Positions 1-64,000 of a DNA stretch of 64,000 nt are shown one piece after another (positions within the stretch are counted from its first letter, which is position 1; each line of letters starts with the position of its first letter). The stretch spans positions 1 through 64,000 of the forward strand of contig JAGBIE010000012.1 in NCBI GenBank assembly GCA_017935145.1. Reading direction: 5' to 3'. A program made the translations under genes and the position numbers. The DNA comes from Oscillospiraceae bacterium. Lineage in GTDB: Bacteria > Bacillota > Clostridia > Oscillospirales > Oscillospiraceae. A model generated the notes under the pieces. That model saw only the letters and a list, made by a program, of their open reading frames with translations, was not told the origin of the DNA and made no database searches.

Positions 1-96
1 ATCCGTTTCAGGGATTTTGATCTCGACGAAGCAAATGACCCATTCTTCGCAGAAAACGAAGAAAAGGCAGACAGCGCAAATGCGCTGTCCGCCTAA
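1..96 (+). CDS. C-terminal fragment of an unidentified protein
   Basis: An open frame enters from the left edge and ends at TAA 94-96. The 31 visible residues are acidic (DFDLDEANDPFF and then an EEK-rich tail). No domain is recognisable and the function is unknown. The last codons form a strong hairpin (66-93). The reading is supported only by an open frame of coding-like composition, so it may be chance. Confidence 0.4.
   Translation: MRFRDFDLDEANDPFFAENEEKADSANALSA
56..93 (-). terminator. Probable terminator of the tRNA-Leu transcript
   Basis: A 12-bp stem with one mismatch (66-77 with 82-93, loop AAAT) is followed, read on the minus strand, by a T-rich tail (CCTTTTCTTCG). It also overlaps the stop of the plus-strand reading frame, but on that strand it has no U-run. 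Confidence 0.55.
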
Positions 97-158
97 TTCC
101 GAGGCCACGCCTTCAAGATACCCCTATCAGGAGTACCCGAAGAGGTGTTCTTTTTTGG

Positions 159-242
159 TGCCGGTGGCCGGACTCGAACCGGCACGATGTCGCCATCGGT
201 GGATTTTGAGTCCACTACGTCTACCAATTCCATCACACCGGC
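159..242 (-). tRNA. tRNA-Leu (anticodon CAA)
   Basis: Read on the minus strand, the acceptor stem GCCGGTG pairs with CACCGGC. The anticodon arm GTGGA-CTCAAAA-TCCAC gives anticodon CAA, and a long variable arm and a T-loop (GGTTCGAGTCC) follow. An encoded CCA lies at 156-158. The long variable arm fits Leu. It lies just downstream of sigE on the same strand but has its own promoter. Confidence 0.95.
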
Positions 243-253
243 ATCGCCCGCTC

Positions 254-282
254 ATTATACAACAGGTTTTGCTCAGTTGCAA
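254..282 (-). promoter_or_regulatory. Sigma-A-type promoter for tRNA-Leu
   Basis: On the minus strand TTGCAA (277-282) and TATAAT (254-259) are separated by 17 bp. The tRNA 5' end is 12 bp past the -10. Confidence 0.75.
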
Positions 283-295
283 GTGGAATTTTCAT

Positions 296-1006
296 TTAAT
301 TGTAAATTTGTTTTGCCAAATCCCGTCTTAAGCGCAACATAATGCGTTTTTCCAAGCGGGAGATATAAGATTGAGAGATTCCCATGCTGTCAGCAACCTC
401 TTTTTGTGTCTTCTCTCCCCTGCCACCTAAGCCAAAGCGCATAGAGATGATTTCCTGTTCCCGTTGAGAAAGTCGACTCAATGCCTCGCGCAAAAGTTGG
501 CGTTCCACATCTTCCTCCATGGGGCGCATAACACTGTCACTTTCTGTGCCGAGAATGTCTGATAGAAGTAGCTCGTTTCCATCCCAATCGGTATTAATTG
601 GCTCATCCAAGGAAATTTCACCGCGTTGATTGGATATTTTGCGGATATGCATGAGAATCTCATTTTCAATACAACGGGATGAATAGGTAGCAAGTTTAAT
701 ATTCTTATCAGGCTTGAACGTACCTACTGCCTTTATGAGTCCAATAGTGCCAATGGAGATAAGATCTTCGATACCAACACCTGTATTTTCAAATCGGCGG
801 GCAATATAGACCACCAAACGGAGATTATGTTCAATAAGAGTCTTTTTAACAGATTCGTCTCCTGCCTCTAAACGGCGAAGCAGTTCTTTCTCCTCTTCTG
901 CGGAAACTGGCGCAGGGAGAATATCACTGCCTCCAATGTACATGACCTTACCTGGCTCTAAAAGGCGCATACGAATGAGCCAGCGCAAAATAGTAAGTTT
1001 CAACAT
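296..1006 (-). CDS. sigE: RNA polymerase sporulation sigma factor SigE
   Basis: The 236-residue sigma-70 family protein drives mother-cell transcription early in sporulation. Residues 1 to about 27 are a hydrophobic/basic pro-sequence ending before YIGGS, typical of pro-SigE. Region 2 has [18 protein letters not shown] and the GTIGLIKAV segment. Region 4 has a helix-turn-helix near the C-terminus ([19 protein letters not shown]). ATG 1006 follows AGGAGGAG at ideal spacing. Its first 7 bases overlap the end of spoIIGA, its activating protease, so the two are translationally coupled as in other spore formers. sigG, often next in Bacilli and Clostridia, is not downstream here. Confidence 0.95.
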
Positions 1007-1845
1007 AAATCTCCTCCTATCAGAGCTTCATATTCTCCCCCATCGGACACAGGGGTTGGAGAGAACGCCACAAGGGCTTTGCGGGGTTTTGTCTTGCCCG
1101 TCTGAACCGTGCAGGGCGCTGCCAAAAGTAGGCCTCCATCCACGCCAACTGCCCGATAAGGCACTAAACGGAGACGAATATGGGGCAATTTCTCCTGCAA
1201 AACAGAAAATGCTCCTGTGGGATCTTGCAGTGCAGTGTGAGGAACAGGTAACGACAGCAATTCCCCACAGCGTCTGCCATCCAAGACAGCAACCGGTAAT
1301 CCACTCATTGGGTCTTGCAGGGTGTTTCCCGTATCCACGAGAGCATTGAGGTGTAATGTTTTTTCTCCAAGGGAAACGGAAAAGCTTTGCAGTTCCCCTT
1401 TTCCATGGCGAAGTGCTGAGGCGGCAAAAATGGTGGCTACCAAATAAAAACCTGCCGCGGTAAGAAGTAGAACCTTGGTGCCAATGGGATAATACAAGCC
1501 TCCATGAAATAAGATTGCGCCCAAGGAAAATATCTGCGTGAGTAAGAATACACATCCAGCAAGGGCAGTACTGCACAAAAATGCCATGGCGCAGGGACGA
1601 ATGGCGCGCCTGCGAAATCCGTAGGCAATTGGTGAAATGAGAGAAAAACTAAGTGCTTGCCCCAATGGTGAAGAAACCCAAGAGGGCAATATGTAACAAA
1701 CGAGTGCATAGATGCCTCCAAAGCCCCCTGCAACAAAGCACCGCCAAGGACGAGTGGGATAACCACAAAGCCGTCCGCCTAGTAAGAAGATGAGAAAATT
1801 GAGCGCTGTATTGACCGATACAACAATATCTCCATAGACCACCAT
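1000..1845 (-). CDS. spoIIGA: Sigma-E processing peptidase SpoIIGA
   Basis: The 281-residue membrane aspartic protease cleaves the SigE pro-sequence at the sporulation septum. The N-terminal half has about five hydrophobic segments. The C-terminal half has the aspartyl-protease signature DTGNTL at about residues 171-176. The ATG at 1845 (MVVYGDIV) is chosen over an upstream frame extension because GGAGGTGAGGAGA directly precedes it. The gene overlaps sigE, the expected substrate. The family is weakly conserved, but the active-site motif, length and neighbour agree. No clear Spo0A-type promoter was identified upstream. Confidence 0.92.
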
Positions 1846-1888
1846 TCTCCTCACCTCCGCAGGACAAAGTATAGCCCAGTGAGGGAAA

Positions 1889-1924
1889 AAAGAAGGTCGC
1901 AATTCCGTGTGGAATTGCGACCTT
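1889..1924 (-). terminator. Rho-independent terminator after the DUF951 gene
   Basis: A 14-bp perfect stem (1893-1906 with 1911-1924, loop GTGT) is followed on the minus strand by CTTTTTTCCC. It separates the rarA-DUF951 unit from spoIIGA-sigE. Confidence 0.85.
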
Positions 1925-1944
1925 TCGCTCGTAATATTATGCGG

Positions 1945-2130
1945 TTATTCCCCAGAATGTTGGATTTCCCGAATGTTTTTTTCCGCCTTGCTACGGGGCA
2001 AAAGCACCTCATGCCCACAGCCTTGACATTTGAGACGAAAATCCATCCCTGTGCGAAGAACCAGCCACTGTTTTGAGCCACAAGGATGCTCTTTTTTCAT
2101 GGTGAGAAGATCACCCAAACGCACATCCAT
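1945..2130 (-). CDS. DUF951 family small protein
   Basis: This 61-residue protein has the family pattern: MDVRLGDLLTMKKEHPCGS at the N-terminus, then DFRLKCQGCGHEVLLPRSK. Three cysteines (one in HPCGS, two in CQGC) suggest metal binding, but that is inference; the function is not known. ATG 2130 is preceded by a purine-rich SD and begins 3 bp after the rarA stop, so it is in the rarA operon. The family is common in Clostridia and Bacilli. Confidence 0.88.
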   Translation of the reverse strand: MDVRLGDLLTMKKEHPCGSKQWLVLRTGMDFRLKCQGCGHEVLLPRSKAEKNIREIQHSGE

Positions 2131-2133
2131 GCT

Positions 2134-3417
2134 CTATTTCCCCTTTTCCGCAGACTTGAAGACCTCATCCCAATAGGATTTGCAAGTCTGCTCAATTTTA
2201 TTGTTGCCGTAGGAGTAGTAGGTTCTGTCCTTTATCTCATCAGGCAGGTACTGCTGTTTGACATAGGAATTGGGGTGGCCATGAGGATAGATGTAGGTAA
2301 GACCACGTCCCATTTTGGCAGCACCGCTATAATGAGAGTCTTTCAGGTGGGCAGGAATATCCCCAGTATGTCCGCTCTTCAAGTCCGCAAATGCCTCTTC
2401 TATGGCGCAAATGGCGCTATTGGATTTGGGACAGGTAGCAAGGAAAATTGCCGCCTCAGCCAAAGGAATTCTTGCCTCAGGCAAGCCCAACTGAAGGGCT
2501 GCATCTACGCAGGATTTGACAATGGAGATTGCCTGCGGATAGGCAAGACCAATATCTTCTGCCGCAATTACCAGTAAACGGCGACAAGGCGAAGGCAAAT
2601 CGCCCCCCTCTAAGAGACGCGCCAAATAATGCACTGCGGCATTGGGATCTGAACCGCGAATGGACTTTTGGAATGCCGAGAGAATATCGTAGTGGCTGTC
2701 ACCATCACGATCATAGCGCATGGCGCTTCTTTGGGAAATGCTTTGCGCATCATCAAGGGCAATGGTCACATTGCCCTTTTCATCGGGCACAGAGGCAGAG
2801 AACAGAAGTTCTACAGCATTGAGTGCCTTGCGCACATCGCCACCGCTGGCGAAAGCAATATGTTCCAGCGCACCTTCTTCCGCTTTGGCTTTGAGGGAAA
2901 GTTTTTCTTCCATATAAGCCACGGCGCGATGGACAGCAGGAAGCACATCCTCTCCCGTGAGGGGTTTAAATTCAAACACCGTTGCACGGGACAAAATGGC
3001 ATTATAGACGTAGAAATACGGATTCTCTGTGGTAGAGGCAATAATGGTAATTTTACCACTCTCCATATGCTCTAGTAAGGTCTGCTGTTGTTTCTTGTTA
3101 AAGTACTGAATCTCATCCAAGAACAGCAAAATGCCACCAGGTGCCATGAGGGTATCCACCTGTGCGATAATATCCCGCACATCACCAGAGGATGCGGTAG
3201 TAGCGTTGAGTTTATAGAGTTTCCGTTGGGTCTGTTCTGCGATAATGCTTGCCACCGTGGTTTTGCCCACACCGGAGGGACCATAGAAAATCAAATTCGG
3301 GATTCTGCCGGATTCAATAATCCGCCGAAGCATGCCACCCTGCCCTAAAATGTGCTTTTGTCCGCAGACATCGTCTAAGTTCTTGGGGCGCAATTCATCC
3401 GCTAAGGGTCTGTACAT
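2134..3417 (-). CDS. rarA: Replication-associated recombination ATPase RarA (MgsA)
   Basis: The 427-residue AAA+ ATPase is of the clamp-loader type and acts at stalled or damaged replication forks. Walker A GPSGVGKT is at about residues 46-53, Walker B is LLFLDEIQYFN, and sensor 1 is in IIASTTENP. The C-terminal half has the MgsA tetramerisation region (RRLLVIAAEDIGLAYP and HLKDSHYSGA). A possible GTG at 3426 lies inside the SD (AAGGAGGTG), so ATG 3417, 7 bp past it, is preferred. It shares a divergent promoter region with nth. Confidence 0.95.
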   Translation of the reverse strand: MYRPLADELRPKNLDDVCGQKHILGQGGMLRRIIESGRIPNLIFYGPSGVGKTTVASIIAEQTQRKLYKLNATTASSGDVRDIIAQVDTLMAPGGILLFLDEIQYFNKKQQQTLLEHMESGKITIIASTTENPYFYVYNAILSRATVFEFKPLTGEDVLPAVHRAVAYMEEKLSLKAKAEEGALEHIAFASGGDVRKALNAVELLFSASVPDEKGNVTIALDDAQSISQRSAMRYDRDGDSHYDILSAFQKSIRGSDPNAAVHYLARLLEGGDLPSPCRRLLVIAAEDIGLAYPQAISIVKSCVDAALQLGLPEARIPLAEAAIFLATCPKSNSAICAIEEAFADLKSGHTGDIPAHLKDSHYSGAAKMGRGLTYIYPHGHPNSYVKQQYLPDEIKDRTYYSYGNNKIEQTCKSYWDEVFKSAEKGK

Positions 3418-3442
3418 ATGGTCCACCTCCTTTGTTTTTTAC

Positions 3443-3471
3443 ATTATACAAAATTACGCACAAAATCGCAA
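3443..3471 (-). promoter_or_regulatory. Promoter for rarA
   Basis: On the minus strand TTGCGA (3466-3471), a 17-bp spacer and TATAAT (3443-3448). It is back-to-back with the nth promoter. Confidence 0.7.
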
Positions 3472-3489
3472 GAGAAGAGTATGTTCTTC

Positions 3490-3518
3490 TTGCTTAAAAT
3501 GCGCTTTTCTCTTATAAT
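3490..3518 (+). promoter_or_regulatory. Promoter for nth
   Basis: TTGCTT (3490-3495), a 17-bp spacer and TATAAT (3513-3518), about 20 bp before the nth start. Confidence 0.7.
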
Positions 3519-3538
3519 TTGTGAAAAGAGGTGTTTTT

Positions 3539-4183
3539 ATGAAAATGTCAACACGTGTGGCGGGTATTCTTGCCGCACTGAAAGAGGAATATCCTGACCC
3601 CACTTGTGCCTTACATTACGAAAAGGATTACGAACTGATGATTGCCGTTCGTCTTTCCGCCCAATGCACTGACGAGAGAGTGAATAAGATTACACCAGCG
3701 CTTTTTAGCGCCTACCCTACTTTGGAATCCTTTGCAGAAGCCAAGGTGGAGGATGTGGAAAAATTAGTGCATTCCTGCGGTTTTTACCATCACAAGGCAC
3801 GGGATATCGTTGCCGCTTGCAAGGATTTGATAGAGCGCTTCGATTGCAAAGTGCCCGATTCCATGGAAGCGCTTTTGACCATTCCAGGCGTTGGTCGAAA
3901 GACGGCAAATCTCCTTTTGGGTGATTTATACAAGAAGCCTGCCGTGGTCTGCGATACCCACTGTATCCGCATTTGCGGGAAATTGGGCATGACCGATGGC
4001 ACAAAAGACCCCTTTAAGGCAGAACAGCAACTCTGGAAGGTTTTGCCCAAGGAAGAAAGCAGTGATTTCTGCCACAGAATCGTGCTCCATGGACGTGCTG
4101 TGTGTACAGCACGAAATCCGCAGTGCAATCATTGCACCCTTTCCCCCTACTGCAAGAGTTATCAGACATCCTCATCAAAATAA
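3539..4183 (+). CDS. nth: Endonuclease III (base-excision repair)
   Basis: The 214-residue DNA glycosylase/AP lyase removes oxidised pyrimidines. The helix-hairpin-helix with catalytic Lys is in LLTIPGVGRKTANLLLG and the catalytic Asp is in VVCDTHCIR. The C-terminal [4Fe-4S] loop has four cysteines spaced C-X6-C-X2-C-X5-C (CTARNPQC then CTLSPYC). ATG 3539 is chosen because AGAGGTG lies 6-7 bp upstream; the earlier GTG at 3521 would include the SD. The 3' end overlaps the convergent lipoprotein gene by 22 bp. Confidence 0.95.
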   Translation: MKMSTRVAGILAALKEEYPDPTCALHYEKDYELMIAVRLSAQCTDERVNKITPALFSAYPTLESFAEAKVEDVEKLVHSCGFYHHKARDIVAACKDLIERFDCKVPDSMEALLTIPGVGRKTANLLLGDLYKKPAVVCDTHCIRICGKLGMTDGTKDPFKAEQQLWKVLPKEESSDFCHRIVLHGRAVCTARNPQCNHCTLSPYCKSYQTSSSK

Positions 4184-4668
4184 AGTCCAAAAGAGGAAAA
4201 CACCTGCGTCATGAGGGAATCATATTGGTTGCCAACGGATTCTTTTGCGGAGAAAAGTACCGCATAAAACACGTCCCCATCCTGCACCATGCGTCCGCGA
4301 CAACAAAGCAGTTCTTCTCCTTGCTTTGTCCATGCAAAGCGATATTCGGGCATTTGAAAACGACTGGTTTGCAACACCGTTACTGGCGCGCCGTGGGTCA
4401 GTTGGCGCAAGGCGCTTTCTGCTGAGGATGCCAAAATTCGGCAGGTTTGAATGCGATAGTTTCCACCATCCCCAATATACTCGGCAGGGGTGGAAGAAAG
4501 CGCACCTTGCTCCTCCTCTTGGGGAATGAATACAGAAACCTCCAGCAGTAGTTCATCCCCATTTGCCACAATCTCATCTTCCACTGTTTCCAAAACAGCC
4601 TTCGTTTCCCTTTGACAGCCACACAGCACTACGGATAACATAAGCAAAACGCACAGAAATAGTTTCAT
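4162..4668 (-). CDS. Hypothetical lipoprotein
   Basis: This 168-residue protein was not recognised as a known family. Residues 1-18 form a lipoprotein signal (MKLF, a hydrophobic stretch, then a lipobox ending LCGC), so it is probably anchored outside the membrane. The rest is a mixed alpha/beta composition rich in E and Q, with a RETKAVLETVEDE segment after the lipid anchor. ATG 4668 has GAGGTG upstream. It is divergent from the DUF1294 gene, and its 3' end overlaps that of nth, which suggests compact but real coding. Confidence 0.7.
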   Translation of the reverse strand: MKLFLCVLLMLSVVLCGCQRETKAVLETVEDEIVANGDELLLEVSVFIPQEEEQGALSSTPAEYIGDGGNYRIQTCRILASSAESALRQLTHGAPVTVLQTSRFQMPEYRFAWTKQGEELLCCRGRMVQDGDVFYAVLFSAKESVGNQYDSLMTQVFSSFGLYFDEDV

Positions 4669-4691
4669 TCCATCACCTCAAAGGAGCAGTT

Positions 4692-4940
4692 ATGATTGTT
4701 TATCTGGTTCTATTGAATGCATTTTCCTTTGTGCTTATGCTTTTAGACAAAGGTTTTGCCATAAAACATCGGCGAAGAATCCCAGAAAGCACGCTATTTC
4801 TTTGCTGTTTTCTCGGTGGCAGTGTTGGGATATTACTGGGAATGGCTGTGGCGCATCATAAAATCCGTAAAGCGAAATTTTATATAGGAGTTCCTTTGAT
4901 TCTAGCACTGCAAGTAGTACTATGGCTAATACTAAAATAA
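4692..4940 (+). CDS. DUF1294 family membrane protein
   Basis: The 82-residue protein has two to three hydrophobic segments. The family hallmark is the loop LDKGFAIKHRRRIPESTL followed by GGSVGILLGM and HHKIRKAKFYIGVP. The function is unknown. AAGGAG lies 6 bp before ATG 4692. It is a single-gene unit ending in a strong terminator. Confidence 0.9.
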   Translation: MIVYLVLLNAFSFVLMLLDKGFAIKHRRRIPESTLFLCCFLGGSVGILLGMAVAHHKIRKAKFYIGVPLILALQVVLWLILK

Positions 4941-4969
4941 AAAGACGACCTTTTCGGTCGTCTTTTTTT
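4941..4969. terminator. Bidirectional terminator between the DUF1294 gene and the ZIP transporter
   Basis: A 10-bp stem (4941-4950 with 4956-4965, loop TTTTC) has a T-run on the plus side and an A-run on the other, so it can serve both convergent genes. Confidence 0.9.
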
Positions 4970-4970
4970 A

Positions 4971-5726
4971 TTATCCCAACAGAAAATCCACCATGAGCAT
5001 AAGGCAAAAACCTGCAAGCAGTGCATAGGTTGCGCCTTGTTCGGAGCCATGGGCGTGAGTTTCGGGAATCATTTCATCACTGATGACATAAATCATTGTG
5101 CCTCCCGCAAAGGCAAGGGCAAAAGGCAAAATTGCAGTGGAAAAACTCACAGCCAAATAACCCAAAAGCGTACCGATGACCTCCACCAAACCCGTTGCCA
5201 AAGCAATCAGGAAGGTGCGGGATTTTTTCATGCCCGTAGCGAGCATGGGCGCAATAATTACCATGCCTTCGGGAATATTCTGCAGTGCGATACCGCTGGC
5301 AATCACCATAGCGCCCTTCACATTTTCTGTACCAAAACTAACGCCAGCGGCGATACCTTCAGGCAGGTTATGAATGGCGATGGCCATAACGAACAGAAGC
5401 ACTTTGTTGAGTTCCGCGCCACTTCTATGCTGTTCTTGTTCTAAGCCTGTTAGGCGGTGCAGGTGAGGCACAAGTCGGTCCATGACATTCATGCACAGCG
5501 CACCTGCAAAGATGCCACCAATGCAGTAGAGAAGGGCAAATTTTCCGCCCAAGTGAAGGGATTCTTGCACAAGACCAAAGACAGCCGCCGCCAGCATCAC
5601 ACCTGCGGCAAGGGCTAGGGTTATATCGCGGAAGCGGTGGGAATCCCGTTTGAGCAGAAAACCCAACAATGCACCTACGACCGTTGCGCCACCCACGCCC
5701 AGTGCTGTGAGAAAAACCAGTTCCAT
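4971..5726 (-). CDS. ZIP family divalent metal transporter
   Basis: The 251-residue integral membrane protein has about eight hydrophobic segments. The binuclear metal site is visible as HNLPEGIAAG in TM4 and QNIPEGM in TM5. A His-containing loop (HLHRLTGLEQEQHRS) lies between TM3 and TM4. The family imports Zn2+ or other divalent ions; the substrate cannot be fixed from sequence. GGAGAAAC precedes ATG 5726. It is last in a ylmH, DUF896, ZIP unit. The length is normal for ZupT-like members. Confidence 0.92.
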   Translation of the reverse strand: MELVFLTALGVGGATVVGALLGFLLKRDSHRFRDITLALAAGVMLAAAVFGLVQESLHLGGKFALLYCIGGIFAGALCMNVMDRLVPHLHRLTGLEQEQHRSGAELNKVLLFVMAIAIHNLPEGIAAGVSFGTENVKGAMVIASGIALQNIPEGMVIIAPMLATGMKKSRTFLIALATGLVEVIGTLLGYLAVSFSTAILPFALAFAGGTMIYVISDEMIPETHAHGSEQGATYALLAGFCLMLMVDFLLG

Positions 5727-5737
5727 TGTTTCTCCTT

Positions 5738-5938
5738 TCAGCTTTCTCTAAGCTTTCGTTTATTGCCTGCTTCATCCACCACATAGGTGTTATCCAGTTG
5801 GGTGCGGAGATTGTTGCGGATTTCTGCAACATATTCCTCCCGAAGCAGTTTCTGTTCTTGCAATTCATCCGCCGTAAGAGAGGCGGTCTTTGCTTTCTTT
5901 GCCAAATAGTTAATGCGTTCAATTTTCGCCTTTTCCAT
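5738..5938 (-). CDS. DUF896 family protein (YnzC-like)
   Basis: The 66-residue cytoplasmic protein starts with the family signature (KIERINYLAKKAKTASLTADE) and continues EYVAEIRNNLRTQLDNTYVVDE. Members fold as two helices plus a flexible tail. The B. subtilis relative YnzC is encoded in an SOS-linked operon; the role is unknown. AGGAGA precedes ATG 5938. It lies 9 bp downstream of ylmH and 11 bp before the ZIP gene. Confidence 0.92.
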   Translation of the reverse strand: MEKAKIERINYLAKKAKTASLTADELQEQKLLREEYVAEIRNNLRTQLDNTYVVDEAGNKRKLRES

Positions 5939-5947
5939 GGTTTTCTC

Positions 5948-6736
5948 CTATCCAAATCGGCAGATGGTAATACTCAACCGATCTTTTCTTGTTTTTCCGC
6001 CCACATTTTGCAAGAAAAGCTTCCCCTGCCCACGGAGGGTGATTTTATCCCCTTGGGTCACAAGCTTATCTGCCTTGTAGACGCATTTATCGTTTAAAAA
6101 CACCCGTCCCGCTTCCACGGCTTGCACAGCTTTGGAGCGTGGTAGTCCAAATCCTGCTCCCAAAACGCTATCAAGTCGCAAGGATGATACGGTTGTCTTA
6201 ATTTCTCGGGTCATTTCCTGAGGCACAACAACATCACTTAGTGAAATTCGCTCCAAGCGGAGGTGAGTGCGACCTGCAGACTCCATTTGGCTGAGGATAT
6301 AAGAGAGAATCTCACGGGTGACAAAAAAATCGCAAAAACTGTCGGATACATAAATATCTCCCACAGTTTCCCGCTTAATTCCCATGCCCATCAGTGCGCC
6401 TAAAACATCCCGATGACTTAGGCTGTCCTCATGATAAAAGGAGGCACGGACGGCGCAGATGGGAGTAAATTCGTCATCCAGCAAATCCTGTTCACTAAGA
6501 TACTCAGGCAGATAACAGCACATGGCACGTTCCGCCCCTTCCCTACCGCCAAAAAAGTGGACTGGCAAGAAATCCAAGAGGCTTTGCACCATTGCTTGTT
6601 CCCTCGGTGTGAGAAATGCGGTAAAGGCGGGAATGCCTTTCCGCACACCTGCGGTTAGTTTATCATAAACCCGAGCCAAAAGGATGCGGTCATCATCTGT
6701 TTCTGCAAGGAAACGAATTTTATCTTGTTTGTCCAT
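5948..6736 (-). CDS. ylmH: YlmH family S4-domain RNA-binding protein
   Basis: The 262-residue protein has a YlmH N-terminal region (FLTPREQAMVQSLL, then LGALMGMGIKRETVGDI) and a C-terminal S4 domain from about residue 180 (RLDSVLGAGFGLPRSKAVQAVEAGRVFLNDK). YlmH proteins bind ribosomes and have been linked to ribosome-associated quality control; this is family knowledge. ATG 6736 is chosen over the longer frame because AAGGAGGCGG is 6 bp upstream. In Bacilli ylmH sits in the divIVA region; here it is separate, with DUF896 and a ZIP transporter. Confidence 0.93.
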   Translation of the reverse strand: MDKQDKIRFLAETDDDRILLARVYDKLTAGVRKGIPAFTAFLTPREQAMVQSLLDFLPVHFFGGREGAERAMCCYLPEYLSEQDLLDDEFTPICAVRASFYHEDSLSHRDVLGALMGMGIKRETVGDIYVSDSFCDFFVTREILSYILSQMESAGRTHLRLERISLSDVVVPQEMTREIKTTVSSLRLDSVLGAGFGLPRSKAVQAVEAGRVFLNDKCVYKADKLVTQGDKITLRGQGKLFLQNVGGKTRKDRLSITICRFG

Positions 6737-6757
6737 ATGATCCGCCTCCTTGAGGAT

Positions 6758-6786
6758 ATGGTACTGGACAAAAAGAGAAAAGTCAA
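6758..6786 (-). promoter_or_regulatory. Promoter for the ylmH unit
   Basis: On the minus strand TTGACT (6781-6786), 17 bp and TACCAT (6758-6763). The -10 is imperfect. Confidence 0.5.
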
Positions 6787-6795
6787 CTTTCCTCC

Positions 6796-6824
6796 TTGTC
6801 ACCACGGGTAATATTCTATATAAT
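6796..6824 (+). promoter_or_regulatory. Promoter for the FAD-oxidoreductase pair
   Basis: TTGTCA (6796-6801), 17 bp and TATAAT (6819-6824), 24 bp before the start at 6849. Confidence 0.7.
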
Positions 6825-6848
6825 GGAAGAAAGAAATGAGGTGGGTAC

Positions 6849-8072
6849 ATGCAGATACTGATCATTGGTGGCGGTGCATCTGGGATGATGGCAGCACTGA
6901 CAGCCGCAGAAGATCCTCACAATCAAATTACCCTCTTGGAACGGCAAAATCGCGTGGGTAAGAAACTCCTTGCCACAGGTAATGGACGGTGCAACCTCTC
7001 CAATCTCAACGCCAGCGCTGTACATTATCATGGTGCTGACGCTCGGTTTGTATCTGGCATTCTCCGTAAGTTTGATGTAGCCCATACATTGGAATTTTTC
7101 CGCAACTTGGGGCTTTATACCGTAACGGAAGAAGACGGCAAGGTCTATCCTCTTTCTGATCAGGCCAACAGCGTGGTGGATGTTCTGCGCTTTGCTTTGG
7201 AGCAAAAAGGAGTCCGTGTGGTCACCAGTTGTGATGTGCTCTCCATCCGCAAAAAGGCGCGGGGCCATCAAGTGGAGACCACTGGGGAATCCTACTATGG
7301 AGACAAGGTGATCATCACCTGCGGTGGTGCAGCGGGCAAGAACCTGGGTGGCACTCGATCGGGCTACAATCTACTTTCCATGTTGGGGCATTCCTGCACG
7401 GATTTGCATCCCTCTTTGGTACAAATCAAGACGGATACCCGTTTGATTGCATCACTCAAAGGCGTTCGCGCTGATTGCGCAATGACCCTCAAGGAAGATG
7501 GTCATTTTGTAGCGCAAAGCACAGGCGAAATTCAGTTTACAGATTTTGGTGTCAGTGGACCGATTTCCTTTGCGCTATCCCGCAGTGTCTCTACGGGCGA
7601 GGGTGAAATGATTCTGCTGTTGGATTTCTTGCGGAATTACGATGAATCGCAAGTGCAGGCACAGTTGCGTGAACGCTGTAATCGCTTCCCTGATTTGGGT
7701 GCAGAGCAACTACTGACTGGCATGCTGAACACTCGTCTTGGACAAGCAGTGCTGAAATTCAGTCAAGTGGAATTTTCCACACCTTTAAAGGAACTTACTG
7801 AGGAAGTATTGCAAAAAATTGCCCATAACTTAAAATTCTTCCCTCTTACAGTTACAGGCACTTTGGGTATGGAACATGCACAGGTGACTGTAGGTGGCGT
7901 TCCTGCGGAGGAATTTCGGGCAGATACCTTAGAAAGCCGTATTGCGCCTGGAATCTTTGCCGCAGGAGAAGTGCTAAATGTAGACGGCGATTGTGGCGGT
8001 TTTAACCTGCAGTGGGCATGGTCCTCTGGCCATGTGGCAGGTAAACTTGGTAAGATAGAGGAAAATTCATGA
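6849..8072 (+). CDS. HI0933/YhiN family FAD-dependent oxidoreductase
   Basis: The 407-residue flavoprotein has an N-terminal Rossmann fold GGGASGMMAALTA (about residues 7-19) followed by the family motif GKKLLATGNGRCNLSN. A C-terminal FAD closure reads GIFAAGEVLNVDGDCGGFNLQWAWSSG. Members are widespread but the reaction is not defined. SD GAGGTGG precedes ATG 6849. Its TGA overlaps the ATG of the next flavoprotein (ATGA), so the two are translationally coupled. Confidence 0.93.
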   Translation: MQILIIGGGASGMMAALTAAEDPHNQITLLERQNRVGKKLLATGNGRCNLSNLNASAVHYHGADARFVSGILRKFDVAHTLEFFRNLGLYTVTEEDGKVYPLSDQANSVVDVLRFALEQKGVRVVTSCDVLSIRKKARGHQVETTGESYYGDKVIITCGGAAGKNLGGTRSGYNLLSMLGHSCTDLHPSLVQIKTDTRLIASLKGVRADCAMTLKEDGHFVAQSTGEIQFTDFGVSGPISFALSRSVSTGEGEMILLLDFLRNYDESQVQAQLRERCNRFPDLGAEQLLTGMLNTRLGQAVLKFSQVEFSTPLKELTEEVLQKIAHNLKFFPLTVTGTLGMEHAQVTVGGVPAEEFRADTLESRIAPGIFAAGEVLNVDGDCGGFNLQWAWSSGHVAGKLGKIEENS

Positions 8073-9655
8073 TTCGAGTACGGGATATTGGGCTTCTCCC
8101 TGGTCAAGGTGAGGAGCAACTGTGGCAAAAGACAGCTAAAATGCTCCGTGTAGGACGGGATGAAATTACATCTCTCATCATTCGCCGCCGCTCAGTGGAC
8201 GCGCGGAAGAAGCAGGAAATCCGCATCATGTACACTGTGGATGTCACCTTGCGCCCGAAAAACAGAAATTATCATCTGCCCAAAGATGCCAAGATTTCCA
8301 AGGCAGACACCAAATATTATAAAATCCCCACCTGCACCGCTTCTCCAAAGCAACGTCCTGTGGTGGTAGGTTTCGGCCCTGCGGGTATATTTGCGGCACT
8401 GGTGCTTGCTCGAGCTGGTCTTAACCCCCTTGTGATTGAGCGGGGTGACCCTGTGGAATTGCGGCAGGAAAAAGTCAACAACTTTTGGAATGGTGGCAAA
8501 CTGGACACTGAAAGCAATGTGCAATTCGGTGAGGGTGGCGCAGGCACATTTTCCGATGGCAAACTGAACACGGGCATCAACGATATCCGCATTGCGTGGG
8601 TATTGGACCAGTTTGCTGGCGCAGGGGCTGACCCTGACATTTGCTATGATGCCAAGCCTCATATCGGCACGGATGTGCTCAGCAAAGTGGTGCGAAATCT
8701 GCGGGAGGAAATTCTCTCCCTAGGCGGAGAAATCCGTTTTGGCACCAAATTGGTGGGATTAAAGGAGCAAAATGGAAAACTATCCGCCATCCGTGTTTTG
8801 TGCGGAGATGTAGAAGAAGAGATTCCTTGCGATAAGTTGATTTTGGCCATCGGTCACAGCGCGCGGGATACATTCCGCATGTTGTTGGCACAAGGGATTC
8901 CCATGGAGGCAAAGCCTTTTTCCATGGGTGTTCGCATTGAGCATCCTCAAGAAATGGTGGATAGAGCACAATATGGCGAAATGGCGGGGCATCCTCATCT
9001 GCCCGTGGCGGATTATAAACTCAGTGTGCATTTGCCCGATGGCGGTAGCGCCTACACGTTCTGCATGTGCCCCGGTGGCACTGTAGTAGCGGCAACATCG
9101 GAGGAAGGCAAGGTTTGTACCAATGGCATGAGTAACCGTGCACGAGATGGGGTGCATGCCAATTCTGCTTTGCTTGTATCGCTGAATCCCAGCGATTTCC
9201 CCGATTCTTCACCCCTTGGTGGCATGCTATGGCAAGAAGAAATAGAGAAAAACGCATACAAGATGGGCGGTAGCACCTATGCTGCTCCTGCTCAGACGGT
9301 AGGTAGTTTTTTAGGTACTGACAAGGACGCAACTGCTCTGCCATCCACCTATCAGCGCGGTGTTACACTGTGCGATTTGCATGACCTGTTCCCAAAAAGA
9401 ATTACCAAAGTGTTAGAAGAAGCCATCCCTCTTTTAGGGAAAAAACTGAATGGGTTTGACAGCCCCTCGGCACTTATGACCGCGCCAGAAACCCGCAGTT
9501 CTTCTCCTGTGCGTATTTTGCGAAACGATGGTAAGCAATCCTCCCTCTTGGGTTTATTCCCCTGTGGAGAAGGCGCAGGCTACGCAGGAGGTATCACCTC
9601 TGCCGCGGTGGACGGAATTCTCTGCGCAGAAGCCGTTATGGCATCCTATGAATAA
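8069..9655 (+). CDS. NAD(P)/FAD-dependent oxidoreductase (COG2509-like)
   Basis: The 528-residue protein has an N-terminal domain of about 95 residues before the dinucleotide fold GFGPAGIFAALVLARAGLNP. It then has QFGEGGAGTFSDGKL and a C-terminal GEGAGYAGGITSAAVDG FAD motif. Such uncharacterised dehydrogenases are common in Clostridia; the substrate is unknown. The start overlaps the previous stop as ATGA. It is the last gene of a two-gene operon ending in a strong hairpin. Confidence 0.9.
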   Translation: MIRVRDIGLLPGQGEEQLWQKTAKMLRVGRDEITSLIIRRRSVDARKKQEIRIMYTVDVTLRPKNRNYHLPKDAKISKADTKYYKIPTCTASPKQRPVVVGFGPAGIFAALVLARAGLNPLVIERGDPVELRQEKVNNFWNGGKLDTESNVQFGEGGAGTFSDGKLNTGINDIRIAWVLDQFAGAGADPDICYDAKPHIGTDVLSKVVRNLREEILSLGGEIRFGTKLVGLKEQNGKLSAIRVLCGDVEEEIPCDKLILAIGHSARDTFRMLLAQGIPMEAKPFSMGVRIEHPQEMVDRAQYGEMAGHPHLPVADYKLSVHLPDGGSAYTFCMCPGGTVVAATSEEGKVCTNGMSNRARDGVHANSALLVSLNPSDFPDSSPLGGMLWQEEIEKNAYKMGGSTYAAPAQTVGSFLGTDKDATALPSTYQRGVTLCDLHDLFPKRITKVLEEAIPLLGKKLNGFDSPSALMTAPETRSSSPVRILRNDGKQSSLLGLFPCGEGAGYAGGITSAAVDGILCAEAVMASYE

Positions 9656-9656
9656 A

Positions 9657-9689
9657 AAACACCCGACAATTTTTTGTCGGGTGTTTGCT
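9657..9689. terminator. Terminator between the FAD enzyme and the AEC transporter
   Basis: A 12-bp stem (AAACACCCGACA 9657-9668 with 9675-9686) lies between the convergent genes and can act for both. Confidence 0.85.
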
Positions 9690-10595
9690 TTATACCAACA
9701 TAAGCCACAAGGGCAAAGTGAGGATGGAAAGCAAGTGGGACAAGAATGCCAATTTTGCGCCCAACATGGGAGACTGACCGCCATTTTTGGCGAAGATGAT
9801 GGTATTGAGTCCCGTGGGCATGGCCATGTAAATGAGTGCCGAGGGAAGTATTTGAGGAACATTCAAGAGTTTGCACACCCCAAACACCACAGCAGGAATC
9901 ACCACAAGACGCAGTGCCACCATAAGATAGGCTTTTTTATCCATGAGCAGAGACTTGGGTGCCATATCCGCAAGGGTCAAACCCGTCATAATCATGCTCA
10001 GTGGCCCTACACAGGCAGATGCCGAAGCGATGGGCTGAGAGACGACCTTAGGCATGGAAATTTGCAGAAGACCCAATCCAGCGCCTATAAGGATGGAAAT
10101 GGTGGTGGGGTTTAGAAGACTCTTAATTCCCTTCCCCTGCCCCGAGAGAATGACATAGCCATAGGTATAGGTGTAAATGGCAAAGGGAATGGTAAACAGC
10201 ACATAGTCCGTTAGTCCCTGACTGCCAAAGATGGCCAAAATCAGAGGATAGCCTAAATATGCGCCATTGGGGATGACGAAGGAATACTCATACACTCTTC
10301 TTTCAAAGGCGTCCTTACTCAGTGCTTTGGCAGGAAATTTGCAGGTAAAATGCAGTACTGCCAAGAGGGCTGTGGAGAAAATCAGTGAAGAACCGTTATT
10401 TAGAAAATATTCCACCGTGAAGTTCTCACTGAAACTGCTGATGACCGTGCAAGGCAAAAACAGATTCACAATCAGAAAGGACAAAATGCCCGTTTGGGGA
10501 ATCAAGTCCTTCTTCCATCTGCCGAGAAGCCAGCCGATAAACAGGAAAATATAAAACTCAGAAAGTCGCTCTAAAACCACAAGCAAGGAAAGCAT
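9690..10595 (-). CDS. AEC family transporter (auxin efflux carrier fold)
   Basis: The 301-residue membrane protein has about ten hydrophobic segments, with AEC features such as NLFLPCTVISSF in the N-half and TGLTLADM and RLVVIPAVVF in the C-half. Bacterial relatives move organic acids such as malate; the substrate here is unknown. TTGGAGG precedes ATG 10595, and the gene starts 14 bp after the GTPase gene, so it is the third gene of that unit. A link to metal GTPases is not obvious. Confidence 0.88.
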   Translation of the reverse strand: MLSLLVVLERLSEFYIFLFIGWLLGRWKKDLIPQTGILSFLIVNLFLPCTVISSFSENFTVEYFLNNGSSLIFSTALLAVLHFTCKFPAKALSKDAFERRVYEYSFVIPNGAYLGYPLILAIFGSQGLTDYVLFTIPFAIYTYTYGYVILSGQGKGIKSLLNPTTISILIGAGLGLLQISMPKVVSQPIASASACVGPLSMIMTGLTLADMAPKSLLMDKKAYLMVALRLVVIPAVVFGVCKLLNVPQILPSALIYMAMPTGLNTIIFAKNGGQSPMLGAKLAFLSHLLSILTLPLWLMLV

Positions 10596-10609
10596 GTAAG
10601 TTCCTCCAA

Positions 10610-11548
10610 TCAGAACTGGGCGACATCGGGGTCCGCAGGCGTAGCAGGAGTCACATTCAGCGCCGTAAGGATAGGGCCAATGCCCTTGTAGAGTTCATGA
10701 TACTGCACGGAGATTTTGGCCTCCACCATGACCCAACTGCGAGAGGCAAGTTTCTCGCCCCCTGCCCACTTGCAGGGTAGTGCCATAAAGGTAATGTCAT
10801 CAGCACAGCAGGTCATGACAAAACGACCAGGGGCAAACATGCCCTCCTTGGTCTTTTTGAGTTTTGCCACCTGACCCTTAAAGATGACAGTTTTGCCATC
10901 ATACTTATCGGGTTCTTCGGTAATATCGCGATAGAACAGGGCATAGTCCTCATCCTTGACCGTGATAACAGGGGCATTAATATCAAAGGGCAGAGGGTCT
11001 TCCACATCATCAAACTTAGTAGTGCCATCCACATAGTCATAGATGATATCCACACGGCGATTGAGAGCGCGAGCCATTTTGTGCAGGGGCATAAAGTCGC
11101 GTTCAGGGGTCATGCGGTTAAAGACCACCATCTCACAGCCCTGCATTTTATCCACCACCAAGGAACGCATATTGGCATTATAGGTTTCAATGGTGGTGCT
11201 ATCGGCAAACATGACCTCTTGGGCAATTTCCCAATCACGGGGCATTTTGGCGTAGAAATCCGCTACAGGGCGCATGCCATTGAGTTCTGCCACCACTCGC
11301 TTGGCGTGGTGCTTTTTTTGCAGAGCCTCCAATGCTTCAGGTGTAAGGGCATCTAAATCGTCAATGATTTCAATATAAATGCACTTGTGGGGATAGGTGG
11401 AGAGGTCATACTCCTCCTCCCCTTCTTCCATGACCAAAAGCAAGGTGCGAGTGCCATCGTTAAAGCGCTCATCCTCCAAGGTCTCGTGGATAAATTTGGT
11501 CTTGCCAGACTCTAAAAAGCCCGTAAAGGCATAGACAGGAATGGCCAT
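10610..11548 (-). CDS. G3E-type GTPase fused to a C-terminal DUF1980/TIGR03943-like domain
   Basis: The 312-residue protein has an N-terminal CobW/HypB-like P-loop (GFLESGKTKF, about residues 10-19) but no CXCC metal motif and no clear NKxD (VFNRMTPE stands there). From about residue 220 a separate beta-rich domain follows, with TVIFKGQVAKLKK and RFVMTCCADDITF then LPCKW. This resembles the C-terminal domain of YcgQ/TIGR03943 proteins, which pair with permeases and CobW GTPases in metal homeostasis. The fusion call is from pattern memory. It starts 3 bp after the CobW stop. Confidence 0.75.
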   Translation of the reverse strand: MAIPVYAFTGFLESGKTKFIHETLEDERFNDGTRTLLLVMEEGEEEYDLSTYPHKCIYIEIIDDLDALTPEALEALQKKHHAKRVVAELNGMRPVADFYAKMPRDWEIAQEVMFADSTTIETYNANMRSLVVDKMQGCEMVVFNRMTPERDFMPLHKMARALNRRVDIIYDYVDGTTKFDDVEDPLPFDINAPVITVKDEDYALFYRDITEEPDKYDGKTVIFKGQVAKLKKTKEGMFAPGRFVMTCCADDITFMALPCKWAGGEKLASRSWVMVEAKISVQYHELYKGIGPILTALNVTPATPADPDVAQF

Positions 11549-11551
11549 AGA

Positions 11552-12676
11552 TTACACTCCAAACAGTTGGGAAATTTTATCCTCATCCATATGAGAGCCA
11601 ATGACGCAAATGCGTCCCGTCACGGCAGAGCCACCACGGCGCAGGTCGGTTTCACCAGGAACATAGTCAAAGTGGAGCCATGCGCCATCAGATGCGGGCA
11701 CAATACCCTTGGCGCGAAGCACCATGCCGCACTCGCCGTGTTCCAGTTCGTGGAGAATGTGACGCAGTTCCTCTTCTGTGAACTTCTTGGGCGTTTCTTT
11801 GCCCCAAGAGGTGAACACCTCATCAGCATGATGGTGGTGATGTTCGTGGTCATGACCGCAACAGCAGTGACCGTCTTCATGATGATGGTGCTCATGCTCA
11901 TGATGACCACAGCAGTGATGTTCATGCTCTTCATGGTCATGGTGGCAATGTTCGTGGTCATGGTCGTGATGGCAGTGCTCATGGTCATGCTCGTGGTGGT
12001 GATGACCGCAGCAGCAGTGACCGTCTTCATGATGGTGATGGTGGTGCTCCTCATGGAGGGATTCCATTTCATCATGGAGGGAATGCTCCCCTGCCATGGC
12101 GGAGAGAATTTGCTCACCTGTCAGTTCATCCCAAGGAGTAGTGATGACGGTAGCATGTTCATTGAGAGTGCGCAGACGCTCCACGCAATCGTGGAGTTTT
12201 TCCTCGCTCATATTCTGAGTACGGCTGAGGATGATGGTTTTGGCGGTTTGGATTTGGTCGTTATAGAACTCGCCAAAGTTCTTCATATACATTTTGCACT
12301 TGTTGGCATCGGCTACGGTAACCATGGCGGACAGTTCCACCTGCTCATCCACTGCATTTTTCACAGCCTGCACCACATCGGAGAGTTTGCCAACACCCGA
12401 GGGCTCAATGAGAATGCGATCGGGGGCATATTCTGTCAATACCTGTTGCAGAGCCTTGCCAAAATCGCCCACCAAAGAACAGCAGATACAACCGGAGTTC
12501 ATTTCGCTGATTTGGATGCCTGCTTCCTGCAAGAAGCCGCCATCGATACCGATTTTACCAAATTCATTTTCAATGAGCACCAATTTTTCGCCCTTGTAGG
12601 CCTCGGCAATGAGTTTTTTGATGAGCGTAGTCTTTCCTGCGCCCAAAAAACCAGAAAAGATATCAATTTTCGTCAT
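11552..12676 (-). CDS. CobW/COG0523 GTPase with a long His/Cys-rich metal-binding region
   Basis: The 374-residue putative metallochaperone has Walker A FSGFLGAGKTTL (about 7-18), GCICCSL with the CXCC metal motif (63-66), and IEPSGVGKLSD as the Walker B/switch region. The NKxD guanine motif is replaced by SRTQ. Residues about 208-289 are almost all His, Cys, Asp and Glu, including two copies of EDGHCCCGH. The C-terminal CobW domain follows (KFTEEELRHILHELEHGECG). Such regions bind Zn, Ni or Co; which metal is unknown. AAGGTG precedes ATG 12676. Confidence 0.92.
   Translation of the reverse strand: MTKIDIFSGFLGAGKTTLIKKLIAEAYKGEKLVLIENEFGKIGIDGGFLQEAGIQISEMNSGCICCSLVGDFGKALQQVLTEYAPDRILIEPSGVGKLSDVVQAVKNAVDEQVELSAMVTVADANKCKMYMKNFGEFYNDQIQTAKTIILSRTQNMSEEKLHDCVERLRTLNEHATVITTPWDELTGEQILSAMAGEHSLHDEMESLHEEHHHHHHEDGHCCCGHHHHEHDHEHCHHDHDHEHCHHDHEEHEHHCCGHHEHEHHHHEDGHCCCGHDHEHHHHHADEVFTSWGKETPKKFTEEELRHILHELEHGECGMVLRAKGIVPASDGAWLHFDYVPGETDLRRGGSAVTGRICVIGSHMDEDKISQLFGV
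11820..12053. repeat. Degenerate in-gene repeats encoding the His/Cys-rich segment
   Basis: CAT/GTG-rich repeats within the CobW gene. A near-identical block (GCAGTGACCGTCTTCATGAT) occurs twice, near 11869 and 12013, and both encode EDGHCCCGH. This is repeat expansion inside a coding sequence, not a CRISPR array. Confidence 0.8.
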
Positions 12677-12709
12677 AGGGTTTCACCTTCCGTTTAAATT
12701 CCACCCATT

Positions 12710-12738
12710 AGTATAGCACCAACCATCTGCAACATCAA
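12710..12738 (-). promoter_or_regulatory. Promoter for the CobW-GTPase-AEC operon
   Basis: On the minus strand TTGATG (12733-12738), 17 bp ending TGC, and TATACT (12710-12715). No Zur or Fur-like operator was recognised. Confidence 0.65.
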
Positions 12739-12759
12739 GCATTCCAGTAGAAAAAGCCA

Positions 12760-12788
12760 TTGAAAAACCATTGTAACTGTGGTATGAT
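12760..12788 (+). promoter_or_regulatory. Promoter for tRNA-Ser(TGA)
   Basis: TTGAAA (12760-12765), 17 bp and TATGAT (12783-12788), ending 10 bp before the tRNA. Confidence 0.8.
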
Positions 12789-12798
12789 GGGCACTGTT

Positions 12799-12887
<89 letters not shown>

Positions 12888-12922
12888 AAAAGCCCTGATG
12901 TGAAAGCATCAGGGCTTTTTTA
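12888..12922 (+). terminator. Terminator of tRNA-Ser(TGA)
   Basis: A 12-13 bp stem (AAAGCCCTGATG with CATCAGGGCTTT, loop TGAAAG) and a T-run start right after the CCA. Confidence 0.92.
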
Positions 12923-12982
12923 TGAGTGTTGGCGTTGTTGCTTGCATCATGAGTGATTCCTTTGCACTTCGCATAATCCCTC

Positions 12983-13011
12983 TTGACTTTTGCGTGTTTG
13001 AGTGATATATT
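12983..13011 (+). promoter_or_regulatory. Promoter for tRNA-Ser(GCT)
   Basis: TTGACT (12983-12988), 17 bp and TATATT (13006-13011), 20 bp before the tRNA. Confidence 0.78.
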
Positions 13012-13031
13012 TAGCCATGCTGATTTGACCT

Positions 13032-13123
13032 GCGGAAGTACCCAAGAGGCCGAAGGGGCTCCCCTGCTAAGGGAGTAGGCGTCTAAACAGCGCGCGAGGG
13101 TTCAAATCCCTCCTTCCGCGCCA
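13032..13123 (+). tRNA. tRNA-Ser (anticodon GCT)
   Basis: Acceptor stem GCGGAAG/CTTCCGC with encoded CCA (13121-13123). The anticodon arm CTCCC-CTGCTAA-GGGAG gives GCT. The long variable arm is typical of Ser. Reads AGC and AGU. Confidence 0.96.
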
Positions 13124-13127
13124 GCAG

Positions 13128-13156
13128 GAAAAAGACACCCAATGGGTGTCTTTTTT
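13128..13156 (+). terminator. Terminator of tRNA-Ser(GCT)
   Basis: AAAGACACCC and GGGTGTCTTT with loop AAT, followed by TTT, beginning 5 bp after the CCA. Confidence 0.92.
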
Positions 13157-13176
13157 ATTTTCACAATGAAATCCCA

Positions 13177-13205
13177 TTGACGGGCATTGTCCAAAGTGGT
13201 AATTT
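13177..13205 (+). promoter_or_regulatory. Promoter for the thrE-type operon
   Basis: TTGACG (13177-13182), 17 bp and TAATTT (13200-13205). The first possible start codon in the frame lies inside this -35, which argues for the later start at 13246. Confidence 0.5.
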
Positions 13206-13245
13206 AGTTATGAAGGACTTCCTTTTACAAAGTGAGGTAGCTGTC

Positions 13246-13998
13246 ATGAAAGATATTTTGACCTGCGTCATGGACATTGGTGAAAACATGCTCATCAATG
13301 GCGCAGAAGTGCATCGGGTGGAGGAAAGCATTCAACGGATGTGCTATGCCCTTGGCGCAAAACGGGTGGATATTTTTATCATCACCACCTCTATGGTGGC
13401 AACCATTTATGGTGAAGGTGGCGCATTTTATTCCCAGACCCGCCGTGTGACCACTGGGGATGTAAATTATGAGGTCATTCATCGACTGAATAAACTCTCA
13501 AGAAAGATTTGCTCTGTGCCCATGACCACAGCGGAGATTCAAGCAGAATTGCAGGATGTTCTCTGTTGTAAAAAATATCCCTCTTGGCTGGAATATGCGG
13601 CTTATTCCGTTATCGCGGCAGCATTCACCGTGTTTTTTGGCGGTGGCTGGGCTGAAGCAGTCGTTTCCCTGCTCATTGGTTTTTTGGTGCGCTGCACCAT
13701 CCATTTTGCGGAAAAGGCTATCCACAATAAGATTTTCTCCAGATTCTTCTCTTCCCTTGTGGCAACCGCCCTTGCGTATGTTGCCCATCGCCTGCACTTA
13801 TTCGACAGCATTGATACTGTGCTCATTGGTAACATTATGACTCTCATTCCTGGCACAGGTCTCACCAATGCGTTCCGTGACTTGTTTACGGGTGACAGCA
13901 TTTCGGGTCTGCTGAGAACTGTGGAGGCAGCACTAACGGCATTGGCCATCGCCGCAGGCTACTTCCTCGTGGCATTGTTGGGAGGTGCTGTGCTATGA
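13246..13998 (+). CDS. Threonine/serine exporter, N-terminal half (ThrE/DUF1212)
   Basis: The 250-residue protein begins with the soluble DUF1212 domain (GENMLINGAEVHRVEESIQRM, then VDIFIITTSMVATI) and continues into five hydrophobic segments after residue about 115 with NIMTLIPGTGLTNAFRDLFTGD. Split ThrE pairs like this form a two-component exporter; the substrate assignment is family knowledge. ATG 13246 is chosen because GAGGT lies 7 bp upstream. The stop overlaps the partner start as ATGA. Confidence 0.9.
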   Translation: MKDILTCVMDIGENMLINGAEVHRVEESIQRMCYALGAKRVDIFIITTSMVATIYGEGGAFYSQTRRVTTGDVNYEVIHRLNKLSRKICSVPMTTAEIQAELQDVLCCKKYPSWLEYAAYSVIAAAFTVFFGGGWAEAVVSLLIGFLVRCTIHFAEKAIHNKIFSRFFSSLVATALAYVAHRLHLFDSIDTVLIGNIMTLIPGTGLTNAFRDLFTGDSISGLLRTVEAALTALAIAAGYFLVALLGGAVL

Positions 13999-14468
13999 AA
14001 GAGGCATTGTTGCAGATTTTCATGGGCGCCATCGGCAGTATGGGCTTTGCTATTCTGTTTAATATCCGTGGCAAGCGCTTTATAACCGCCACCTTGGGTG
14101 CAGTGCTGTCTTGGGGATCGTACTTACTGTTCTCGCGGTTCATTGGTGACAATACCGTGTGCTACTTTTTGGCATCGGTACTGACTTCTTTCTATGCGGA
14201 AATAATGGCAAGAGTGCTGAAGACCCCTACCACTACCTTTATTATCACATCTCTTATCCCCTTGGTGCCTGGTAGCAGTTTGTACTACACCATGGCCTAT
14301 GCCTTTGAAAGTGCCCAGGGGAAATTTGTTGCTCGTGCAGCGGAAACCCTAAAACTTTCCTCGGCGCTGGCATTGGGTGTGATTGTTGCCACTACCTTTA
14401 CCAAGGTACTCATGACCCATTTGGCAAAAAAAGCCCAACAAAAGAAAGAAAAAGCAGTCATCTCATAA
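13995..14468 (+). CDS. Threonine/serine exporter, C-terminal half (ThrE/DUF3815)
   Basis: The 157-residue membrane protein has four to five hydrophobic segments and the family sequence FYAEIMARVLKTPTT, then SLIPLVPGSSLYYTM. It completes the exporter with the preceding gene, with which it overlaps by 4 bp. The stop codon sits in the loop of the terminator. Confidence 0.9.
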   Translation: MKEALLQIFMGAIGSMGFAILFNIRGKRFITATLGAVLSWGSYLLFSRFIGDNTVCYFLASVLTSFYAEIMARVLKTPTTTFIITSLIPLVPGSSLYYTMAYAFESAQGKFVARAAETLKLSSALALGVIVATTFTKVLMTHLAKKAQQKKEKAVIS

Positions 14469-14483
14469 GATGACTGCTTTTTT
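14451..14483. terminator. Terminator after the ThrE pair
   Basis: A 13-bp perfect stem (14451-14463 with 14468-14480, loop CATA) with a T-run. It overlaps the last codons of the exporter gene and lies between convergent genes. Confidence 0.9.
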
Positions 14484-14485
14484 GA

Positions 14486-15370
14486 TTACAAGGAAAATAA
14501 GGATATTTCGCTCTGCAGTTGGCGAATGCTTTGAGGTAGGTCAATTGGCTCTGCTCCGTGATTCATAAGGGCACGGGCATGGGTGGAGCCATCGTCATAG
14601 ACATAGACGGGACTCCATCGATTGTGGAGATTTTCCACACTACCCCGCCAACTACCACCATGGTTTTCCGTACACTGCGCCACAAAGGTTATCTCCCCTG
14701 CGGCATGAATGAGGCGATTGCGATTGAGCGCCCGCTGAGCAGAAAACGGAACATCGTAACCCTCTTCACTAAGGTAGAGAACATTTTCTCTTTCCTTGCG
14801 GTCAGTGAGTTTATCGGGAAGAAACACAATGACTTTACCACCATGGCGCAAACATGCCTCTTGCGCCACAGAGTCTGCGCCATCTGCGCCACCAGAAACC
14901 AGAGTATAACCCTCTTTGGCAGCAAGCATGCCAATACGCTCGGCAAAAAGAAGATTATCTTTTTGCAGATTGCGGGAACCCACCAAAGACACACAGGGCG
15001 TGCGGAGAAGTGCAGTATTGCCCAGTGAAAAGAGCAGTGGGGGCGCATTTCGTGACAATTTTTCTTCCATCCATGCAGGATAGTCCTCATCCAAGCGGGT
15101 CAGCACAGAAACGAAGTGCCGTTCCGCACCTCGTAAATACCACTGTAGGGCAGAGTCCCGCTCCAAAAGGCTAAGCATCTGCTCTCGCAAAGGCGCGGGA
15201 ACACCAATGGATTCCAGTGTTGCAAGGGAGAGGTCTCCACCCTCCTGCATGGGCTCCAGTTGGCTGATTCTGCGGCGGATGGTGTGGAACTGATGTGCTG
15301 TTAGCGGTGTTACGCGGTCATCCCCCAAGTTGCAGCACAGCATGAGGATGCCACCTTTTGCCCCGCTCAT
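14486..15370 (-). CDS. DprA/Smf-like DNA-processing protein
   Basis: The 294-residue protein has the DprA Rossmann-like core: VSLVGSRNLQKDNLLFAERIG, then LVSGGADGADSVAQEACLRHGG and NRLIHAAGEITFVAQC. DprA loads RecA on incoming single-stranded DNA in competent bacteria. This protein is shorter than usual (about 360) and appears to lack the C-terminal winged helix; the N-terminal about 80 residues are divergent. It overlaps the DEAD-box gene by 4 bp (ATGA), an unusual partner. It may be a DprA paralogue rather than the main one. Confidence 0.75.
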   Translation of the reverse strand: MSGAKGGILMLCCNLGDDRVTPLTAHQFHTIRRRISQLEPMQEGGDLSLATLESIGVPAPLREQMLSLLERDSALQWYLRGAERHFVSVLTRLDEDYPAWMEEKLSRNAPPLLFSLGNTALLRTPCVSLVGSRNLQKDNLLFAERIGMLAAKEGYTLVSGGADGADSVAQEACLRHGGKVIVFLPDKLTDRKERENVLYLSEEGYDVPFSAQRALNRNRLIHAAGEITFVAQCTENHGGSWRGSVENLHNRWSPVYVYDDGSTHARALMNHGAEPIDLPQSIRQLQSEISLFSL

Positions 15371-16587
15371 CGGAACTTTTTGCGAATGACAGGTTTGGTC
15401 TTTTCCGCCTCTGCCAATTCGCCATTATCGAGAAAACGCATGGCTTTTACTTGGAAATGGGAGAATTTTGCAATCTCATCCAATTTGATTTTATCGGCAA
15501 GATTGCCTAAAATGCTCCATGCCACACCTTTGTGGCGGGCGCGACCAGTGCGACCAATGCGGTGGATATAATACTCATTTTCATCGGGAATATCGAAGTT
15601 AATGACGCAGTCCACATCCTCCACATCGATACCGCGGGATGCCACATCCGTTGCGATGAGAATTGCGAGTTTCCCATCACGGAAGGTTTTCATGGTGCGC
15701 TCCCGTGCGGATTGGTTAATATCCCCGTGGATGCAATCTGCATTGAGTCCCGCACGGCGCAGGTCATCACTCAATCGCTGGCACATGACCTTGGTATTGC
15801 AGAAAATAATGACATGTTCATAACCACAGGTGCGGATCAGTTGCAGAGTTGTGGCAGTTTTCTCCAGGGGAGGAACTTGCATAGAGAACTGATCAATATC
15901 GGGTTTCTCTTGGGCTTCCGCCTTGACGGTGATTTCCACCTCATCCCGCTGGTACATCCAACTGACCGTCATAACTTCCTCAGAAATGGTGGCAGAGAAT
16001 AAATCCAAGTGCTTTTTGGGGTGTTCCACCCCCGCCACCTTGACGGGTTGAACGATTTTAATGCGGTCTAAAATCTTTGTGACATCCTTGAAAAAACCCA
16101 TATCCAGCATGCGGTCGGCTTCGTCTAAGACCACGGAATGGATTTTATCCAAACGCAGATTTTTGCGATTATAGTGATCCATAAGGCGACCGGGAGTTGC
16201 TACCACGATTTGAGGTTTTTTCTGCAGGGAGCGTTCCTGAGATTCAATTTTCTGCCCGCCGTAGACTACGGCGATACGCACGCCTTTTTTTGCAGATGCC
16301 AAAACGCGCAATTCATCGCAAATTTGGATTGCCAGTTCACGGGTGGGGGCTAAAACAAGCCCTTGCAGGTCAGTAGAGGTGGCATCGATATGTTCCAGCA
16401 TGGGGATGCCAAAAGCAAAGGTTTTGCCTGTGCCTGTAGGCGCTTTGGCAATCACATCACGCCAAGCCAGCAGATGCGGAATGGCTTCTGCCTGAATCTT
16501 GGTAGGATAGTGGTAACCCTTTTGCTCTAGAGCCTGTAAAATTTCCGCAGAAATTCCCAAATCACGGAAAGAAGGTATTTGTTCCAT
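15367..16587 (-). CDS. DEAD-box ATP-dependent RNA helicase
   Basis: The 406-residue helicase has the motif set in order: Q motif (GYHYPTKIQAEAIP), APTGTGKT, PTRELA, TPGRLMD, VVLDEADRMLDMGF, SAT, then DVASRGIDVEDVDCVINFD and HRIGRTGRARHKG. It is the short CsdA/RhlE/CshA-like type without a long C-terminal extension. It probably remodels RNA in ribosome assembly or decay. The start is uncertain: ATG 16587 fits homologues, while an in-frame TTG at 16602 is possible; neither has a strong SD. Confidence 0.92.
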   Translation of the reverse strand: MEQIPSFRDLGISAEILQALEQKGYHYPTKIQAEAIPHLLAWRDVIAKAPTGTGKTFAFGIPMLEHIDATSTDLQGLVLAPTRELAIQICDELRVLASAKKGVRIAVVYGGQKIESQERSLQKKPQIVVATPGRLMDHYNRKNLRLDKIHSVVLDEADRMLDMGFFKDVTKILDRIKIVQPVKVAGVEHPKKHLDLFSATISEEVMTVSWMYQRDEVEITVKAEAQEKPDIDQFSMQVPPLEKTATTLQLIRTCGYEHVIIFCNTKVMCQRLSDDLRRAGLNADCIHGDINQSARERTMKTFRDGKLAILIATDVASRGIDVEDVDCVINFDIPDENEYYIHRIGRTGRARHKGVAWSILGNLADKIKLDEIAKFSHFQVKAMRFLDNGELAEAEKTKPVIRKKFR

Positions 16588-16630
16588 AAATAACGCACTC
16601 AATTCTTTCTTTTAAAAATCTATCTTTGCA

Positions 16631-16659
16631 AGTATAGCAGAGTTTTTCATGACTTTCAA
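16631..16659 (-). promoter_or_regulatory. Promoter for the helicase-dprA unit
   Basis: On the minus strand TTGAAA (16654-16659), 17 bp ending TGC, and TATACT (16631-16636). Confidence 0.7.
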
Positions 16660-16688
16660 CGGCACGGCAAGAAAAGCACGAAATCTTG

Positions 16689-16717
16689 TTGAAATTTATC
16701 ACAAAAGACAGTATAAT
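16689..16717 (+). promoter_or_regulatory. Promoter for thyA-folA
   Basis: TTGAAA (16689-16694), 17 bp and a perfect TATAAT (16712-16717). Confidence 0.8.
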
Positions 16718-16745
16718 TTTTTTATATGAGCAAGGAGGGGTCAAC

Positions 16746-17576
16746 ATGAGCAAGGCGGATATCATTTACAGAGAAACTTGTTTGGATATCTTGGAGAACG
16801 GCGTTTGGGATACGGATCGAGAGGTGCGCCCCCGTTGGGATGACGGAACGCCTGCTCACACGGTGAAAAAGTTTGGTGTGGTCAATCGCTATGACCTGAC
16901 GGAGGAGTTCCCCATTATGACTCTCCGCCGTACCTACTACAAGTCTTGCATTGATGAACTACTGTGGATTTGGCAGAAAAAGAGCAACAATGTCCATGAA
17001 TTAAACAGCCACATTTGGGACAGTTGGGCGGATGAAAACGGCACCATTGGCAAGGCCTACGGCTATCAGTTGGGTGTGAAGCACAAATATCCCGAGGGGG
17101 AATTTGATCAGGTAGATCGGGTACTATATGACTTAAAACACAATCCCGCTAGTCGCCGTATTCTCACCAACATCTTTACTTTTGCTGACCTCCACGAAAT
17201 GGGCTTGTATCCCTGTGCTTATTCCATGACCTTCAATGTATCGGGCAATAAGCTCAACGCTATTTTGAACCAAAGAAGTCAGGATATGCTCACGGCCAAC
17301 AACTGGAACATTGTGCAGTATGCTGTTTTGGTGCACATGATGGCGCAAGTTTCCGGCTTGGAAGCAGGCGAACTGGTGCATGTGATTGCCGACTGCCACA
17401 TTTATGACCGCCATGTGGACATTGTGAAGAAAATGCTGGACAATCCCATGTATGATGCTCCCAAGTTCATCATGGACAAATCCATTGACAATTTCTATGA
17501 CTTCAAGGTGGATTCTTTCTCCTTTGAGAACTATCAGTACTCCAACATTGAGGGCAAAATCCCCGTGGCTATTTAA
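16746..17576 (+). CDS. thyA: Thymidylate synthase (ThyA)
   Basis: The 276-residue enzyme converts dUMP and methylene-THF to dTMP and DHF. Catalytic Cys is in LYPCAYSMTF, the phosphate-binding QRSQDM follows, and the NIVQYAVLVHMMAQ and CHIYDRHVD segments are typical. Most ThyA have His after the catalytic Cys; here it is Ala, as in some Firmicutes. ATG 16746 follows AAGGAGGGG; the longer frame begins inside the promoter. folA starts 10 bp downstream, so the DHF produced is recycled by its neighbour. Confidence 0.97.
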   Translation: MSKADIIYRETCLDILENGVWDTDREVRPRWDDGTPAHTVKKFGVVNRYDLTEEFPIMTLRRTYYKSCIDELLWIWQKKSNNVHELNSHIWDSWADENGTIGKAYGYQLGVKHKYPEGEFDQVDRVLYDLKHNPASRRILTNIFTFADLHEMGLYPCAYSMTFNVSGNKLNAILNQRSQDMLTANNWNIVQYAVLVHMMAQVSGLEAGELVHVIADCHIYDRHVDIVKKMLDNPMYDAPKFIMDKSIDNFYDFKVDSFSFENYQYSNIEGKIPVAI

Positions 17577-17585
17577 GGTGAAAGC

Positions 17586-18089
17586 ATGAACTGTATTGTA
17601 AATGTGGACCAAAACTGGGGCATTGGCAGAAACAACGAACTACTCTTTGCTATCTCTGCCGATTTGCGCCGTTTCCGTGAACTGACCACTGGAAAAACGG
17701 TTGTTTTGGGCAGAAAGACTCTCTCCACCTTTCCCGGTGGCAATCCTTTGAAGAACAGACGGAACATCATCCTCACCACGGATAAGTCCTTCCAAAAAGA
17801 TGGTGCGGAAACTGTTACTTCTGTGGAGGAAGCCCTTGCGCTTTTGCGGGAGATTCCCGAGGATGAGGTTTGCATCATTGGCGGAGCAAGCATTTATGAG
17901 GCGTTTTTGCCCTACTGCCACCATGCAAGCATCACAAAAACTTTGGCAGACGGCTCGGCTGACCGCTTCTTCCCCAACTTAGATGCACTCTCCAACTGGG
18001 AGGTTGTGTGGGCATCGGAAGTGATGGAAGAAAACGGTGTCCATTTCCAGTATATTGATTATGTAAACCGCACTCCTCTGACCTATTAA
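17586..18089 (+). CDS. folA: Dihydrofolate reductase
   Basis: The 167-residue enzyme reduces DHF to THF with NADPH. Visible features are GIGRNNELLF near the N-terminus, VVLGRKTLSTFPG, NIILTTDKSF and IIGGASIYEAFLPYC. The start follows AAGGTG. It is the second gene of the thyA-folA operon, the usual pairing. Only a GC-rich hairpin without U-run follows, so read-through into spoIIID is likely. Confidence 0.96.
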   Translation: MNCIVNVDQNWGIGRNNELLFAISADLRRFRELTTGKTVVLGRKTLSTFPGGNPLKNRRNIILTTDKSFQKDGAETVTSVEEALALLREIPEDEVCIIGGASIYEAFLPYCHHASITKTLADGSADRFFPNLDALSNWEVVWASEVMEENGVHFQYIDYVNRTPLTY

Positions 18090-18091
18090 GT

Positions 18092-18120
18092 TCATAATTA
18101 TCGCTCCCTGCACATAGGAT
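18092..18120 (+). promoter_or_regulatory. Candidate SigE-type promoter for spoIIID
   Basis: TCATAAT (18092-18098), 14 bp and CATAGGAT (18113-18120) resemble the mother-cell SigE consensus (kmATATT, 13-15 bp, CATACAnT). spoIIID is a SigE target in other spore formers. Predicted transcription start is about 18126, downstream of the left arm of the hairpin at 18104-18143. Confidence 0.5.
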
Positions 18121-18143
18121 GATTCAGAACGATGTGCAGGGAG
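18104..18143 (+). promoter_or_regulatory. Inverted repeat that hides the spoIIID ribosome-binding site
   Basis: CTCCCTGCACAT (18104-18115) and ATGTGCAGGGAG (18132-18143) form a perfect 12-bp stem with a 16-nt loop. The SD (GGGAG, 18139-18143) is wholly in the 3' arm. No U-run follows, so it is not a normal terminator. Confidence 0.7.
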
Positions 18144-18151
18144 TGTTGTAT

Positions 18152-18421
18152 TTGTACGACAACATGGAACAGCGGGCTTACACCTTGGCTGTGTACATCC
18201 TTGAAAACCGCGCCACCATACGGGCCGCGGCTAAACAGTTTGGCGTGTCCAAATCCACAGTGCACAAAGACCTTTCCCAGCGTTTGGAGCAGTATAACCG
18301 CAGTTTATATTTGCAGGTCAAGGAAATTTTGGAGCAAAACAAAGCGGAACGGCATATCCGCGGTGGGATTGCCACCAAAATGAAATATAAAGGCATGCCT
18401 CAAAAGGAGGATTCGGGATAA
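18152..18421 (+). CDS. spoIIID: Sporulation transcriptional regulator SpoIIID
   Basis: The 89-residue mother-cell DNA-binding protein carries the family's helix-turn-helix and basic tail: IRAAAKQFGVSKSTVHKDLSQRL, then AERHIRGGIATKMKYKG. The TTG at 18152 is chosen because GGGAG lies 8 bp upstream and the resulting N-terminus (M-Y-D-N-M-E-Q-R) aligns with family starts such as MKDYIEER. An ATG at 18164 is the alternative, and an ATG at 18119 lies in the hairpin loop. SpoIIID modulates SigE-dependent genes. It sits directly downstream of thyA-folA. Confidence 0.93.
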   Translation: MYDNMEQRAYTLAVYILENRATIRAAAKQFGVSKSTVHKDLSQRLEQYNRSLYLQVKEILEQNKAERHIRGGIATKMKYKGMPQKEDSG

Positions 18422-18440
18422 CCGAATCCTCCTTTCTTCG
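18403..18440 (+). terminator. Terminator of spoIIID
   Basis: A 14-bp stem (18403-18416 with 18422-18435, loop GATAA containing the stop region) followed by CTTCG. The tail is short. Confidence 0.7.
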
Positions 18441-18493
18441 TTAGAATGACGGAAAATGAGCAAAATTTTAGCCATTTACAGTGAAAATACAGA

Positions 18494-18522
18494 TTGCAAT
18501 TGGGAAATAATAGGAATATAAT
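18494..18522 (+). promoter_or_regulatory. Promoter for serC-serA
   Basis: TTGCAA (18494-18499), 17 bp and TATAAT (18517-18522). Confidence 0.78.
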
Positions 18523-18569
18523 GGACTTAATATTCGGTCCATTGGACCACTGTGCAAAGGAGTATGACT

Positions 18570-19658
18570 ATGAACTACCAGCGTACTTTTAACTTCTCCG
18601 CCGGTCCCGCTATGATGCCCGAAGCCGTGCTGGAAGAAATTCGTGACGAAATGCTCAATTACCGTGGTAGCGGTATGTGCGTCATGGAAATGTCTCACCG
18701 TTCTGCCGTGTTCCAGACGATTGTGGATGAAGCAGAACAGGATCTGCGCGATCTTATGGGCATTCCCGATAACTACAAAGTTCTGTTCATTCAGGGTGGC
18801 GCTACCCTGCAGTTCTCCATGATTCCCATGAACCTGATGAAAAATGGCAAAGCTGTTTACATCGAAACCGGTGCATGGAGCAAAAAAGCCATTGGCGAAG
18901 CCAAAAAAGTGGGCGAAGTCATTGTGGCCGCTTCCAGTAAGGACAAGAACTACAGTTACATTCCCGATTGCAGTGATTTGGATATTCCCGAAGATACGGA
19001 CTATGTGTACATCTGCGAGAACGAAACCATCCACGGTCTGACCTATCAGACTCTGCCCAACACCAAGGGCCATGTGCTGGTTTCTGACCAGTCCTCCATG
19101 TTCCTCTCCAAGCCCTGCAATGTGTCTGACTACGGCATGATTTATGCCGGTGTGCAGAAGAACGTTGGTCCTGCCGGCATGGTGGTGGTCATTATCCGCG
19201 AGGACCTGATTCGTGATGATTTGGAAAATCTGCCCATCTACATGCAGTATAAGACCCATGCAGACAATGGTTCTATGTATAACACCCCCAACTGCTGGGC
19301 TATCTACTGCTGTGGTAAGGTGTTTAAGTACCTCAAGAGCATTGGTGGCTTGGAAGCCATGAACAAGCTCAACGAGGAAAAAGCCAAGGTTATGTATGAT
19401 TTCCTTGATAACTCCAAGATGTTCACCGGCACTGTGGCCAAGGAATGCAGAAGTCTGATGAACATCCCCTTTGTGACCGAATCCAAAGAACTGGATGCCG
19501 AAGTTGTTGCCGCCACCAAGGCAGCAGGTTACGATAACCTGAAGGGTCACAAGTCTGTTGGTGGTCTGCGCGCTTCCATCTACAACGCCATGCCCAAGGA
19601 AGGCGTGGAAGCATTGGTGGATTTCCTGAGAAAGTTTGAAGAAAATTACGGTAAGTAA
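18570..19658 (+). CDS. serC: Phosphoserine aminotransferase
   Basis: The 362-residue PLP enzyme converts 3-phosphohydroxypyruvate and glutamate to phosphoserine. The N-terminal FNFSAGPAMMP is the family hallmark, and the PLP lysine lies in MIYAGVQKNVGPAGM. The C-terminal GGLRASIYNAMP is typical. ATG 18570 is selected from three nearby ATGs because AAGGAG is 8-9 bp upstream. It is co-transcribed with serA, which makes its substrate. Confidence 0.97.
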   Translation: MNYQRTFNFSAGPAMMPEAVLEEIRDEMLNYRGSGMCVMEMSHRSAVFQTIVDEAEQDLRDLMGIPDNYKVLFIQGGATLQFSMIPMNLMKNGKAVYIETGAWSKKAIGEAKKVGEVIVAASSKDKNYSYIPDCSDLDIPEDTDYVYICENETIHGLTYQTLPNTKGHVLVSDQSSMFLSKPCNVSDYGMIYAGVQKNVGPAGMVVVIIREDLIRDDLENLPIYMQYKTHADNGSMYNTPNCWAIYCCGKVFKYLKSIGGLEAMNKLNEEKAKVMYDFLDNSKMFTGTVAKECRSLMNIPFVTESKELDAEVVAATKAAGYDNLKGHKSVGGLRASIYNAMPKEGVEALVDFLRKFEENYGK

Positions 19659-19670
19659 AGGAGTACTAAC

Positions 19671-20576
19671 ATGCGTATTCTTGTAACGGACGGCATGGAT
19701 AAGGGCGCACAGGCCCGCATGCAGGAAATGGGCCACGAAGTGGTCAATCAGTATTTTGAGCCCGAAGAACTGGGCAAGGCTCTGCGTGAGTTTGATGTGG
19801 TCATCATCCGCTCCAAGACCAAAATCCGCAAGGCTCAGATTGACGAGGCTAAGAACTCTCAGCTGAAGCTCATCATCCGTGCCGGCGTTGGTGTGGATAA
19901 TATTGATGTGGCCTATGCCGAAGAAAACGGTATTCAGGTGAAGAACACTCCCCGTGCTTCTTCTGCTTCCGTTGCAGAACTGGCCATGGCTCTCATGTTC
20001 TCCTGCGCTCGCAACATCTCTGTGGCTGGCTCTACCATGCGTGAAGGTAAGTGGGAAAAGAAAGCCTACAGCAACGGCATTGAACTTTCCGGCAAGACTC
20101 TGGGCATCATTGGTTTTGGCCGTATTGGTCAGAAGCTTTGTGCCATGGCCAAGGGTATTGGTATGGAAGTCATCGCTTCCGACATTTACCATGTGGAAGG
20201 CATTGAAGAACAGCTGGGCATGAAGTATGTGGAAACCGATGAACTTCTGGCAAAGGCCGATTTCATCTCCCTCCACGCTCCCGCTGTGGGCGGTGGCGCA
20301 CTGGTGAACGCCGAAAATATTGCAAAGATGAAGGATGGCGTTGTGATTATCAACACCTCCCGTGGCACCAACGTAGATGAAGATGCCCTGTTGGAAGCCC
20401 TGAATTCTGGCAAAGTCATGGCCGCTGGTTTGGACGTGTTTGCCACCGAACCCTCCGCAAACGAAGCTCTCTACACCCATCCTGCGGTTTCCGCTACGCC
20501 TCACATTGGCGCTGGCACCAAGGAAGCTCAGGCTCGAATTGGTGCAGAACTGGTTGACATTGTTGCCAATATGTAA
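19671..20576 (+). CDS. serA: D-3-phosphoglycerate dehydrogenase, short form
   Basis: The 301-residue D-2-hydroxyacid dehydrogenase has the NAD fold LGIIGFGRIGQKLCAMA. Catalytic residues are the Arg in INTSRGTNVDE, a Glu in FATEPS and the His in TPHIGAGTKEAQ. It starts the serine branch from 3-phosphoglycerate. There is no C-terminal ACT or ASB domain, so classical serine feedback through ACT is not expected. The serC neighbour makes the assignment secure against other hydroxyacid dehydrogenases. Confidence 0.93.
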   Translation: MRILVTDGMDKGAQARMQEMGHEVVNQYFEPEELGKALREFDVVIIRSKTKIRKAQIDEAKNSQLKLIIRAGVGVDNIDVAYAEENGIQVKNTPRASSASVAELAMALMFSCARNISVAGSTMREGKWEKKAYSNGIELSGKTLGIIGFGRIGQKLCAMAKGIGMEVIASDIYHVEGIEEQLGMKYVETDELLAKADFISLHAPAVGGGALVNAENIAKMKDGVVIINTSRGTNVDEDALLEALNSGKVMAAGLDVFATEPSANEALYTHPAVSATPHIGAGTKEAQARIGAELVDIVANM

Positions 20577-20586
20577 AAGAACTTTT

Positions 20587-20618
20587 CGCCCACCGAAACC
20601 TCGGTGGGCGATTTTTTC
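20587..20618 (+). terminator. Terminator of serC-serA
   Basis: CGCCCACCGA (20587-20596) and TCGGTGGGCG (20601-20610) with loop AACC, followed by ATTTTTTC. Confidence 0.92.
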
Positions 20619-20659
20619 TGCATTTTTCTTTGCCAATTTAAAGTGAAAAAAATTTTCTA

Positions 20660-20688
20660 TTGACGAATAATGGCAAAATGCGTATAAT
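20660..20688 (+). promoter_or_regulatory. Promoter for gdhA
   Basis: TTGACG (20660-20665), 17 bp and TATAAT (20683-20688). The predicted leader is about 90 nt and contains an AT-rich hairpin (20732-20752) of unknown role. Confidence 0.78.
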
Positions 20689-20783
20689 GTTAAGCATTAA
20701 AAAATTTTTCACAGCAAATTGGCGGTAGCATAAAATGATGTATCATCATTTTTGATTCCGTTAATCTCCAAGGAGGAGTATTT

Positions 20784-22136
20784 ATGAACGCATATGTGCA
20801 AAGAGTGATTGAGGAAACCAAGAAGAAACACGCCAACGAACCTGAGTTTGTTCAGACGGTGGAAGAAGTGTTCTCCTCTATCTCCCCTGTGGTGGATGCC
20901 CACCCCGAATATGAGAAAGCTGACCTTTTGGGACGCATGGTCGAGCCCGAACGGATCTTCACCTTCCGTGTGGTTTGGGTGGATGACCAGGGTCAGACCC
21001 GCACCAACATTGGTTATCGTTGCCAGTTCAACGGTGCCATTGGTCCTTACAAGGGCGGTATTCGCTTCCAGCCCAATGTGAATTTGAGCATTATGAAATT
21101 CTTGGGCTTTGAACAGACTTTCAAAAACAGTTTGACCGGTCTGCCCATGGGCGGTGCCAAGGGTGGTAGTGATTTTGACCCCGCCGGCAAGTCCGATGCT
21201 GAAATCATGCGTTTCTGCCAGAGTTTCATCTCTGCGCTGTACCGCTACATTGGGCCCGATATTGACGTCCCCGCTGGCGACATGGGTGTAGGTGGCCGTG
21301 AAATCGGCTATATGTACGGTCAGTATCGCCGTCTCAAGGGCGTATTTGAAAACGGCGTGTTCACGGGCAAGGGTCTCACTTATGGCGGTAGCCTGATCCG
21401 TCCCGAAGCAACTGGTTACGGCGCTATGTATTATCTCTTGGAAGTGCTGAACCATCAGGGTGAAAGCATTGAAGGCAAGACCATTGCCATCTCCGGTTTC
21501 GGCAACGTGGCATGGGGCATTTGCAAAAAGGCCATGGAATTGGGTGCTAAGGTAGTTACCCTCTCCGGCCCTGACGGCTACATTTACGATGAGGATGGCG
21601 TTTCTTCCAGCGAAGAAAAGGTCAACTTCATGCTGGAAATGCGTGCTTCCGGTCGCAATCGCGTGCAGGACTATGCTGATAAGTTTGGCTGCAAGTTCGT
21701 TCCCAATGCAAAACCTTGGGGTGAAAAAGTGGATATTATCATGCCCGCCGCCATGCAGAATGATGTGAATTTGGATTCTGCCAAGGTTATCGCTGCCAAT
21801 GGCGTGAAGTACTACATTGAAGTGGCCAACATGCCTACCACCAATGAAGCACTGGCTTACCTCATGGAGCAAAAGGACATTGTTGTTGCCCCCTCCAAGG
21901 CTGTCAATGCCGGTGGCGTGGGTGTTTCCGGTCTGGAAATGAGCCAGAACTCCGAACGTTTGGTTTGGACTGCTGAGGAAGTAGATGCACAGCTGAAAAA
22001 GATGATGCAGAATATCCACAAGGCATCTGCCGATGCTGCTGAGGAATACGGCTTGGGTTACAATTTGGTGGCTGGCGCAAACATCGCCGGCTTCAAGAAA
22101 GTGGCACAGGCCATGATGGAGCAAGGCATTTTCTAA
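20784..22136 (+). CDS. gdhA: Glutamate dehydrogenase, probably NADP-dependent
   Basis: The 450-residue hexameric-type enzyme aminates 2-oxoglutarate with ammonia. Visible are the substrate Lys region PYKGGIRFQPNVNLSIMKFLGFEQ, the catalytic lysine context GLPMGGAKGGSDFDP, and the nucleotide fold IAISGFGNVAWG. The length and the GGAKGGSDFDP form fit the NADP-type anabolic enzymes. AAGGAGGAG precedes ATG 20784. It is a single-gene unit between strong terminators and probably feeds glutamate to serC and proB. Confidence 0.96.
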   Translation: MNAYVQRVIEETKKKHANEPEFVQTVEEVFSSISPVVDAHPEYEKADLLGRMVEPERIFTFRVVWVDDQGQTRTNIGYRCQFNGAIGPYKGGIRFQPNVNLSIMKFLGFEQTFKNSLTGLPMGGAKGGSDFDPAGKSDAEIMRFCQSFISALYRYIGPDIDVPAGDMGVGGREIGYMYGQYRRLKGVFENGVFTGKGLTYGGSLIRPEATGYGAMYYLLEVLNHQGESIEGKTIAISGFGNVAWGICKKAMELGAKVVTLSGPDGYIYDEDGVSSSEEKVNFMLEMRASGRNRVQDYADKFGCKFVPNAKPWGEKVDIIMPAAMQNDVNLDSAKVIAANGVKYYIEVANMPTTNEALAYLMEQKDIVVAPSKAVNAGGVGVSGLEMSQNSERLVWTAEEVDAQLKKMMQNIHKASADAAEEYGLGYNLVAGANIAGFKKVAQAMMEQGIF

Positions 22137-22154
22137 AAACCAATTATCGCATTA

Positions 22155-22190
22155 AAAAAACCGCACCCCGTGGGGTGCGGTTTTTCTTTC
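22155..22190. terminator. Terminator between gdhA and glyA
   Basis: CCGCACCC (22161-22168) and GGGTGCGG (22173-22180) with A- and T-runs on the flanks. It serves both convergent genes. Confidence 0.92.
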
Positions 22191-22192
22191 TC

Positions 22193-23431
22193 TTAGTGAT
22201 TGTAGATGGGGTACTGCTCGCACAGGGCGATGACTTCTTCCATAACACGGGCCTTGCTGGCATCGAAATCGGTGGCGGTAGCCTTAATCCAAGAAGCAAT
22301 CTTCTTCATTTCTTCTTCCTTAAAGCCACGGGTGGTCACAGCAGGAGTGCCCAAACGCAGACCGCTGGTTACAAAGGGGCTCTGGGGATCGTTGGGGATG
22401 GTGTTCTTATTGGCGGTGATGTGCACTTCATCCAAACGATGTTCCATTTCCTTGCCAGTGACATTGGCAGCACGCAGGTCCACCAGCATAAGATGGTTGT
22501 CCGTACCGCCGGAAACGATGCGGAAGCCCTCTTCCTGCATGGCAGTGCACAGAGCGTTGGCATTCTTGACCACTTGGGTTTGATAGGCTTTAAAGTCATC
22601 AGACAAGGCTTCACCAAAGGCCACGGCCTTGGCAGCGATGATGTGCTCCAGAGGACCGCCCTGAGTGCCGGGGAACACAGCCTTATCAATAGTCTGTGCT
22701 AAATCGGCAGTGCAGAGAATCAATCCGCCACGAGGACCACGGAGGGTCTTATGGGTGGTGGTGGTAACCACATGGGCATAGGGCACGGGGTTGGGATGGA
22801 GACCTGCGGCAACCAAACCAGCAATGTGAGCCATGTCCACCATCAGGTATGCACCAACTTCATCGGCGATTTCGCGCATCTTCTTGAAGTCGATAACGCG
22901 GGCATAGGCGCTGGCGCCTGCCACAATGAGTTTGGGCTTGCATTCCTTAGCGATGCGCAGGACTTCTTCATAGTCAATGCGCTCGGTCTCAGCACTGACG
23001 CCGTAGGGAACGATGTTAAAGTACTTGCCGGAGATGTTCACGGGAGAACCGTGGGACAGGTGGCCACCGCAACTCAGGTCCATACCCATGACAGTATCAC
23101 CAGGCTGAACCAGGGCGAAGAAAGCGGCAAGGTTCGCATTGGCACCGGAGTGGGGCTGGACATTGGCATGGTCTGCGCCAAAAATCTTCTTGGCGCGGTC
23201 AATGGCAATATTTTCCACCACGTCCACATACTGACAGCCACCATAATAGCGCTTGGCGGGACGACCCTCAGCATATTTATTGGTGAGCACAGTACCTGCT
23301 GCCAGCAGGACGCCTTCGGAAACGATGTTCTCAGAGGCAATGAGCTCAATATTGTGCTGTTGGCGGCGAAGTTCCTGTTCGCAGGCAGCGAAAACTTCGC
23401 TGTCAAACTTTTTCAGTTCGTCAAAAAACAT
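22193..23431 (-). CDS. glyA: Serine hydroxymethyltransferase
   Basis: The 412-residue PLP enzyme interconverts serine and glycine and charges THF with C1 units. Visible are [14 protein letters not shown] near the N-terminus, [13 protein letters not shown] and the PLP-lysine motif [19 protein letters not shown] 23431 ([10 protein letters not shown]) follows GGAGGACTACC; the longer frame starts in the promoter. It connects the serine genes nearby with the folate genes thyA-folA. Confidence 0.97.
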
Positions 23432-23463
23432 AGGGTAGTCCTCCCAATAAAAAAATTTACTCC

Positions 23464-23492
23464 ATTTTATCATATCTTCCTGCAGTTTTCAA
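23464..23492 (-). promoter_or_regulatory. Promoter for glyA
   Basis: On the minus strand TTGAAA (23487-23492), 17 bp and TAAAAT (23464-23469). Confidence 0.65.
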
Positions 23493-23511
23493 CATTATTT
23501 CCGCAAAATAC

Positions 23512-23540
23512 TTGTGATTTTTCCTGCGTGGTGCTATACT
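23512..23540 (+). promoter_or_regulatory. Promoter for proB-proA
   Basis: TTGTGA (23512-23517), 17 bp ending TGC, and TATACT (23535-23540). Confidence 0.68.
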
Positions 23541-23580
23541 TGTAAATAATTTAAAGCGCAAAAGAATGCGAGGCGATTTT

Positions 23581-24348
23581 ATGCGAATTGTTGTAAAAGT
23601 CGGCACCTCTACCCTGGCCTATTCCACGGGGCACATCAACATCCGCCATGTGGAAAAGCTCTGTAAGGTCCTCAGTGATTTGGCCAATGCGGGAAACGAA
23701 GTGATTTTGGTTTCCTCCGGTGCTATCGGCATGGGTATGGGGAAACTTTCTCTGCCCAAACGCCCTGAGGATATTCCCACCAAACAGGCCGCCGCCGCGG
23801 TGGGTCAGTGCGAACTAATGTATACCTATGACAAACTCTTTGGAGAATTTAACCGCACTGTGGCGCAGATTCTGCTCACGGGGGATGTGGTGCATTATCC
23901 CGACCGTTTGGCTAATTTCCGTGCCACCATGTTCCGCCTTTTGGAACTGAATGTAGTGCCCATTATCAACGAAAATGACTCCGTTTCTACGGCTGAATTG
24001 GGCATTGGCGATAACGACACTTTGGCCGCCATTGTGGCGCAGACCATCGATGCGGACCTTTTGGTGCTTATGAGTGACATTGATGGGCTCTACACTGCCG
24101 ATCCTCGCAAAGACCCCTCTGCCACTCTCATTAGCAGAGTAGAAAAACTCACACCCGAGATTTTGGCATTGGGCGGTAGTTCCATCTCCGGTTTGGGCAC
24201 TGGTGGCATGGCCACCAAACTCCATGCAGCGGAACTGTGTACCTCCGTTGGCTGCGATATGCAGATTGTCAACGGTTCTGACCCCGAAGTACTCTATGAT
24301 ATCTTAGACGGCAAGCCTGTTGGCACCCTGTTTGTGGGAGGAAAGTAA
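23581..24348 (+). CDS. proB: Glutamate 5-kinase, short form without PUA domain
   Basis: The 255-residue amino-acid kinase phosphorylates glutamate for proline synthesis. Visible are [11 protein letters not shown] at the N-terminus, [15 protein letters not shown], and the glutamate and nucleotide sites [21 protein letters not shown] and [13 protein letters not shown]. It lacks the C-terminal PUA domain found in about 370-residue homologues. ATG 23581 is preceded by GAGGCG. It is followed 1 bp later by proA. Confidence 0.96.
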
Positions 24349-24349
24349 C

Positions 24350-25597
24350 ATGTCAACCCAATCATTGCTCCGCCGCGCATGCGCTGAAAAAGTGAATATG
24401 GTGCTATTGAGCGAAGCGGAGAAGAACTGCGGTTTAAATGCCATGGCTAACGCTATCCTCGACCATGAAAGCGACATTTTGCAGGCTAACCGCGAGGATA
24501 TGGAATCCGCCAAGGGCAAGATTTCCCCTGTGATGCTGGACCGCTTGGAACTATCACCTCAGCGCATTCACGCCATGGCCGATGGAATCCGCGCCCTCAT
24601 CTCCCTGCCCGACCCCACGGGCAAAGTTTTGGATACGGTAAAGCGTCCCAATGGAATTGTCATTGAGAAAACATCTGTGTCCATGGGCGTGGTGGCGATT
24701 ATTTATGAGAGCCGTCCCAATGTGACTGCCGATGCAGCGGCATTGTGCTTTAAAAGCGGAAATGTGTGCGTGCTCCGCACAGGCAAGGAGGCCTACCGCT
24801 CTGCTCATGCCATTGTGCGCGCCATGCAGGAAGGTCTGCAAAATGCTGGTTTTTCTCCCAACGCGGTGCAGATTTTGGAGGACACCACCCACGAGGGTGC
24901 GAAGGAACTGATGACCGCTGTTGGCATGGTGGATTTACTCATCCCCCGTGGTAGCGCGCGACTGATTCAGGCCTGTGTGAAAGATTCCCTTGTGCCCTGC
25001 ATTGAAACGGGCACAGGTATCTGCCACATCTATGTGGACAAAGATGCAGATGTGGAAAAAGCCCTGAATATCATTGAAAACGCAAAAACCAGCCGTCCTT
25101 CTGTGTGTAACGCAGAAGAAGTGTGTTTGGTGGATAGCGCCATTGCAAAAGAGTTTCTTCCCCTCCTCCGTGAGCGTTTGGTGGAGAAAAGAGAAAAGAA
25201 TCCTGTGGAACTCCGCTTGGATGCTGAGGCAGGCAAAATCATCGCTGGAACGCCTGCCACAGATACGGATTTTGACACGGAATTTTTAGACTATATACTC
25301 GCTGTAAAAGTGGTCGATGGCGTGAAAGAAGCCGTAAACCACATTGCGCTTCACTCCACCCATCACAGTGATGGCATTGTAACGGAAAATGCCAAAACGG
25401 CAGAAGTTTTCCTTCGCATGGTGGATAGCGCCGCCGTGTATCACAATGCTTCCACCCGTTTTACCGATGGCGGTGAGTTCGGCTTGGGCTGTGAAATGGG
25501 CATTTCCACCCAAAAACTCCATGCCCGCGGACCCATGGGTCTGATGGAGCTGACAACCTACAAATACATCATCCGTGGAGACGGACAAATTCGATGA
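24350..25597 (+). CDS. proA: Gamma-glutamyl phosphate reductase
   Basis: The 415-residue NADPH-dependent aldehyde-dehydrogenase-fold enzyme reduces gamma-glutamyl phosphate to the semialdehyde. Visible are [30 protein letters not shown], the catalytic Cys in [11 protein letters not shown], and [11 protein letters not shown] near the C-terminus. ATG 24350 follows GGGAGGAAAG. proC is not in the window. Confidence 0.97.
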
Positions 25598-25622
25598 AAA
25601 AGCACGCCTTGGGCGTGTTTTT
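25598..25622 (+). terminator. Terminator of proB-proA
   Basis: CACGCC and GGCGTG with loop TTG, then TTTTTT. The stem is short (6-7 bp), and its tail runs into the tex promoter. Confidence 0.75.
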
Positions 25623-25625
25623 TCT

Positions 25626-25654
25626 TTGCTTTTTGTGGGAAAATTCGCTATAAT
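25626..25654 (+). promoter_or_regulatory. Promoter for tex
   Basis: TTGCTT (25626-25631), 17 bp and TATAAT (25649-25654), directly behind the proA terminator. Confidence 0.72.
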
Positions 25655-25683
25655 GGTGGTAGCATACGGAAAGGACATTTTTC

Positions 25684-27840
25684 ATGGAAAACATTGTTAC
25701 TTTACTGGCCCAAGAACTGGGGCAAAAAGAAGAATATGTGCAAAATGTGGTCACACTTTTAGATGAAGGCAACACCATCCCCTTTATTGCCCGCTACCGT
25801 AAGGAACAGCACGGCGCTATGGATGACACGGCGCTGCGCACCTTGGAGGAGCGGCTGCAATATCTACGAAACCTGCAAAAGCGTCGGGAAGAAGTGATTT
25901 CTTCCATCACCGAGCAGGGTAAGATGACAGAGGAACTGGCTAAGGCCATTCAAAACGCCGCCACCTTGGCAGAGGTGGAAGACCTCTACCGCCCCTACAA
26001 ACAAAAACGGCGCACACGCGCCTCCGTTGCCAAGGAAAAGGGCTTAGAGCCTTTGGCAGATATTCTGTGGGCGCAGGAAAAGGACAGCCCTGCTCCCCTT
26101 ACATTGGCAGAAGATTATGTAAACCCCGAGTTAGGCGTGGAAACGGCAGAAGATGCCCTTGCTGGCGCTAAGGATATCATCGCAGAGCGGGTGTCTGACA
26201 ATGCTGATGCTCGCAAGCAACTGCGCGCTATTTTCCTGCGCAGTGGTGCTTTAAAGGTGACGGCCAACACAGAAGAGGATACGGTCTACCGCCTGTATTA
26301 TGATTTTGAGGGTGCACTTTCCCGCCTCCATGGCCATCAGATTTTGGCCATCAATCGCGGGGAAAAGGAAGAGATTTTGAAGGTCTCTGCCATTGTAGCA
26401 GACACCGCTATGCTTCCCCCTTTGGTGCGGATGTTTGTGATTCCCGGTCGGCCTACCTCCCTTGCGGTGCGAGAGGCGGTGGAGGATGCTTATGGGCGTT
26501 TGATTTACCCCTCTTTGGAGCGTGAAATGCGCGCCACCCTTACGGCATCTGCCAACGAAGGCGCAATCCACAACTTTGCGCTGAATCTCCGTCCTCTGCT
26601 CATGCAACCGCCTGTCAAGGGGCATGTGACTTTGGGCTATGACCCCGGTTACCGCAACGGCTGTAAACTGGCAGTGGTGGATGGCACGGGCAAGGTGCTG
26701 GACACGGCGGTGATTTATCCCACCCAACCCTTCAACAAGGTGGCAGAAGCCAAAGCAACGCTATCCCGTCTTATCCGCAAGCACGGCATCAGCCACATTG
26801 CCATCGGCAATGGCACTGCATCCCGCGAATCGGAAAAGTTGGTGGCAGAACTGCTGAGAGAGTTCCCCAAAGTCAGTTACTGCATTGTGAACGAAGCTGG
26901 TGCGTCCGTCTATTCCGCCTCCAAACTGGCAGCGGAAGAATTCCCCGAATACGATGTAAATCTGCGCTCTGCGGTATCCATCGCACGGCGTTTGCAGGAC
27001 CCCTTGGCAGAACTGGTGAAAATCGAGCCCAAGGCCATTGGTGTGGGTCAATATCAGCACGATATGCCTCAAACCCAGTTGGAGGAGTCCCTCTCGGGCG
27101 TGGTGGAAGATTGCGTCAACGCAGTGGGTGCAGATGTAAACACGGCATCGGCAGCGCTGCTGACCTATATTGCGGGTCTCAACAAGACTACCGCCAAGAA
27201 CATTGTGGCGTATCGCGAGGAGAATGGCATTTTCCACAAGCGGAGCGAACTGAAAAATGTGCCCAAACTGGGCGCAAAGGCCTTTGAACAGTGTGCCGGT
27301 TTCTTGCGTGTGCCCGAAAGCGCTGACCCCTTGGATCGCACGGGTGTACACCCTGAAAGTTACAAGGCGGCAAAAACTCTCCTGAGCCACTGCGGTTTCT
27401 CCCTTGCCGATGTCGGCACGGAAAAGATTAGCAAACTCAGTGATGCCATCACCGATGAGACGGCTGTAGCGGAAGCCTGTGGTGTGGGTGTGCCCACCCT
27501 GCGGGATATGGTGAAGGAACTGGTCAAGCCCGGTCGTGACCCCCGTGACGAACTGCCCCCTCCCCTTTTGCGGACGGATGTCATGGAGATTAGCGATTTA
27601 AAGCCTGGCATGATTCTCACAGGCACTGTGCGAAATGTCATTGACTTTGGCGCATTTGTGGATATTGGCGTACATCAGGACGGACTGGTACACACCTCGC
27701 AAATTGCCGACCGCTTTATTAAGCACCCCTCTGAGGTGTTGAGTGTTGGAGATGTGGTCAAAGTGATGGTGCTGGACGTGGAAGAAAAGCGCAAGCGCAT
27801 TTCCCTTTCCATCAAACAGGCCAAAGGAAAAGAAGGATAA
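25684..27840 (+). CDS. tex: Tex family S1 RNA-binding protein
   Basis: The 718-residue transcription accessory protein has the Tex N-terminal helices (EEGNTIPFIARYRKEQHGAMDD), the YqgF/RNase H-like core (LGYDPGYRNGCKLAVVDGTGKVLD), helix-hairpin-helix repeats (NKTTAKNIVAYREENG), and a C-terminal S1 domain (LKPGMILTGTVRNVIDFGAFVDIGVHQDGL). It binds nucleic acids and associates with transcription; the detailed role is unclear. The length is normal. It is a single-gene unit with its own promoter and terminator. Confidence 0.96.
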   Translation: MENIVTLLAQELGQKEEYVQNVVTLLDEGNTIPFIARYRKEQHGAMDDTALRTLEERLQYLRNLQKRREEVISSITEQGKMTEELAKAIQNAATLAEVEDLYRPYKQKRRTRASVAKEKGLEPLADILWAQEKDSPAPLTLAEDYVNPELGVETAEDALAGAKDIIAERVSDNADARKQLRAIFLRSGALKVTANTEEDTVYRLYYDFEGALSRLHGHQILAINRGEKEEILKVSAIVADTAMLPPLVRMFVIPGRPTSLAVREAVEDAYGRLIYPSLEREMRATLTASANEGAIHNFALNLRPLLMQPPVKGHVTLGYDPGYRNGCKLAVVDGTGKVLDTAVIYPTQPFNKVAEAKATLSRLIRKHGISHIAIGNGTASRESEKLVAELLREFPKVSYCIVNEAGASVYSASKLAAEEFPEYDVNLRSAVSIARRLQDPLAELVKIEPKAIGVGQYQHDMPQTQLEESLSGVVEDCVNAVGADVNTASAALLTYIAGLNKTTAKNIVAYREENGIFHKRSELKNVPKLGAKAFEQCAGFLRVPESADPLDRTGVHPESYKAAKTLLSHCGFSLADVGTEKISKLSDAITDETAVAEACGVGVPTLRDMVKELVKPGRDPRDELPPPLLRTDVMEISDLKPGMILTGTVRNVIDFGAFVDIGVHQDGLVHTSQIADRFIKHPSEVLSVGDVVKVMVLDVEEKRKRISLSIKQAKGKEG

Positions 27841-27841
27841 G

Positions 27842-27880
27842 AAAAAGGATGCTATCTGGTAGATAGCATCCTTTTTATTG
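27842..27880. terminator. Terminator between tex and the DUF6472-like gene
   Basis: A 16-bp stem (27842-27857 with 27861-27876, loop GGT), A-rich on one flank and T-rich on the other. Confidence 0.92.
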
Positions 27881-28039
27881 CTTTCGGGCCAAGTAATAGT
27901 CGTCCCCTTGGCGATAATAGGGGCATTGAGTGCCGTGTTGCATCATGCGGGAGAAGTCATCTTCATCAATATCCACAAGGCAGATATAAGTATCCCACTC
28001 TTCGTCATAATCGTAATAATAGCAGGTTTCACAGTCCAC
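27875..28039 (-). CDS. Small Cys-containing protein, DUF6472-like
   Basis: The 54-residue acidic protein reads M-DCETCYYYDYDEEWDTY, then CLVDIDEDDFSRMM and CPYYRQGDDYYLARKQ. Four conserved-looking cysteines suggest a metal knuckle. The GTG at 28039 is chosen: AAAGGGGG lies about 8 bp upstream, and a good promoter (28068-28096) covers the upstream ATGATG, so those ATGs would not be in the transcript. The family name is from memory; function unknown. Confidence 0.68.
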   Translation of the reverse strand: MDCETCYYYDYDEEWDTYICLVDIDEDDFSRMMQHGTQCPYYRQGDDYYLARKQ

Positions 28040-28067
28040 GAATTGCGCCCCCTTTTTGGTTTTTTTC

Positions 28068-28096
28068 ATCATAGCACGGAGTGAAATTTTTTTCAA
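28068..28096 (-). promoter_or_regulatory. Promoter for the DUF6472-like gene
   Basis: On the minus strand TTGAAA (28091-28096), 17 bp ending TGC, and TATGAT (28068-28073). Confidence 0.65.
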
Positions 28097-28125
28097 GATT
28101 TCTGCCATTTGGGAGGGATTTTTGT

Positions 28126-28154
28126 TTGACAATTCTTTGCTGTGGTGATACAAT
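28126..28154 (+). promoter_or_regulatory. Promoter for the aromatic amino-acid operon
   Basis: A consensus TTGACA (28126-28131), 17 bp and TACAAT (28149-28154). Predicted start is about 28161, giving a leader of about 195 nt. Confidence 0.85.
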
Positions 28155-28181
28155 AAAGCAAACCTTCAGGGAGGTCATGTT

Positions 28182-28265
28182 GTGAAGTTGTTTGCAGCTA
28201 TGTTTGAAACCTATCGCTACTATTACTTTTTTAACAAGAGTAATAGCGATTTGTGCTGCAAATAA
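28182..28265 (+). CDS. Aromatic amino-acid operon leader peptide
   Basis: A GTG-started 27-residue reading frame follows AGGGAGG (28168-28174) by 7 bp. Codons 11-17 are Tyr-Arg-Tyr-Tyr-Tyr-Phe-Phe (28212-28232), and two more Phe codons precede them (28191, 28203). There are no Trp codons. The Tyr/Phe codons lie on the first arm of a leader hairpin, and the stop codon lies just past its second arm. This is the architecture of pheA- or trp-type leader peptides and suggests Tyr- and Phe-sensitive attenuation. It resembles no protein domain; its role is as a regulatory peptide. Confidence 0.85.
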   Translation: MKLFAAMFETYRYYYFFNKSNSDLCCK

Positions 28266-28340
28266 ACAGAACATAACCCCCTTTGGATTCTGTTTTGGAA
28301 CGTCGCACAGTCGCTGACTGGTGCGGCGTATTTTCTTTTT
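28213..28340 (+). promoter_or_regulatory. Ribosome-mediated transcription attenuator
   Basis: Three competing structures are visible. 1:2 is CTATTACT (28220-28227) with AGTAATAG (28239-28246), extended by ATCG (28213-28216) with CGAT (28247-28250). 2:3 is AGCGATTTGTGC (28245-28256) with GCACAGTCGCT (28305-28315), one bulge and one wobble. 3:4 is the terminator. Stalling at the Tyr codons would mask arm 1, free arm 2 to pair with arm 3 and prevent termination. A small hairpin (28265-28271 with 28288-28294) brings arms 2 and 3 together. The pairing was done by eye. Confidence 0.82.
28300..28340 (+). terminator. Attenuator terminator (3:4 hairpin)
   Basis: 28300-28312 pairs with 28316-28329 (one bulged G at 28320, loop GCT), followed by ATTTTCTTTTT at 28330-28340. 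It ends 2 bp before the aroF SD. Confidence 0.9.
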
Positions 28341-28355
28341 GCAAGGAGAATTGTT

Positions 28356-29360
28356 ATGATTGCGATTTTGAAGCCCAACACCTCCATGGAACAGCAGGAA
28401 CATTTGATCCACTGGCTGAAGAGTCAGGGTCTGATGGTGCATATTTCCCACGGGGATAAATATACCGTTTTGGGTCTTGTGGGCGACACCTCCCACATTG
28501 ATGTGGAACTGCTCCAAAGTTTGGATATTGTGGACTCCGTGAAACGGGTTTCTGAGCCCTTTAAACAGTGTAACCGCAAGTTCCATCCCGATGATATGGT
28601 CATCCAGGTGGGCGACGCAAAAATCGGCGGTGGCAATTTCGCCATGATCGCCGGTCCTTGTTCCGTGGAGAACCATGACCAAATCGTGGAGGTGGCGCAG
28701 GCCGTAAAGTTTGCAGGGGCGGATATGCTTCGTGGTGGCGCATTTAAGCCCAGAACTTCTCCTTACGATTTCCAAGGACTGAAAGCAGAGGGCTTGGAAC
28801 TGCTGTTGGAAGCCAAGAAGATTACTGGTCTTCCCATCGTTTCCGAAATTATGAATGTGAATCACTTGGATTTGTTTGAGCATGTGGATGTGATTCAGGT
28901 TGGCGCAAGAAACTGTCAAAACTTTGACCTTTTGCGGGAATTGGGTCGCACCAATAAGGCGATCCTCATTAAGCGCGGTATGGCAAACACCCTGAAAGAA
29001 CTCCTTATGAGCGCGGAATATGTTATGGCAGGTGGTAACGAAAATGTTATCCTCTGCGAGCGTGGCATCCGCACCTTTGAGACCTATACCCGTAACACTT
29101 TGGACCTTTCCTCGGTTTCTGTGCTCCATGAACTGACCCACCTGCCCGTGGTGGTTGACCCCAGCCACGCTACTGGTGTTGCCCGTTATGTGCGTCCCAT
29201 GGCATTGGCCGCAGCTGCAGCCGGTGCAGATGGTCTTATGATTGAAGTGCACAATGACCCCATCCACGCCAAGTGCGATGGCGCGCAGAGTTTGAAGCCT
29301 GCAGAATTCCACGAGTTGGCACAGGCCGTACGCCGTGTGCGGGAGGCGATTGCACAATGA
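28356..29360 (+). CDS. aroF: 3-Deoxy-7-phosphoheptulonate (DAHP) synthase, type I beta
   Basis: The 334-residue enzyme condenses PEP and erythrose 4-phosphate, the committed step of the pathway. Residues 1 to about 70 are a ferredoxin-like regulatory domain as in the Thermotoga enzyme (MIAILKPN, then [13 protein letters not shown]). The catalytic barrel has [41 protein letters not shown] and [15 protein letters not shown] precedes ATG 28356. It is first in the attenuated operon and overlaps tyrA by 4 bp. The regulatory domain implies additional feedback by Tyr or Phe. Confidence 0.96.
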
Positions 29361-30187
29361 CAGTTGGCATTGTTGGTTTGGGTCTCATTGGTGGCAGTTT
29401 TGCCAAGGCATACCATGCCGCCGGCTGGAATGTATACGCCTTGGATATTAACCGCACCATGTTGGATTTTGCCATGCTGGCTGGGGCTGTAGATGATGAG
29501 CTAACCGTTGGAAATCTATCCCTTTGCGATTTGCTTCTTATCACTACTTACCCACAAGCGGCAGCGGAATACCTAAAAGAACAAGCGCCAAACATCGCAA
29601 AACACACTGTGGTGATTGACTGCTTGGGCACGAAGAAGAAAATCTGCGAATTGGGTTTTTCCCTCGCCAAGAAATATGGCTTTTTGTATGTGGGCGGGCA
29701 TCCCATGGCAGGTACGCACAACTCGGGCTTCAAGTATGCCAAGGAAAATCTCTTCCGTGGCGCGCCCATGGTGTTGGTGCCTCCCGAATTTGACAGCATG
29801 GACATGCTGGATGACCTAAAAACCCTGTTAGAACCCGCTGGTTTCGGCTCATTTTCCGTCACTACGGCAGAAGAGCACGATAGAATCATCGGTTTTACCT
29901 CCCAAATGCCCCACATTCTCTCTAACGCCTTTATTAAAAGCCCCACCGCCCAAGGACACAAGGGCTTTTCCGCAGGCAGTTACAAAGACTTGACCCGCGT
30001 GGCGTGGTTGAATCCCTCCATGTGGGCGGAACTGTTCTTGGAGAATCGGGAAAATCTCTTGGACGAATTGGATTTTTACATTGCGTCCCTGCAATCCTAT
30101 CGGGATGCCATTTATAAGCAGGATGAAGAAACCTTGTGCGCTCTTTTGGATGAGGGTCGCAAGCGGAAGAAGGAAATTGACGGATGA
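29357..30187 (+). CDS. tyrA: Prephenate dehydrogenase
   Basis: The 276-residue enzyme oxidatively decarboxylates prephenate to 4-hydroxyphenylpyruvate for tyrosine. Visible are GIVGLGLIGGSFAKAYHAAG at the N-terminus and HPMAGTHNSGFKYA around the catalytic His. No chorismate mutase or ACT domain is fused. ATG 29357 overlaps the aroF stop (ATGA); the longer frame inside aroF is rejected. It overlaps aroB by 4 bp. Confidence 0.95.
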   Translation: MTVGIVGLGLIGGSFAKAYHAAGWNVYALDINRTMLDFAMLAGAVDDELTVGNLSLCDLLLITTYPQAAAEYLKEQAPNIAKHTVVIDCLGTKKKICELGFSLAKKYGFLYVGGHPMAGTHNSGFKYAKENLFRGAPMVLVPPEFDSMDMLDDLKTLLEPAGFGSFSVTTAEEHDRIIGFTSQMPHILSNAFIKSPTAQGHKGFSAGSYKDLTRVAWLNPSMWAELFLENRENLLDELDFYIASLQSYRDAIYKQDEETLCALLDEGRKRKKEIDG

Positions 30188-31236
30188 AAACGATTACAGT
30201 CAACGCCTCCAAAACCTACGATGTTGTCATAGGAAACGGCATTTTACCCGAAATCGGTAGCCGATGCCGTGAACTTTCTGCGGCCAAAACCGTAGCGCTC
30301 ATTAGTGACAGCAATGTAGCGCCCCTCTATGCCAAAAATGTAGAAGACTCTCTCACGGGAGCAGGATTCCGCGTGGTATCCTTTGTGTTTCCTGCAGGGG
30401 AACAGTCGAAAAATGCAGACGTGTATCTGCAGATTTTGGCGTTTTTGGCGGAAAACCAGTTAGGTCGCAAGGACCTGATTGTGGCGCTGGGTGGCGGAGT
30501 GTGTGGCGATATGGCGGGCTTTGCCGCGGCCACATATCTTAGAGGCATTGACTTTGTGCAAGTACCCACTTCCCTACTGGCCATGGTGGACTCCTCTGTG
30601 GGTGGCAAGACTGCCATTGACCTGCCCCAAGGGAAGAATTTAGTGGGTGCATTCCATCAGCCCATTTTGGTGCTGTGCGATATGGCACTTTTAGAGACTT
30701 TACCCCAAGAGAATTTCTTGGATGGCTGTGGTGAAATTGTCAAATACGGCGTATTGGGCGACCGCAACTTATTGAAACTCCTCACGGAAACAAAAATTTG
30801 CTTCCCCCGCGAAGATGTCATTGCCCGTTGTGTGGAGATGAAACGGGATGTGGTCAATGCCGATGAATTTGAAGGCGGTCTGCGTATGCTACTAAACCTA
30901 GGACACACCTTGGGTCATGCTGTGGAAAAGTGCAGTCATTTTTCATTGAGCCATGGCGCATGTGTTGCCATCGGTTTGGCAGTGGTCACCCGAGGTGCAG
31001 TGAAAAAGGGCTACTGTTCTGCCGAGGATGGCAAAGCAATTCTCTCTGCCATCTCCGCCCTGGGTCTGCCCAGTGAAACGGCAATCGGTATGGATGATTT
31101 GATGGATTCCATGCTCAATGACAAGAAACGCACCAGCGGTAGCATCACCTGCGTTGTGCCTTACGGCATTGGTGATTGTCGCCGAGAAACTATGACACTT
31201 ATGGAAGTTCGTAACTTCATGGAAGCAGGAATGTAA
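30184..31236 (+). CDS. aroB: 3-Dehydroquinate synthase
   Basis: The 350-residue NAD- and metal-dependent enzyme converts DAHP to 3-dehydroquinate. Visible are VALGGGVCGDMAGFAAATYLRG, VPTSLLAMVDSSVGGKTAID and the metal-binding NLGHTLGHAVEK. The start overlaps tyrA as ATGA. Length is normal. Confidence 0.97.
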   Translation: MKTITVNASKTYDVVIGNGILPEIGSRCRELSAAKTVALISDSNVAPLYAKNVEDSLTGAGFRVVSFVFPAGEQSKNADVYLQILAFLAENQLGRKDLIVALGGGVCGDMAGFAAATYLRGIDFVQVPTSLLAMVDSSVGGKTAIDLPQGKNLVGAFHQPILVLCDMALLETLPQENFLDGCGEIVKYGVLGDRNLLKLLTETKICFPREDVIARCVEMKRDVVNADEFEGGLRMLLNLGHTLGHAVEKCSHFSLSHGACVAIGLAVVTRGAVKKGYCSAEDGKAILSAISALGLPSETAIGMDDLMDSMLNDKKRTSGSITCVVPYGIGDCRRETMTLMEVRNFMEAGM

Positions 31237-31237
31237 C

Positions 31238-32446
31238 ATGGACATTCGCATTACCCCCTCCCCCCTTTGTGGCGAAATTGAGGCGATTTCTTCCAAATCT
31301 CATGCCCATCGGCTGCTGATTTGCGCCGCGTTGGCAAAAGAAGAAACCATCATCCGTTGCAGTCACCGGAATCGTGATATGAAAGCAACGGTGGCGTGCC
31401 TCAATGCCATGGGAAGCACAATTACATATAAAAACGGAGCATTTTTGGTAAAACCCATGGGTGCTTTCTCCAAGGAAAAACTCCTTTGCGGAGAAAGTGG
31501 CTCTAGCCTGCGGTTTTTGCTCCCTGTAGTCTGCGCGTTGGGGCTGGATGCGACTTTCCAATTAGAAGGGCGCTTGCCCGATAGACCCATGGAGCCCCTT
31601 TGGTCGGAACTTGTGCGCGGTGGCGCAATTTTGGAAAAGCCATCCCGTGAAGAAATCTCTGTGAGTGGAAAACTAAACTGCAAGGAGTTTACCATCGCGG
31701 CAGATGTGTCCTCTCAATACATCTCGGGTCTGCTCTTTGCCTTGCCCTTGTTGGGTGGTGGGCAAATTCACCTGACGGGTACAGTGGAATCCCGCGGGTA
31801 CATTACCATGACCCAAGATGCTCTATCTGCCTTTGGTGTGGAGAGCATTTGGGAGGGTGATACCATCAAAGTGCAAGGGATCTATCGTTCTCCCAAGGAG
31901 CTCACTGTGGAGGGCGATTGGTCTAATGCCGCATTTTGGCTAGCAGCGGACGCGCTGTCCGCGGAGAAAATCAGTTGCACAGGTCTGAATTTCAATTCCT
32001 CCCAAGGAGACAAGGCAGTTGTCACTGCCATAGAGGATATTTCCCGCGGGAATGCCGTGGTAGATGCCAGTCAAATTCCCGATTTAGTGCCGATTTTGGC
32101 AGTAGTTGCGGCATTGAGCGAGGGTAAAACTCAGTTTGTAAATGCTTCCCGCTTACGACTAAAGGAAAGCGACCGCTTGGAAGCCGTGGAGCAGATGCTC
32201 ACGGAATTGGGTGGCGATGTGAAACAAACCGCCGATGGACTCATCGTTCATGGAAAGCCTATGCTTTCAGGCGGTGTAACCCACAGCAGAAATGACCACC
32301 GCATCGCCATGAGTGCAGCCATCGCATCCCTGAGATGTGAGCATACGGTCACGGTGCAGGATGCGGAGGCTGTAGAGAAATCCTACCCTGATTTTTGGAA
32401 CGATTTTGCCCGTTTGGGTGGCAAATTGGAGGAGGTAACACCATGA
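31238..32446 (+). CDS. aroA: 5-Enolpyruvylshikimate-3-phosphate synthase
   Basis: The 402-residue enzyme joins shikimate 3-phosphate with PEP. Visible are SKSHAHRLLICAAL with the active-site Lys, LLCGESGSSLRFLLPV, RLPDRPMEPL and ESDRLEAVEQMLTELGGDV. Glyphosate sensitivity class was not determined. It is followed by aroC with a 4-bp overlap. Confidence 0.97.
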   Translation: MDIRITPSPLCGEIEAISSKSHAHRLLICAALAKEETIIRCSHRNRDMKATVACLNAMGSTITYKNGAFLVKPMGAFSKEKLLCGESGSSLRFLLPVVCALGLDATFQLEGRLPDRPMEPLWSELVRGGAILEKPSREEISVSGKLNCKEFTIAADVSSQYISGLLFALPLLGGGQIHLTGTVESRGYITMTQDALSAFGVESIWEGDTIKVQGIYRSPKELTVEGDWSNAAFWLAADALSAEKISCTGLNFNSSQGDKAVVTAIEDISRGNAVVDASQIPDLVPILAVVAALSEGKTQFVNASRLRLKESDRLEAVEQMLTELGGDVKQTADGLIVHGKPMLSGGVTHSRNDHRIAMSAAIASLRCEHTVTVQDAEAVEKSYPDFWNDFARLGGKLEEVTP

Positions 32447-33447
32447 GCAACAGCATTGGAGAGCGTTTTCGCTTGACCATTTTTGGACAATCCCACGCAC
32501 CTGCCATTGGTGTGACCATGGAGGGTCTGCCTGCGGGAATCCAAATTGACATGGAAAAACTCAAGGAATTTCTTCGCCGCCGTGCACCTGGACAGGATGC
32601 CTACTCCACCAGCCGTAAAGAGGCAGATGAGCCGGTATTTTTATCGGGTCTTAAGGATGGGGTCACCTGTGGCTGTCCTGTAACAGCGGTGATTTACAAC
32701 ACCAACACCCGCTCCGTTGACTATGAAAACTTAAAGGACACGCCTCGTCCCGGTCACGCTGACTATGCCGCTATGGTAAAATATGGCGATGCCCGCGACT
32801 ATGCCGGTGGCGGACAGTTTTCCGGCAGAATGACCGCTCCCCTGTGCATCGCTGGTGGCATTTGCCTGCAAATTTTGGAGGGCATGGGCATTTCTGTAAC
32901 TGCCGAGGCAGAGCGCATCGGTGGCGAGACAGAAAAAGAGAAAATGCTCCAAAAAATTACAGATGCCAAGGCGAATGGTGATTCTGTGGGCGGTGTGATT
33001 TCCTGCCGTGTGGATGGTTTGCCTGCAGGTTTGGGCGATGGCATGTTTGATGGCATGGAGAACCGCATTTCCCGCGCGGTGTTTGGCATTCCCGCGGTAA
33101 AGGGCATTGAATTCGGCTCTGGCTTTGGAGGTAGTGAACTCCTTGGCAGTGAGAATAACGATGGTTTTTACCTAGATGAATCGGGTAACGTTTATACCAA
33201 AACCAACAACCACGGCGGTATTTTGGGTGGCATTACCACTGGCATGCCCTTAACATTCCGCATTGCCATGAAGCCCACGCCGTCTATCGCCAAGGAGCAA
33301 GACAGTGTAAACATGGCACTGAAAAAAGAAGTGAAATTGCAGGTGCAAGGTCGCCATGACCCCTGCATTGTTTTAAGGGCTCTGCCCTGTGTGGAAGCGG
33401 CGGCTGCCGTTGCCATTTATGACGCCATTTTAGAATGTGGCAAATAA
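32443..33447 (+). CDS. aroC: Chorismate synthase
   Basis: The 334-residue FMN-dependent lyase makes chorismate. Visible are GERFRLTIFGQSHAPAIG, RRAPGQDAYSTSRKEADEP, TPRPGHADYAAMVKYG, the FSGRMTAP loop and RHDPCIVLRALPCVEAAAA. ATG 32443 overlaps the aroA stop. It is slightly shorter than average but all core motifs are present. Confidence 0.97.
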   Translation: MSNSIGERFRLTIFGQSHAPAIGVTMEGLPAGIQIDMEKLKEFLRRRAPGQDAYSTSRKEADEPVFLSGLKDGVTCGCPVTAVIYNTNTRSVDYENLKDTPRPGHADYAAMVKYGDARDYAGGGQFSGRMTAPLCIAGGICLQILEGMGISVTAEAERIGGETEKEKMLQKITDAKANGDSVGGVISCRVDGLPAGLGDGMFDGMENRISRAVFGIPAVKGIEFGSGFGGSELLGSENNDGFYLDESGNVYTKTNNHGGILGGITTGMPLTFRIAMKPTPSIAKEQDSVNMALKKEVKLQVQGRHDPCIVLRALPCVEAAAAVAIYDAILECGK

Positions 33448-33459
33448 GGAGAGAACACC

Positions 33460-34599
33460 ATGGATTTACAAGAACTGCGGCAGGAAATTGACCGCACTGA
33501 TGACGAAATTATCCGATTGGTAACCCAACGGATGGACATTTCGCACAAAATTGCAGAATATAAGAAAGAAAACGGCATGGCCGTGTTCCATGCTGGCAGA
33601 GAACGGGAAAAACTGGCGGATGTAGCAGCCAAAAGCCGTGAAGATGTGCGGGAATACATGCAGGTGCTCTACAATCTGATATTTGAGCTGAGCCGTAGCC
33701 ACCAAAACCGCATTCTGCGCCCCTCCAACGATGTGGCAGAAGAAGTGCGTTTGGCTATGGAAAACACCCCCAAACTCTTCCCCCAGAACGCAAGTGTTGT
33801 GTGCCAAGGTGTAGAGGGCGCTTACTCCACCATTGCCGCAGAACGGCTGTTCCGCAACCCAAACATCATGTATGTCAACTCCTTTGAGGGGGCATTTTCC
33901 GCCATTGAATCGGGCCTCTGCCAGTATGGCATCCTGCCCATTGAAAACAGCACCGCTGGCTCTGTAAATCAGGTGTATGATCTGATGATTTCCCGCAATT
34001 TCCATATTGTTCGCTCTGTGCGGATTAAAGTGGACCACAATCTTTTGGCGAAACCCGGTGTGGAACTTTCTCAGGTGAAGGAGATTTTCTCTCACGAGCA
34101 GGCAATCCGTCAGTGCGAAGGTTTCCTCAAAAAGATGGGTGTCAAGGTGACCGCCTGCGCCAACACCGCCATGGCCGCCAAGATGGTGGCAGAATCCGAC
34201 CGCACGGATGTGGCTGCCCTCTCTTCTCGCCGTTGCGCGGAACTGTATGGCTTGGTGGCGCTACAGAAGGATGTGCAGGACAATAACAACAATCACACCC
34301 GCTTTATTTGCATTTCTAAGAAAATGGAAATTTATCCCGGTGCGGACAAGACCTCTCTCATGCTCATTACCGCCAACCGCCCCGGCGCCCTTTACAAGGT
34401 GCTGGCAAAGTTCTACGCTTTGGGCATTAGTTTGAGCAAATTGGAGAGCCGTCCACTGCCCGACCGTGATTTTGAGTTTATGTTCTACTTTGATTTGGAG
34501 ACATCCATCTATTCCGATGCCTTCCTTCGGGTCATCTGCGAGTTGGGCGATGCCTGCGAAGAATTTAAGTACTTAGGTAGTTATTCGGAGATTGTGTAA
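33460..34599 (+). CDS. pheA: Bifunctional chorismate mutase/prephenate dehydratase
   Basis: The 379-residue P-protein has an AroQ-type chorismate mutase at about residues 1-85 (LRQEIDRTDDEIIRLVTQRMD), a prephenate dehydratase at about 110-285 (GVEGAYSTIAAERLF, then GILPIENSTAGSVNQVYDLM), and a C-terminal ACT domain with NRPGALYKVLAKF and ESRP, the Phe feedback site. It makes phenylpyruvate and supplies prephenate to tyrA. AAGGAGAG precedes ATG 33460. Its stop overlaps the aroE-aroK start by 1 bp. Confidence 0.96.
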   Translation: MDLQELRQEIDRTDDEIIRLVTQRMDISHKIAEYKKENGMAVFHAGREREKLADVAAKSREDVREYMQVLYNLIFELSRSHQNRILRPSNDVAEEVRLAMENTPKLFPQNASVVCQGVEGAYSTIAAERLFRNPNIMYVNSFEGAFSAIESGLCQYGILPIENSTAGSVNQVYDLMISRNFHIVRSVRIKVDHNLLAKPGVELSQVKEIFSHEQAIRQCEGFLKKMGVKVTACANTAMAAKMVAESDRTDVAALSSRRCAELYGLVALQKDVQDNNNNHTRFICISKKMEIYPGADKTSLMLITANRPGALYKVLAKFYALGISLSKLESRPLPDRDFEFMFYFDLETSIYSDAFLRVICELGDACEEFKYLGSYSEIV

Positions 34600-35819
34600 T
34601 GGGAAAATACGGACTTTTAGGTCGTACCTTGGGTCACAGTCGTTCTCCCCAGATTCACGCACTTTTAGGTTCTGTACCCTACGGACTTTATGAGTGTGAG
34701 CCGGAATGTGTGGAAAATTTTCTCCGCACCACCGACCTTGACGCCATGAATGTAACCATCCCCTACAAGAAGACCGTCATGCCCCATTGCGTAAAAATCC
34801 ATGGGGCGGCAGAGCGCATTGGCAGTGTGAACACCTTGGTGCGCAGAGAAGATGGCTGGCACGGCTACAACACGGACTATGATGGACTTTGCTATCTGCT
34901 CCGTGAGGGTGGCATTACCCTGCAAGGGAAAAAGGTGCTGATTCTAGGCTCTGGTGGGGCGGGCGTTATGGCACGTACTGTGGCGGAGGATTTGGGTGCG
35001 CGTGAAATTGTGACCATATCCCGCAGTGGCGAGGATCATTATGATAATCTCCAAAAGCACGCGGACGGAGAAATCATTCTGAACACCACACCTGTGGGAA
35101 TGTATCCCAATAACGGAGAAGCGCCCATCTCTTTAGAGCAGTTTCCTCACTGCGAGGGTGTGGCAGACCTGATCTACAACCCTTTAAAAACAGCACTTGT
35201 GTTGCAGGCAGAGGCAAGAGGAATTCCTGCGGTAGGCGGACTTATGATGCTGGTGGCGCAGGCAAAAGCGGCGGCAGAGCACTTCATGGGCAAGGCGTTA
35301 GACGATGCCCTTGTTCCCGCCATTACCAAAAAACTGCAAGGGGATATGCAAAACATTGTTCTCATTGGCATGCCCGGTAGTGGCAAGACTACCGTGGCTA
35401 CAGCACTGGGGGAACGTTTGGGCCTGCCTGTTTTGGACAGCGATGCAGAGATTGTTCAGCGGGCTGGGGTATCCATCCCTGAGATTTTTGAAAGCGAAGG
35501 AGAAGATGGATTCCGCCACAGAGAAACATCTGTTTTGCAGGATTTAGGGAAACAGACGGGCGTTATCCTATCCACAGGCGGTGGCTGCGTGGTACGGCAG
35601 GAGAACTTTTCTCCCCTGCGCCAAAACGGGATTGTGTTTTGGATTTGCCGTGACCTCGCGTTTCTTCCCACCGAGGGTCGTCCCTTGTCTCAAATCACCA
35701 AGTTGGAGACCATGTATGAGACGCGCAGACCCCTTTACGAGCATTTTTCTCATCATGTCATTGACAATAACGGAACATTGGAAGAAACTTTACAGCAAAT
35801 TTTGGAGGTGCTGGGATGA
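34599..35819 (+). CDS. aroE-aroK: Shikimate dehydrogenase-shikimate kinase fusion
   Basis: The 406-residue fused protein has shikimate dehydrogenase at about 1-245 (LGHSRSPQIHALLG; DAMNVTIPYKKTV with the catalytic Lys; VLILGSGGAGVMARTVAEDLG; TPVGMYPN) and shikimate kinase at about 252-406 (IVLIGMPGSGKTTVATALGERLG, then FRHRETSVLQDL, STGGGCV and EGRPLSQI). There is no stop between the halves. The fusion joins two consecutive steps except that EPSP synthase lies after both. It overlaps aroQ by 4 bp. Confidence 0.95.
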   Translation: MGKYGLLGRTLGHSRSPQIHALLGSVPYGLYECEPECVENFLRTTDLDAMNVTIPYKKTVMPHCVKIHGAAERIGSVNTLVRREDGWHGYNTDYDGLCYLLREGGITLQGKKVLILGSGGAGVMARTVAEDLGAREIVTISRSGEDHYDNLQKHADGEIILNTTPVGMYPNNGEAPISLEQFPHCEGVADLIYNPLKTALVLQAEARGIPAVGGLMMLVAQAKAAAEHFMGKALDDALVPAITKKLQGDMQNIVLIGMPGSGKTTVATALGERLGLPVLDSDAEIVQRAGVSIPEIFESEGEDGFRHRETSVLQDLGKQTGVILSTGGGCVVRQENFSPLRQNGIVFWICRDLAFLPTEGRPLSQITKLETMYETRRPLYEHFSHHVIDNNGTLEETLQQILEVLG

Positions 35820-36241
35820 AGATACTTGTTATAAATGGACCAAACCTGAATATGCTTGGTATTCGGGAGCTGGAGATTTACGGCAGAGAGTCCTACCCTG
35901 CCCTGGTGGAATTTGTAGAAAAATACTGCGCAGAAGTGGGCGTAGAATGCAAGGTCTTCCAAAGCAATCACGAAGGTGTGCTGGTGGATAAAATTCAAGC
36001 CGCTTATGGGGTCTTTGATGGAATTGTCATAAACCCTGCCGCCTACACCCACACCAGTGTTGCCATTTTGGACGCACTGAAAGCCGTGCAGATTCCTGCC
36101 GTGGAGGTGCATCTTTCCAAGGTCAGTGAGCGGGAAGATTTCCGTCAGATTTCTTATGCAGGCATGGCCTGCCAAAAAACCTATGCAGGGTTTGGCTTTG
36201 AAGGCTACCGCATGGCCATTGATTTTCTATTAGGGAAATAA
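35816..36241 (+). CDS. aroQ: 3-Dehydroquinate dehydratase, type II
   Basis: The 141-residue dodecamer-type dehydratase makes 3-dehydroshikimate. Visible are INGPNLNMLGIRE, QSNHEGVLVDKIQAAYG, INPAAYTHTSVAILDAL with the active-site Asn and Tyr region, and VEVHLSKVSEREDFR. It is the last gene of the operon and completes the pathway. It overlaps aroE-aroK as ATGA. Confidence 0.97.
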   Translation: MKILVINGPNLNMLGIRELEIYGRESYPALVEFVEKYCAEVGVECKVFQSNHEGVLVDKIQAAYGVFDGIVINPAAYTHTSVAILDALKAVQIPAVEVHLSKVSEREDFRQISYAGMACQKTYAGFGFEGYRMAIDFLLGK

Positions 36242-36277
36242 AAAAGAACCTCGGTTCATACCGAGGTTCTTTTTTTC
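36241..36277. terminator. Terminator between aroQ and thrC
   Basis: AAAAAGAACCTCGGT (36241-36255) with ACCGAGGTTCTTTTT (36260-36274), loop TCAT. It ends the aro operon and the convergent thrC. Confidence 0.93.
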
Positions 36278-36280
36278 GCT

Positions 36281-37753
36281 TTATTTTACCAGTTTCATCA
36301 CATAGTCCATCATATCTACGGGCTTGGTGACATCCTTGTGGAGAACGGTTTTCTCACGCAAGCCTGCTAAGGCGCGGTGCATTTTCGTGCCCGTGAGGGA
36401 TTCCAGTTGCTCCATAACGGCAAATTCGTCTTCACAGGGTTCTGCACCCAGACCCTTGACCACAGAGGCGGGGAATTTATAGGGAGAGGCGGTGGAGAGC
36501 ACCACACAGGGGTTCTTGCTCCCCGTCTGCGCCACAAAGCGTTCTGCCACGGCAAAGCCAACAGCAGTATGGGTATCGCAAAGATAACCGAATTCTTTCC
36601 ACACCTTGCCGATGGTTACGCTGGTTTCTGCATCATCGGAGCAATCTGCCCAGAATTTATCCTGCAACTTTCTCAGCAAGGTTTCGGGAACAGCATATTC
36701 GCCATTTTCTTTCAGTTCTTGCATTTTCTCTGCCACAAAGTCGCAGTCCTGACCGCTGAGCAGGTACAAAAGTCGTTCAAGATTGCTGGAAACGAGAATA
36801 TCCATAGAGGGGGATGCGGTCTTATAGAAGGGGCGTTTTTTATCATAGACGCCAGTGTTAATAAAATCGGTGAGAACATTGTTAGCATTGGAAGCGCAAA
36901 CCAGTTTGCCCACAGGCAAACCCAAGCAACCAGCCAAGTAACCAGCCAAGATGTTACCGAAGTTGCCAGTAGGAACAACAAAGTCAACCTCATCCCCTAC
37001 AGAGATGCGACCCATTTTCACCAAATCTGCATAGGCCTTAAAATAATAGACCACCTGAGGGGCAAGACGGCCGATGTTAATGGAGTTGGCGGAGGACAGT
37101 TGCACGCCACTGCCACGGAGGGTGCCTTCCTTATCCACTTGGGTGAAGATTTCCTTGACACCTGTCTGAGCGTCATCAAAGTTGCCCTCTACGGCGCAGA
37201 CCTTGACATTCTTGCCCTCTTGGGTTGCCATCTGTGCTTTCTGTACGGTGCTGACACCATCGCGGGGGTAGAACACGGTGATGCGGGTGCCGTCTACATC
37301 GCGGAAGCCTTCCATGGCGGCCTTGCCCGTATCGCCGGAGGTGGCGGTGAGAATCATAATCTCATCTGTTACGCCTTCCTGCTTTTTGGCGGCAACAATC
37401 AGTTGGGGCAGAACGGACAGCGCCACATCCTTAAAAGCGGCGGTAGGTCCGTGGAACAGTTCCAGCACATATTTATCACCCACGGGAACAGTGGGAGTCA
37501 GTTCATCGGTGGCGAACTTGCCTGTGTAGGCACGGGTAACAATGCCGTGCATGTCTTCAAAATCGGGCAGGAAATGAGAGAGGATTTTCTCCGACATTTC
37601 CATGGTGCTGAGATTCAAAAGGGATTTCCAATCAAAGGCATCCGCACACAGGTTTTGGGGCATATACAAACCGCCACCGGAAGCAATGCCGTCCAGAACG
37701 GCTTGGGTGGATGTGGCGGTGATGGAATGGTCTCTGGTACTGCGATACAACAT
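36281..37753 (-). CDS. thrC: Threonine synthase
   Basis: The 490-residue PLP enzyme converts O-phosphohomoserine to threonine. It is the long (yeast/E. coli-like) form: YRSTRD near the start, LELFHGPTAAFKDVALSVLPQ with the PLP Lys, ILTATSGDTGKAAMEGF, and SANSINIGRLAPQVVYYF. ATG 37753 follows TTGGAGA. It is divergent from hom-asd, with a shared promoter region. Confidence 0.96.
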   Translation of the reverse strand: MLYRSTRDHSITATSTQAVLDGIASGGGLYMPQNLCADAFDWKSLLNLSTMEMSEKILSHFLPDFEDMHGIVTRAYTGKFATDELTPTVPVGDKYVLELFHGPTAAFKDVALSVLPQLIVAAKKQEGVTDEIMILTATSGDTGKAAMEGFRDVDGTRITVFYPRDGVSTVQKAQMATQEGKNVKVCAVEGNFDDAQTGVKEIFTQVDKEGTLRGSGVQLSSANSINIGRLAPQVVYYFKAYADLVKMGRISVGDEVDFVVPTGNFGNILAGYLAGCLGLPVGKLVCASNANNVLTDFINTGVYDKKRPFYKTASPSMDILVSSNLERLLYLLSGQDCDFVAEKMQELKENGEYAVPETLLRKLQDKFWADCSDDAETSVTIGKVWKEFGYLCDTHTAVGFAVAERFVAQTGSKNPCVVLSTASPYKFPASVVKGLGAEPCEDEFAVMEQLESLTGTKMHRALAGLREKTVLHKDVTKPVDMMDYVMKLVK

Positions 37754-37806
37754 TATAAAAATCTCCAATCTTTGTACTTGCAATCTTGCAGTTCTTATGG
37801 TATAAC

Positions 37807-37835
37807 ATGATAAACTGTTTTTCTAATAATTGCAA
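37807..37835 (-). promoter_or_regulatory. Promoter for thrC
   Basis: On the minus strand TTGCAA (37830-37835), 17 bp and TATCAT (37807-37812). The -35 is palindromic and also serves the plus-strand candidate. Confidence 0.55.
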
Positions 37836-37857
37836 CTGTTTTTTTCAGAAATACAGT
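37830..37857 (+). promoter_or_regulatory. Candidate promoter for hom-asd
   Basis: TTGCAA (37830-37835), 16 bp and TACAGT (37852-37857). It shares its -35 hexamer with the thrC promoter. Confidence 0.45.
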
Positions 37858-37899
37858 TTGTGCGATTTGTACTTAAATGAGAGAAAGGATTTAGATAAT

Positions 37900-39042
37900 A
37901 TGATGAAACTTGGCCTTTTTGGATACGGTGTTGTCGGCGGCGGTGTCGGCCGCATCGCAGACGGCCGTGATGATATGGAAGTTGGCCGCATTCTGGTGCT
38001 CCCCCACGAGGTGGATGTAGACCCCAGAACGGTAACGAATATCAACGATATTCTCACTGACGAGAGCATCGACACGGTGGTAGAGGTCATGGGTGGTATT
38101 CATCCCGCTTTTGAGTTTGTCTCCTCTGCCCTGAAGGCTGGCAAGAATGTGGTTACCGCCAACAAGGCGCTGGTTGCCGCATACTATAAAGAACTCATTG
38201 CCCTTGCAAAAGAAAACAATGTGACATTCCGCTGCACTGCTGCTGTGGGTGGCGGTATTCCTTGGTTGGTGAACCTGAGCCGTGTGCGCCGTGTGGACAC
38301 CATTGAGAGCGTTTGGGGCATTATGAACGGCACCACCAACTACATCCTCTCTTCCATGACCGCACAGGATGTGGATTTTGCCGATGTGCTGAAAAAGGCG
38401 CAGGAACTGGGCTATGCGGAAGCAGACCCCACTGCCGATATTGACGGCCATGATATCCGCAGAAAATTGGCCATCTCTGTGGGCGTTGCCTTTGATGCCG
38501 CTGTGGAAGAAGCAAACATTCCCACCTTTGGTATTCGCAACGTAACATCCGCTGACATTCAGGCGTTCCGCAATATGGGTCGCACCTGCAAACTGCTGGC
38601 TTACGGTCAGATGACTCCCGATGGCGTTGCCGCTTATGTGGAGCCCACCATTTTCACCAATGACCGTTTGGAAGCCAGCGTTGGCACCAACTACAACATG
38701 ATTTCCTACAAGTCCAACAATGCAGGCATTCAGAGCTTCTATGGTCAGGGCGCAGGTCGTTTCCCCACCGCATACAATGTGGTGAGCGACTGCTTGGATA
38801 TCATTGCAGGCGAAGACAGCTTCTACACTGACAAGGCAGAGCCCACCGCTTTGGCTTGTGGCAGTGTGAGCCACGCCTACTATGTGCGCACCAATGTGTG
38901 TGACGAGTTCCTTTCTTCCATCACGGAAGAAAAGGGCGAGGGTTGGGTCATTACCGCCCCCGTGTCTGTGGAAAAGATGCATGCTTGGGCACAAAAACAA
39001 AAAGAAATTGACGCTGGCGTTTTCTTCGCTGGTATTCAGTAA
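37900..39042 (+). CDS. hom: Homoserine dehydrogenase, without ACT domain
   Basis: The 380-residue enzyme reduces aspartate semialdehyde to homoserine. Visible are GLFGYGVVGGGVG, VVEVMGGIHPAFEF, NVVTANKALVA, AAVGGGIPW, and IMNGTTNYILSSM with EADPTADIDGHDIRRKL. It ends without the C-terminal ACT domain of about 430-residue homologues, so direct threonine feedback through ACT is not expected. AAAGGA lies about 11 bp before ATG 37900; an ATG 3 bp later is an alternative. asd follows 26 bp later. Confidence 0.95.
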   Translation: MMKLGLFGYGVVGGGVGRIADGRDDMEVGRILVLPHEVDVDPRTVTNINDILTDESIDTVVEVMGGIHPAFEFVSSALKAGKNVVTANKALVAAYYKELIALAKENNVTFRCTAAVGGGIPWLVNLSRVRRVDTIESVWGIMNGTTNYILSSMTAQDVDFADVLKKAQELGYAEADPTADIDGHDIRRKLAISVGVAFDAAVEEANIPTFGIRNVTSADIQAFRNMGRTCKLLAYGQMTPDGVAAYVEPTIFTNDRLEASVGTNYNMISYKSNNAGIQSFYGQGAGRFPTAYNVVSDCLDIIAGEDSFYTDKAEPTALACGSVSHAYYVRTNVCDEFLSSITEEKGEGWVITAPVSVEKMHAWAQKQKEIDAGVFFAGIQ

Positions 39043-39068
39043 TAAAATCCCTTTGGAGGTAAAGAACA

Positions 39069-40076
39069 ATGAAAAAGTTTAATGTTGGTATTTTGGGCGC
39101 CACGGGTGCTGTGGGCCGCGAAATGATGAAGATTTTGGAAGAACGCAACTTCCCTGTGAACGAACTGCGTCTTTTGGCCAGCGCTCGTAGCGTGGGTCAG
39201 ACCATCTCCTTCCGCGGTGAAGAAATCACTGTGCAGGAAGCCAAGGCTGACGCATTCAATGGTTTGGACATCGTCTTGGGCGCTGCTCAGAACCCCATCG
39301 CTGTGGAAATGGCTCCCCACATTGTGGCTGCCGGTGCTGTGTTTGTAGATAACTCCAGCGCATTCCGCATGAAGGATGAAGTGCCCCTGATTGTTCCCGA
39401 ACTGAACCCCGAAGATGTGAAGAACCACAAGGGCATCATCTCTAACCCCAACTGCACCACCATCGTTACCTTGACGGCTTTGGGTGCTCTGAACCGCTAT
39501 AGCCCCATCCAGTCCATCATCGCTTCCTCTTATCAGGCTGTTTCCGGTGCTGGTGTCGGTGGTCCTGCTGAACTGATGGCTGAAGTGGAAGCTCTGCAGA
39601 AGGGCGAAGCTTATGATCCCAAGGTGTTCCAGTATCAGATTGCTTACAATGTCATTCCCCAAATCGGCGGTGAAGCATACGAAGGCTACACCTCTGAAGA
39701 AATGAAGATGCAGAACGAAGGTCGCAAGATTCTCCATCTGCCCAAGTTGAATGTTTCCTGCACCTGCGTGCGTGTTCCCGTTGTGCGTAGCCACAGTGTT
39801 TCCGTGATTGTGCGCACTCAGGATAAGATTTCCGTAGCAAAGGCGAAGGAACTCCTTGCCGATGCTCCCGGTGTGAAACTGGTGGACGATCTTGCCAACA
39901 AGCGCTACCCCATGCCTCTGGAAACCTCCGATCAGGATTTGGTCTTTGTGGGTCGAATTCGTGAGGACCTCACTGGCGAAAACAGCCTGAACATTTGGTG
40001 CTGTGGCGACCAGGTCCGTAAGGGCGCTGCCACCAACGCTGTGCAGATTGCTGAACTGGTTATTGACACCCTGTAA
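39069..40076 (+). CDS. asd: Aspartate-semialdehyde dehydrogenase
   Basis: The 335-residue enzyme makes aspartate semialdehyde, the substrate of Hom. Visible are GILGATGAVGREMMKILEER, DNSSAFRMKDEVPLIVPELN, the catalytic Cys in SNPNCTTIV, SSYQAVSGAGVGG, and RVPVVRSHSVSV. GGAGGTAAAG precedes ATG 39069. With hom it forms the first part of threonine synthesis; aspartokinase is not in the window. Confidence 0.97.
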   Translation: MKKFNVGILGATGAVGREMMKILEERNFPVNELRLLASARSVGQTISFRGEEITVQEAKADAFNGLDIVLGAAQNPIAVEMAPHIVAAGAVFVDNSSAFRMKDEVPLIVPELNPEDVKNHKGIISNPNCTTIVTLTALGALNRYSPIQSIIASSYQAVSGAGVGGPAELMAEVEALQKGEAYDPKVFQYQIAYNVIPQIGGEAYEGYTSEEMKMQNEGRKILHLPKLNVSCTCVRVPVVRSHSVSVIVRTQDKISVAKAKELLADAPGVKLVDDLANKRYPMPLETSDQDLVFVGRIREDLTGENSLNIWCCGDQVRKGAATNAVQIAELVIDTL

Positions 40077-40086
40077 TTTCAAAATA

Positions 40087-40118
40087 GAAAGCACCGCCCG
40101 AGTGGGCGGTGCTTTTTT
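40087..40118. terminator. Terminator after asd
   Basis: AAAGCACCGCCC and GGGCGGTGCTTT with loop GAGT, followed by a T-run. Shared with the convergent flavin reductase gene. Confidence 0.92.
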
Positions 40119-40122
40119 CATT

Positions 40123-40734
40123 TTAGGAGAGTTTTTCAAAATCGGAAGCGCCGTGTTTGCACAGGGGGCAAATGTAATCGGGAGGCAGTTCCTCGCCCTC
40201 ATAGACATAGCCACAGATTTTACAGACCCAACCTTTCTTGCTCTCTTCCTTGGGTTCGGGCTGGGGTTTAATATGCTCAAAATAATAGGCATAAGTAGCA
40301 GAGGGAGAATCAGAAAGGGTGCGCGCTTCTGTAACCTCGGCAATAAACAGAGTGTGGGTGCCACAGTCAATCATAGAAGTAACACGGCAGGAATAGACGG
40401 CATTGGTAGCCCAACCCACGTAGGTTAAGCCGTTTTCCGTGCGGGGCAGAACAAAATCCTTGAATTTATCCACCTCATGACCGCTTTGGAAACCAAAGTG
40501 AGTGAACAGTTCAAAGGTGGCTTCTTCACTAAGAACGGAAATATTGAACTCTCCCGTGGCTTTGATGACATCGTGGGTGTGATTCTGTTTACTGACCGTG
40601 ATGCTCATAGTGATGGGAGATGCAGAAATTTGCTGGGCAGTATTGATGATGCAACCTGCATCCTTTCCGTCTTGACGGGCAGTGAGGACAAAAAGTCCAT
40701 AGGACAGTTTTTGCATGGCTTTGGAATCAATCAT
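40123..40734 (-). CDS. Flavin reductase-rubredoxin fusion (high-molecular-weight rubredoxin)
   Basis: The 203-residue protein has an FMN-binding flavin-reductase-like domain at about 1-150 (LSYGLFVLTARQDGKDAGCIINTAQQ near the start, then SVSEEATFELF-type segment) and a C-terminal rubredoxin-like zinc/iron knuckle (WVCKICGYVYEGEELPPDYICPLC). Such Hrb proteins reduce flavodiiron proteins for NO or O2 detoxification in Moorella-type clostridia. GGAGGATTGCCTT precedes ATG 40734. It lies 15 bp after the M6-protease gene, whose link to it is unclear. Confidence 0.88.
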   Translation of the reverse strand: MIDSKAMQKLSYGLFVLTARQDGKDAGCIINTAQQISASPITMSITVSKQNHTHDVIKATGEFNISVLSEEATFELFTHFGFQSGHEVDKFKDFVLPRTENGLTYVGWATNAVYSCRVTSMIDCGTHTLFIAEVTEARTLSDSPSATYAYYFEHIKPQPEPKEESKKGWVCKICGYVYEGEELPPDYICPLCKHGASDFEKLS

Positions 40735-40749
40735 AAGGCAATCCTCCAA

Positions 40750-42888
40750 TTATTGTCGTGTGATTTGAATTTTTGCGAAATCCTCTGTGATTTCAAGGAT
40801 AGAAATTTCATAACCAAGTGACTCGCCGGAATCCATTTTTCCTTGGTAGAAGAACTCGGGATAGGCTTCTGTGGTGAATCGGTCACCTGCATAGAAAAAG
40901 TCGTCTTTTGTAATGCTATGGCGGAGATTCGTAAGGTCGGTAAAAGTATTATCCCCGCCTGCTTGTATCAGTTCTAAGGTATACATGCCAAAATTCTGCG
41001 CCATATAGCCATAGGAATTGCCAACAGTAGCGATTCCGTAGCACTGGTCTTCCACAGCGTAGCCACTGTAGCGAGCATTGACATGCCAAATGCGGACACC
41101 ATAGGTATTCTGCAAGCCGAAGACTTTGGAATCCTTTTCATTCACCCCGTGGGGTGTGAAGAAATCCACAAGGATATATTCCCCAAAAGGCGTCTCCCCT
41201 ATTCTATCCTTGGCGGGCAGAAACAGGCATGCGCCCGTTTTAGCGAAAGAAGTGAGTGTGATGGTCACACTGTCATTTTCCGCAAAATCGTCTGCTGTGA
41301 GGCGCGTGGGAGCCGTCCAGCCAGCAGAGAGTTTGGAATAAGGATTCCAGTCGCCTAAGTTGTGACATTGCATGTCATAAGAGCCCAAGGCATCAATGCC
41401 CGAATAGGTGGTATCGTAATAATCCTCCACACCAAGGCAGTGGGAAAATTCGTGAATAAGGGTATTTGCGTTTTGGATGGTGCTATGGTCATTTCCCGTA
41501 AAGAAGAAATCCCAACAGACACTGCTAAAGCCACCAAGGGTGAGTTCCTTGGCGCATTCAGTAGGATAATGACGGGTATGATAGGCGCCAGCATTGCTAT
41601 GACGCAGGTAGGGCGCGCCACTGCCATCCCCTGAGGTGATGAAAATCACCGCATCCAAATAGCCATTGCCGTCCTTGTCGAAGCGGGAGAGATCCATTTG
41701 AGGGTTAGAGGTGATAACATCCATCACAATTTTGTTGGCATCCTCCCAGGTGAGCGCCTCACCCTTGGTTTTGGAGTAAGTCTCGGGGTGGAAGTACCAT
41801 GGAGCAAGATAAGAGGAAACCTGGAGTTTGCCATAGGAGGAAACTTGGAAGTACTCGTTGAGAGAGATGATATTGTCATCCGTGGTATCCTCTAAGATTT
41901 TAAGGAGTTGTGTGCGGATTTCCTCTGTAGCCATGGCGGTGTGGTCCGCCCAAATGATTGGAATCACCAAGGCATGCAATTCTCCCGTTGATTCGGGGAA
42001 CGTCAAGGGGTTAAGTTCGTGATAGCTTTGGGCGGGACTTTCCAGTTCACTCAGAAGGGGTACAGCGCAGGTGTAATCTCCCAAGGAAATCTGCAAAGAA
42101 GCGCCTTTTGGAAGCCTTCGTGGGTTCTGCAAAAGTGTGTGGTTTTCATCCAAAAGTCCCAAAATGTTGAAGTTTTCACGAATATCGGTGATACAGAAGC
42201 CATCACGCAAGGAAGCCTCAGGCGCATCAGGCAGGGCGATGAGCGAAATCTCTTGGCGCAAGGTTTCATCATAAGGATCACCAGCAAACAAAACGGGCAA
42301 GGAGTTAGCATCTGTCGTTAACTGTTTGAGGGCGGTCGCACCCTTCTCATAGGTGATGGTAAAGGACTGCACTGTGTAGGAGGAAAGGGGCTTCCAGTGG
42401 ACAGAATCCTCCATGCCCGCGTCTCCTGTAAGGGCAAAGAAGTTTGGAAGCAGACCTGAGGTATCCATCTGCGCGATAGTACCAAATTTGCGAATTTCAA
42501 AGAGGTCATTTCGACTATCCACAGATGTTTTTCCAAAGGTATAGCCCAAGGTGTACCAAATTTGAGGCTGGAATTCCGCTGTTTGTACTTGAATCTCTTG
42601 GATTTTGCCGACCATATCCATAGAGAAGAGAGTTCCTCCAGCACCAACAGTGAGGGTTTTATCCTCACGAAGTAGAACAGATTCGCCTCTAAAGCGAATT
42701 TCGCGACCATCGGGCGATTGAAGGATGAAAGAGACTGTGCCATCCTGCTCTGTATGCAGGGAGTTTTCCACCAAGTTCTGCGGGTAGGAAATGGTATAGA
42801 TTTCAGGTGTTTGGGGCTTTTTGTTACATCCGCAAAGGAGGGCAAGGGCGCAAAGACAGTACAAAAAAAGCGCATAGAGTCTTTTCAC
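40750..42888 (-). CDS. M6-like zinc metalloprotease lipoprotein
   Basis: The 712-residue protein is exported and lipid-anchored: residues 1-21 are a signal ending in the lipobox LCGC (Cys21). A central catalytic domain begins near residue 305 (LVIPIIWADHT). It has the zinc motif HEFSHCLGVED (His479, Glu480, His483, Asp489) and a calcium-like loop DKDGNGYLD (about 404-412). Residues 30-300 look beta-rich and are unassigned; the C-terminal 200 residues include another beta-rich part. Immune-inhibitor-A type proteases share the HEXXHxLGxxD motif. GTG 42888 follows GGAGGG. Substrate unknown. Confidence 0.82.
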   Translation of the reverse strand: MKRLYALFLYCLCALALLCGCNKKPQTPEIYTISYPQNLVENSLHTEQDGTVSFILQSPDGREIRFRGESVLLREDKTLTVGAGGTLFSMDMVGKIQEIQVQTAEFQPQIWYTLGYTFGKTSVDSRNDLFEIRKFGTIAQMDTSGLLPNFFALTGDAGMEDSVHWKPLSSYTVQSFTITYEKGATALKQLTTDANSLPVLFAGDPYDETLRQEISLIALPDAPEASLRDGFCITDIRENFNILGLLDENHTLLQNPRRLPKGASLQISLGDYTCAVPLLSELESPAQSYHELNPLTFPESTGELHALVIPIIWADHTAMATEEIRTQLLKILEDTTDDNIISLNEYFQVSSYGKLQVSSYLAPWYFHPETYSKTKGEALTWEDANKIVMDVITSNPQMDLSRFDKDGNGYLDAVIFITSGDGSGAPYLRHSNAGAYHTRHYPTECAKELTLGGFSSVCWDFFFTGNDHSTIQNANTLIHEFSHCLGVEDYYDTTYSGIDALGSYDMQCHNLGDWNPYSKLSAGWTAPTRLTADDFAENDSVTITLTSFAKTGACLFLPAKDRIGETPFGEYILVDFFTPHGVNEKDSKVFGLQNTYGVRIWHVNARYSGYAVEDQCYGIATVGNSYGYMAQNFGMYTLELIQAGGDNTFTDLTNLRHSITKDDFFYAGDRFTTEAYPEFFYQGKMDSGESLGYEISILEITEDFAKIQITRQ

Positions 42889-42928
42889 GATACTTCCCTC
42901 CTCTTTGGTTTTTTCTTATTATACACTT

Positions 42929-42957
42929 ATTATACAGTTTTTTCATGCAATAGGCAA
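42929..42957 (-). promoter_or_regulatory. Promoter for the metalloprotease unit
   Basis: On the minus strand TTGCCT (42952-42957), 17 bp and TATAAT (42929-42934). A second TATAAT lies 11 bp downstream. Confidence 0.65.
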
Positions 42958-42964
42958 CAAAGAA

Positions 42965-42992
42965 AAAGAACACGCCAAAAGGCGTGTTCTTT
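42965..42992 (-). terminator. Terminator of the symporter gene
   Basis: AAAGAACACGCC (42965-42976) pairs with GGCGTGTTCTTT (42981-42992), loop AAAA, with a T-rich tail on the minus strand. Confidence 0.88.
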
Positions 42993-42996
42993 CTGC

Positions 42997-44445
42997 TTAT
43001 TGAGGACTGAGGCGTTCTGCGTTTTCTTTGCGGCTCTTAAAGGAAGCAACCACCATGCCCGAAAGGGCAAACAGTGCCAGTGCGTTGGGGATGACCATCA
43101 GGTAGTTGAAAGCATCGGTCAGTTCCCAGACCAGGTCGTTAGAGGCCAAAGTGCCGAGGAACACAAATACCAGTGCGATGACGTTATAGACCGCAAGGCA
43201 CAGTTTGGGGTTCTTTTTGCCAAAGAGATACTGGGCATTGACTTTGCCGAACATGTTCCAGCTGAGAATGGTAGAGAATGCGAAGAAGAACAGGCAGATT
43301 GCTACGAAGATATTGCCAAACTGCATGCCGAATTCCGCATTGCCAAACAGTGTACCAAAAGCAGAACCGAAGGCGCGTTGGGCAAGATTTGCCTTAGCGA
43401 TACCAGCGGTAGCCACAGCGCCACATTCATGCAGAGGACCATCAGCGGTATAGAGGGTGGAGATAATCACAAGTGCGTTGAGGGTAAGCACCACGAAGGT
43501 ATCAATAAACACGCCAATCATAGCGGCAACGCCCTGCTTGTGGGGATGAGACACATTGGCCTGTGCATGGGCGTGAGGGGTAGAGCCCATGCCTGCTTCG
43601 TTGGAGAACAGACCGCGCTTTGCACCCTGAGAAATGGCAGTTTTGAGGGCATAGCCAATACCACCGCCGATGATGGCCGTGGGCTGGAAGGCATACTTAA
43701 AGATCATAGCAAAGGTTTCAGGGATGTACTTGACGCGCACACCCAAAACCACCAGACCGCCGATGAGGAACAGACCTGCCATCACAGGAACAATCTTTTC
43801 TGTGACGGAAGCGAGACGTTGCACACCGCCCAAGAACACGATGGCGCAAATGGCAACCAGTGCGACGCCCATGACCCAGGAAGGAATGCCAAAGGCAGTT
43901 TCACTGGTAGAACCGATGGAGTTGGACTGCACCATGGCGCCCATGAAGCCCAGTGCCAAAGTGGTAGCAATAGCGAAGAACACGGCAAGGAACTTACCGA
44001 AACCGCCCTTGAATGCTTTCTTAATGTAGTAAATGGGACCGCCGTGGATGTTGCCGTTGGCATCTTCCTCGCGAGTTTTAATGGCAAGAGTGGCTTCTGC
44101 ATAGATGGTGGCCATGCCCAAGAAGGCGATAACCCACATCCAGAAAATTGCGCCAGGACCGCCTGTGAGGATAGCGCCAGATGCACCAACGATGTTACCA
44201 GTACCAACTTGGGCGGCGATGGCGGTAGCCAGTGCCTGGAAAGAACTCATGCCGCTTTTCTGCTTGCCACCTTTGAGAGACAGGTTACCAAAGGCCTGCT
44301 TCATGCCTTCGCCAAAGCAACGAACCTGCACGAACTTGGTGCGGATGGTGTAGAACAGACCAACGCCAATGAGCAGGACAATGAGAATATAGTCCGAGAG
44401 ATAGGCATTGATTTTCTGCACGATGGGGAGTAATACAGCTTCCAT
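42997..44445 (-). CDS. Sodium:alanine/glycine symporter (AGCS family)
   Basis: The 482-residue membrane protein has about ten to eleven hydrophobic segments. AGCS features include ALATAIAAQVGTGNIVGASGAIL, GPGAIFWMWVIAFLGM, and AKRGLFSNEAGMGSTPHAHA. It probably imports glycine or alanine with Na+, fitting the glycine riboswitch in its leader. ATG 44445 (MEAVLLP) follows GAGGAATT; the 27 residues before it would be read from the riboswitch expression platform and are rejected. Confidence 0.95.
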   Translation of the reverse strand: MEAVLLPIVQKINAYLSDYILIVLLIGVGLFYTIRTKFVQVRCFGEGMKQAFGNLSLKGGKQKSGMSSFQALATAIAAQVGTGNIVGASGAILTGGPGAIFWMWVIAFLGMATIYAEATLAIKTREEDANGNIHGGPIYYIKKAFKGGFGKFLAVFFAIATTLALGFMGAMVQSNSIGSTSETAFGIPSWVMGVALVAICAIVFLGGVQRLASVTEKIVPVMAGLFLIGGLVVLGVRVKYIPETFAMIFKYAFQPTAIIGGGIGYALKTAISQGAKRGLFSNEAGMGSTPHAHAQANVSHPHKQGVAAMIGVFIDTFVVLTLNALVIISTLYTADGPLHECGAVATAGIAKANLAQRAFGSAFGTLFGNAEFGMQFGNIFVAICLFFFAFSTILSWNMFGKVNAQYLFGKKNPKLCLAVYNVIALVFVFLGTLASNDLVWELTDAFNYLMVIPNALALFALSGMVVASFKSRKENAERLSPQ

Positions 44446-44472
44446 AAATAATTCCTCTTTTCTGTTTTTTCC

Positions 44473-44504
44473 AAAACAAAAAGCCGTCAACACAGGTTGA
44501 CAGC
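44473..44504 (-). terminator. Riboswitch-controlled terminator
   Basis: On the minus strand GCTGTCAAC (44496-44504), loop CTGT, GTTGACGGC (44483-44491), then CTTTTTGTTTT. It ends about 20 bp before the symporter SD. Confidence 0.85.
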
Positions 44505-44545
44505 TCTGGAAAATGACACATGACACACCTATTGCAGTGTGTCTA

Positions 44546-44615
44546 CTCTGTCCTTTTGCCTGAGAGATTCGGCTTTCACCTTACACCTTCGGCACTCTTG
44601 CGAGATTCTCCAGAG
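44546..44615 (-). promoter_or_regulatory. Glycine riboswitch (single aptamer)
   Basis: On the minus strand the conserved core reads GCCGAAGG, then GAAAGCCGAATCTCTCAGGC followed by AAAAGGACAGAG. P1 is CTCTGG at the 5' end with CAGAG at the 3' end. Only one full aptamer core is present; an upstream hairpin-rich segment (44616-44645) lacks the core and may be a reduced partner helix. It lies about 40-70 nt before the terminator and controls the amino-acid symporter. Confidence 0.92.
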
Positions 44616-44684
44616 ATTCCTCCGTTCCCGGTCTCTTGCGATTCCTGAAACTTCTTCGGAACAATATTTTGTTATGACATAGGC

Positions 44685-44713
44685 ATTTTATCACCATACT
44701 CCCCTTTTGTCAA
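44685..44713 (-). promoter_or_regulatory. Promoter for the glycine riboswitch transcript
   Basis: On the minus strand consensus TTGACA (44708-44713), 17 bp and TAAAAT (44685-44690). Confidence 0.8.
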
Positions 44714-44714
44714 C

Positions 44715-44752
44715 AAAAAATCGGTGTCCAAATGGACACCGATTTTTTATTA
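44715..44752 (-). terminator. Terminator of the hdr-frd cluster
   Basis: AAAAAATCGGTGTCCA (44715-44730) pairs with TGGACACCGATTTTTT, loop AA, U-run on the minus strand. It separates the cluster from the symporter unit. Confidence 0.92.
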
Positions 44753-44758
44753 GGACTT

Positions 44759-46360
44759 TTAAGCCTTGCGGGCGTAGTCGGGCAGGAGTTTGGGAGAGAC
44801 GATATCGCTCTTAATTCCTGCTTTTTCACACTCGGCGGCAAACTCTTCCACATGTTTGAGGGTGAGTTTTTCGGGCATAGCCACGGTCTTAGCCTTGGCG
44901 GATGCGCTCTTGCCTGCGTTACGTCCAAAGACGATGATATCCAAGAGGCTGTTGCCCATGAGGCGGTTACGGCCATGGATACCACCAACGGCCTCACCTG
45001 CCACAAAGAGGTTTTCAATATCAGACTGGCCGTCAGCGGTGATTTTCAGACCGCCGTTCTGATAGTGCAGGGTGGGATAGATGAGGATGGGCTCTTTACG
45101 GATATCGATGCCGTATTTGCCGAACATACGCATCATGGCAGGAATGCGCTTTTCGATGGTGCCCTCGCCGTTTTTCAGTTCAATCATGGGAGTATCCAGC
45201 CACACGGCGTAACCTTCGGGGGTCTTGACGCCGTTGCCACGGTCGGAGCATTCACGAATGATGGAGGCAGCGGAAACATCGCGGGTTTCCAAGGGGTTCA
45301 TGAAGGCTTCGCCATGGGCGTTAATGAGCATAGCACCCAAGGAACGGACCTTTTCTGTCACCAATGCGCCAAAAATCTGTGCGGGGAATGCAGCGCCAGT
45401 GGGGTGATACTGCAAAGTATCCGCATAGAGCAGACGAGCGCCTGCGCGGTAGCCCAGCACCAGACCATCGGCAGTAGCGCCATAGTGGTTGGAGGTGGGG
45501 AAGCCCTGATAATGCAGACGACCTGCGCCACCAGTAGCGATAACCACAGTCTTAGCCTTGGCAATAAGAATCTGCTTGGTTTCCATGTTCATAAGGACTG
45601 CGCCGGCGCACTTGCCGTTTTCGTCCTTAATGAGTTCGATGGCAGAGGTGAAGTCCACCACAGTAATATCGCGGTTGAGGACTTCATCACGGAGGGTACG
45701 CATGATTTCAGCACCAGAGTAGTCCTTGGCGGCGTGCATTCTCTTGCGGGAAGTACCGCCACCGTGGGTGGTGACCATGGTGCCATCAGCAGTTTTATCG
45801 AATTCCACACCCAAGTCACTGAGCCACTTGATGGCATCGGGGGCTTCGGTAACCAGTTTATACAGCAGGTCCTTTTGGGCAGCAAAGTGGCCGCCACCAA
45901 AGGCATCTAAGAAATGCTGTGCGGGAGAATCGTTGGGCTTATCGGCAGCCTGAATGCCACCTTCGGCCATCATGGTATTGGCATCGCCCATGCGCAGTTT
46001 GGTAACGATGGTAACCTTAGCACCTGCATTATGGGCTTCGATGGCGGCAGAGCAACCTGCGCCACCAGCGCCGATGATGAGAACATCGGTTTCGTAGTCG
46101 CACTTGGTAAGGTCCAAGTTAAGACCTGCCACACGGGAGTTGGCCTGCAAAAGGGCTGCCAGTTCCGTGGGAACTTTTTCGCCCTTGTTGGGACCCACTT
46201 CCAAAACGCGGAATTCATCCTGCTTATAGTCGGGATGGTAAGTGGCAAGGAGTTTTTCTTTTTCTTCGGCGGTCATTCTTCTGGGGTCCAGTTTGATGTT
46301 TTCCGCACGGGCGGCTTCCACCTTTTGGATGGACTCCTGCATAAGTTTATCCTGATACAT
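44759..46360 (-). CDS. Soluble fumarate reductase/succinate dehydrogenase-type flavoprotein
   Basis: The 533-residue FAD protein has about 70 extra N-terminal residues, then the FAD fold DVLIIGAGGAGCSAAIEAHNAG. Compared with E. coli FrdA from memory, the substrate residues are all present: His in QYHPTG, Arg in TEKVR, catalytic-type Arg in TRDVS, His in HYQNGG and Arg in HGRNRLMGNS. The His that binds FAD covalently (SHT) is ANT here, so FAD is probably non-covalent. There are no membrane-anchor genes. ATG 46360 follows AAGGAGGG. Aspartate oxidase is less likely given the adjacent FrdB-like subunit. Confidence 0.85.
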   Translation of the reverse strand: MYQDKLMQESIQKVEAARAENIKLDPRRMTAEEKEKLLATYHPDYKQDEFRVLEVGPNKGEKVPTELAALLQANSRVAGLNLDLTKCDYETDVLIIGAGGAGCSAAIEAHNAGAKVTIVTKLRMGDANTMMAEGGIQAADKPNDSPAQHFLDAFGGGHFAAQKDLLYKLVTEAPDAIKWLSDLGVEFDKTADGTMVTTHGGGTSRKRMHAAKDYSGAEIMRTLRDEVLNRDITVVDFTSAIELIKDENGKCAGAVLMNMETKQILIAKAKTVVIATGGAGRLHYQGFPTSNHYGATADGLVLGYRAGARLLYADTLQYHPTGAAFPAQIFGALVTEKVRSLGAMLINAHGEAFMNPLETRDVSAASIIRECSDRGNGVKTPEGYAVWLDTPMIELKNGEGTIEKRIPAMMRMFGKYGIDIRKEPILIYPTLHYQNGGLKITADGQSDIENLFVAGEAVGGIHGRNRLMGNSLLDIIVFGRNAGKSASAKAKTVAMPEKLTLKHVEEFAAECEKAGIKSDIVSPKLLPDYARKA

Positions 46361-46373
46361 TCTCTTGCCCTCC

Positions 46374-47048
46374 TTACTTCTCAATCTCGCGGGTGTTGTA
46401 GAGTTCCTTGATTTCTTCCAAGGGTTTCTGCATCAGGTTTTCGATGAGGGCCTCAAACTTACCGTCTTCGATTTCCTTGATGCGGTCATCCAGATGGTCG
46501 CAATGAGGAGCGATGTACTTGCCGTTGAGACGGCGGGCCAGCATGGCCACCTGAGGATGAGAGATACCTGCGGGGCAACGGGAGGAGCAGACACCGCACA
46601 TGACGCAGTCAAAGGACTCCTCGGCGCACTTTTCATACTCACCACGCTGAGCGTAGGCGATGTACTGCATGACATTGAGGCCCTGCGTGCAGGCTTTGGT
46701 GCAAGCATTGCAACCCACGCAAGCATAAATCTCGGGGTAAAGCTGCATCATAATCTGCTGGGTGGGCTTAATCTTCTCCATGTCATAGACTTCCTTGACC
46801 AAGGGGAAGAAAGGCAGGGTGGCAACATACATATTGTTCTCCACTTTGGTGGAGCAGGCAAGGCAGGCTTTCAGTTCCCGATCGCCAGCGATACGGTAGA
46901 TGGTTGCACAAGCGCCACAGAAGCCGTTACGGCAACCGCAACCACGCACCAGCTGATAACCAGCGTATTCCATGGCCTCCATGATGGTCAGAGAGGCGGG
47001 GACTTCATATTTCTTGCCGTAGAGATAGACATTCACCATTTGTTCCAT
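46374..47048 (-). CDS. Fumarate reductase-type iron-sulfur subunit
   Basis: The 224-residue protein has an N-terminal [2Fe-2S] domain (GCGCRNGFCGAC, then KACLAC) and two CxxCxxCxxxC clusters (CVGCNACTKAC at about 112 and CVMCGVCSSRCPAG at about 150). There is no CCG domain, unlike TfrB of methanogens, so electrons must come from a separate unit such as HdrBC. It lies directly upstream of the flavoprotein (gap 13 bp) and 13 bp after the FAD/NAD module. Confidence 0.87.
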   Translation of the reverse strand: MEQMVNVYLYGKKYEVPASLTIMEAMEYAGYQLVRGCGCRNGFCGACATIYRIAGDRELKACLACSTKVENNMYVATLPFFPLVKEVYDMEKIKPTQQIMMQLYPEIYACVGCNACTKACTQGLNVMQYIAYAQRGEYEKCAEESFDCVMCGVCSSRCPAGISHPQVAMLARRLNGKYIAPHCDHLDDRIKEIEDGKFEALIENLMQKPLEEIKELYNTREIEK

Positions 47049-47061
47049 TGTGTTTCACCTC

Positions 47062-47895
47062 TTAATATTCGTCGGGCAGTTGCGCCATTTGATCCAGACG
47101 GAACACAGGGCCGTCCTTGCAGACATACTTATCGCCAATGTTGCAGCGACCGCATTTGCCCAAAGCGCACTTCATTTTCAGTTCGAAGGTGGTATAGACC
47201 TGATCACGCTTGAAGCCCAGTTCTTCCAGACCTGCCAGCGTGAACTTAATCATAATGGGAGGACCGCACATGACAACGGTTTTATTTGTGTCAAAGCCCA
47301 GTTCCTTCACATAGTTGGGAACGAAGCCCACATTGCCGTCCCAGCCCTCTTGCTGGATATCGATGGTCAGATGGACATTGATGCCGTCCTCTTTGCACCA
47401 TTCGTTTTTGATTTCCTCATAGTCCACCAAGTCGTCCTTGGTACGAGCACCGTAGACAATATCCACTTTGCCGTATCGATCCCGATAATGGCGGACATAG
47501 TTGATGACACTGCGCAGGGGCGCAAGGCCGATACCGCCAGCCACGAACAGCAGGTCTTTGCCCACAAAGTCCGTATCCACAGGGAAGCCGTTGCCGTAAG
47601 GTCCGCGGACGGTAATCTGCTGACCCACCTCGATGGCATGAAGCCAAGAGGTCACACAGCCACACTTTTTAATGGAGAATTCCAAATAATCCTCCTGTGT
47701 GGGCGAAGATGTTACGGAGAACAGGGCCTCGCCAATGCCAGGCATAGAGAGGAATGCGCACTGACCGGGAATGGTGGTGAAGGGCTTTTTGCCATCCAAA
47801 CCTACCACGCGGAAGGTCTTAACATCAGGGGTGTCGCGACGGATATCCGTCACCACAGCCACAACAGGAATCAGAGGGTCTCTTCTCATGGTCAT
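47062..47895 (-). CDS. FAD/NAD(P)-binding oxidoreductase module (FloxA/HydG-like)
   Basis: The 277-residue ferredoxin-reductase-type protein has RGPYGNGFPV (FAD), GGIGLAPLRSVI (NAD(P)), and a C-terminal [2Fe-2S] Cys set CALGKCGRCNIGDKYVCKDGPVF (split by me as CALGKCGRC and YVCKDGPVF). It is expected to accept electrons from NADH for the cluster. ATG 47895 overlaps the previous stop as ATGA; a longer frame is rejected. It resembles the gamma subunit of sulfhydrogenases and FloxA. Confidence 0.88.
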   Translation of the reverse strand: MTMRRDPLIPVVAVVTDIRRDTPDVKTFRVVGLDGKKPFTTIPGQCAFLSMPGIGEALFSVTSSPTQEDYLEFSIKKCGCVTSWLHAIEVGQQITVRGPYGNGFPVDTDFVGKDLLFVAGGIGLAPLRSVINYVRHYRDRYGKVDIVYGARTKDDLVDYEEIKNEWCKEDGINVHLTIDIQQEGWDGNVGFVPNYVKELGFDTNKTVVMCGPPIMIKFTLAGLEELGFKRDQVYTTFELKMKCALGKCGRCNIGDKYVCKDGPVFRLDQMAQLPDEY

Positions 47896-48911
47896 TTCTC
47901 TCCCTCCCCTAAGGTTTTTGCAACTTTGACAATATTCATGTGGATGGGGCACTTTTGTAAGCAGCGACCGCAACCCACACAGCCGTAAATCCCATCGTTA
48001 TTGGAGGGGAAATACACCAGTTTGTGCATGAAGCGCTGACGGAACCGTTCCTTTTGGGTGGGACGGTTTGTGCCGTGCGCCATCATGGTGAAATCGGAAT
48101 ACATGCAACTATCCCAGCAGCGATAGCGCTGGACACCACTGCCCGTATCAAAGTCCTTGACATCGTAGCACTGGCAGGTGGGGCAGACAAAGGTGCAGGT
48201 GCCGCAGCCCAAGCAGGCCTCAGACAGTTCTGCCCATTCGGGACGGTTGAACTTTTCCATGAGATGTTCGCCATCAAAGCCATTGAGATTCAGTTTGCCA
48301 AAGGGCAATTTCTCCAAGGTCTTTTTGATTTCTGCCTTGGTTTCTTCCACGGCAGATTCATCGGCATCTTCCAAGTTAAGGGAAGAAAGGAGTTTTTCGC
48401 CCTTTTCCGTATTGGCGCGGAGATAGAGCTCCTCCCCTACCTTCCAAGCGCTGACATCGCCGGCGGGATTGGAAGCATCGATGCCGAAGGCAGTGCAGAA
48501 ACAGGTTTCTTCGGGCTTATCGCAGGCCAAGGTAACAACGGTGGCATGGTCGCGGCGTTCCTTGTAGAAAGTATCCACAGGCTCAGAGAGGAACACGCGG
48601 TCCAAAATCTCAAAGCTCTTGGCATCGCAGGCACGGACACCGAAGATGATAAAATCTTCTGCCGTGTGGCGGTTTTCCACGATTTCAATTTCCTTGCCAC
48701 TGACCTTAAAGTCTACCATCTGTTCCACCTGAGGGAAGAACAAATCCTTGGCGGAGCGGACAGTGTTGAGGTTTTCGGTCATAGAGAGACCTTCCTGCCA
48801 GAGGGTGAACTTGGCTTGGCCGTTCTTTTCATCGGCAGGGATGTACAATTCGCCCTTTTGGGACAGGGCGCTAAACAGCTCATTGAGCTTAGAAAGAGAA
48901 AGCTTTTTCAT
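47892..48911 (-). CDS. 4Fe-4S dicluster protein, anaerobic sulfite reductase A/FloxB-like
   Basis: The 339-residue cytoplasmic protein has CLGCGTCTFVCPTCQC (about 225) and CVGCGRCLQKCPIHMN (about 310), each in a ferredoxin-like fold. The N-terminal part includes FGVRACDAKSFEILDRVF, as in hydrogenase-beta and anaerobic sulfite reductase subunit A. It relays electrons from the NAD(P) module. ATG 48911 is preferred over GTG 48914 because the SD is 7 bp away; it overlaps the previous stop by one base. Confidence 0.85.
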   Translation of the reverse strand: MKKLSLSKLNELFSALSQKGELYIPADEKNGQAKFTLWQEGLSMTENLNTVRSAKDLFFPQVEQMVDFKVSGKEIEIVENRHTAEDFIIFGVRACDAKSFEILDRVFLSEPVDTFYKERRDHATVVTLACDKPEETCFCTAFGIDASNPAGDVSAWKVGEELYLRANTEKGEKLLSSLNLEDADESAVEETKAEIKKTLEKLPFGKLNLNGFDGEHLMEKFNRPEWAELSEACLGCGTCTFVCPTCQCYDVKDFDTGSGVQRYRCWDSCMYSDFTMMAHGTNRPTQKERFRQRFMHKLVYFPSNNDGIYGCVGCGRCLQKCPIHMNIVKVAKTLGEGEK

Positions 48912-49885
48912 CACTTATCCCCTCCTCTTTCGTGGACGATGGAAGGCTCGCAATCGTCCTTGGTGAAGTTCATGAGAGGCGGTTTGGTATCCATATCCGC
49001 GCCAGCCTGATACTCGCCGTAAAGTTCATTAATATCCTTAATGAACTTGCGGTTGAGCAGATGCAGAGGAATGTGCTGAGGGCAGACACGGGAGCATTCG
49101 CCACAGTCGGTACAACGGGATGCCACGTGGAATGCGCGGATGATATGGAAGTTCTGCTCTTCAAAACTGGTCACAGCGGCTTTGTTGGCGATGCCAGAAT
49201 TGGCATTGTCAAAGACGCACTTTTCGCAGCTGCAAGCGGGGCAGACATTGCGGCATGCGTTGCAACGGATACAACGGCTGAGTTCGTTCTGCCAGAAGGC
49301 GAAGCGTTCATCGGGCGTCATGGCTTCCAGCTCGGCCACCTTGTCAAAGCGGTGGGATTCGGGGTTTTCTTCCCCGTTTTCGCCCAGCATTTCGTCAAAC
49401 ATGACGACCTTTTTGCTCTTGCAGGAAACGCAACGTTCTAAGAGAGCATCCTTGCGGGCTACGGTCTTTTCCCCGTAGAGGGTTTCGCAGACGAGATTTT
49501 CTCCGTCTTCGCGGACAGCAGTAACACCCTTAACGCCCAGTTCCTTCATCTTTTCAATGTCGCACATGCCATCGCAGGCAACGCCCACTACATAGACATT
49601 GTCACGGATGATGCGATGCTCTTTCAGCAGTTGGACAAAGGAATAACTATCGCAGGGTTTGAGGAAGACGGCGATTTTGCCCTCTTTGCGGCTCTCTTTG
49701 ATGAGATACTTACTCAGGTTTGCGCCGCAGAAGGGAGAGAAAACAAAGTCCTTTTCCACTTCTTCTGCGCTTTCAAAGACCGCAGGGGTCAAATCGTAGA
49801 AGAAATCGCCAGTTTTCCAGCCGAGGATTCTCGAAACAGTGCCGTTTTGGAGAAGTTCCAGTGCTTTTTTCATTACTTCTTGCAT
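48911..49885 (-). CDS. 4Fe-4S dicluster electron-transfer protein, FloxC/FrhB-like
   Basis: The 324-residue protein starts with an FrhB-like region (VFSPFCGANLSKYLIKESRKEGKIAVFLKPCDSY, split in two motifs here) and has two clusters: CIRCNACRNVCPACSCEKC (about 207) and CTDCGECSRVCPQHIP (about 260). An extra CVSCKSKK is near 150. It is an iron-sulfur electron carrier. It overlaps mvhD by 13 bp. The exact Flox letter is uncertain. Confidence 0.8.
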   Translation of the reverse strand: MQEVMKKALELLQNGTVSRILGWKTGDFFYDLTPAVFESAEEVEKDFVFSPFCGANLSKYLIKESRKEGKIAVFLKPCDSYSFVQLLKEHRIIRDNVYVVGVACDGMCDIEKMKELGVKGVTAVREDGENLVCETLYGEKTVARKDALLERCVSCKSKKVVMFDEMLGENGEENPESHRFDKVAELEAMTPDERFAFWQNELSRCIRCNACRNVCPACSCEKCVFDNANSGIANKAAVTSFEEQNFHIIRAFHVASRCTDCGECSRVCPQHIPLHLLNRKFIKDINELYGEYQAGADMDTKPPLMNFTKDDCEPSIVHERGGDK

Positions 49886-50310
49886 CTCAAATCCTCCAAT
49901 CTCTTGTTTTCACCCAGTTTTGCCACCTGCGCGGTGAATTCGTTCATGGTAGCGGCAAACTTGGCACCTTCAGCGGCGGAGACCCATTCCACGCGGGTGC
50001 GTTCTCTCTCAATGCCAAGGAAGTCCAACATGGAGAAAAGCAGGGTCATGCGGCGGCGGGCATAGTAGTTACCCGTGGTATAGTGGCAGTCGCCAGGGTG
50101 GCAACCGCAGAGAATGACACCATCAGCGCCTCGCTGGAATGCACGCAGGATGAACATGGGGTTCAGACGGCAGGAGCAAGGAATGCGGATGATTTTGACA
50201 TTATCGGGATAAGTCAGTCGGTTGGTGCCGGACAGGTCAGCGCCGGCATAGGAGCACCAGTTGCAGCAGAAGGCAACGATGGTGGGTTTGTATTCACCAT
50301 TTACTTGCAT
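49873..50310 (-). CDS. mvhD: MvhD/FloxD-type hydrogenase iron-sulfur subunit
   Basis: The 145-residue protein carries the MvhD cysteine pattern: FCCNWCSYAGAD, IPCSCR and CGCHPGDCHY. MvhD is the small [2Fe-2S] connector that passes electrons to HdrA. It overlaps the preceding hdrA stop by about 10 bp and the following gene by 13 bp. No hydrogenase large subunit is present, so it must be fed by the Flox-like proteins. Confidence 0.93.
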   Translation of the reverse strand: MQVNGEYKPTIVAFCCNWCSYAGADLSGTNRLTYPDNVKIIRIPCSCRLNPMFILRAFQRGADGVILCGCHPGDCHYTTGNYYARRRMTLLFSMLDFLGIERERTRVEWVSAAEGAKFAATMNEFTAQVAKLGENKRLEDLRCKK

Positions 50311-52292
50311 ATTGCATCCACCTCCGCCATGATTTGTTTGTTAGAGAAGCCCTTGAGGTCCATTGCACCAGAGGGGCAAGCCACGGTACAAGCGCCACAG
50401 CCCTGACACACAGCGGGGTTGACGGATGCCACGCGACGAATGAGGGTGGTGCGGTTAGGACCGCGGAACTCCTTATCAGAATAAGTAATAGCGCCGTAGG
50501 GACAGACCTTTTCGCAGGAAGAACAGCCGTTACACATCATTTCATCGGGCTGAGCCACGCAGGGGTTGCAGGTGAGATTATCCTTGGCCAAGAGACCCAG
50601 CACCTTGGCGGCGGCGGCAGAGGCCTGCGCCACGGTTTCGGGGATATCCTTAGGACCTTGGCAAGCGCCAGACAGGAAGATACCAGCCGTGGGGCTTTCC
50701 ACGGGACGCAGTTTGGGATGGGCCTCCGTGAAGAAATCGTTGGTATCCATAGAGGCTGTGAGCATGGTAGCCAAGGGTCTTGCGGACTTATCGGGTTCGA
50801 TGGCGGCGGCCAGGATGACCATATCCGCATCGATATGAATTTGCTCGTTGGAGAGAAGGTCAGAAGCCTGGACTTTCAGTTTGCCGTTTTCGGGCACAAC
50901 CTTGCCCACCTGACCCTTGATGTAATGCACGCCGTATTCTTCCACAGCACGGCGATAGAACTCGTCAAAGTTCTTGCCAGGGGTACGGACATCGATGTAG
51001 AACACATAGACATCGGTATCAGGATATTTTTCACGGCAGAGCATGGCGTGCTTGGCGGTGTACATACAGCAAATCTTGGAGCAGTAGCTCTTGCCACGGC
51101 CGTCACCGTCGCAACGGGAGCCCACGCACTGGACAAACACAAGGGTGTGGGGGTGGGTCTTATCGGAGGGACGCAGGAGCGTGCCGTTGGTAGGACCTGC
51201 AGCGTTCATGAGACGCTCAAATTCCAAAGAGGTGACCACATCGGGGCTCTGAGAATAGGCATACTCATCGAACTTTTCCACAGAGATGGGGTCAAAGCCC
51301 GTGGCAACCACGATAGCGCCGTATTCTTCTTCCACTAATTGGTCTTTCTGCTGATAGTCAATGGCGCCAGCGGCGCAGACTTTGGAGCAGATACCACACT
51401 TACCCGTTTTGAGCATGGTGCAGTAATCGGCATCGATGGTCGCAATCTTGGGTACTGCCTGTGCAAAGGGAATGTAGATGGCACGGCGGTTATCCATGCC
51501 CAAGTTAAACTCGTTGGGGACATTCTTCTGGGGGCACTTGGTGGTGCAATCGCCACAGCCAGTGCACTTGGTTTCGTCCACGAAACGAGCCTTTTTGCGG
51601 ATGGTCACATGGAAATTACCCACAAAGCCCTTGACGGACTCTACTTCGGAATAGGAGTAGATGTGGATTTTTTCATTTTGGGCGGCATCCACCATCTTGG
51701 GAGTAAGGATACAAGCCGCGCAGTCCAAGGTGGGGAAGGTTTTATCGATTTGGGTCATCTTGCCACCAATGGTGGGCTTCTTTTCTACGATGTCCACCTC
51801 GTAGCCGGCATCGGCAATATCCAGAGCGGTCTGGATGCCTGCGATACCACCGCCGATGACTAGAGCCCGCTTGGTCACGGGGCTGGTACCAGCAGTGAGA
51901 GGTGCGTTGAGATGCACCTTGGCGATGGCAGCACGGCCGAGGATGACGGCCTTTTCGGTGGCTTCTGCCATGTCTTTATGAATCCAAGAGCACTGCTCGC
52001 GGATATTGGCAATTTCCACCATGTAGGGGTTGAGGCCTGCGGCTGCGCAGGTCTTGCGGAAGGTGCCCTCATGCATACGAGGAGAGCAGGAGCAAATGAC
52101 CACACCCGTGAGTTTGTGGGTATGGATAGCTTCCTGAATCATTTCCTGACCCGCTTGGGAGCACATGTACTGATAGTTGGTGGAGAAGACCACACCAGGC
52201 TCTTTGGCCAAGGTTTCTGCCACCTTATGCACATCTACCGTGGCGGCGATATTACTACCGCACCAGCAGACAAATACACCAATTCTTTGCAT
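50301..52292 (-). CDS. hdrA: HdrA, flavin-based electron-bifurcating subunit
   Basis: The 663-residue protein has the N-terminal HdrA segment (CWCGSN, then CSCSPRMHEGTFRKTC), the FAD fold VIGGGIAGIQTALDIADAGY, FPTLDCAACILTPKM, and four ferredoxin clusters: CTGCGDCTTKCPQ, CGICSKVCAAGA, CNGCSSCEKVCPYGA and CQGCGACTVACPSGA. HdrA is the site of electron bifurcation in methanogen and Flox-Hdr complexes. GAGGTGAG precedes ATG 52292. Length matches the standard monomeric form. Confidence 0.95.
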   Translation of the reverse strand: MQRIGVFVCWCGSNIAATVDVHKVAETLAKEPGVVFSTNYQYMCSQAGQEMIQEAIHTHKLTGVVICSCSPRMHEGTFRKTCAAAGLNPYMVEIANIREQCSWIHKDMAEATEKAVILGRAAIAKVHLNAPLTAGTSPVTKRALVIGGGIAGIQTALDIADAGYEVDIVEKKPTIGGKMTQIDKTFPTLDCAACILTPKMVDAAQNEKIHIYSYSEVESVKGFVGNFHVTIRKKARFVDETKCTGCGDCTTKCPQKNVPNEFNLGMDNRRAIYIPFAQAVPKIATIDADYCTMLKTGKCGICSKVCAAGAIDYQQKDQLVEEEYGAIVVATGFDPISVEKFDEYAYSQSPDVVTSLEFERLMNAAGPTNGTLLRPSDKTHPHTLVFVQCVGSRCDGDGRGKSYCSKICCMYTAKHAMLCREKYPDTDVYVFYIDVRTPGKNFDEFYRRAVEEYGVHYIKGQVGKVVPENGKLKVQASDLLSNEQIHIDADMVILAAAIEPDKSARPLATMLTASMDTNDFFTEAHPKLRPVESPTAGIFLSGACQGPKDIPETVAQASAAAAKVLGLLAKDNLTCNPCVAQPDEMMCNGCSSCEKVCPYGAITYSDKEFRGPNRTTLIRRVASVNPAVCQGCGACTVACPSGAMDLKGFSNKQIMAEVDAICK

Positions 52293-52303
52293 CTTCTCTC
52301 ACC

Positions 52304-52687
52304 TCACTTTCTGTATTTTCTAAATGCGCTGGTAATGGCCTGCTGGGGAAGTTCTTCATCCAGCAAGGCGGGAATCTGTTCGGGTTTCAGGTGGTCCATG
52401 CCCTGCTGACGGGCAACGGCCACACGCACGGCTTCGATGACACGGGCGGGCTCTACGCTACGAGGGCAACGCTCAATGCAGGCCATGCAACTGAGGCAAG
52501 TCCAAATGCCCTTGGAGTTCATGAGTTCTTCCACCTTGCCTTTTTCTACCATGTCCACAAACTGATGGGGATGGTATTCCATGACATCAAAGGCAGGGCA
52601 GGTTGCGGTACATTTACCGCACTTCATACATTTTCTGGGATTGACACCTGCAATCTCTTGAATCTGTTTTGCCAATTCTTTGTTCAT
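52304..52687 (-). CDS. hdrC: HdrC, heterodisulfide reductase iron-sulfur subunit
   Basis: The 127-residue protein has two [4Fe-4S] motifs, CMKCGKCTATCPAF (about 18-31) and CLSCMACIERCPRSVEP (about 62-78). It links HdrA to HdrB. ATG 52687 is chosen because GGGGAG lies 9 bp upstream; the ORF also has a GTG 6 bp earlier. It is 15 bp after hdrB. Confidence 0.92.
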   Translation of the reverse strand: MNKELAKQIQEIAGVNPRKCMKCGKCTATCPAFDVMEYHPHQFVDMVEKGKVEELMNSKGIWTCLSCMACIERCPRSVEPARVIEAVRVAVARQQGMDHLKPEQIPALLDEELPQQAITSAFRKYRK

Positions 52688-52702
52688 ACTCACGCTCTCC
52701 CC

Positions 52703-53482
52703 TCAGTCCACGCCCAAGGCTTCTGCCAGAAGCTGGGTGAAGTAGTAAACGGGCAAATCGCTACCGCCGTTTTCTTTCAGGTTGTACATGCACAGGGGGC
52801 AGGCGGTAATGACGCAGTCCGCACCCTGATTTTTGGCATTATCCATGATGGCGGATGCTTTCTTAGCGGCAAAGTCCTTGTTTTCCAAGGTGACATAGCC
52901 ACCACAGCACTCGTTGCGCATGGCATAAATCACAGGCTCAGCACCGATGGCACGGATAAAATCCTCCATGATGGTGGGATTTTCGGGATTGTCCATCTGC
53001 ATTTCCTTACTGGGGCGCAGAAGCATGCAACCATAGTAGGCGGCAATTTTGCGACCTGTGAGAGGCTTGACCACTTTTTCTTTCAGCACATCAAAGCCGA
53101 TGCGGTCACGGAGCACTTCCAAATAGTGGAGCACATTGGTCTCCCCTGTGTAGGGCACATCCAGACCCATGTAGTTATTGGCTTTCAGTTGCATGTTGGG
53201 GTCGTTCTTCATATCCCCATTGACCCGTTTAATCACATGGTGGCAAGCGGAGCAGAGGGTAACCAAATCCTGACCCAAGTCGCGGGCAGCCACCAAGGCG
53301 CGCACAGAGGAAAGTTTGGTGGCAATTTCATCCTTTGCCATAGGATAGACAGCACCACAGCACTGCCAATCGGGGAGTTCCTCCAAGGTGAAGCCCAAAG
53401 CCTCTGCGGCTTTACGGCCGTATGTATCCAGTTCTTTACCCTTGGTTTTCAAGGTACAGCCGGGAAAATAGCTCATAATCAT
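52703..53482 (-). CDS. hdrB: HdrB, heterodisulfide reductase catalytic subunit
   Basis: The 259-residue protein has two complete CCG motifs: PGCTLK ... WQCCGAVYP ... LCSACHH at about residues 9, 41-42 and 77-80, and YYGCMLLRP ... NECCGGYV ... CPLC in the second half. CCG motifs bind the non-cubane clusters that cleave disulfides in methanogens. Here the disulfide partner is unknown. ATG 53482 follows AGGAGG by 9 bp. It is the first gene of the hdr run. Confidence 0.93.
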   Translation of the reverse strand: MIMSYFPGCTLKTKGKELDTYGRKAAEALGFTLEELPDWQCCGAVYPMAKDEIATKLSSVRALVAARDLGQDLVTLCSACHHVIKRVNGDMKNDPNMQLKANNYMGLDVPYTGETNVLHYLEVLRDRIGFDVLKEKVVKPLTGRKIAAYYGCMLLRPSKEMQMDNPENPTIMEDFIRAIGAEPVIYAMRNECCGGYVTLENKDFAAKKASAIMDNAKNQGADCVITACPLCMYNLKENGGSDLPVYYFTQLLAEALGVD

Positions 53483-53547
53483 AGTTCTCATCCTCCTGTT
53501 TTTCGAAGAAAATATCTTCTTCCTGTAGGGGTATAAAGGGCACACAA

Positions 53548-53569
53548 TCCCTCGGGTAGACCCGAGGGA
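53548..53569. other. GC-rich hairpin between the dehydrogenase and hdrB
   Basis: TCCCTCGGGT (53548-53557) with ACCCGAGGGA (53560-53569). No U-run follows on either strand, so it is a pausing, processing or stability hairpin rather than a proven terminator. Confidence 0.6.
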
Positions 53570-53583
53570 AGGTGCAGTATATT

Positions 53584-54537
53584 TTAGAAAGTAATGCCGT
53601 TAATAACAGCTTTCAGACACTCGGCGCTGTGTTGCAGTTTTGCAACCTCTTCCTCAGTGAGGGGATTGAGAATTTTACCGCGGACGCCATCTCTATCCAC
53701 AATGGCGAGAGTGGACAGGCACACATCGCTGACGCCGTACTCACCGTTCATCATGGTGGAGACGGTAAGGGCTGTGCCTTGACCAGCTTGGATGCACTTA
53801 ATGATGTGGCAAACGGAGATAGCCACAGCAAAGAAGGTTGCACCCTTGGCCTTAATCACCTGACCGCCAGAGGTCTTGACGAATTCTTCTACCTCAGCAT
53901 AGTCACTTTCCTTATGCCACTGGATGCGGTTTTTATCGGGAGAGTTGCTGGTATAATCCTCAATGTGGTTATTGGAAATAGTAGCCAAAGACCAGGGCAC
54001 AAAGGAGGAATCGCCATGCTCGCCATAGACATGGGCATGGACATTCTTGGCGCTGATGCAAAAACGTCTTGCCAATTCAGACTGCAGACGGCTGGTATCT
54101 AACACCGTGCCAGAACCGATAATCTTATTGGCAGGAAGACCAGAAACCTTGTGGAACACATAAGTCAGCACGTCCACAGGGTTGGAGACGATAATGTAGA
54201 TGGCGTTGGGGGCATATTTCACGATTTGGGGAGCAATCTGGCAGAGGATGTTCACATTGGTCTGTGCCAGTTCCAAACGGGTCTGCCCTGCTTTTCTGGG
54301 AAGGCCTGAGGTGATGACAACGATATCAGAATCCACAGCATCGCTATATGTGCCAGAGTGCACTTTGGCGGGAGAGCAGAAAGGAACGCCCTGATAGACG
54401 TCCAATGCCTCGCCAAAGGCTTTGACCTCATTAATGTCGATGAGGAGGATTTCGCTGGCGATGCCCTGCACCATAATATCATTGGTGATGGCTGCGCCTA
54501 CGCTGCCTGCGCCGATGATTGTAATTTTGCTACCCAT
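53584..54537 (-). CDS. Lactate/malate dehydrogenase family protein, malate-type residue
   Basis: The 317-residue NAD enzyme has ITIIGAGSVGAAIT at the N-terminus and the catalytic His in GEHGDSSFVPWS, with Asp in the usual DTSRLQ region. The substrate loop reads SGLPRKAGQTR: the position that is Gln in lactate dehydrogenases and Arg in malate dehydrogenases is Arg. I therefore favour malate, although the overall sequence is LDH-like. ATG 54537 has AGGAG 7 bp upstream. Oxaloacetate to malate is the step before fumarate, in line with the adjacent frd genes. Confidence 0.82.
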   Translation of the reverse strand: MGSKITIIGAGSVGAAITNDIMVQGIASEILLIDINEVKAFGEALDVYQGVPFCSPAKVHSGTYSDAVDSDIVVITSGLPRKAGQTRLELAQTNVNILCQIAPQIVKYAPNAIYIIVSNPVDVLTYVFHKVSGLPANKIIGSGTVLDTSRLQSELARRFCISAKNVHAHVYGEHGDSSFVPWSLATISNNHIEDYTSNSPDKNRIQWHKESDYAEVEEFVKTSGGQVIKAKGATFFAVAISVCHIIKCIQAGQGTALTVSTMMNGEYGVSDVCLSTLAIVDRDGVRGKILNPLTEEEVAKLQHSAECLKAVINGITF

Positions 54538-54587
54538 AATCATTCTCCTATTTTGTAATCAGTTTTGTGGACTGTATCCATTGTATT

Positions 54588-54602
54588 AGAATACAGTATT
54601 CT
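54588..54602 (-). promoter_or_regulatory. Palindromic operator candidate in the dehydrogenase promoter
   Basis: AGAATACAGTATTCT, perfect around a central A, sits between a -10-like TACAAT (minus strand, 54580-54585) and a poor -35 (54603-54608). Related half-sites (ACTGTATC, TTGTATTA) lie nearby. A regulator is likely but unknown; a full Rex-type box was not found. Confidence 0.45.
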
Positions 54603-54723
54603 TCATGCTAATTTTCACATTTTCGAGGGAAAAAGTCAAGGGAAACATTTAACAAACAAGGCACATGAAACAACCTTTTTTTCGCTAAACTGCACATTCC
54701 ATCCCTCTGGCATGCCAAAAAAT

Positions 54724-54752
54724 AAAAACAGCCCCGTTTTTGGGGCTGTCTT
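54724..54752 (-). terminator. Terminator of mrp
   Basis: ACAGCCCC (54728-54735) and GGGGCTGT (54742-54749), with TTTTTATTTTTT on the minus strand after the stem. Confidence 0.88.
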
Positions 54753-54768
54753 TACGATATTTTTGAGA

Positions 54769-55590
54769 TTATTGAGCAATCTTTTCTGCGGCGGGTCGCA
54801 AGAGGGTTACATCGGATAGTTCCATGCATCCCTTATCGGCAAAGCCTGCAATGGTGGGATCAATGGGGAGTTTTGCCAAAACGGGATAGCCCTCTTTTTC
54901 AGCAATGGCATCGATTTTGCTCTCGCCGAAAATGGCGTATTCCTTGTTGCAATCGGGGCAACGGAAGAAACTATAGTTTTCCACAAAGCCCAAAATGGGA
55001 ATATTCATCATATTTGCCATGTTCACGGCCTTTTTGACAATGAGGGAAACCAAATCCTGAGGAGAGGTGACCACTACAACGCCTGTGACAGGCAGGGACT
55101 GGAACACGGTCAAGGGCACATCACCCGTACCGGGAGGCATGTCCACGAACATATAATCCACATCGCCCCAGCAGACATCCGTCCAGAACTGCTTGACCGT
55201 GCCAGCGATGACAGGGCCGCGCCAGACCACAGGAGATTCCTTATCGGGCAGAAGCAGGTTGACGCTCATGACTTTGATGCCCGTTTTGCTTTCCACAGGA
55301 ATCATGCCATCTTCTGTGCCGATGACATCATCCCCCAAGCCAAACATTTTGGGGATAGAGGGACCAGTGATATCCGCATCCAAGATGGCGGTAGAATAAC
55401 CCAACTGATTCATCGCCACAGCCAGCATGGCGGTCACGGTGCTTTTGCCCACGCCACCCTTGCCACTCATGACAGCAATGACATTCTTTACACGAGAATA
55501 TTTGTTGCTTTCAGCCAAGAAACTTTCCTTTTTGCGGTCAGCGCAATTTTCGCCACAGGAAGCGCAATTTCCGCTACAATTTTCACTCAT
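54769..55590 (-). CDS. Mrp/NBP35 family iron-sulfur carrier ATPase
   Basis: The 273-residue ParA-like ATPase has the deviant Walker A GKGGVGKST (about 43-51), PPGTGDVPL, and CPDC with the C-terminal cluster-binding cysteines (FFRCPDCNKEY). An N-terminal CSGNCASCGENC tail adds six Cys-type ligands. It assembles or transfers Fe-S clusters, which suits the many Fe-S proteins next door. GGAGGTATCGTT precedes ATG 55590. It is a separate unit with its own promoter. Confidence 0.93.
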   Translation of the reverse strand: MSENCSGNCASCGENCADRKKESFLAESNKYSRVKNVIAVMSGKGGVGKSTVTAMLAVAMNQLGYSTAILDADITGPSIPKMFGLGDDVIGTEDGMIPVESKTGIKVMSVNLLLPDKESPVVWRGPVIAGTVKQFWTDVCWGDVDYMFVDMPPGTGDVPLTVFQSLPVTGVVVVTSPQDLVSLIVKKAVNMANMMNIPILGFVENYSFFRCPDCNKEYAIFGESKIDAIAEKEGYPVLAKLPIDPTIAGFADKGCMELSDVTLLRPAAEKIAQ

Positions 55591-55622
55591 AACGATACCT
55601 CCGTATCTTCAAATTCGTCCCT

Positions 55623-55651
55623 ATTTTAGCCCCCTTTCCACCGAATGTCAA
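55623..55651 (-). promoter_or_regulatory. Promoter for mrp
   Basis: On the minus strand consensus TTGACA (55646-55651), 17 bp and TAAAAT (55623-55628). Confidence 0.78.
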
Positions 55652-55674
55652 GGGATGAGGCTAATTGACAGGTA

Positions 55675-55703
55675 TTTACAAATTCTGCACATCGTGATAG
55701 AAT
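55675..55703 (+). promoter_or_regulatory. Promoter for the DUF975 gene
   Basis: TTTACA (55675-55680), 17 bp and TAGAAT (55698-55703). Confidence 0.6.
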
Positions 55704-55741
55704 TGCGCATAGACAATGAAGAGAGACGGAGGCCAAAGCCA

Positions 55742-56614
55742 ATGTGGAATCGAAAAGAACTAAAAAAGTGCGATAGCAAGATTTATGCTTCGTGGCAAAC
55801 TTATTTCCTTTGCGTGGGGCTGAGTTTTGTATATCAGTTCATTATGGGCATTCTCTTTGAAGAAATTCCCGTGGTGGAATTCCTAGAGAAGCTCACAGAA
55901 GAGGTTACAAAACTCCATGTGTGGCATGTTATTAAGCACTTGCTTATCTTCTTTGGCGAAGTGGTGAAATTCCCCTTTGAGGGTCTCATGGAGAGTTTCA
56001 CCCCCATTGTGAAGGGTGAAACTGCATTGACTTTCGCAGTGTTTATGGAAGGCATTCGCCATGCCCTTTTGCACATGGTGCTTCCCGCCCATCTACTGCA
56101 CCTTGCTGTGGAATTTTTGGTGGGTCTGCCCTATGAAGTTGGCATGAACCGCAGTTACCTAAAAATCCGCAAGGGTGAAAATGTCAATATTGCGGACACT
56201 GTGCATGGATTTAAATCCCTGAAGGCATACCACAATGTGCTCTTTGCGCAGGTCATGCGTGAGGTGCTGACTTTCATCTTCAAACTGCTTCTGTTCGTGC
56301 CCGGTGTGAGACATCACTACGAACTGTTCTGTGTACCCTTTATTCTGGCAGAAAATCCCAACCTCTCTTGGCGTCATGTGCACCACATGAGTGAGGAGAT
56401 GACCCACGGCTACAAGTGGGAACTGTTCAAACTGGAATACTCCTTCCTTGGCTGGATGCTTTTAGACGCCCTCACCTTCCACCTGCTGGGTATCTTCTAC
56501 TTAAAGCCCAGAATGCACGCCACCTTTGCAGAGGCTTATGCGTTCCTCCGCAAAAATGCCATTGAAAAAGGCATTGTGGAAGAAGAGGAACTCTCCCCTC
56601 TCGCCTCCGTATAA
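55742..56614 (+). CDS. DUF975 family integral membrane protein
   Basis: The 290-residue protein starts MWNRKELKKCDSK and has about five to six hydrophobic segments. The family hallmarks are VPFILAENPNLSW and HMSEEMTHGYKWELFKLEYSFLGW, followed by a C-terminal FYLKPRMHATFAEAY. Function is unknown. ATG 55742 follows GGAGG by about 10 bp; the longer upstream frame would cross the promoter region and mrp start, so it is rejected. Confidence 0.88.
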   Translation: MWNRKELKKCDSKIYASWQTYFLCVGLSFVYQFIMGILFEEIPVVEFLEKLTEEVTKLHVWHVIKHLLIFFGEVVKFPFEGLMESFTPIVKGETALTFAVFMEGIRHALLHMVLPAHLLHLAVEFLVGLPYEVGMNRSYLKIRKGENVNIADTVHGFKSLKAYHNVLFAQVMREVLTFIFKLLLFVPGVRHHYELFCVPFILAENPNLSWRHVHHMSEEMTHGYKWELFKLEYSFLGWMLLDALTFHLLGIFYLKPRMHATFAEAYAFLRKNAIEKGIVEEEELSPLASV

Positions 56615-56615
56615 A

Positions 56616-56981
56616 TTATAACCCCCTTGGCAAAAAGCCAAGGGGGTTTGTTATAGTCAACCGCGCGATCTCCTGCTCCGGAGCCTCCCGCTCCGTGGCA
56701 GGTCTGGTGGCAGTCTCCGCATCTTCGCCCGTGTAGGAGTAGTGTTCCTCTTGTTCTACTTTGGGAAGCACCCAGTTTCCATTCTCGTCAAAATTTTCGT
56801 TGCTATTTTCCTCAGATTGGGGTATACTTGGTTTAAGCAATGGATCTTGGGTCCCAGCGTCACCATCGGTGACAAGGCTGGTTGGATTGGCCCGAGGGCC
56901 ATTGCTCATTTTTATGATATTGCCATCAGCGCCGTATGCGTGGATAATTCCTAAAACGAACACAGGATGGATTCCCGTCAT
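56616..56981 (-). pseudogene. Weak 121-codon open frame, possible gene remnant
   Basis: This minus-strand frame is open from 56981 to the DUF975 terminator, with an acidic, Pro- and Asn-rich C-terminal half (ENSNENFDENGNW). In-frame codons continue upstream for 12 more residues to a stop at 57018-57020. ATG 56981 lacks any SD and a promoter was not found on this strand. It may be a chance frame or the tail of a decayed gene. No family recognised. Confidence 0.22.
56620..56653. terminator. Terminator after the DUF975 gene
   Basis: AACCCCCTTGGC (56620-56631) with GCCAAGGGGGTT (56637-56648), loop AAAAA, followed by TGTTAT. A weak T-run. Confidence 0.78.
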
Positions 56982-57024
56982 CTTATAGACCCAGGCATCC
57001 GCTTCCCCATCACAAAATTAGTTC
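56654..57024. other. Intergenic stretch without a supported gene
   Basis: About 370 bp between the DUF975 terminator and the candidate RNA promoter hold only the weak minus-strand frame listed separately and a short plus-strand frame without an SD. No tRNA, riboswitch or repeat was recognised. Confidence 0.6.
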
Positions 57025-57053
57025 TTGTTTTCTTCCGAGAATCTGTGTATAAT
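57025..57053 (+). promoter_or_regulatory. Promoter for a candidate small RNA
   Basis: TTGTTT (57025-57030), 17 bp and a perfect TATAAT (57048-57053). No reading frame with an SD follows. Confidence 0.65.
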
Positions 57054-57059
57054 ACCAGT

Positions 57060-57193
57060 AGAAGCGATTGCGTTAGCTACTCGTCTGGGGAATTGGACCC
57101 CTGCTGGTAGTAAGCTCTTCGCTTCCTTTTTATGTAATAACTATCGCAATTTCACAAAAAAGACCCTTGACCAGATGGTCAAGGGTCTTTTTT
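57060..57193 (+). ncRNA. Candidate structured small RNA
   Basis: Downstream of a good promoter, GAAGCGA (57061-57067) can pair with TCGCTTC (57119-57125), followed by CTTTTTATG. Inside, AGC and ACT arms and GGGG/CCCC (57087-57090 with 57098-57101) make an interrupted hairpin. Alternatively ATTGCG (57067-57072) pairs with CGCAAT (57145-57150). The transcript could end near 57130 or at the strong terminator (57158-57193), giving about 70 or 135 nt. Not recognised as 6S, SRP RNA, tmRNA or a known riboswitch. Confidence 0.45.
57158..57193. terminator. Bidirectional terminator after pepD
   Basis: AAAAGACCCTTGACC (57158-57172) with GGTCAAGGGTCTTTT (57177-57191), loop AGAT, with T-runs on both strands. 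Confidence 0.92.
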
Positions 57194-58632
57194 TATTTTG
57201 CCAATTCTTCTAGGAGTTTCACAGTGAAATCCCAGACTCGTTTCACCGAAGAGATGCTCATCTTCTCCATGGTGGTGTGGATATCGGGAATATCAGGTCC
57301 GTAGGACAAGGCATCCAAGCCGGGAATTTTCTCAGAAAGGATACCACACTCCAAACCGCCATGCACCACATTGACATCGGGAGTTTTGCCGAACATGGTT
57401 TCATACAGTTTGCAGGCGGTTTCCCGCAGATGGGAATCCTTTTGATACTCCCATGCGGGATAGTTGCCCGTAAAGGAGATGGTGCCACCCAAGGTTTGGG
57501 TGAGGGTGGTAAGGCGATTGACTAGCATTTCCTTTTGGGTGCGGAGGCTACTACGCGTTGCAAAAGCGGCGTGGAATTCATCCTCACAGTGAAGCACGCC
57601 CAAGTTAAGAGAGGTTTGCACAAGCCCCTTAAAATGGGGGTCCATGCAAATAACGCCATTGGGGGCAAGGGTGAGAAATGCCACGCATTTTTTGGTACTT
57701 TCGTCCGTTTGGGCGGTTGTTGCCATACCTGACTTTTCCGCAGATACCATAAGGGCGGGGTCGGTGGTTTTGTATTCATTTTGGAGGGTTTTGCCCATTT
57801 CATCCACAATGGTAAGAACGGAAGAAACTTCCTGTTCTTCCACTGCTACCACAGCAGAAGCCTCACGGGGAATGACATTATCCTTTCCGCCCCCTTGGAG
57901 GGACACAAGACGGATTTTATCTCCCAAAGCATAGAGAATTCTACCTAAGAGAATCATGGCGTTGCCACCATAGCGGTGGATTTCTACGCCCGAATGACCG
58001 CCCTCTAAGCCCTGCACAGTGATGGTGATGGCAGGCAGATTGCAGGGCATTTTCTCCACAGGCAGACGGCAATCGGCACGGATGCCACCTGCGCAACCTG
58101 CGGTAAAGACACCCTCTTCCTCTGAGTCTAAATTCAGAAGGAGTTTGCCTTGCAGGAAAGAGGCGTCCAAATCAGCAGCGCCTAACATGCCCACCTCTTC
58201 ATCGGTGGTGAGAAGCACTTCCAGAGGAGGATGTTTGAGGGTATCATCGTCCAAAATAGCCAGCGCCATGGCAACGGCGATGCCATTATCTGCGCCAAGG
58301 GTAGTATCCTTGGCAGAAATCCAGTCGCCATCCACTTGCAAGGTGATACCATCACGGTCAAAATCCATGGTGCTATCTGCAGTTTTTTCCGCCACCATAT
58401 CCAAGTGTCCCTGCAAAATCACCGTGGGGGCGTTTTCATAGCCCTTGGAGGCAGGTTTTTTGATCATGACATTATAGGCGCTATCTCGATAGCAGGCGAG
58501 ATTCCGCTCTTTGGCAAAATTCATGCAGTATTCGCTAATAGGAGTGCGGTTGCCCGATGCACGGGGCACGGCACTGATTTCTTCAAAAAAGTGGAAGACA
58601 GATTGAGGATTGAGATTCGAGATGTCAGACAT
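57193..58632 (-). CDS. pepD: Aminoacyl-histidine dipeptidase (M20 family, PepD)
   Basis: The 479-residue cytoplasmic metallopeptidase has metal ligands in LQGHLDMV (His, Asp), LGADNGIAVAMALA (Asp), LTTDEEVGMLGA (Glu-Glu) and a late His in PDIHTTMEKMSI. The GGHSGVEI segment is in the dimer (lid) domain. It cleaves carnosine-like and other dipeptides. ATG 58632 has AAGGA 9 bp upstream; a GTG 6 bp earlier is too close to the SD. It lies 51 bp after pdp and may end that operon. Confidence 0.94.
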   Translation of the reverse strand: MSDISNLNPQSVFHFFEEISAVPRASGNRTPISEYCMNFAKERNLACYRDSAYNVMIKKPASKGYENAPTVILQGHLDMVAEKTADSTMDFDRDGITLQVDGDWISAKDTTLGADNGIAVAMALAILDDDTLKHPPLEVLLTTDEEVGMLGAADLDASFLQGKLLLNLDSEEEGVFTAGCAGGIRADCRLPVEKMPCNLPAITITVQGLEGGHSGVEIHRYGGNAMILLGRILYALGDKIRLVSLQGGGKDNVIPREASAVVAVEEQEVSSVLTIVDEMGKTLQNEYKTTDPALMVSAEKSGMATTAQTDESTKKCVAFLTLAPNGVICMDPHFKGLVQTSLNLGVLHCEDEFHAAFATRSSLRTQKEMLVNRLTTLTQTLGGTISFTGNYPAWEYQKDSHLRETACKLYETMFGKTPDVNVVHGGLECGILSEKIPGLDALSYGPDIPDIHTTMEKMSISSVKRVWDFTVKLLEELAK

Positions 58633-58683
58633 TGACACAAGTCCTTTCCAAAATGGTTTGCTTATAGAGTATACCCGCTACGC

Positions 58684-59985
58684 TCAGCCCACTATGCCGA
58701 AAATCAGCGGAGATTTTGCATTCGGGGTATCGCCCCAAGTGATGGCTTCCAAGAAACGGCGCTGGGCATTGGGCACAAAGGCGGAATCATTGCAGTAGAG
58801 TACCGCAAGGCACTCCCCTTTTTCTGCATAATCGCCCGTTTTTTTCTGCAACACGATGCCAGCACCATAGTCGATGGGGTCGTCCTTTTTACTGCGACCT
58901 GCGCCCAAGAATACAGATGCTTCGCCCACCATGCGGGTGTCCATAGCAGTTAGGTAGCCACTGTGGGGAGCGAGAACTTCTACCGTGCAGGAGGCTTGGG
59001 GCAAGAGAGTGAAATCTTCCAGTGCTTGTGCGTTACCGCCTTGGGCGGATACCCATTTTTTCATAGTCTCAAAAGCCTTACCCGAATGGATGCAATCTTC
59101 CACCATAGTTTTGGCTTCTTGGGCAGGAATATTTTGAACCAAACTGACCAGTTGGGTGGCGAGGGCTACGCAAACCTCGGTCAAGTCCTCACAGCCACGG
59201 CCACGGAGAACATTTACTGCTTCCATGACCTCCAAGGCGTTACCAATATTCTGTCCCAAGGGAATATCCATATTGGTGAGCAGGGCGCGGATGTTTCTGC
59301 CACAGGCTTTGCCGATGGAGACCATCTGCTCCGCCAAGGCTCTTGCATCTTCCTCCTTGGTGAGGAATGCGCCAGAGCCCACTTTGACATCGAGGACAAT
59401 ATTTTGCGAGCCTGCGGCCAGTTTTTTAGACATGATGGAGGATGCAATCAGGGGCAGGCTATCCACGGTGTCCGTCACATCTCGCAAGGCGTAGAGTTTT
59501 TTATCCGCAGGGGTGAGATTGCCCGTTTGACCGATGACAGCCACACCAACCTCTTGCACTTGGCGGAGGAAATCTTCGGGAGAAAGTTCCGTACGGAAAC
59601 CAGGGATAGATTCCAGTTTATCCACCGTACCACCAGTGTGTCCCAGTCCGCGACCGGACATTTTTGCCACTTTGCCACCCAAGGTTGCCACAATGGGCGC
59701 AACGATGAGGGTAGTTTTATCCCCCACACCGCCAGTAGAATGTTTATCGGCAGAAAGTTTGCCGAAGAGGGACAAGTCCACCGTGTCGCCCGATTGCATC
59801 ATCTCTTGGGTGAGAATGACGGTCTCTTCCTCGGTCATGCCACGGAAATACACCGCCATGGCGAAGGCGGACATTTGATAATCGGGAATCGTTCCGTTTG
59901 TATAATTTTCGATGAGAAAGTGGAGTTCTTCTGCAGAAAGAGCGCCACCTTCCCTTTTTTTATGAATCAGTTCCGTCATGCGCAT
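58684..59985 (-). CDS. pdp: Pyrimidine-nucleoside phosphorylase
   Basis: The 433-residue enzyme phosphorolyses uridine, thymidine and deoxyuridine. Visible are YQMSAFAMAVYFRGMTEEE, the phosphate site KHSTGGVGDKTTLIVAPIVA, KMSGRGLGHTGGTVDKLESIPG, and LDVKVGSGAFLTKEEDA. GAGGTAACGCC precedes ATG 59985. It supplies deoxyribose 1-phosphate to DeoB. Confidence 0.96.
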   Translation of the reverse strand: MRMTELIHKKREGGALSAEELHFLIENYTNGTIPDYQMSAFAMAVYFRGMTEEETVILTQEMMQSGDTVDLSLFGKLSADKHSTGGVGDKTTLIVAPIVATLGGKVAKMSGRGLGHTGGTVDKLESIPGFRTELSPEDFLRQVQEVGVAVIGQTGNLTPADKKLYALRDVTDTVDSLPLIASSIMSKKLAAGSQNIVLDVKVGSGAFLTKEEDARALAEQMVSIGKACGRNIRALLTNMDIPLGQNIGNALEVMEAVNVLRGRGCEDLTEVCVALATQLVSLVQNIPAQEAKTMVEDCIHSGKAFETMKKWVSAQGGNAQALEDFTLLPQASCTVEVLAPHSGYLTAMDTRMVGEASVFLGAGRSKKDDPIDYGAGIVLQKKTGDYAEKGECLAVLYCNDSAFVPNAQRRFLEAITWGDTPNAKSPLIFGIVG

Positions 59986-59999
59986 GGCGTTACCTCATT

Positions 60000-60398
60000 T
60001 CAAAACTTTTCTTTGGTGAATGCATGGGGCAAAAGTTCCCCTAGGGTGAGGGATTTGACCTCTCCCCTATCATTTTCCAGATAGATGGGAAAATCCGCAC
60101 CGCAAAACTCTGCCATCACTTGACGGCAGACACCGCAAGGCGGGAAAAAGTCCGCAATTTTACCATCTTTACCACCGACAATGGCAATGGCGGAAAACTC
60201 CCGCTCTCCTTGACTCACAGCGGAGAAAAAGGCGCTACGTTCGGCACAGCAGGAAGGTCCAAAGGCGGCATTTTCTACATTGGTGCCCAAAAAGATTTTG
60301 CCGTTTTTGGTTAAAAGCGCTGCGCCCACCTTGACCCCAGAATAGGGACTATAAGATTGGGTCATGGCCTCTTTGGCTTTTTGAAGCAGGTCTTTCAT
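60000..60398 (-). CDS. cdd: Cytidine deaminase
   Basis: The 132-residue zinc enzyme converts cytidine to uridine. Zinc ligands and catalytic Glu are in CAERSAFFSA and PPCGVCRQVMAEF. YSPYSGVKVGAALL is the N-terminal hallmark. GAGGTG precedes ATG 60398. It lies between deoB and pdp. Confidence 0.96.
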   Translation of the reverse strand: MKDLLQKAKEAMTQSYSPYSGVKVGAALLTKNGKIFLGTNVENAAFGPSCCAERSAFFSAVSQGEREFSAIAIVGGKDGKIADFFPPCGVCRQVMAEFCGADFPIYLENDRGEVKSLTLGELLPHAFTKEKF

Positions 60399-60401
60399 CC
60401 A

Positions 60402-61559
60402 TTACACCTCGCTACACAGGAGATTTTTACCTTGGGATGCAAACTCTGCCCCCAAGTAATTTGCCACCGTGGCGGCTACGCAGTCAAAGCCCAGTTCCGT
60501 GCCGAAATTGGCAGGAGCAATGCCTTTGCCGTAGATGAGCACGGGAACATATTCCCGTGTATGGTCGGTAGAATCATCGCTGGGGTCGCAGCCGTGGTCA
60601 GCGGTGATGAGAAGCAGGTCATCTTCCCGCAGTTCCTGCAAGAAGGAGGGTAGCCACGCATCGAAGGCCGAAAGGGCGGAAGCGTAACCATCAGCATTTT
60701 GCCGATGCCCGTAGAGCATATCAAAATCCACCAAGTTCACGAAGCACAGACCGTGAAAATCTTCTTTTGCCAAGGAGAGAGTGACTTCTAACCCATGGGC
60801 GTTGCCGTGGGTATGGATAGCACGGGTGATGCCACGGGATGCGAAAATATCCTCAATTTTCCCCACGGCAATCACATCCTGCCCTTGCCGAGAAAGGGCA
60901 TCCAAGAGGGTCTCTTGGGGTGGCATGAGGGAAAAGTCCCGCCGATTGGATGTGCGGGTATAGGGCCAATCGCCCGTAAAGGGGCGGGCAATGACCCGTC
61001 CTACCCCGTGCTTGCCTTGGAGCAGTTCACGGGCGATACGGCAGTATTCGTAGAGGGTTTCTACGGGGACAACATCCTCATGGGCGGCAATCTGAAAGAC
61101 GGAGTCGGCAGAGGTGTAGACAATCAGCGCGCCAGTTTCCACATGCTCGCGACCGTAGTCCCGAATGACATCTGTGCCCGAATAGGGCAGATTGCAGAGG
61201 AGTTTGCGTCCCGTTTTTTGGGAGAAGGGGGTTAAAACCTCCTCAGGAAATCCATTGGGATAAGTGGGCAGAGGTTGGGGAGAAACAAGGCCTGCCAGTT
61301 CCCAGTGGCCGATGGTAGTATCCTTGCCCATGGATTTTTCTTGGAGTTTTCCGTAAATGGCAGTAGGGGCATTCACCTTGCCCAAAAAGGAAAGACCGTC
61401 AATGTTCCCCATGCCCATGGAAAGCAAATTGGGAATATGTAGTTGTGAGGATTTGGAAACGGACTTTAAGGTGTGGGCGTTGGCATCTCCAAAGAGATGC
61501 GCATCGGGAGCAGCGCCTGCGCCCACAGAGTCCAAAATCATGAGAAATACCCGTTTCAT
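60402..61559 (-). CDS. deoB: Phosphopentomutase
   Basis: The 385-residue alkaline-phosphatase-fold enzyme interconverts (deoxy)ribose 1- and 5-phosphate. Visible are LMILDSVGAGAAPDA at the N-terminus with the metal Asp, GKDTTIGHWELAGLV with the phosphorylated Thr, NLVDFDMLYGHRQNADGY and ITADHGCDPSDDSTDHTREYVPVL with metal ligands. GGAGGGCTGCCC precedes ATG 61559. Confidence 0.96.
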   Translation of the reverse strand: MKRVFLMILDSVGAGAAPDAHLFGDANAHTLKSVSKSSQLHIPNLLSMGMGNIDGLSFLGKVNAPTAIYGKLQEKSMGKDTTIGHWELAGLVSPQPLPTYPNGFPEEVLTPFSQKTGRKLLCNLPYSGTDVIRDYGREHVETGALIVYTSADSVFQIAAHEDVVPVETLYEYCRIARELLQGKHGVGRVIARPFTGDWPYTRTSNRRDFSLMPPQETLLDALSRQGQDVIAVGKIEDIFASRGITRAIHTHGNAHGLEVTLSLAKEDFHGLCFVNLVDFDMLYGHRQNADGYASALSAFDAWLPSFLQELREDDLLLITADHGCDPSDDSTDHTREYVPVLIYGKGIAPANFGTELGFDCVAATVANYLGAEFASQGKNLLCSEV

Positions 61560-61575
61560 GGGCAGCCCTCCTAAA

Positions 61576-62247
61576 TTAGTAGGCAGATTTGTCAGTATCC
61601 GTGGATTTCACAATTTTCACCACACGGCTGGTACCCAAGCGACTTGCGCCCAAGGTGATGAATTTTTCTGCATCATCCAAGGAGGAGATGCCACCTGCGG
61701 CTTTGATTTTCAGGTTGGGACCAATGTTGGCGGCAAAAAGTTCCACATCGTGGAAGGTTGCGCCAGAGGTGGAAAAGCCCGTGGAGGTTTTAATATAATC
61801 TGCGCCAGATTCTGTGACAATATGGCAAAGTTCCACTTTCTCTTCATCGGTAAGCAGGCAGGTTTCGATGATGACTTTGAGAATCTTACCCTCACAGGCA
61901 GCACGGATGGCTTTGATTTCCTCCAAGGTTTCCTGCCACTTTTTATCCTTAATCCAACCGATGTTAATGACCATGTCAATTTCATCCGCGCCGTTGGCTA
62001 CGGCGTCCGCCGTTTCAAAGACCTTGGTCTTGGTGGTGCTATAGCCGTTGGGGAAGCCGATGACGGTGCAGACTGCCATTTTATCCCCCAAATACTCCTT
62101 AGCCTGACGCACATAGGAGGCAGGAATGCAGACGGAGGCTGTGCCGTAGGTGACAGCATCATCGCACAGGGCGCGGATTTCATCCCAAGTGGCAGATTGC
62201 GCCAAAAGAGTGTGGTCTACTTTGTTGAGAATCTGTTTCAGTTCCAT
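61576..62247 (-). CDS. deoC: Deoxyribose-phosphate aldolase
   Basis: The 223-residue class I aldolase cleaves deoxyribose 5-phosphate to glyceraldehyde 3-phosphate and acetaldehyde. The Schiff-base Lys is in [10 protein letters not shown]-type segment, with a second Lys in [14 protein letters not shown], and AAGGISS and ASRLGTSR are near the C-terminus. AAGGCGG precedes ATG 62247. It is the first gene of the nucleoside-salvage operon deoC-deoB-cdd-pdp. Confidence 0.96.
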
Positions 62248-62288
62248 GAAAATACCGCCTTTCGCAGTTCAAAATTTTTCTTGGGTTT

Positions 62289-62317
62289 ATTATAACGGAA
62301 AATGGGAGAATTTTCAA
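62289..62317 (-). promoter_or_regulatory. Promoter for the deoC operon
   Basis: On the minus strand TTGAAA (62312-62317), 17 bp and a perfect TATAAT (62289-62294). No DeoR-type operator was identified. Confidence 0.78.
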
Positions 62318-62325
62318 CGATGACA

Positions 62326-62354
62326 TTGACCCCAAAGGGAAAAAGTGCTATACT
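62326..62354 (+). promoter_or_regulatory. Promoter for galE
   Basis: TTGACC (62326-62331), 17 bp ending TGC, and TATACT (62349-62354). Confidence 0.75.
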
Positions 62355-62383
62355 GTGGGCGAAAACATAAGGAGGTAGATACT

Positions 62384-63391
62384 ATGTCTATTTTGCTCAC
62401 CGGTGGCGCTGGTTATATCGGTAGCCATACCGCAGTTTTGTTCCTAGAAGCCGGCGTGGATGTAATCATTGCCGACAGTTTCTTCAACAGCAGTCCCAAG
62501 GTTTTGGACCGCATTGAAAAGATTACGGGCATCCGTCCCAAGTGCATTGAAGCCGATATGTGCGACAAGGCAGCCGTGACCAAAATCTTTGCTGAAAACA
62601 AGATCGATGGCGTGGTGCATTTTGCAGGTCTCAAGGCTGTGGGCGAAAGCGTGCAGAAGCCCATTTGGTACTACCGCAATAACCTAGACTCCACTTTGAC
62701 CCTCTTGGAAGTCATGGCAGAATACGGCGTGAAGAAATTTGTCTTCTCTTCCTCTGCTACGGTGTATGGCGACCAGCCCGCTCCCCTGACCGAATCCACT
62801 CCCACTGGCAACTGCTCCAACCCCTATGGCTGGACCAAGTACATGATTGAACAGATTCTCAAGGGCGCTTGCGTGGCAGACCCCGAACTTTCCGTGGTGC
62901 TCCTGCGCTACTTTAACCCCATCGGCGCTCACGAAAGCGGTCTCATTGGTGAAAACCCCAACGGCATTCCCAACAACCTCATGCCCTTTATCACTCAGGT
63001 GGCTGTGGGCAAGCGGGAAAAGCTCAGCGTATTCGGCGATGATTACGATACTCCCGATGGCACTGGCGTTCGCGACTACATCCATGTGGTAGACTTGGCA
63101 CGCGGTCATTTGGATGCCCTGCGTTATGCGGAAAAGCACACTGGTTGCGAAGTGTTCAACTTGGGTACTGGCAACGGCTACAGCGTGCTGGACATGGTGA
63201 AGACTTTCGCCTCTGTCAACGAAGTGGATGTTCCCTATGTGATTGCTGACCGCCGTCCCGGTGACTTGGCAACGGTCTATGCTAACCCCGACAAGGCAAG
63301 AGAAGTCCTGGGTTGGAAGGCAGAAAAAGACCTGACAGACATGTGCCGTGACAGCTGGAACTGGCAGAAGAACAACCCCAACGGCTATTAA
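62384..63391 (+). CDS. galE: UDP-glucose 4-epimerase
   Basis: The 335-residue SDR enzyme interconverts UDP-glucose and UDP-galactose. Visible are LLTGGAGYIGSHTAVLFLEAG (NAD fold), VHFAGLKAVGESVQKP, FSSSATVYGDQ and the catalytic YGWTKYMIEQ. The C-terminal GTGNGYSVLDMV and RRPGDLATVYANPDKA are typical. AAGGAGGTAG precedes ATG 62384. It is a single gene with its own terminator. Confidence 0.97.
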   Translation: MSILLTGGAGYIGSHTAVLFLEAGVDVIIADSFFNSSPKVLDRIEKITGIRPKCIEADMCDKAAVTKIFAENKIDGVVHFAGLKAVGESVQKPIWYYRNNLDSTLTLLEVMAEYGVKKFVFSSSATVYGDQPAPLTESTPTGNCSNPYGWTKYMIEQILKGACVADPELSVVLLRYFNPIGAHESGLIGENPNGIPNNLMPFITQVAVGKREKLSVFGDDYDTPDGTGVRDYIHVVDLARGHLDALRYAEKHTGCEVFNLGTGNGYSVLDMVKTFASVNEVDVPYVIADRRPGDLATVYANPDKAREVLGWKAEKDLTDMCRDSWNWQKNNPNGY

Positions 63392-63396
63392 GAAAC

Positions 63397-63430
63397 AAAA
63401 AGACCCTTGGCTTTTCGCCAAGGGTCTTTT
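63397..63430. terminator. Terminator between galE and cysK
   Basis: AAAAGACCCTTGGC and GCCAAGGGTCTTTT with loop TTTTC; strong on both strands. Confidence 0.92.
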
Positions 63431-63431
63431 C

Positions 63432-64000
63432 TTATGCTTCAAAAAGTGTGGTGGAAAGGTAGCGGTCGCCAGTATCGGGGAGGAGAACACAGATGGTTTT
63501 ACCGTGATACGCTTCCCGATTGGCCAGTTTTTCTGCCGCTGCCAAGGCAGCACCTGCGGAGATGCCCACCAAAATCCCCTCTTCCCTACCCAAGGCGCGG
63601 GCGCAGGAGAAGGCTTCCTCCTCGGTGATGGTGAGAATTTCATCCACAAGGGATTTATCCAAGTTGTCAGGCACAAAGTTTGCGCCAATGCCCTGAAGAC
63701 CATGAGGGCCAAATCTCCCCTCGGTAAGCAGAGGAGATGAAGCAGGCTCTACGCCTACCACACGGATGGCAGGATTCTGCTCTTTCAGGTACTTGCCCAC
63801 ACCGCTGATCGTACCGCCAGTGCCGATGCCTGCCACGAACACATCCAAACTGCCATTGGTATCCTCATACAGTTCGGGGCCTGTGGTCAAATAGTGGGCG
63901 CGAGGGTTAGAGGGATTATAAAACTGCCCCGCAATCCACGCATGGGGGATGGTTTTTTGCAGTTCTTCTGCCTTATCCAGCGCCCCTTGCATGCCCAGTT
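63432..64000 (-). CDS. cysK: Cysteine synthase (O-acetylserine sulfhydrylase), 5' end outside the window
   Basis: The C-terminal 189 residues are visible. They include YNPSNPRAHYLTTGPELYEDT, the PLP-phosphate loop VAGIGTGGTISGVGKYLK, IQGIGA-type GLQGIGANFVPDNLD, and GILVGISAGAALAAA. The N-terminal part with the PLP Lys lies beyond 64000. It uses O-acetylserine and sulfide to make cysteine. serC-serA and glyA in the window supply serine, but cysE is not seen. Confidence 0.95.
   Translation of the reverse strand, partial: LGMQGALDKAEELQKTIPHAWIAGQFYNPSNPRAHYLTTGPELYEDTNGSLDVFVAGIGTGGTISGVGKYLKEQNPAIRVVGVEPASSPLLTEGRFGPHGLQGIGANFVPDNLDKSLVDEILTITEEEAFSCARALGREEGILVGISAGAALAAAEKLANREAYHGKTICVLLPDTGDRYLSTTLFEA

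Follow-up and report, generated by a model that had tools for sequence, protein, structure and literature searches.

Haas et al. (PMC2770081) name two marks of the G3E GTPase family: an intact NKXD motif and a glutamate in Walker B. Among the closest described systems to the gene pair reported here are YciC/ZagA and ZigA, zinc metallochaperones of the COG0523 group, and the YcgQ/ScfB proteins (TIGR03943, DUF1980). According to one report, scfAB mutants of group A Streptococcus are less fit in mice and the function of the scfAB pair is not known (PMC5584981); that text, together with family resemblance, suggests that ScfB corresponds to YcgQ. In Bacillus anthracis, Zur binds upstream of the ArsP_1 permease gene BAS1632, which is numbered next to yciC (BAS1633) (PMC6336718). 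The roles of YcgQ/ScfB and of the ArsP_1-type partner are not known, hence the value of a soluble version: with a permease-free pair, DUF1980_C and the CCxxD motif in it become directly testable in vitro. The literature searched contained no description of the pair analyzed here or of the GTPase-permease fusions to which we compare it, and the pair is apparently undescribed so far.

The pair lies in a stretch of 64,000 nucleotides from an Oscillospiraceae bacterium (the window, by which we mean the whole stretch that was analyzed) and consists of two genes on the same strand separated by 3 bp, which occupy exactly the range 10610-12676 delimited by the first-pass annotation.

11552-12676, minus strand: P1, a CXCC-containing, His-rich G3E GTPase of COG0523 type, 374 amino acids (PF02492, 138.1 bits, plus CobW_C, 32.8 bits)
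10610-11548, minus strand: P2, a G3E GTPase without CXCC fused to DUF1980_C, 312 amino acids (domain matches, alignment and model)

The Pfam search found a cobW domain (PF02492) and a CobW_C domain (PF07683) in P1, which is 57-71% identical to 33 relatives. Like YciC/ZagA and ZigA, P1 combines a Walker A motif, a Walker-B glutamate (E91, invariant in the alignment of 34), CXCC, a His-rich linker and CobW_C. Unlike them, it has SRTQ in place of NKxD, never occurs without P2 among the family genomes sampled and shows no Zur box that we could find. Its score against the ZigA model (NF038288) was 73.6 bits, far below the cut-off of 600, and against the cobalamin CobW model (TIGR02475) it scored 89.5 versus a cut-off of 332.1. 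By domain content and CXCC, P1 thus reads as a variant COG0523/G3E member without an intact NKxD.

12626-12652, minus strand: P1 Walker A, GFLGAGKTT, residues 9-17, invariant in 34/34
12479-12490, minus strand: P1 metal motif CICC, residues 63-66, invariant in 34/34
12215-12226, minus strand: P1 SRTQ at the NKxD position, residues 151-154
11828-12061, minus strand: P1 His/Cys/Glu/Asp-rich segment, residues 206-283, recognized by composition
11561-11812, minus strand: P1 CobW_C domain, residues 289-372 (PF07683)

The first-pass annotation had singled out a His/Cys/Asp/Glu segment with two copies of EDGHCCCGH and the SRTQ substitution in the CobW protein. The segment is there, with 78 residues that comprise 41 H, 13 E, 10 C and 7 D and with the two copies at residues 217 and 267; it falls below a pLDDT of 50 in the model, and a His-rich stretch of variable sequence is present in all 111 P1 proteins counted. 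SRTQ is also present, but it marks the subfamily and is not peculiar to this protein: the NKxD site was located in 109 P1 proteins (two P1 rows lacking NFGEF being left out) and is occupied by S-[R/H]-T in 103 of them, and NK.D was found in 0 of 111. Here and below, the sets of 111 P1 and 118 P2 proteins cover P1 proteins longer than 300 amino acids and P2 proteins longer than 280 amino acids, with matches above 100 bits.

The GTPase domain of P2 is weak but appears real. PF02492 matched it with 20.2 bits against a cut-off of 20.7, or 22.5 bits when neighboring matches in the frame are counted.

11498-11521, minus strand: P2 Walker A, GFLESGKT, residues 10-17; G10, G15, K16 and T17 invariant in 34/34
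11273-11287, minus strand: P2 Walker-B-like ELNGM, residues 88-92; E.N[GA][MT] in 118/118 P2 proteins
11114-11119, minus strand: P2 Asn-Arg at the NKxD position, residues 144-145; N144 invariant and R145 nearly so among 34
10643-10978, minus strand: P2 DUF1980_C domain, residues 191-302 (PF21537, 73.3 bits)
10796-10810, minus strand: P2 CCxxD (C247, C248, D251), a candidate metal site; CC..D in 118/118 P2 proteins

The Walker A pattern recurred in 117/118 P2 proteins and CXCC in none of the 118, and P2 of the window lacks CXCC as well, which bears out the earlier description of a P-loop GTPase devoid of CXCC. The Walker-B glutamate is kept in both P1 and P2 and NKXD in neither, and nucleotide use by the two proteins is uncertain for this reason. 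The second domain had been likened to TIGR03943/DUF1980, and rightly so: PF21537 (DUF1980_C) is matched well above its cut-off of 25.9 bits, while the full TIGR03943 model gave 82.5 bits, just under its cut-off of 88.8. P2 shares with YcgQ/ScfB the DUF1980_C domain and its R..M.CC..D signature, in which the CCxxD pair of YcgQ proteins appears as CC or HC. It differs from them in being fused to a GTPase, in falling below the TIGR03943 cut-off and in lacking an adjacent permease and the N-terminal membrane domain of DUF1980 (PF09323), for which no match was listed in P2 at E values up to 1.

The model of P2 built from 34 sequences had a pLDDT of 91.2 and a pTM of 0.64. In this model the GTPase part matches HypB, YjiA and UreG at Z 12.5-13.5, with an rmsd of 3.1-3.6 over 161-170 aligned residues, the VIA-align rows listed for P2 spanning mostly residues 1-183. 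P2 shares the GTPase fold with these three proteins but is set apart from them by the absence of CXCC and of an intact NKxD and by its additional C-terminal domain. That DUF1980_C domain appears OB-like, since a Foldseek search with the whole model returned OB-fold rows for the C-terminal part (AsnRS and SSB, E about 4e-4 to 1e-3) and a YcgQ protein has a weak OB Pfam match.

P1, at a threshold of at least 300 bits, was present in 69 of 150 genomes of the family to which the window belongs, and P2 was present in 69 of these 69, so that a probable zinc-trafficking pair occurs in about half of the sampled family genomes. The P2 search matched 75 family genomes, six beyond the 69 with P1: three carry P1 fragments at contig ends (G114, G094, G139), one has P2 at a contig start (G051), one encodes the membrane version considered below (G093) and one encodes YcgQ with a permease (G108). 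DUF1980_C was matched in 77 other genomes. Neighborhoods were fetched for 40 of these; P1 stood directly upstream of P2 in 36 (the exceptions being L050, L055, L056 and L061), and no recurrent gene cluster was seen around the pair. L070 dropped out of the neighborhood listing through an overlap rule, although its P1 and P2 are both visible in the fetched sequence. Among the best 80 of 553 relatives in named genomes, P1 was upstream on the same strand in all 80 and adjacent by rule in 76; the remaining four comprise an over-called start (L121), a 411-amino-acid open reading frame between P1 and P2 in Ruminococcus albus 8 (L152:3634-4869) and two longer gaps (L163, L164). Across the phylum, full-length P2 was found in 10 of 398 genomes, each time with an adjacent P1-like GTPase. 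The pairing is obligate within the family sample, and with P1 and P2 both conserved throughout the family, this is a real, widespread gene pair that is not a product of chance. Four divergent P2-like fusions had no P1 detected beside them (L212:6662-7597, L220:5480-6436, L221:5998-6930 and L050:9277-10212) and possibly form a second subfamily.

A search of the phylum with P2 also retrieved its type of GTPase in proteins of 516-549 amino acids, in which Pfam places a cobW domain ahead of an ArsP_1 permease. There were four full-length fusions of this kind among the 398 phylum genomes (L195-L198; PF02492 plus PF03773) and a fifth in the family of the window (L219, genome G093), where the same architecture was read from separate GTPase and ArsP_1 matches. 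Four of them adjoin ZnuABC and Fur-like genes:

L195:7480-9054, GTPase-ArsP_1 fusion protein
L196:7576-9150, GTPase-ArsP_1 fusion protein
L198:7006-8556, GTPase-ArsP_1 fusion protein
L219:239-1876, GTPase-ArsP_1 fusion protein

The permease part has 8-9 predicted membrane segments; in the fused GTPases CXCC is missing and the Walker-B-like motif reads E.NG[M/V] or E.NSL. A CobW gene is the next gene upstream in 5/5 fusion loci, with an LSRT- or FSRT-type motif in four and LSRC in L219; CXCC is present in four of the five CobWs, the contig of L198 ending before its copy reaches the motif. A DUF1980 protein is encoded by the next gene downstream in L195-L198, while the L219 contig ends downstream of the fusion and a DUF1980 protein starts where a second contig ends (L056). 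These sets resemble the P2 pair in the CXCC-less GTPase, the E.N[G/S] motif, the upstream CobW and the presence of DUF1980_C, but their GTPase is joined to the permease and their DUF1980_C belongs to a membrane protein of its own.

In a tree of 49 GTPase domains, from which the CobWs of L195 and L198 were left out (the latter cut by its contig end), P2 and the permease-fused GTPases came together against the CXCC CobWs (98/88); P1 formed one group (99/95) and the permease-fused GTPases did not. In the DUF1980_C tree, 21 P2 domains stood apart from 16 YcgQ domains (100/100) and were not nested among them. YcgQ of the three-gene loci (Y3) as the direct parent of the P2 C-terminal domain was unsupported by this tree, with a p-AU of 0.034 against P2 plus Y3. 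The gene order CobW, GTPase-permease, membrane-DUF1980_C means that a single deletion could yield CobW, GTPase-DUF1980_C; because P2 is not nested in YcgQ, neither loss versus gain of the permease nor an origin in a single step is settled by the tree. P2 has its GTPase type and DUF1980_C in common with this set, and thus unites two parts of a membrane set encoded in zinc operons while lacking the membrane parts.

ZnuA, ZnuB, ZnuC and Fur-like genes adjoin the fusion set in L195, L196, L198 and L219 (identified by Pfam in part and by phmmer for the rest), and in L055 and L200, where ArsP_1 and YcgQ form a plain pair, ZnuABC and a Fur-like gene are likewise nearby, the Fur match in L200 being weak (36 bits). 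A ZnuA gene adjoins in L199 and L207. The L197 set follows a CbiM gene instead (L197:7277-11121), and the metal may differ between lineages. Near the P1-P2 loci themselves we found no zinc genes except one Fur-like gene in L093; ABC ATPase matches at L033, L045 and L101 are long ABC proteins that are probably unrelated. In the genome of the window, ZnuABC is encoded on a different contig. The one Fur-family gene of this incomplete genome adjoins a rubrerythrin-like open reading frame, for which reason it may be PerR-like (all of these genes were named by reading the sequences). From the ZnuABC/Fur context of the membrane relatives and the Zur binding reported for B. anthracis (PMC6336718), zinc is most likely the metal handled by the pair, and a metal role of P1-P2 is well supported by context.

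Upstream of P1 we noted one promoter-like element:

12710-12738, minus strand: promoter-like TTGATG-17-TATACT with TG before the -10

The extended -10 (TGNTATAMT) occurred in 50 of 108 upstream regions, compared with 4 of 108 on the other strand. A Zur site, raised in the first-pass annotation, was not encountered near P1 at up to 3 mismatches to the Bacillus-type box, from which that of the host lineage may differ. Upstream regions shared no convincing palindrome (a few AT-rich words slightly exceeded shuffles, none operator-like), no riboswitch preceded P1, and none of the cobalamin or Ni/Co classes reached threshold anywhere in the window. Constitutive expression of the pair is a real possibility given the extended -10 promoter and the lack of a palindrome or Zur box.

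We consider it probable that P1 and P2 are closely coupled G3E GTPases of the cytoplasm and that the metal they handle is a transition metal, zinc most likely; the pair would be a soluble version of the membrane zinc-trafficking set that dispenses with permease and membrane anchor. P1 would collect the metal through CXCC and a flexible His-rich reservoir; P2, lacking CXCC, would offer instead an OB-like DUF1980_C domain whose invariant CCxxD may accept the metal or be the place of hand-over. Pairing is frequent among SIMIBI GTPases, and P2 may on this account be the partner of P1; a read-through model of the tandem, aligned from 36 in-frame loci with one containing two stops left out, had a pTM of 0.51 and gave no support for contact. 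The analysis establishes the domain layout, the obligate pairing among the sampled family genomes, the grouping of the P2 GTPase with the permease-fused ones and the zinc-operon setting of the relatives. We infer the metal, the direction of transfer, the P1-P2 contact, the use of GTP and the client, and insertion of metal into that client would be a further inferred step. A bolder version, which we put forward tentatively and regard as doubtful, would make the pair a heteromeric GTPase relay and the cytoplasmic counterpart of a zinc importer: one deletion would have removed the permease and the membrane anchor between GTPase and DUF1980_C, the joined protein would be a dedicated acceptor of metal from a GTPase with altered base recognition, and the two would serve as a general zinc-distribution hub in the family and its relatives.

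The pair could serve cobalt or nickel, for example by inserting the metal into a corrinoid or nickel enzyme. His-rich inserts are known in nickel chaperones, and CbiM, a cobalt/nickel component, precedes the permease-fused set of L197; ZnuABC and Fur-like genes at 4/5 permease-fusion loci, the score of P1 far under the true-CobW cut-off and the absence from the window of the two riboswitch classes named above argue the other way, and we think this reading unlikely. Much the same holds for P1 as mainly a metal store or buffer through its His-rich segment, with P2 regulating release and no client metallated: the large His/Cys/Asp/Glu segment of variable sequence in every relative and the plain, possibly constitutive promoter fit such a role, but the strict conservation of GTPase motifs and CXCC suggests an energy-driven step, and we would not expect storage to be the main function.

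DUF1980_C is otherwise found in TIGR03943 permease subunits, which raises the question of whether P2 still acts as one, with a YcgR-like permease encoded elsewhere. The absence of a permease remarked on in the first-pass annotation extends to the available genome, 79% complete, where a search for YcgR-like permeases found no ArsP_1 protein. ArsP_1 proteins are present in 14 of 72 P2 genomes and were not seen in 58, and they occur in 16 of 78 family genomes with DUF1980_C versus 16 of 72 without. Because ArsP_1 is no commoner with DUF1980_C than without it, the soluble P1-P2 form seems to work alone; as P2 also shows no DUF1980 membrane domain, a permease subunit is an improbable role for it. 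A transporter of a different type does lie next to the pair:

9690-10595, minus strand: AEC/Mem_trans transporter gene (PF03547, 105.5 bits), starting 14 bp downstream of P2; an incidental neighbor
9657-9686, minus strand: terminator-like stem after the AEC gene, seen in the sequence

With so short a gap and no terminator-like stem ahead of the one that follows the AEC gene, P1, P2 and this transporter might be taken for one transport unit, but none of 120 other loci, same-genus ones included, has an AEC homolog near P2, which makes such a unit highly improbable and led us to reject the AEC transporter as a partner. Of the reorganized metal-insertion system proposed earlier, the reorganization is supported, in that the same GTPase type is fused to ArsP_1 beside a full DUF1980 protein in ZnuABC/Fur operons; the AEC transporter does not belong to it.

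Three further features of the window were recorded. A ZupT-like ZIP metal transporter is encoded at 4971-5726 (minus strand; PF02535, 89.8 bits), some 5 kb away from P1-P2, the intervening genes being unrelated. A glycine riboswitch (RF00504, 55.8 bits) lies at 44538-44623 (minus strand). At 13177-14468 (plus strand), two adjacent membrane-protein open reading frames follow two tRNA-Ser genes and presumably resemble a split ThrE-type exporter.
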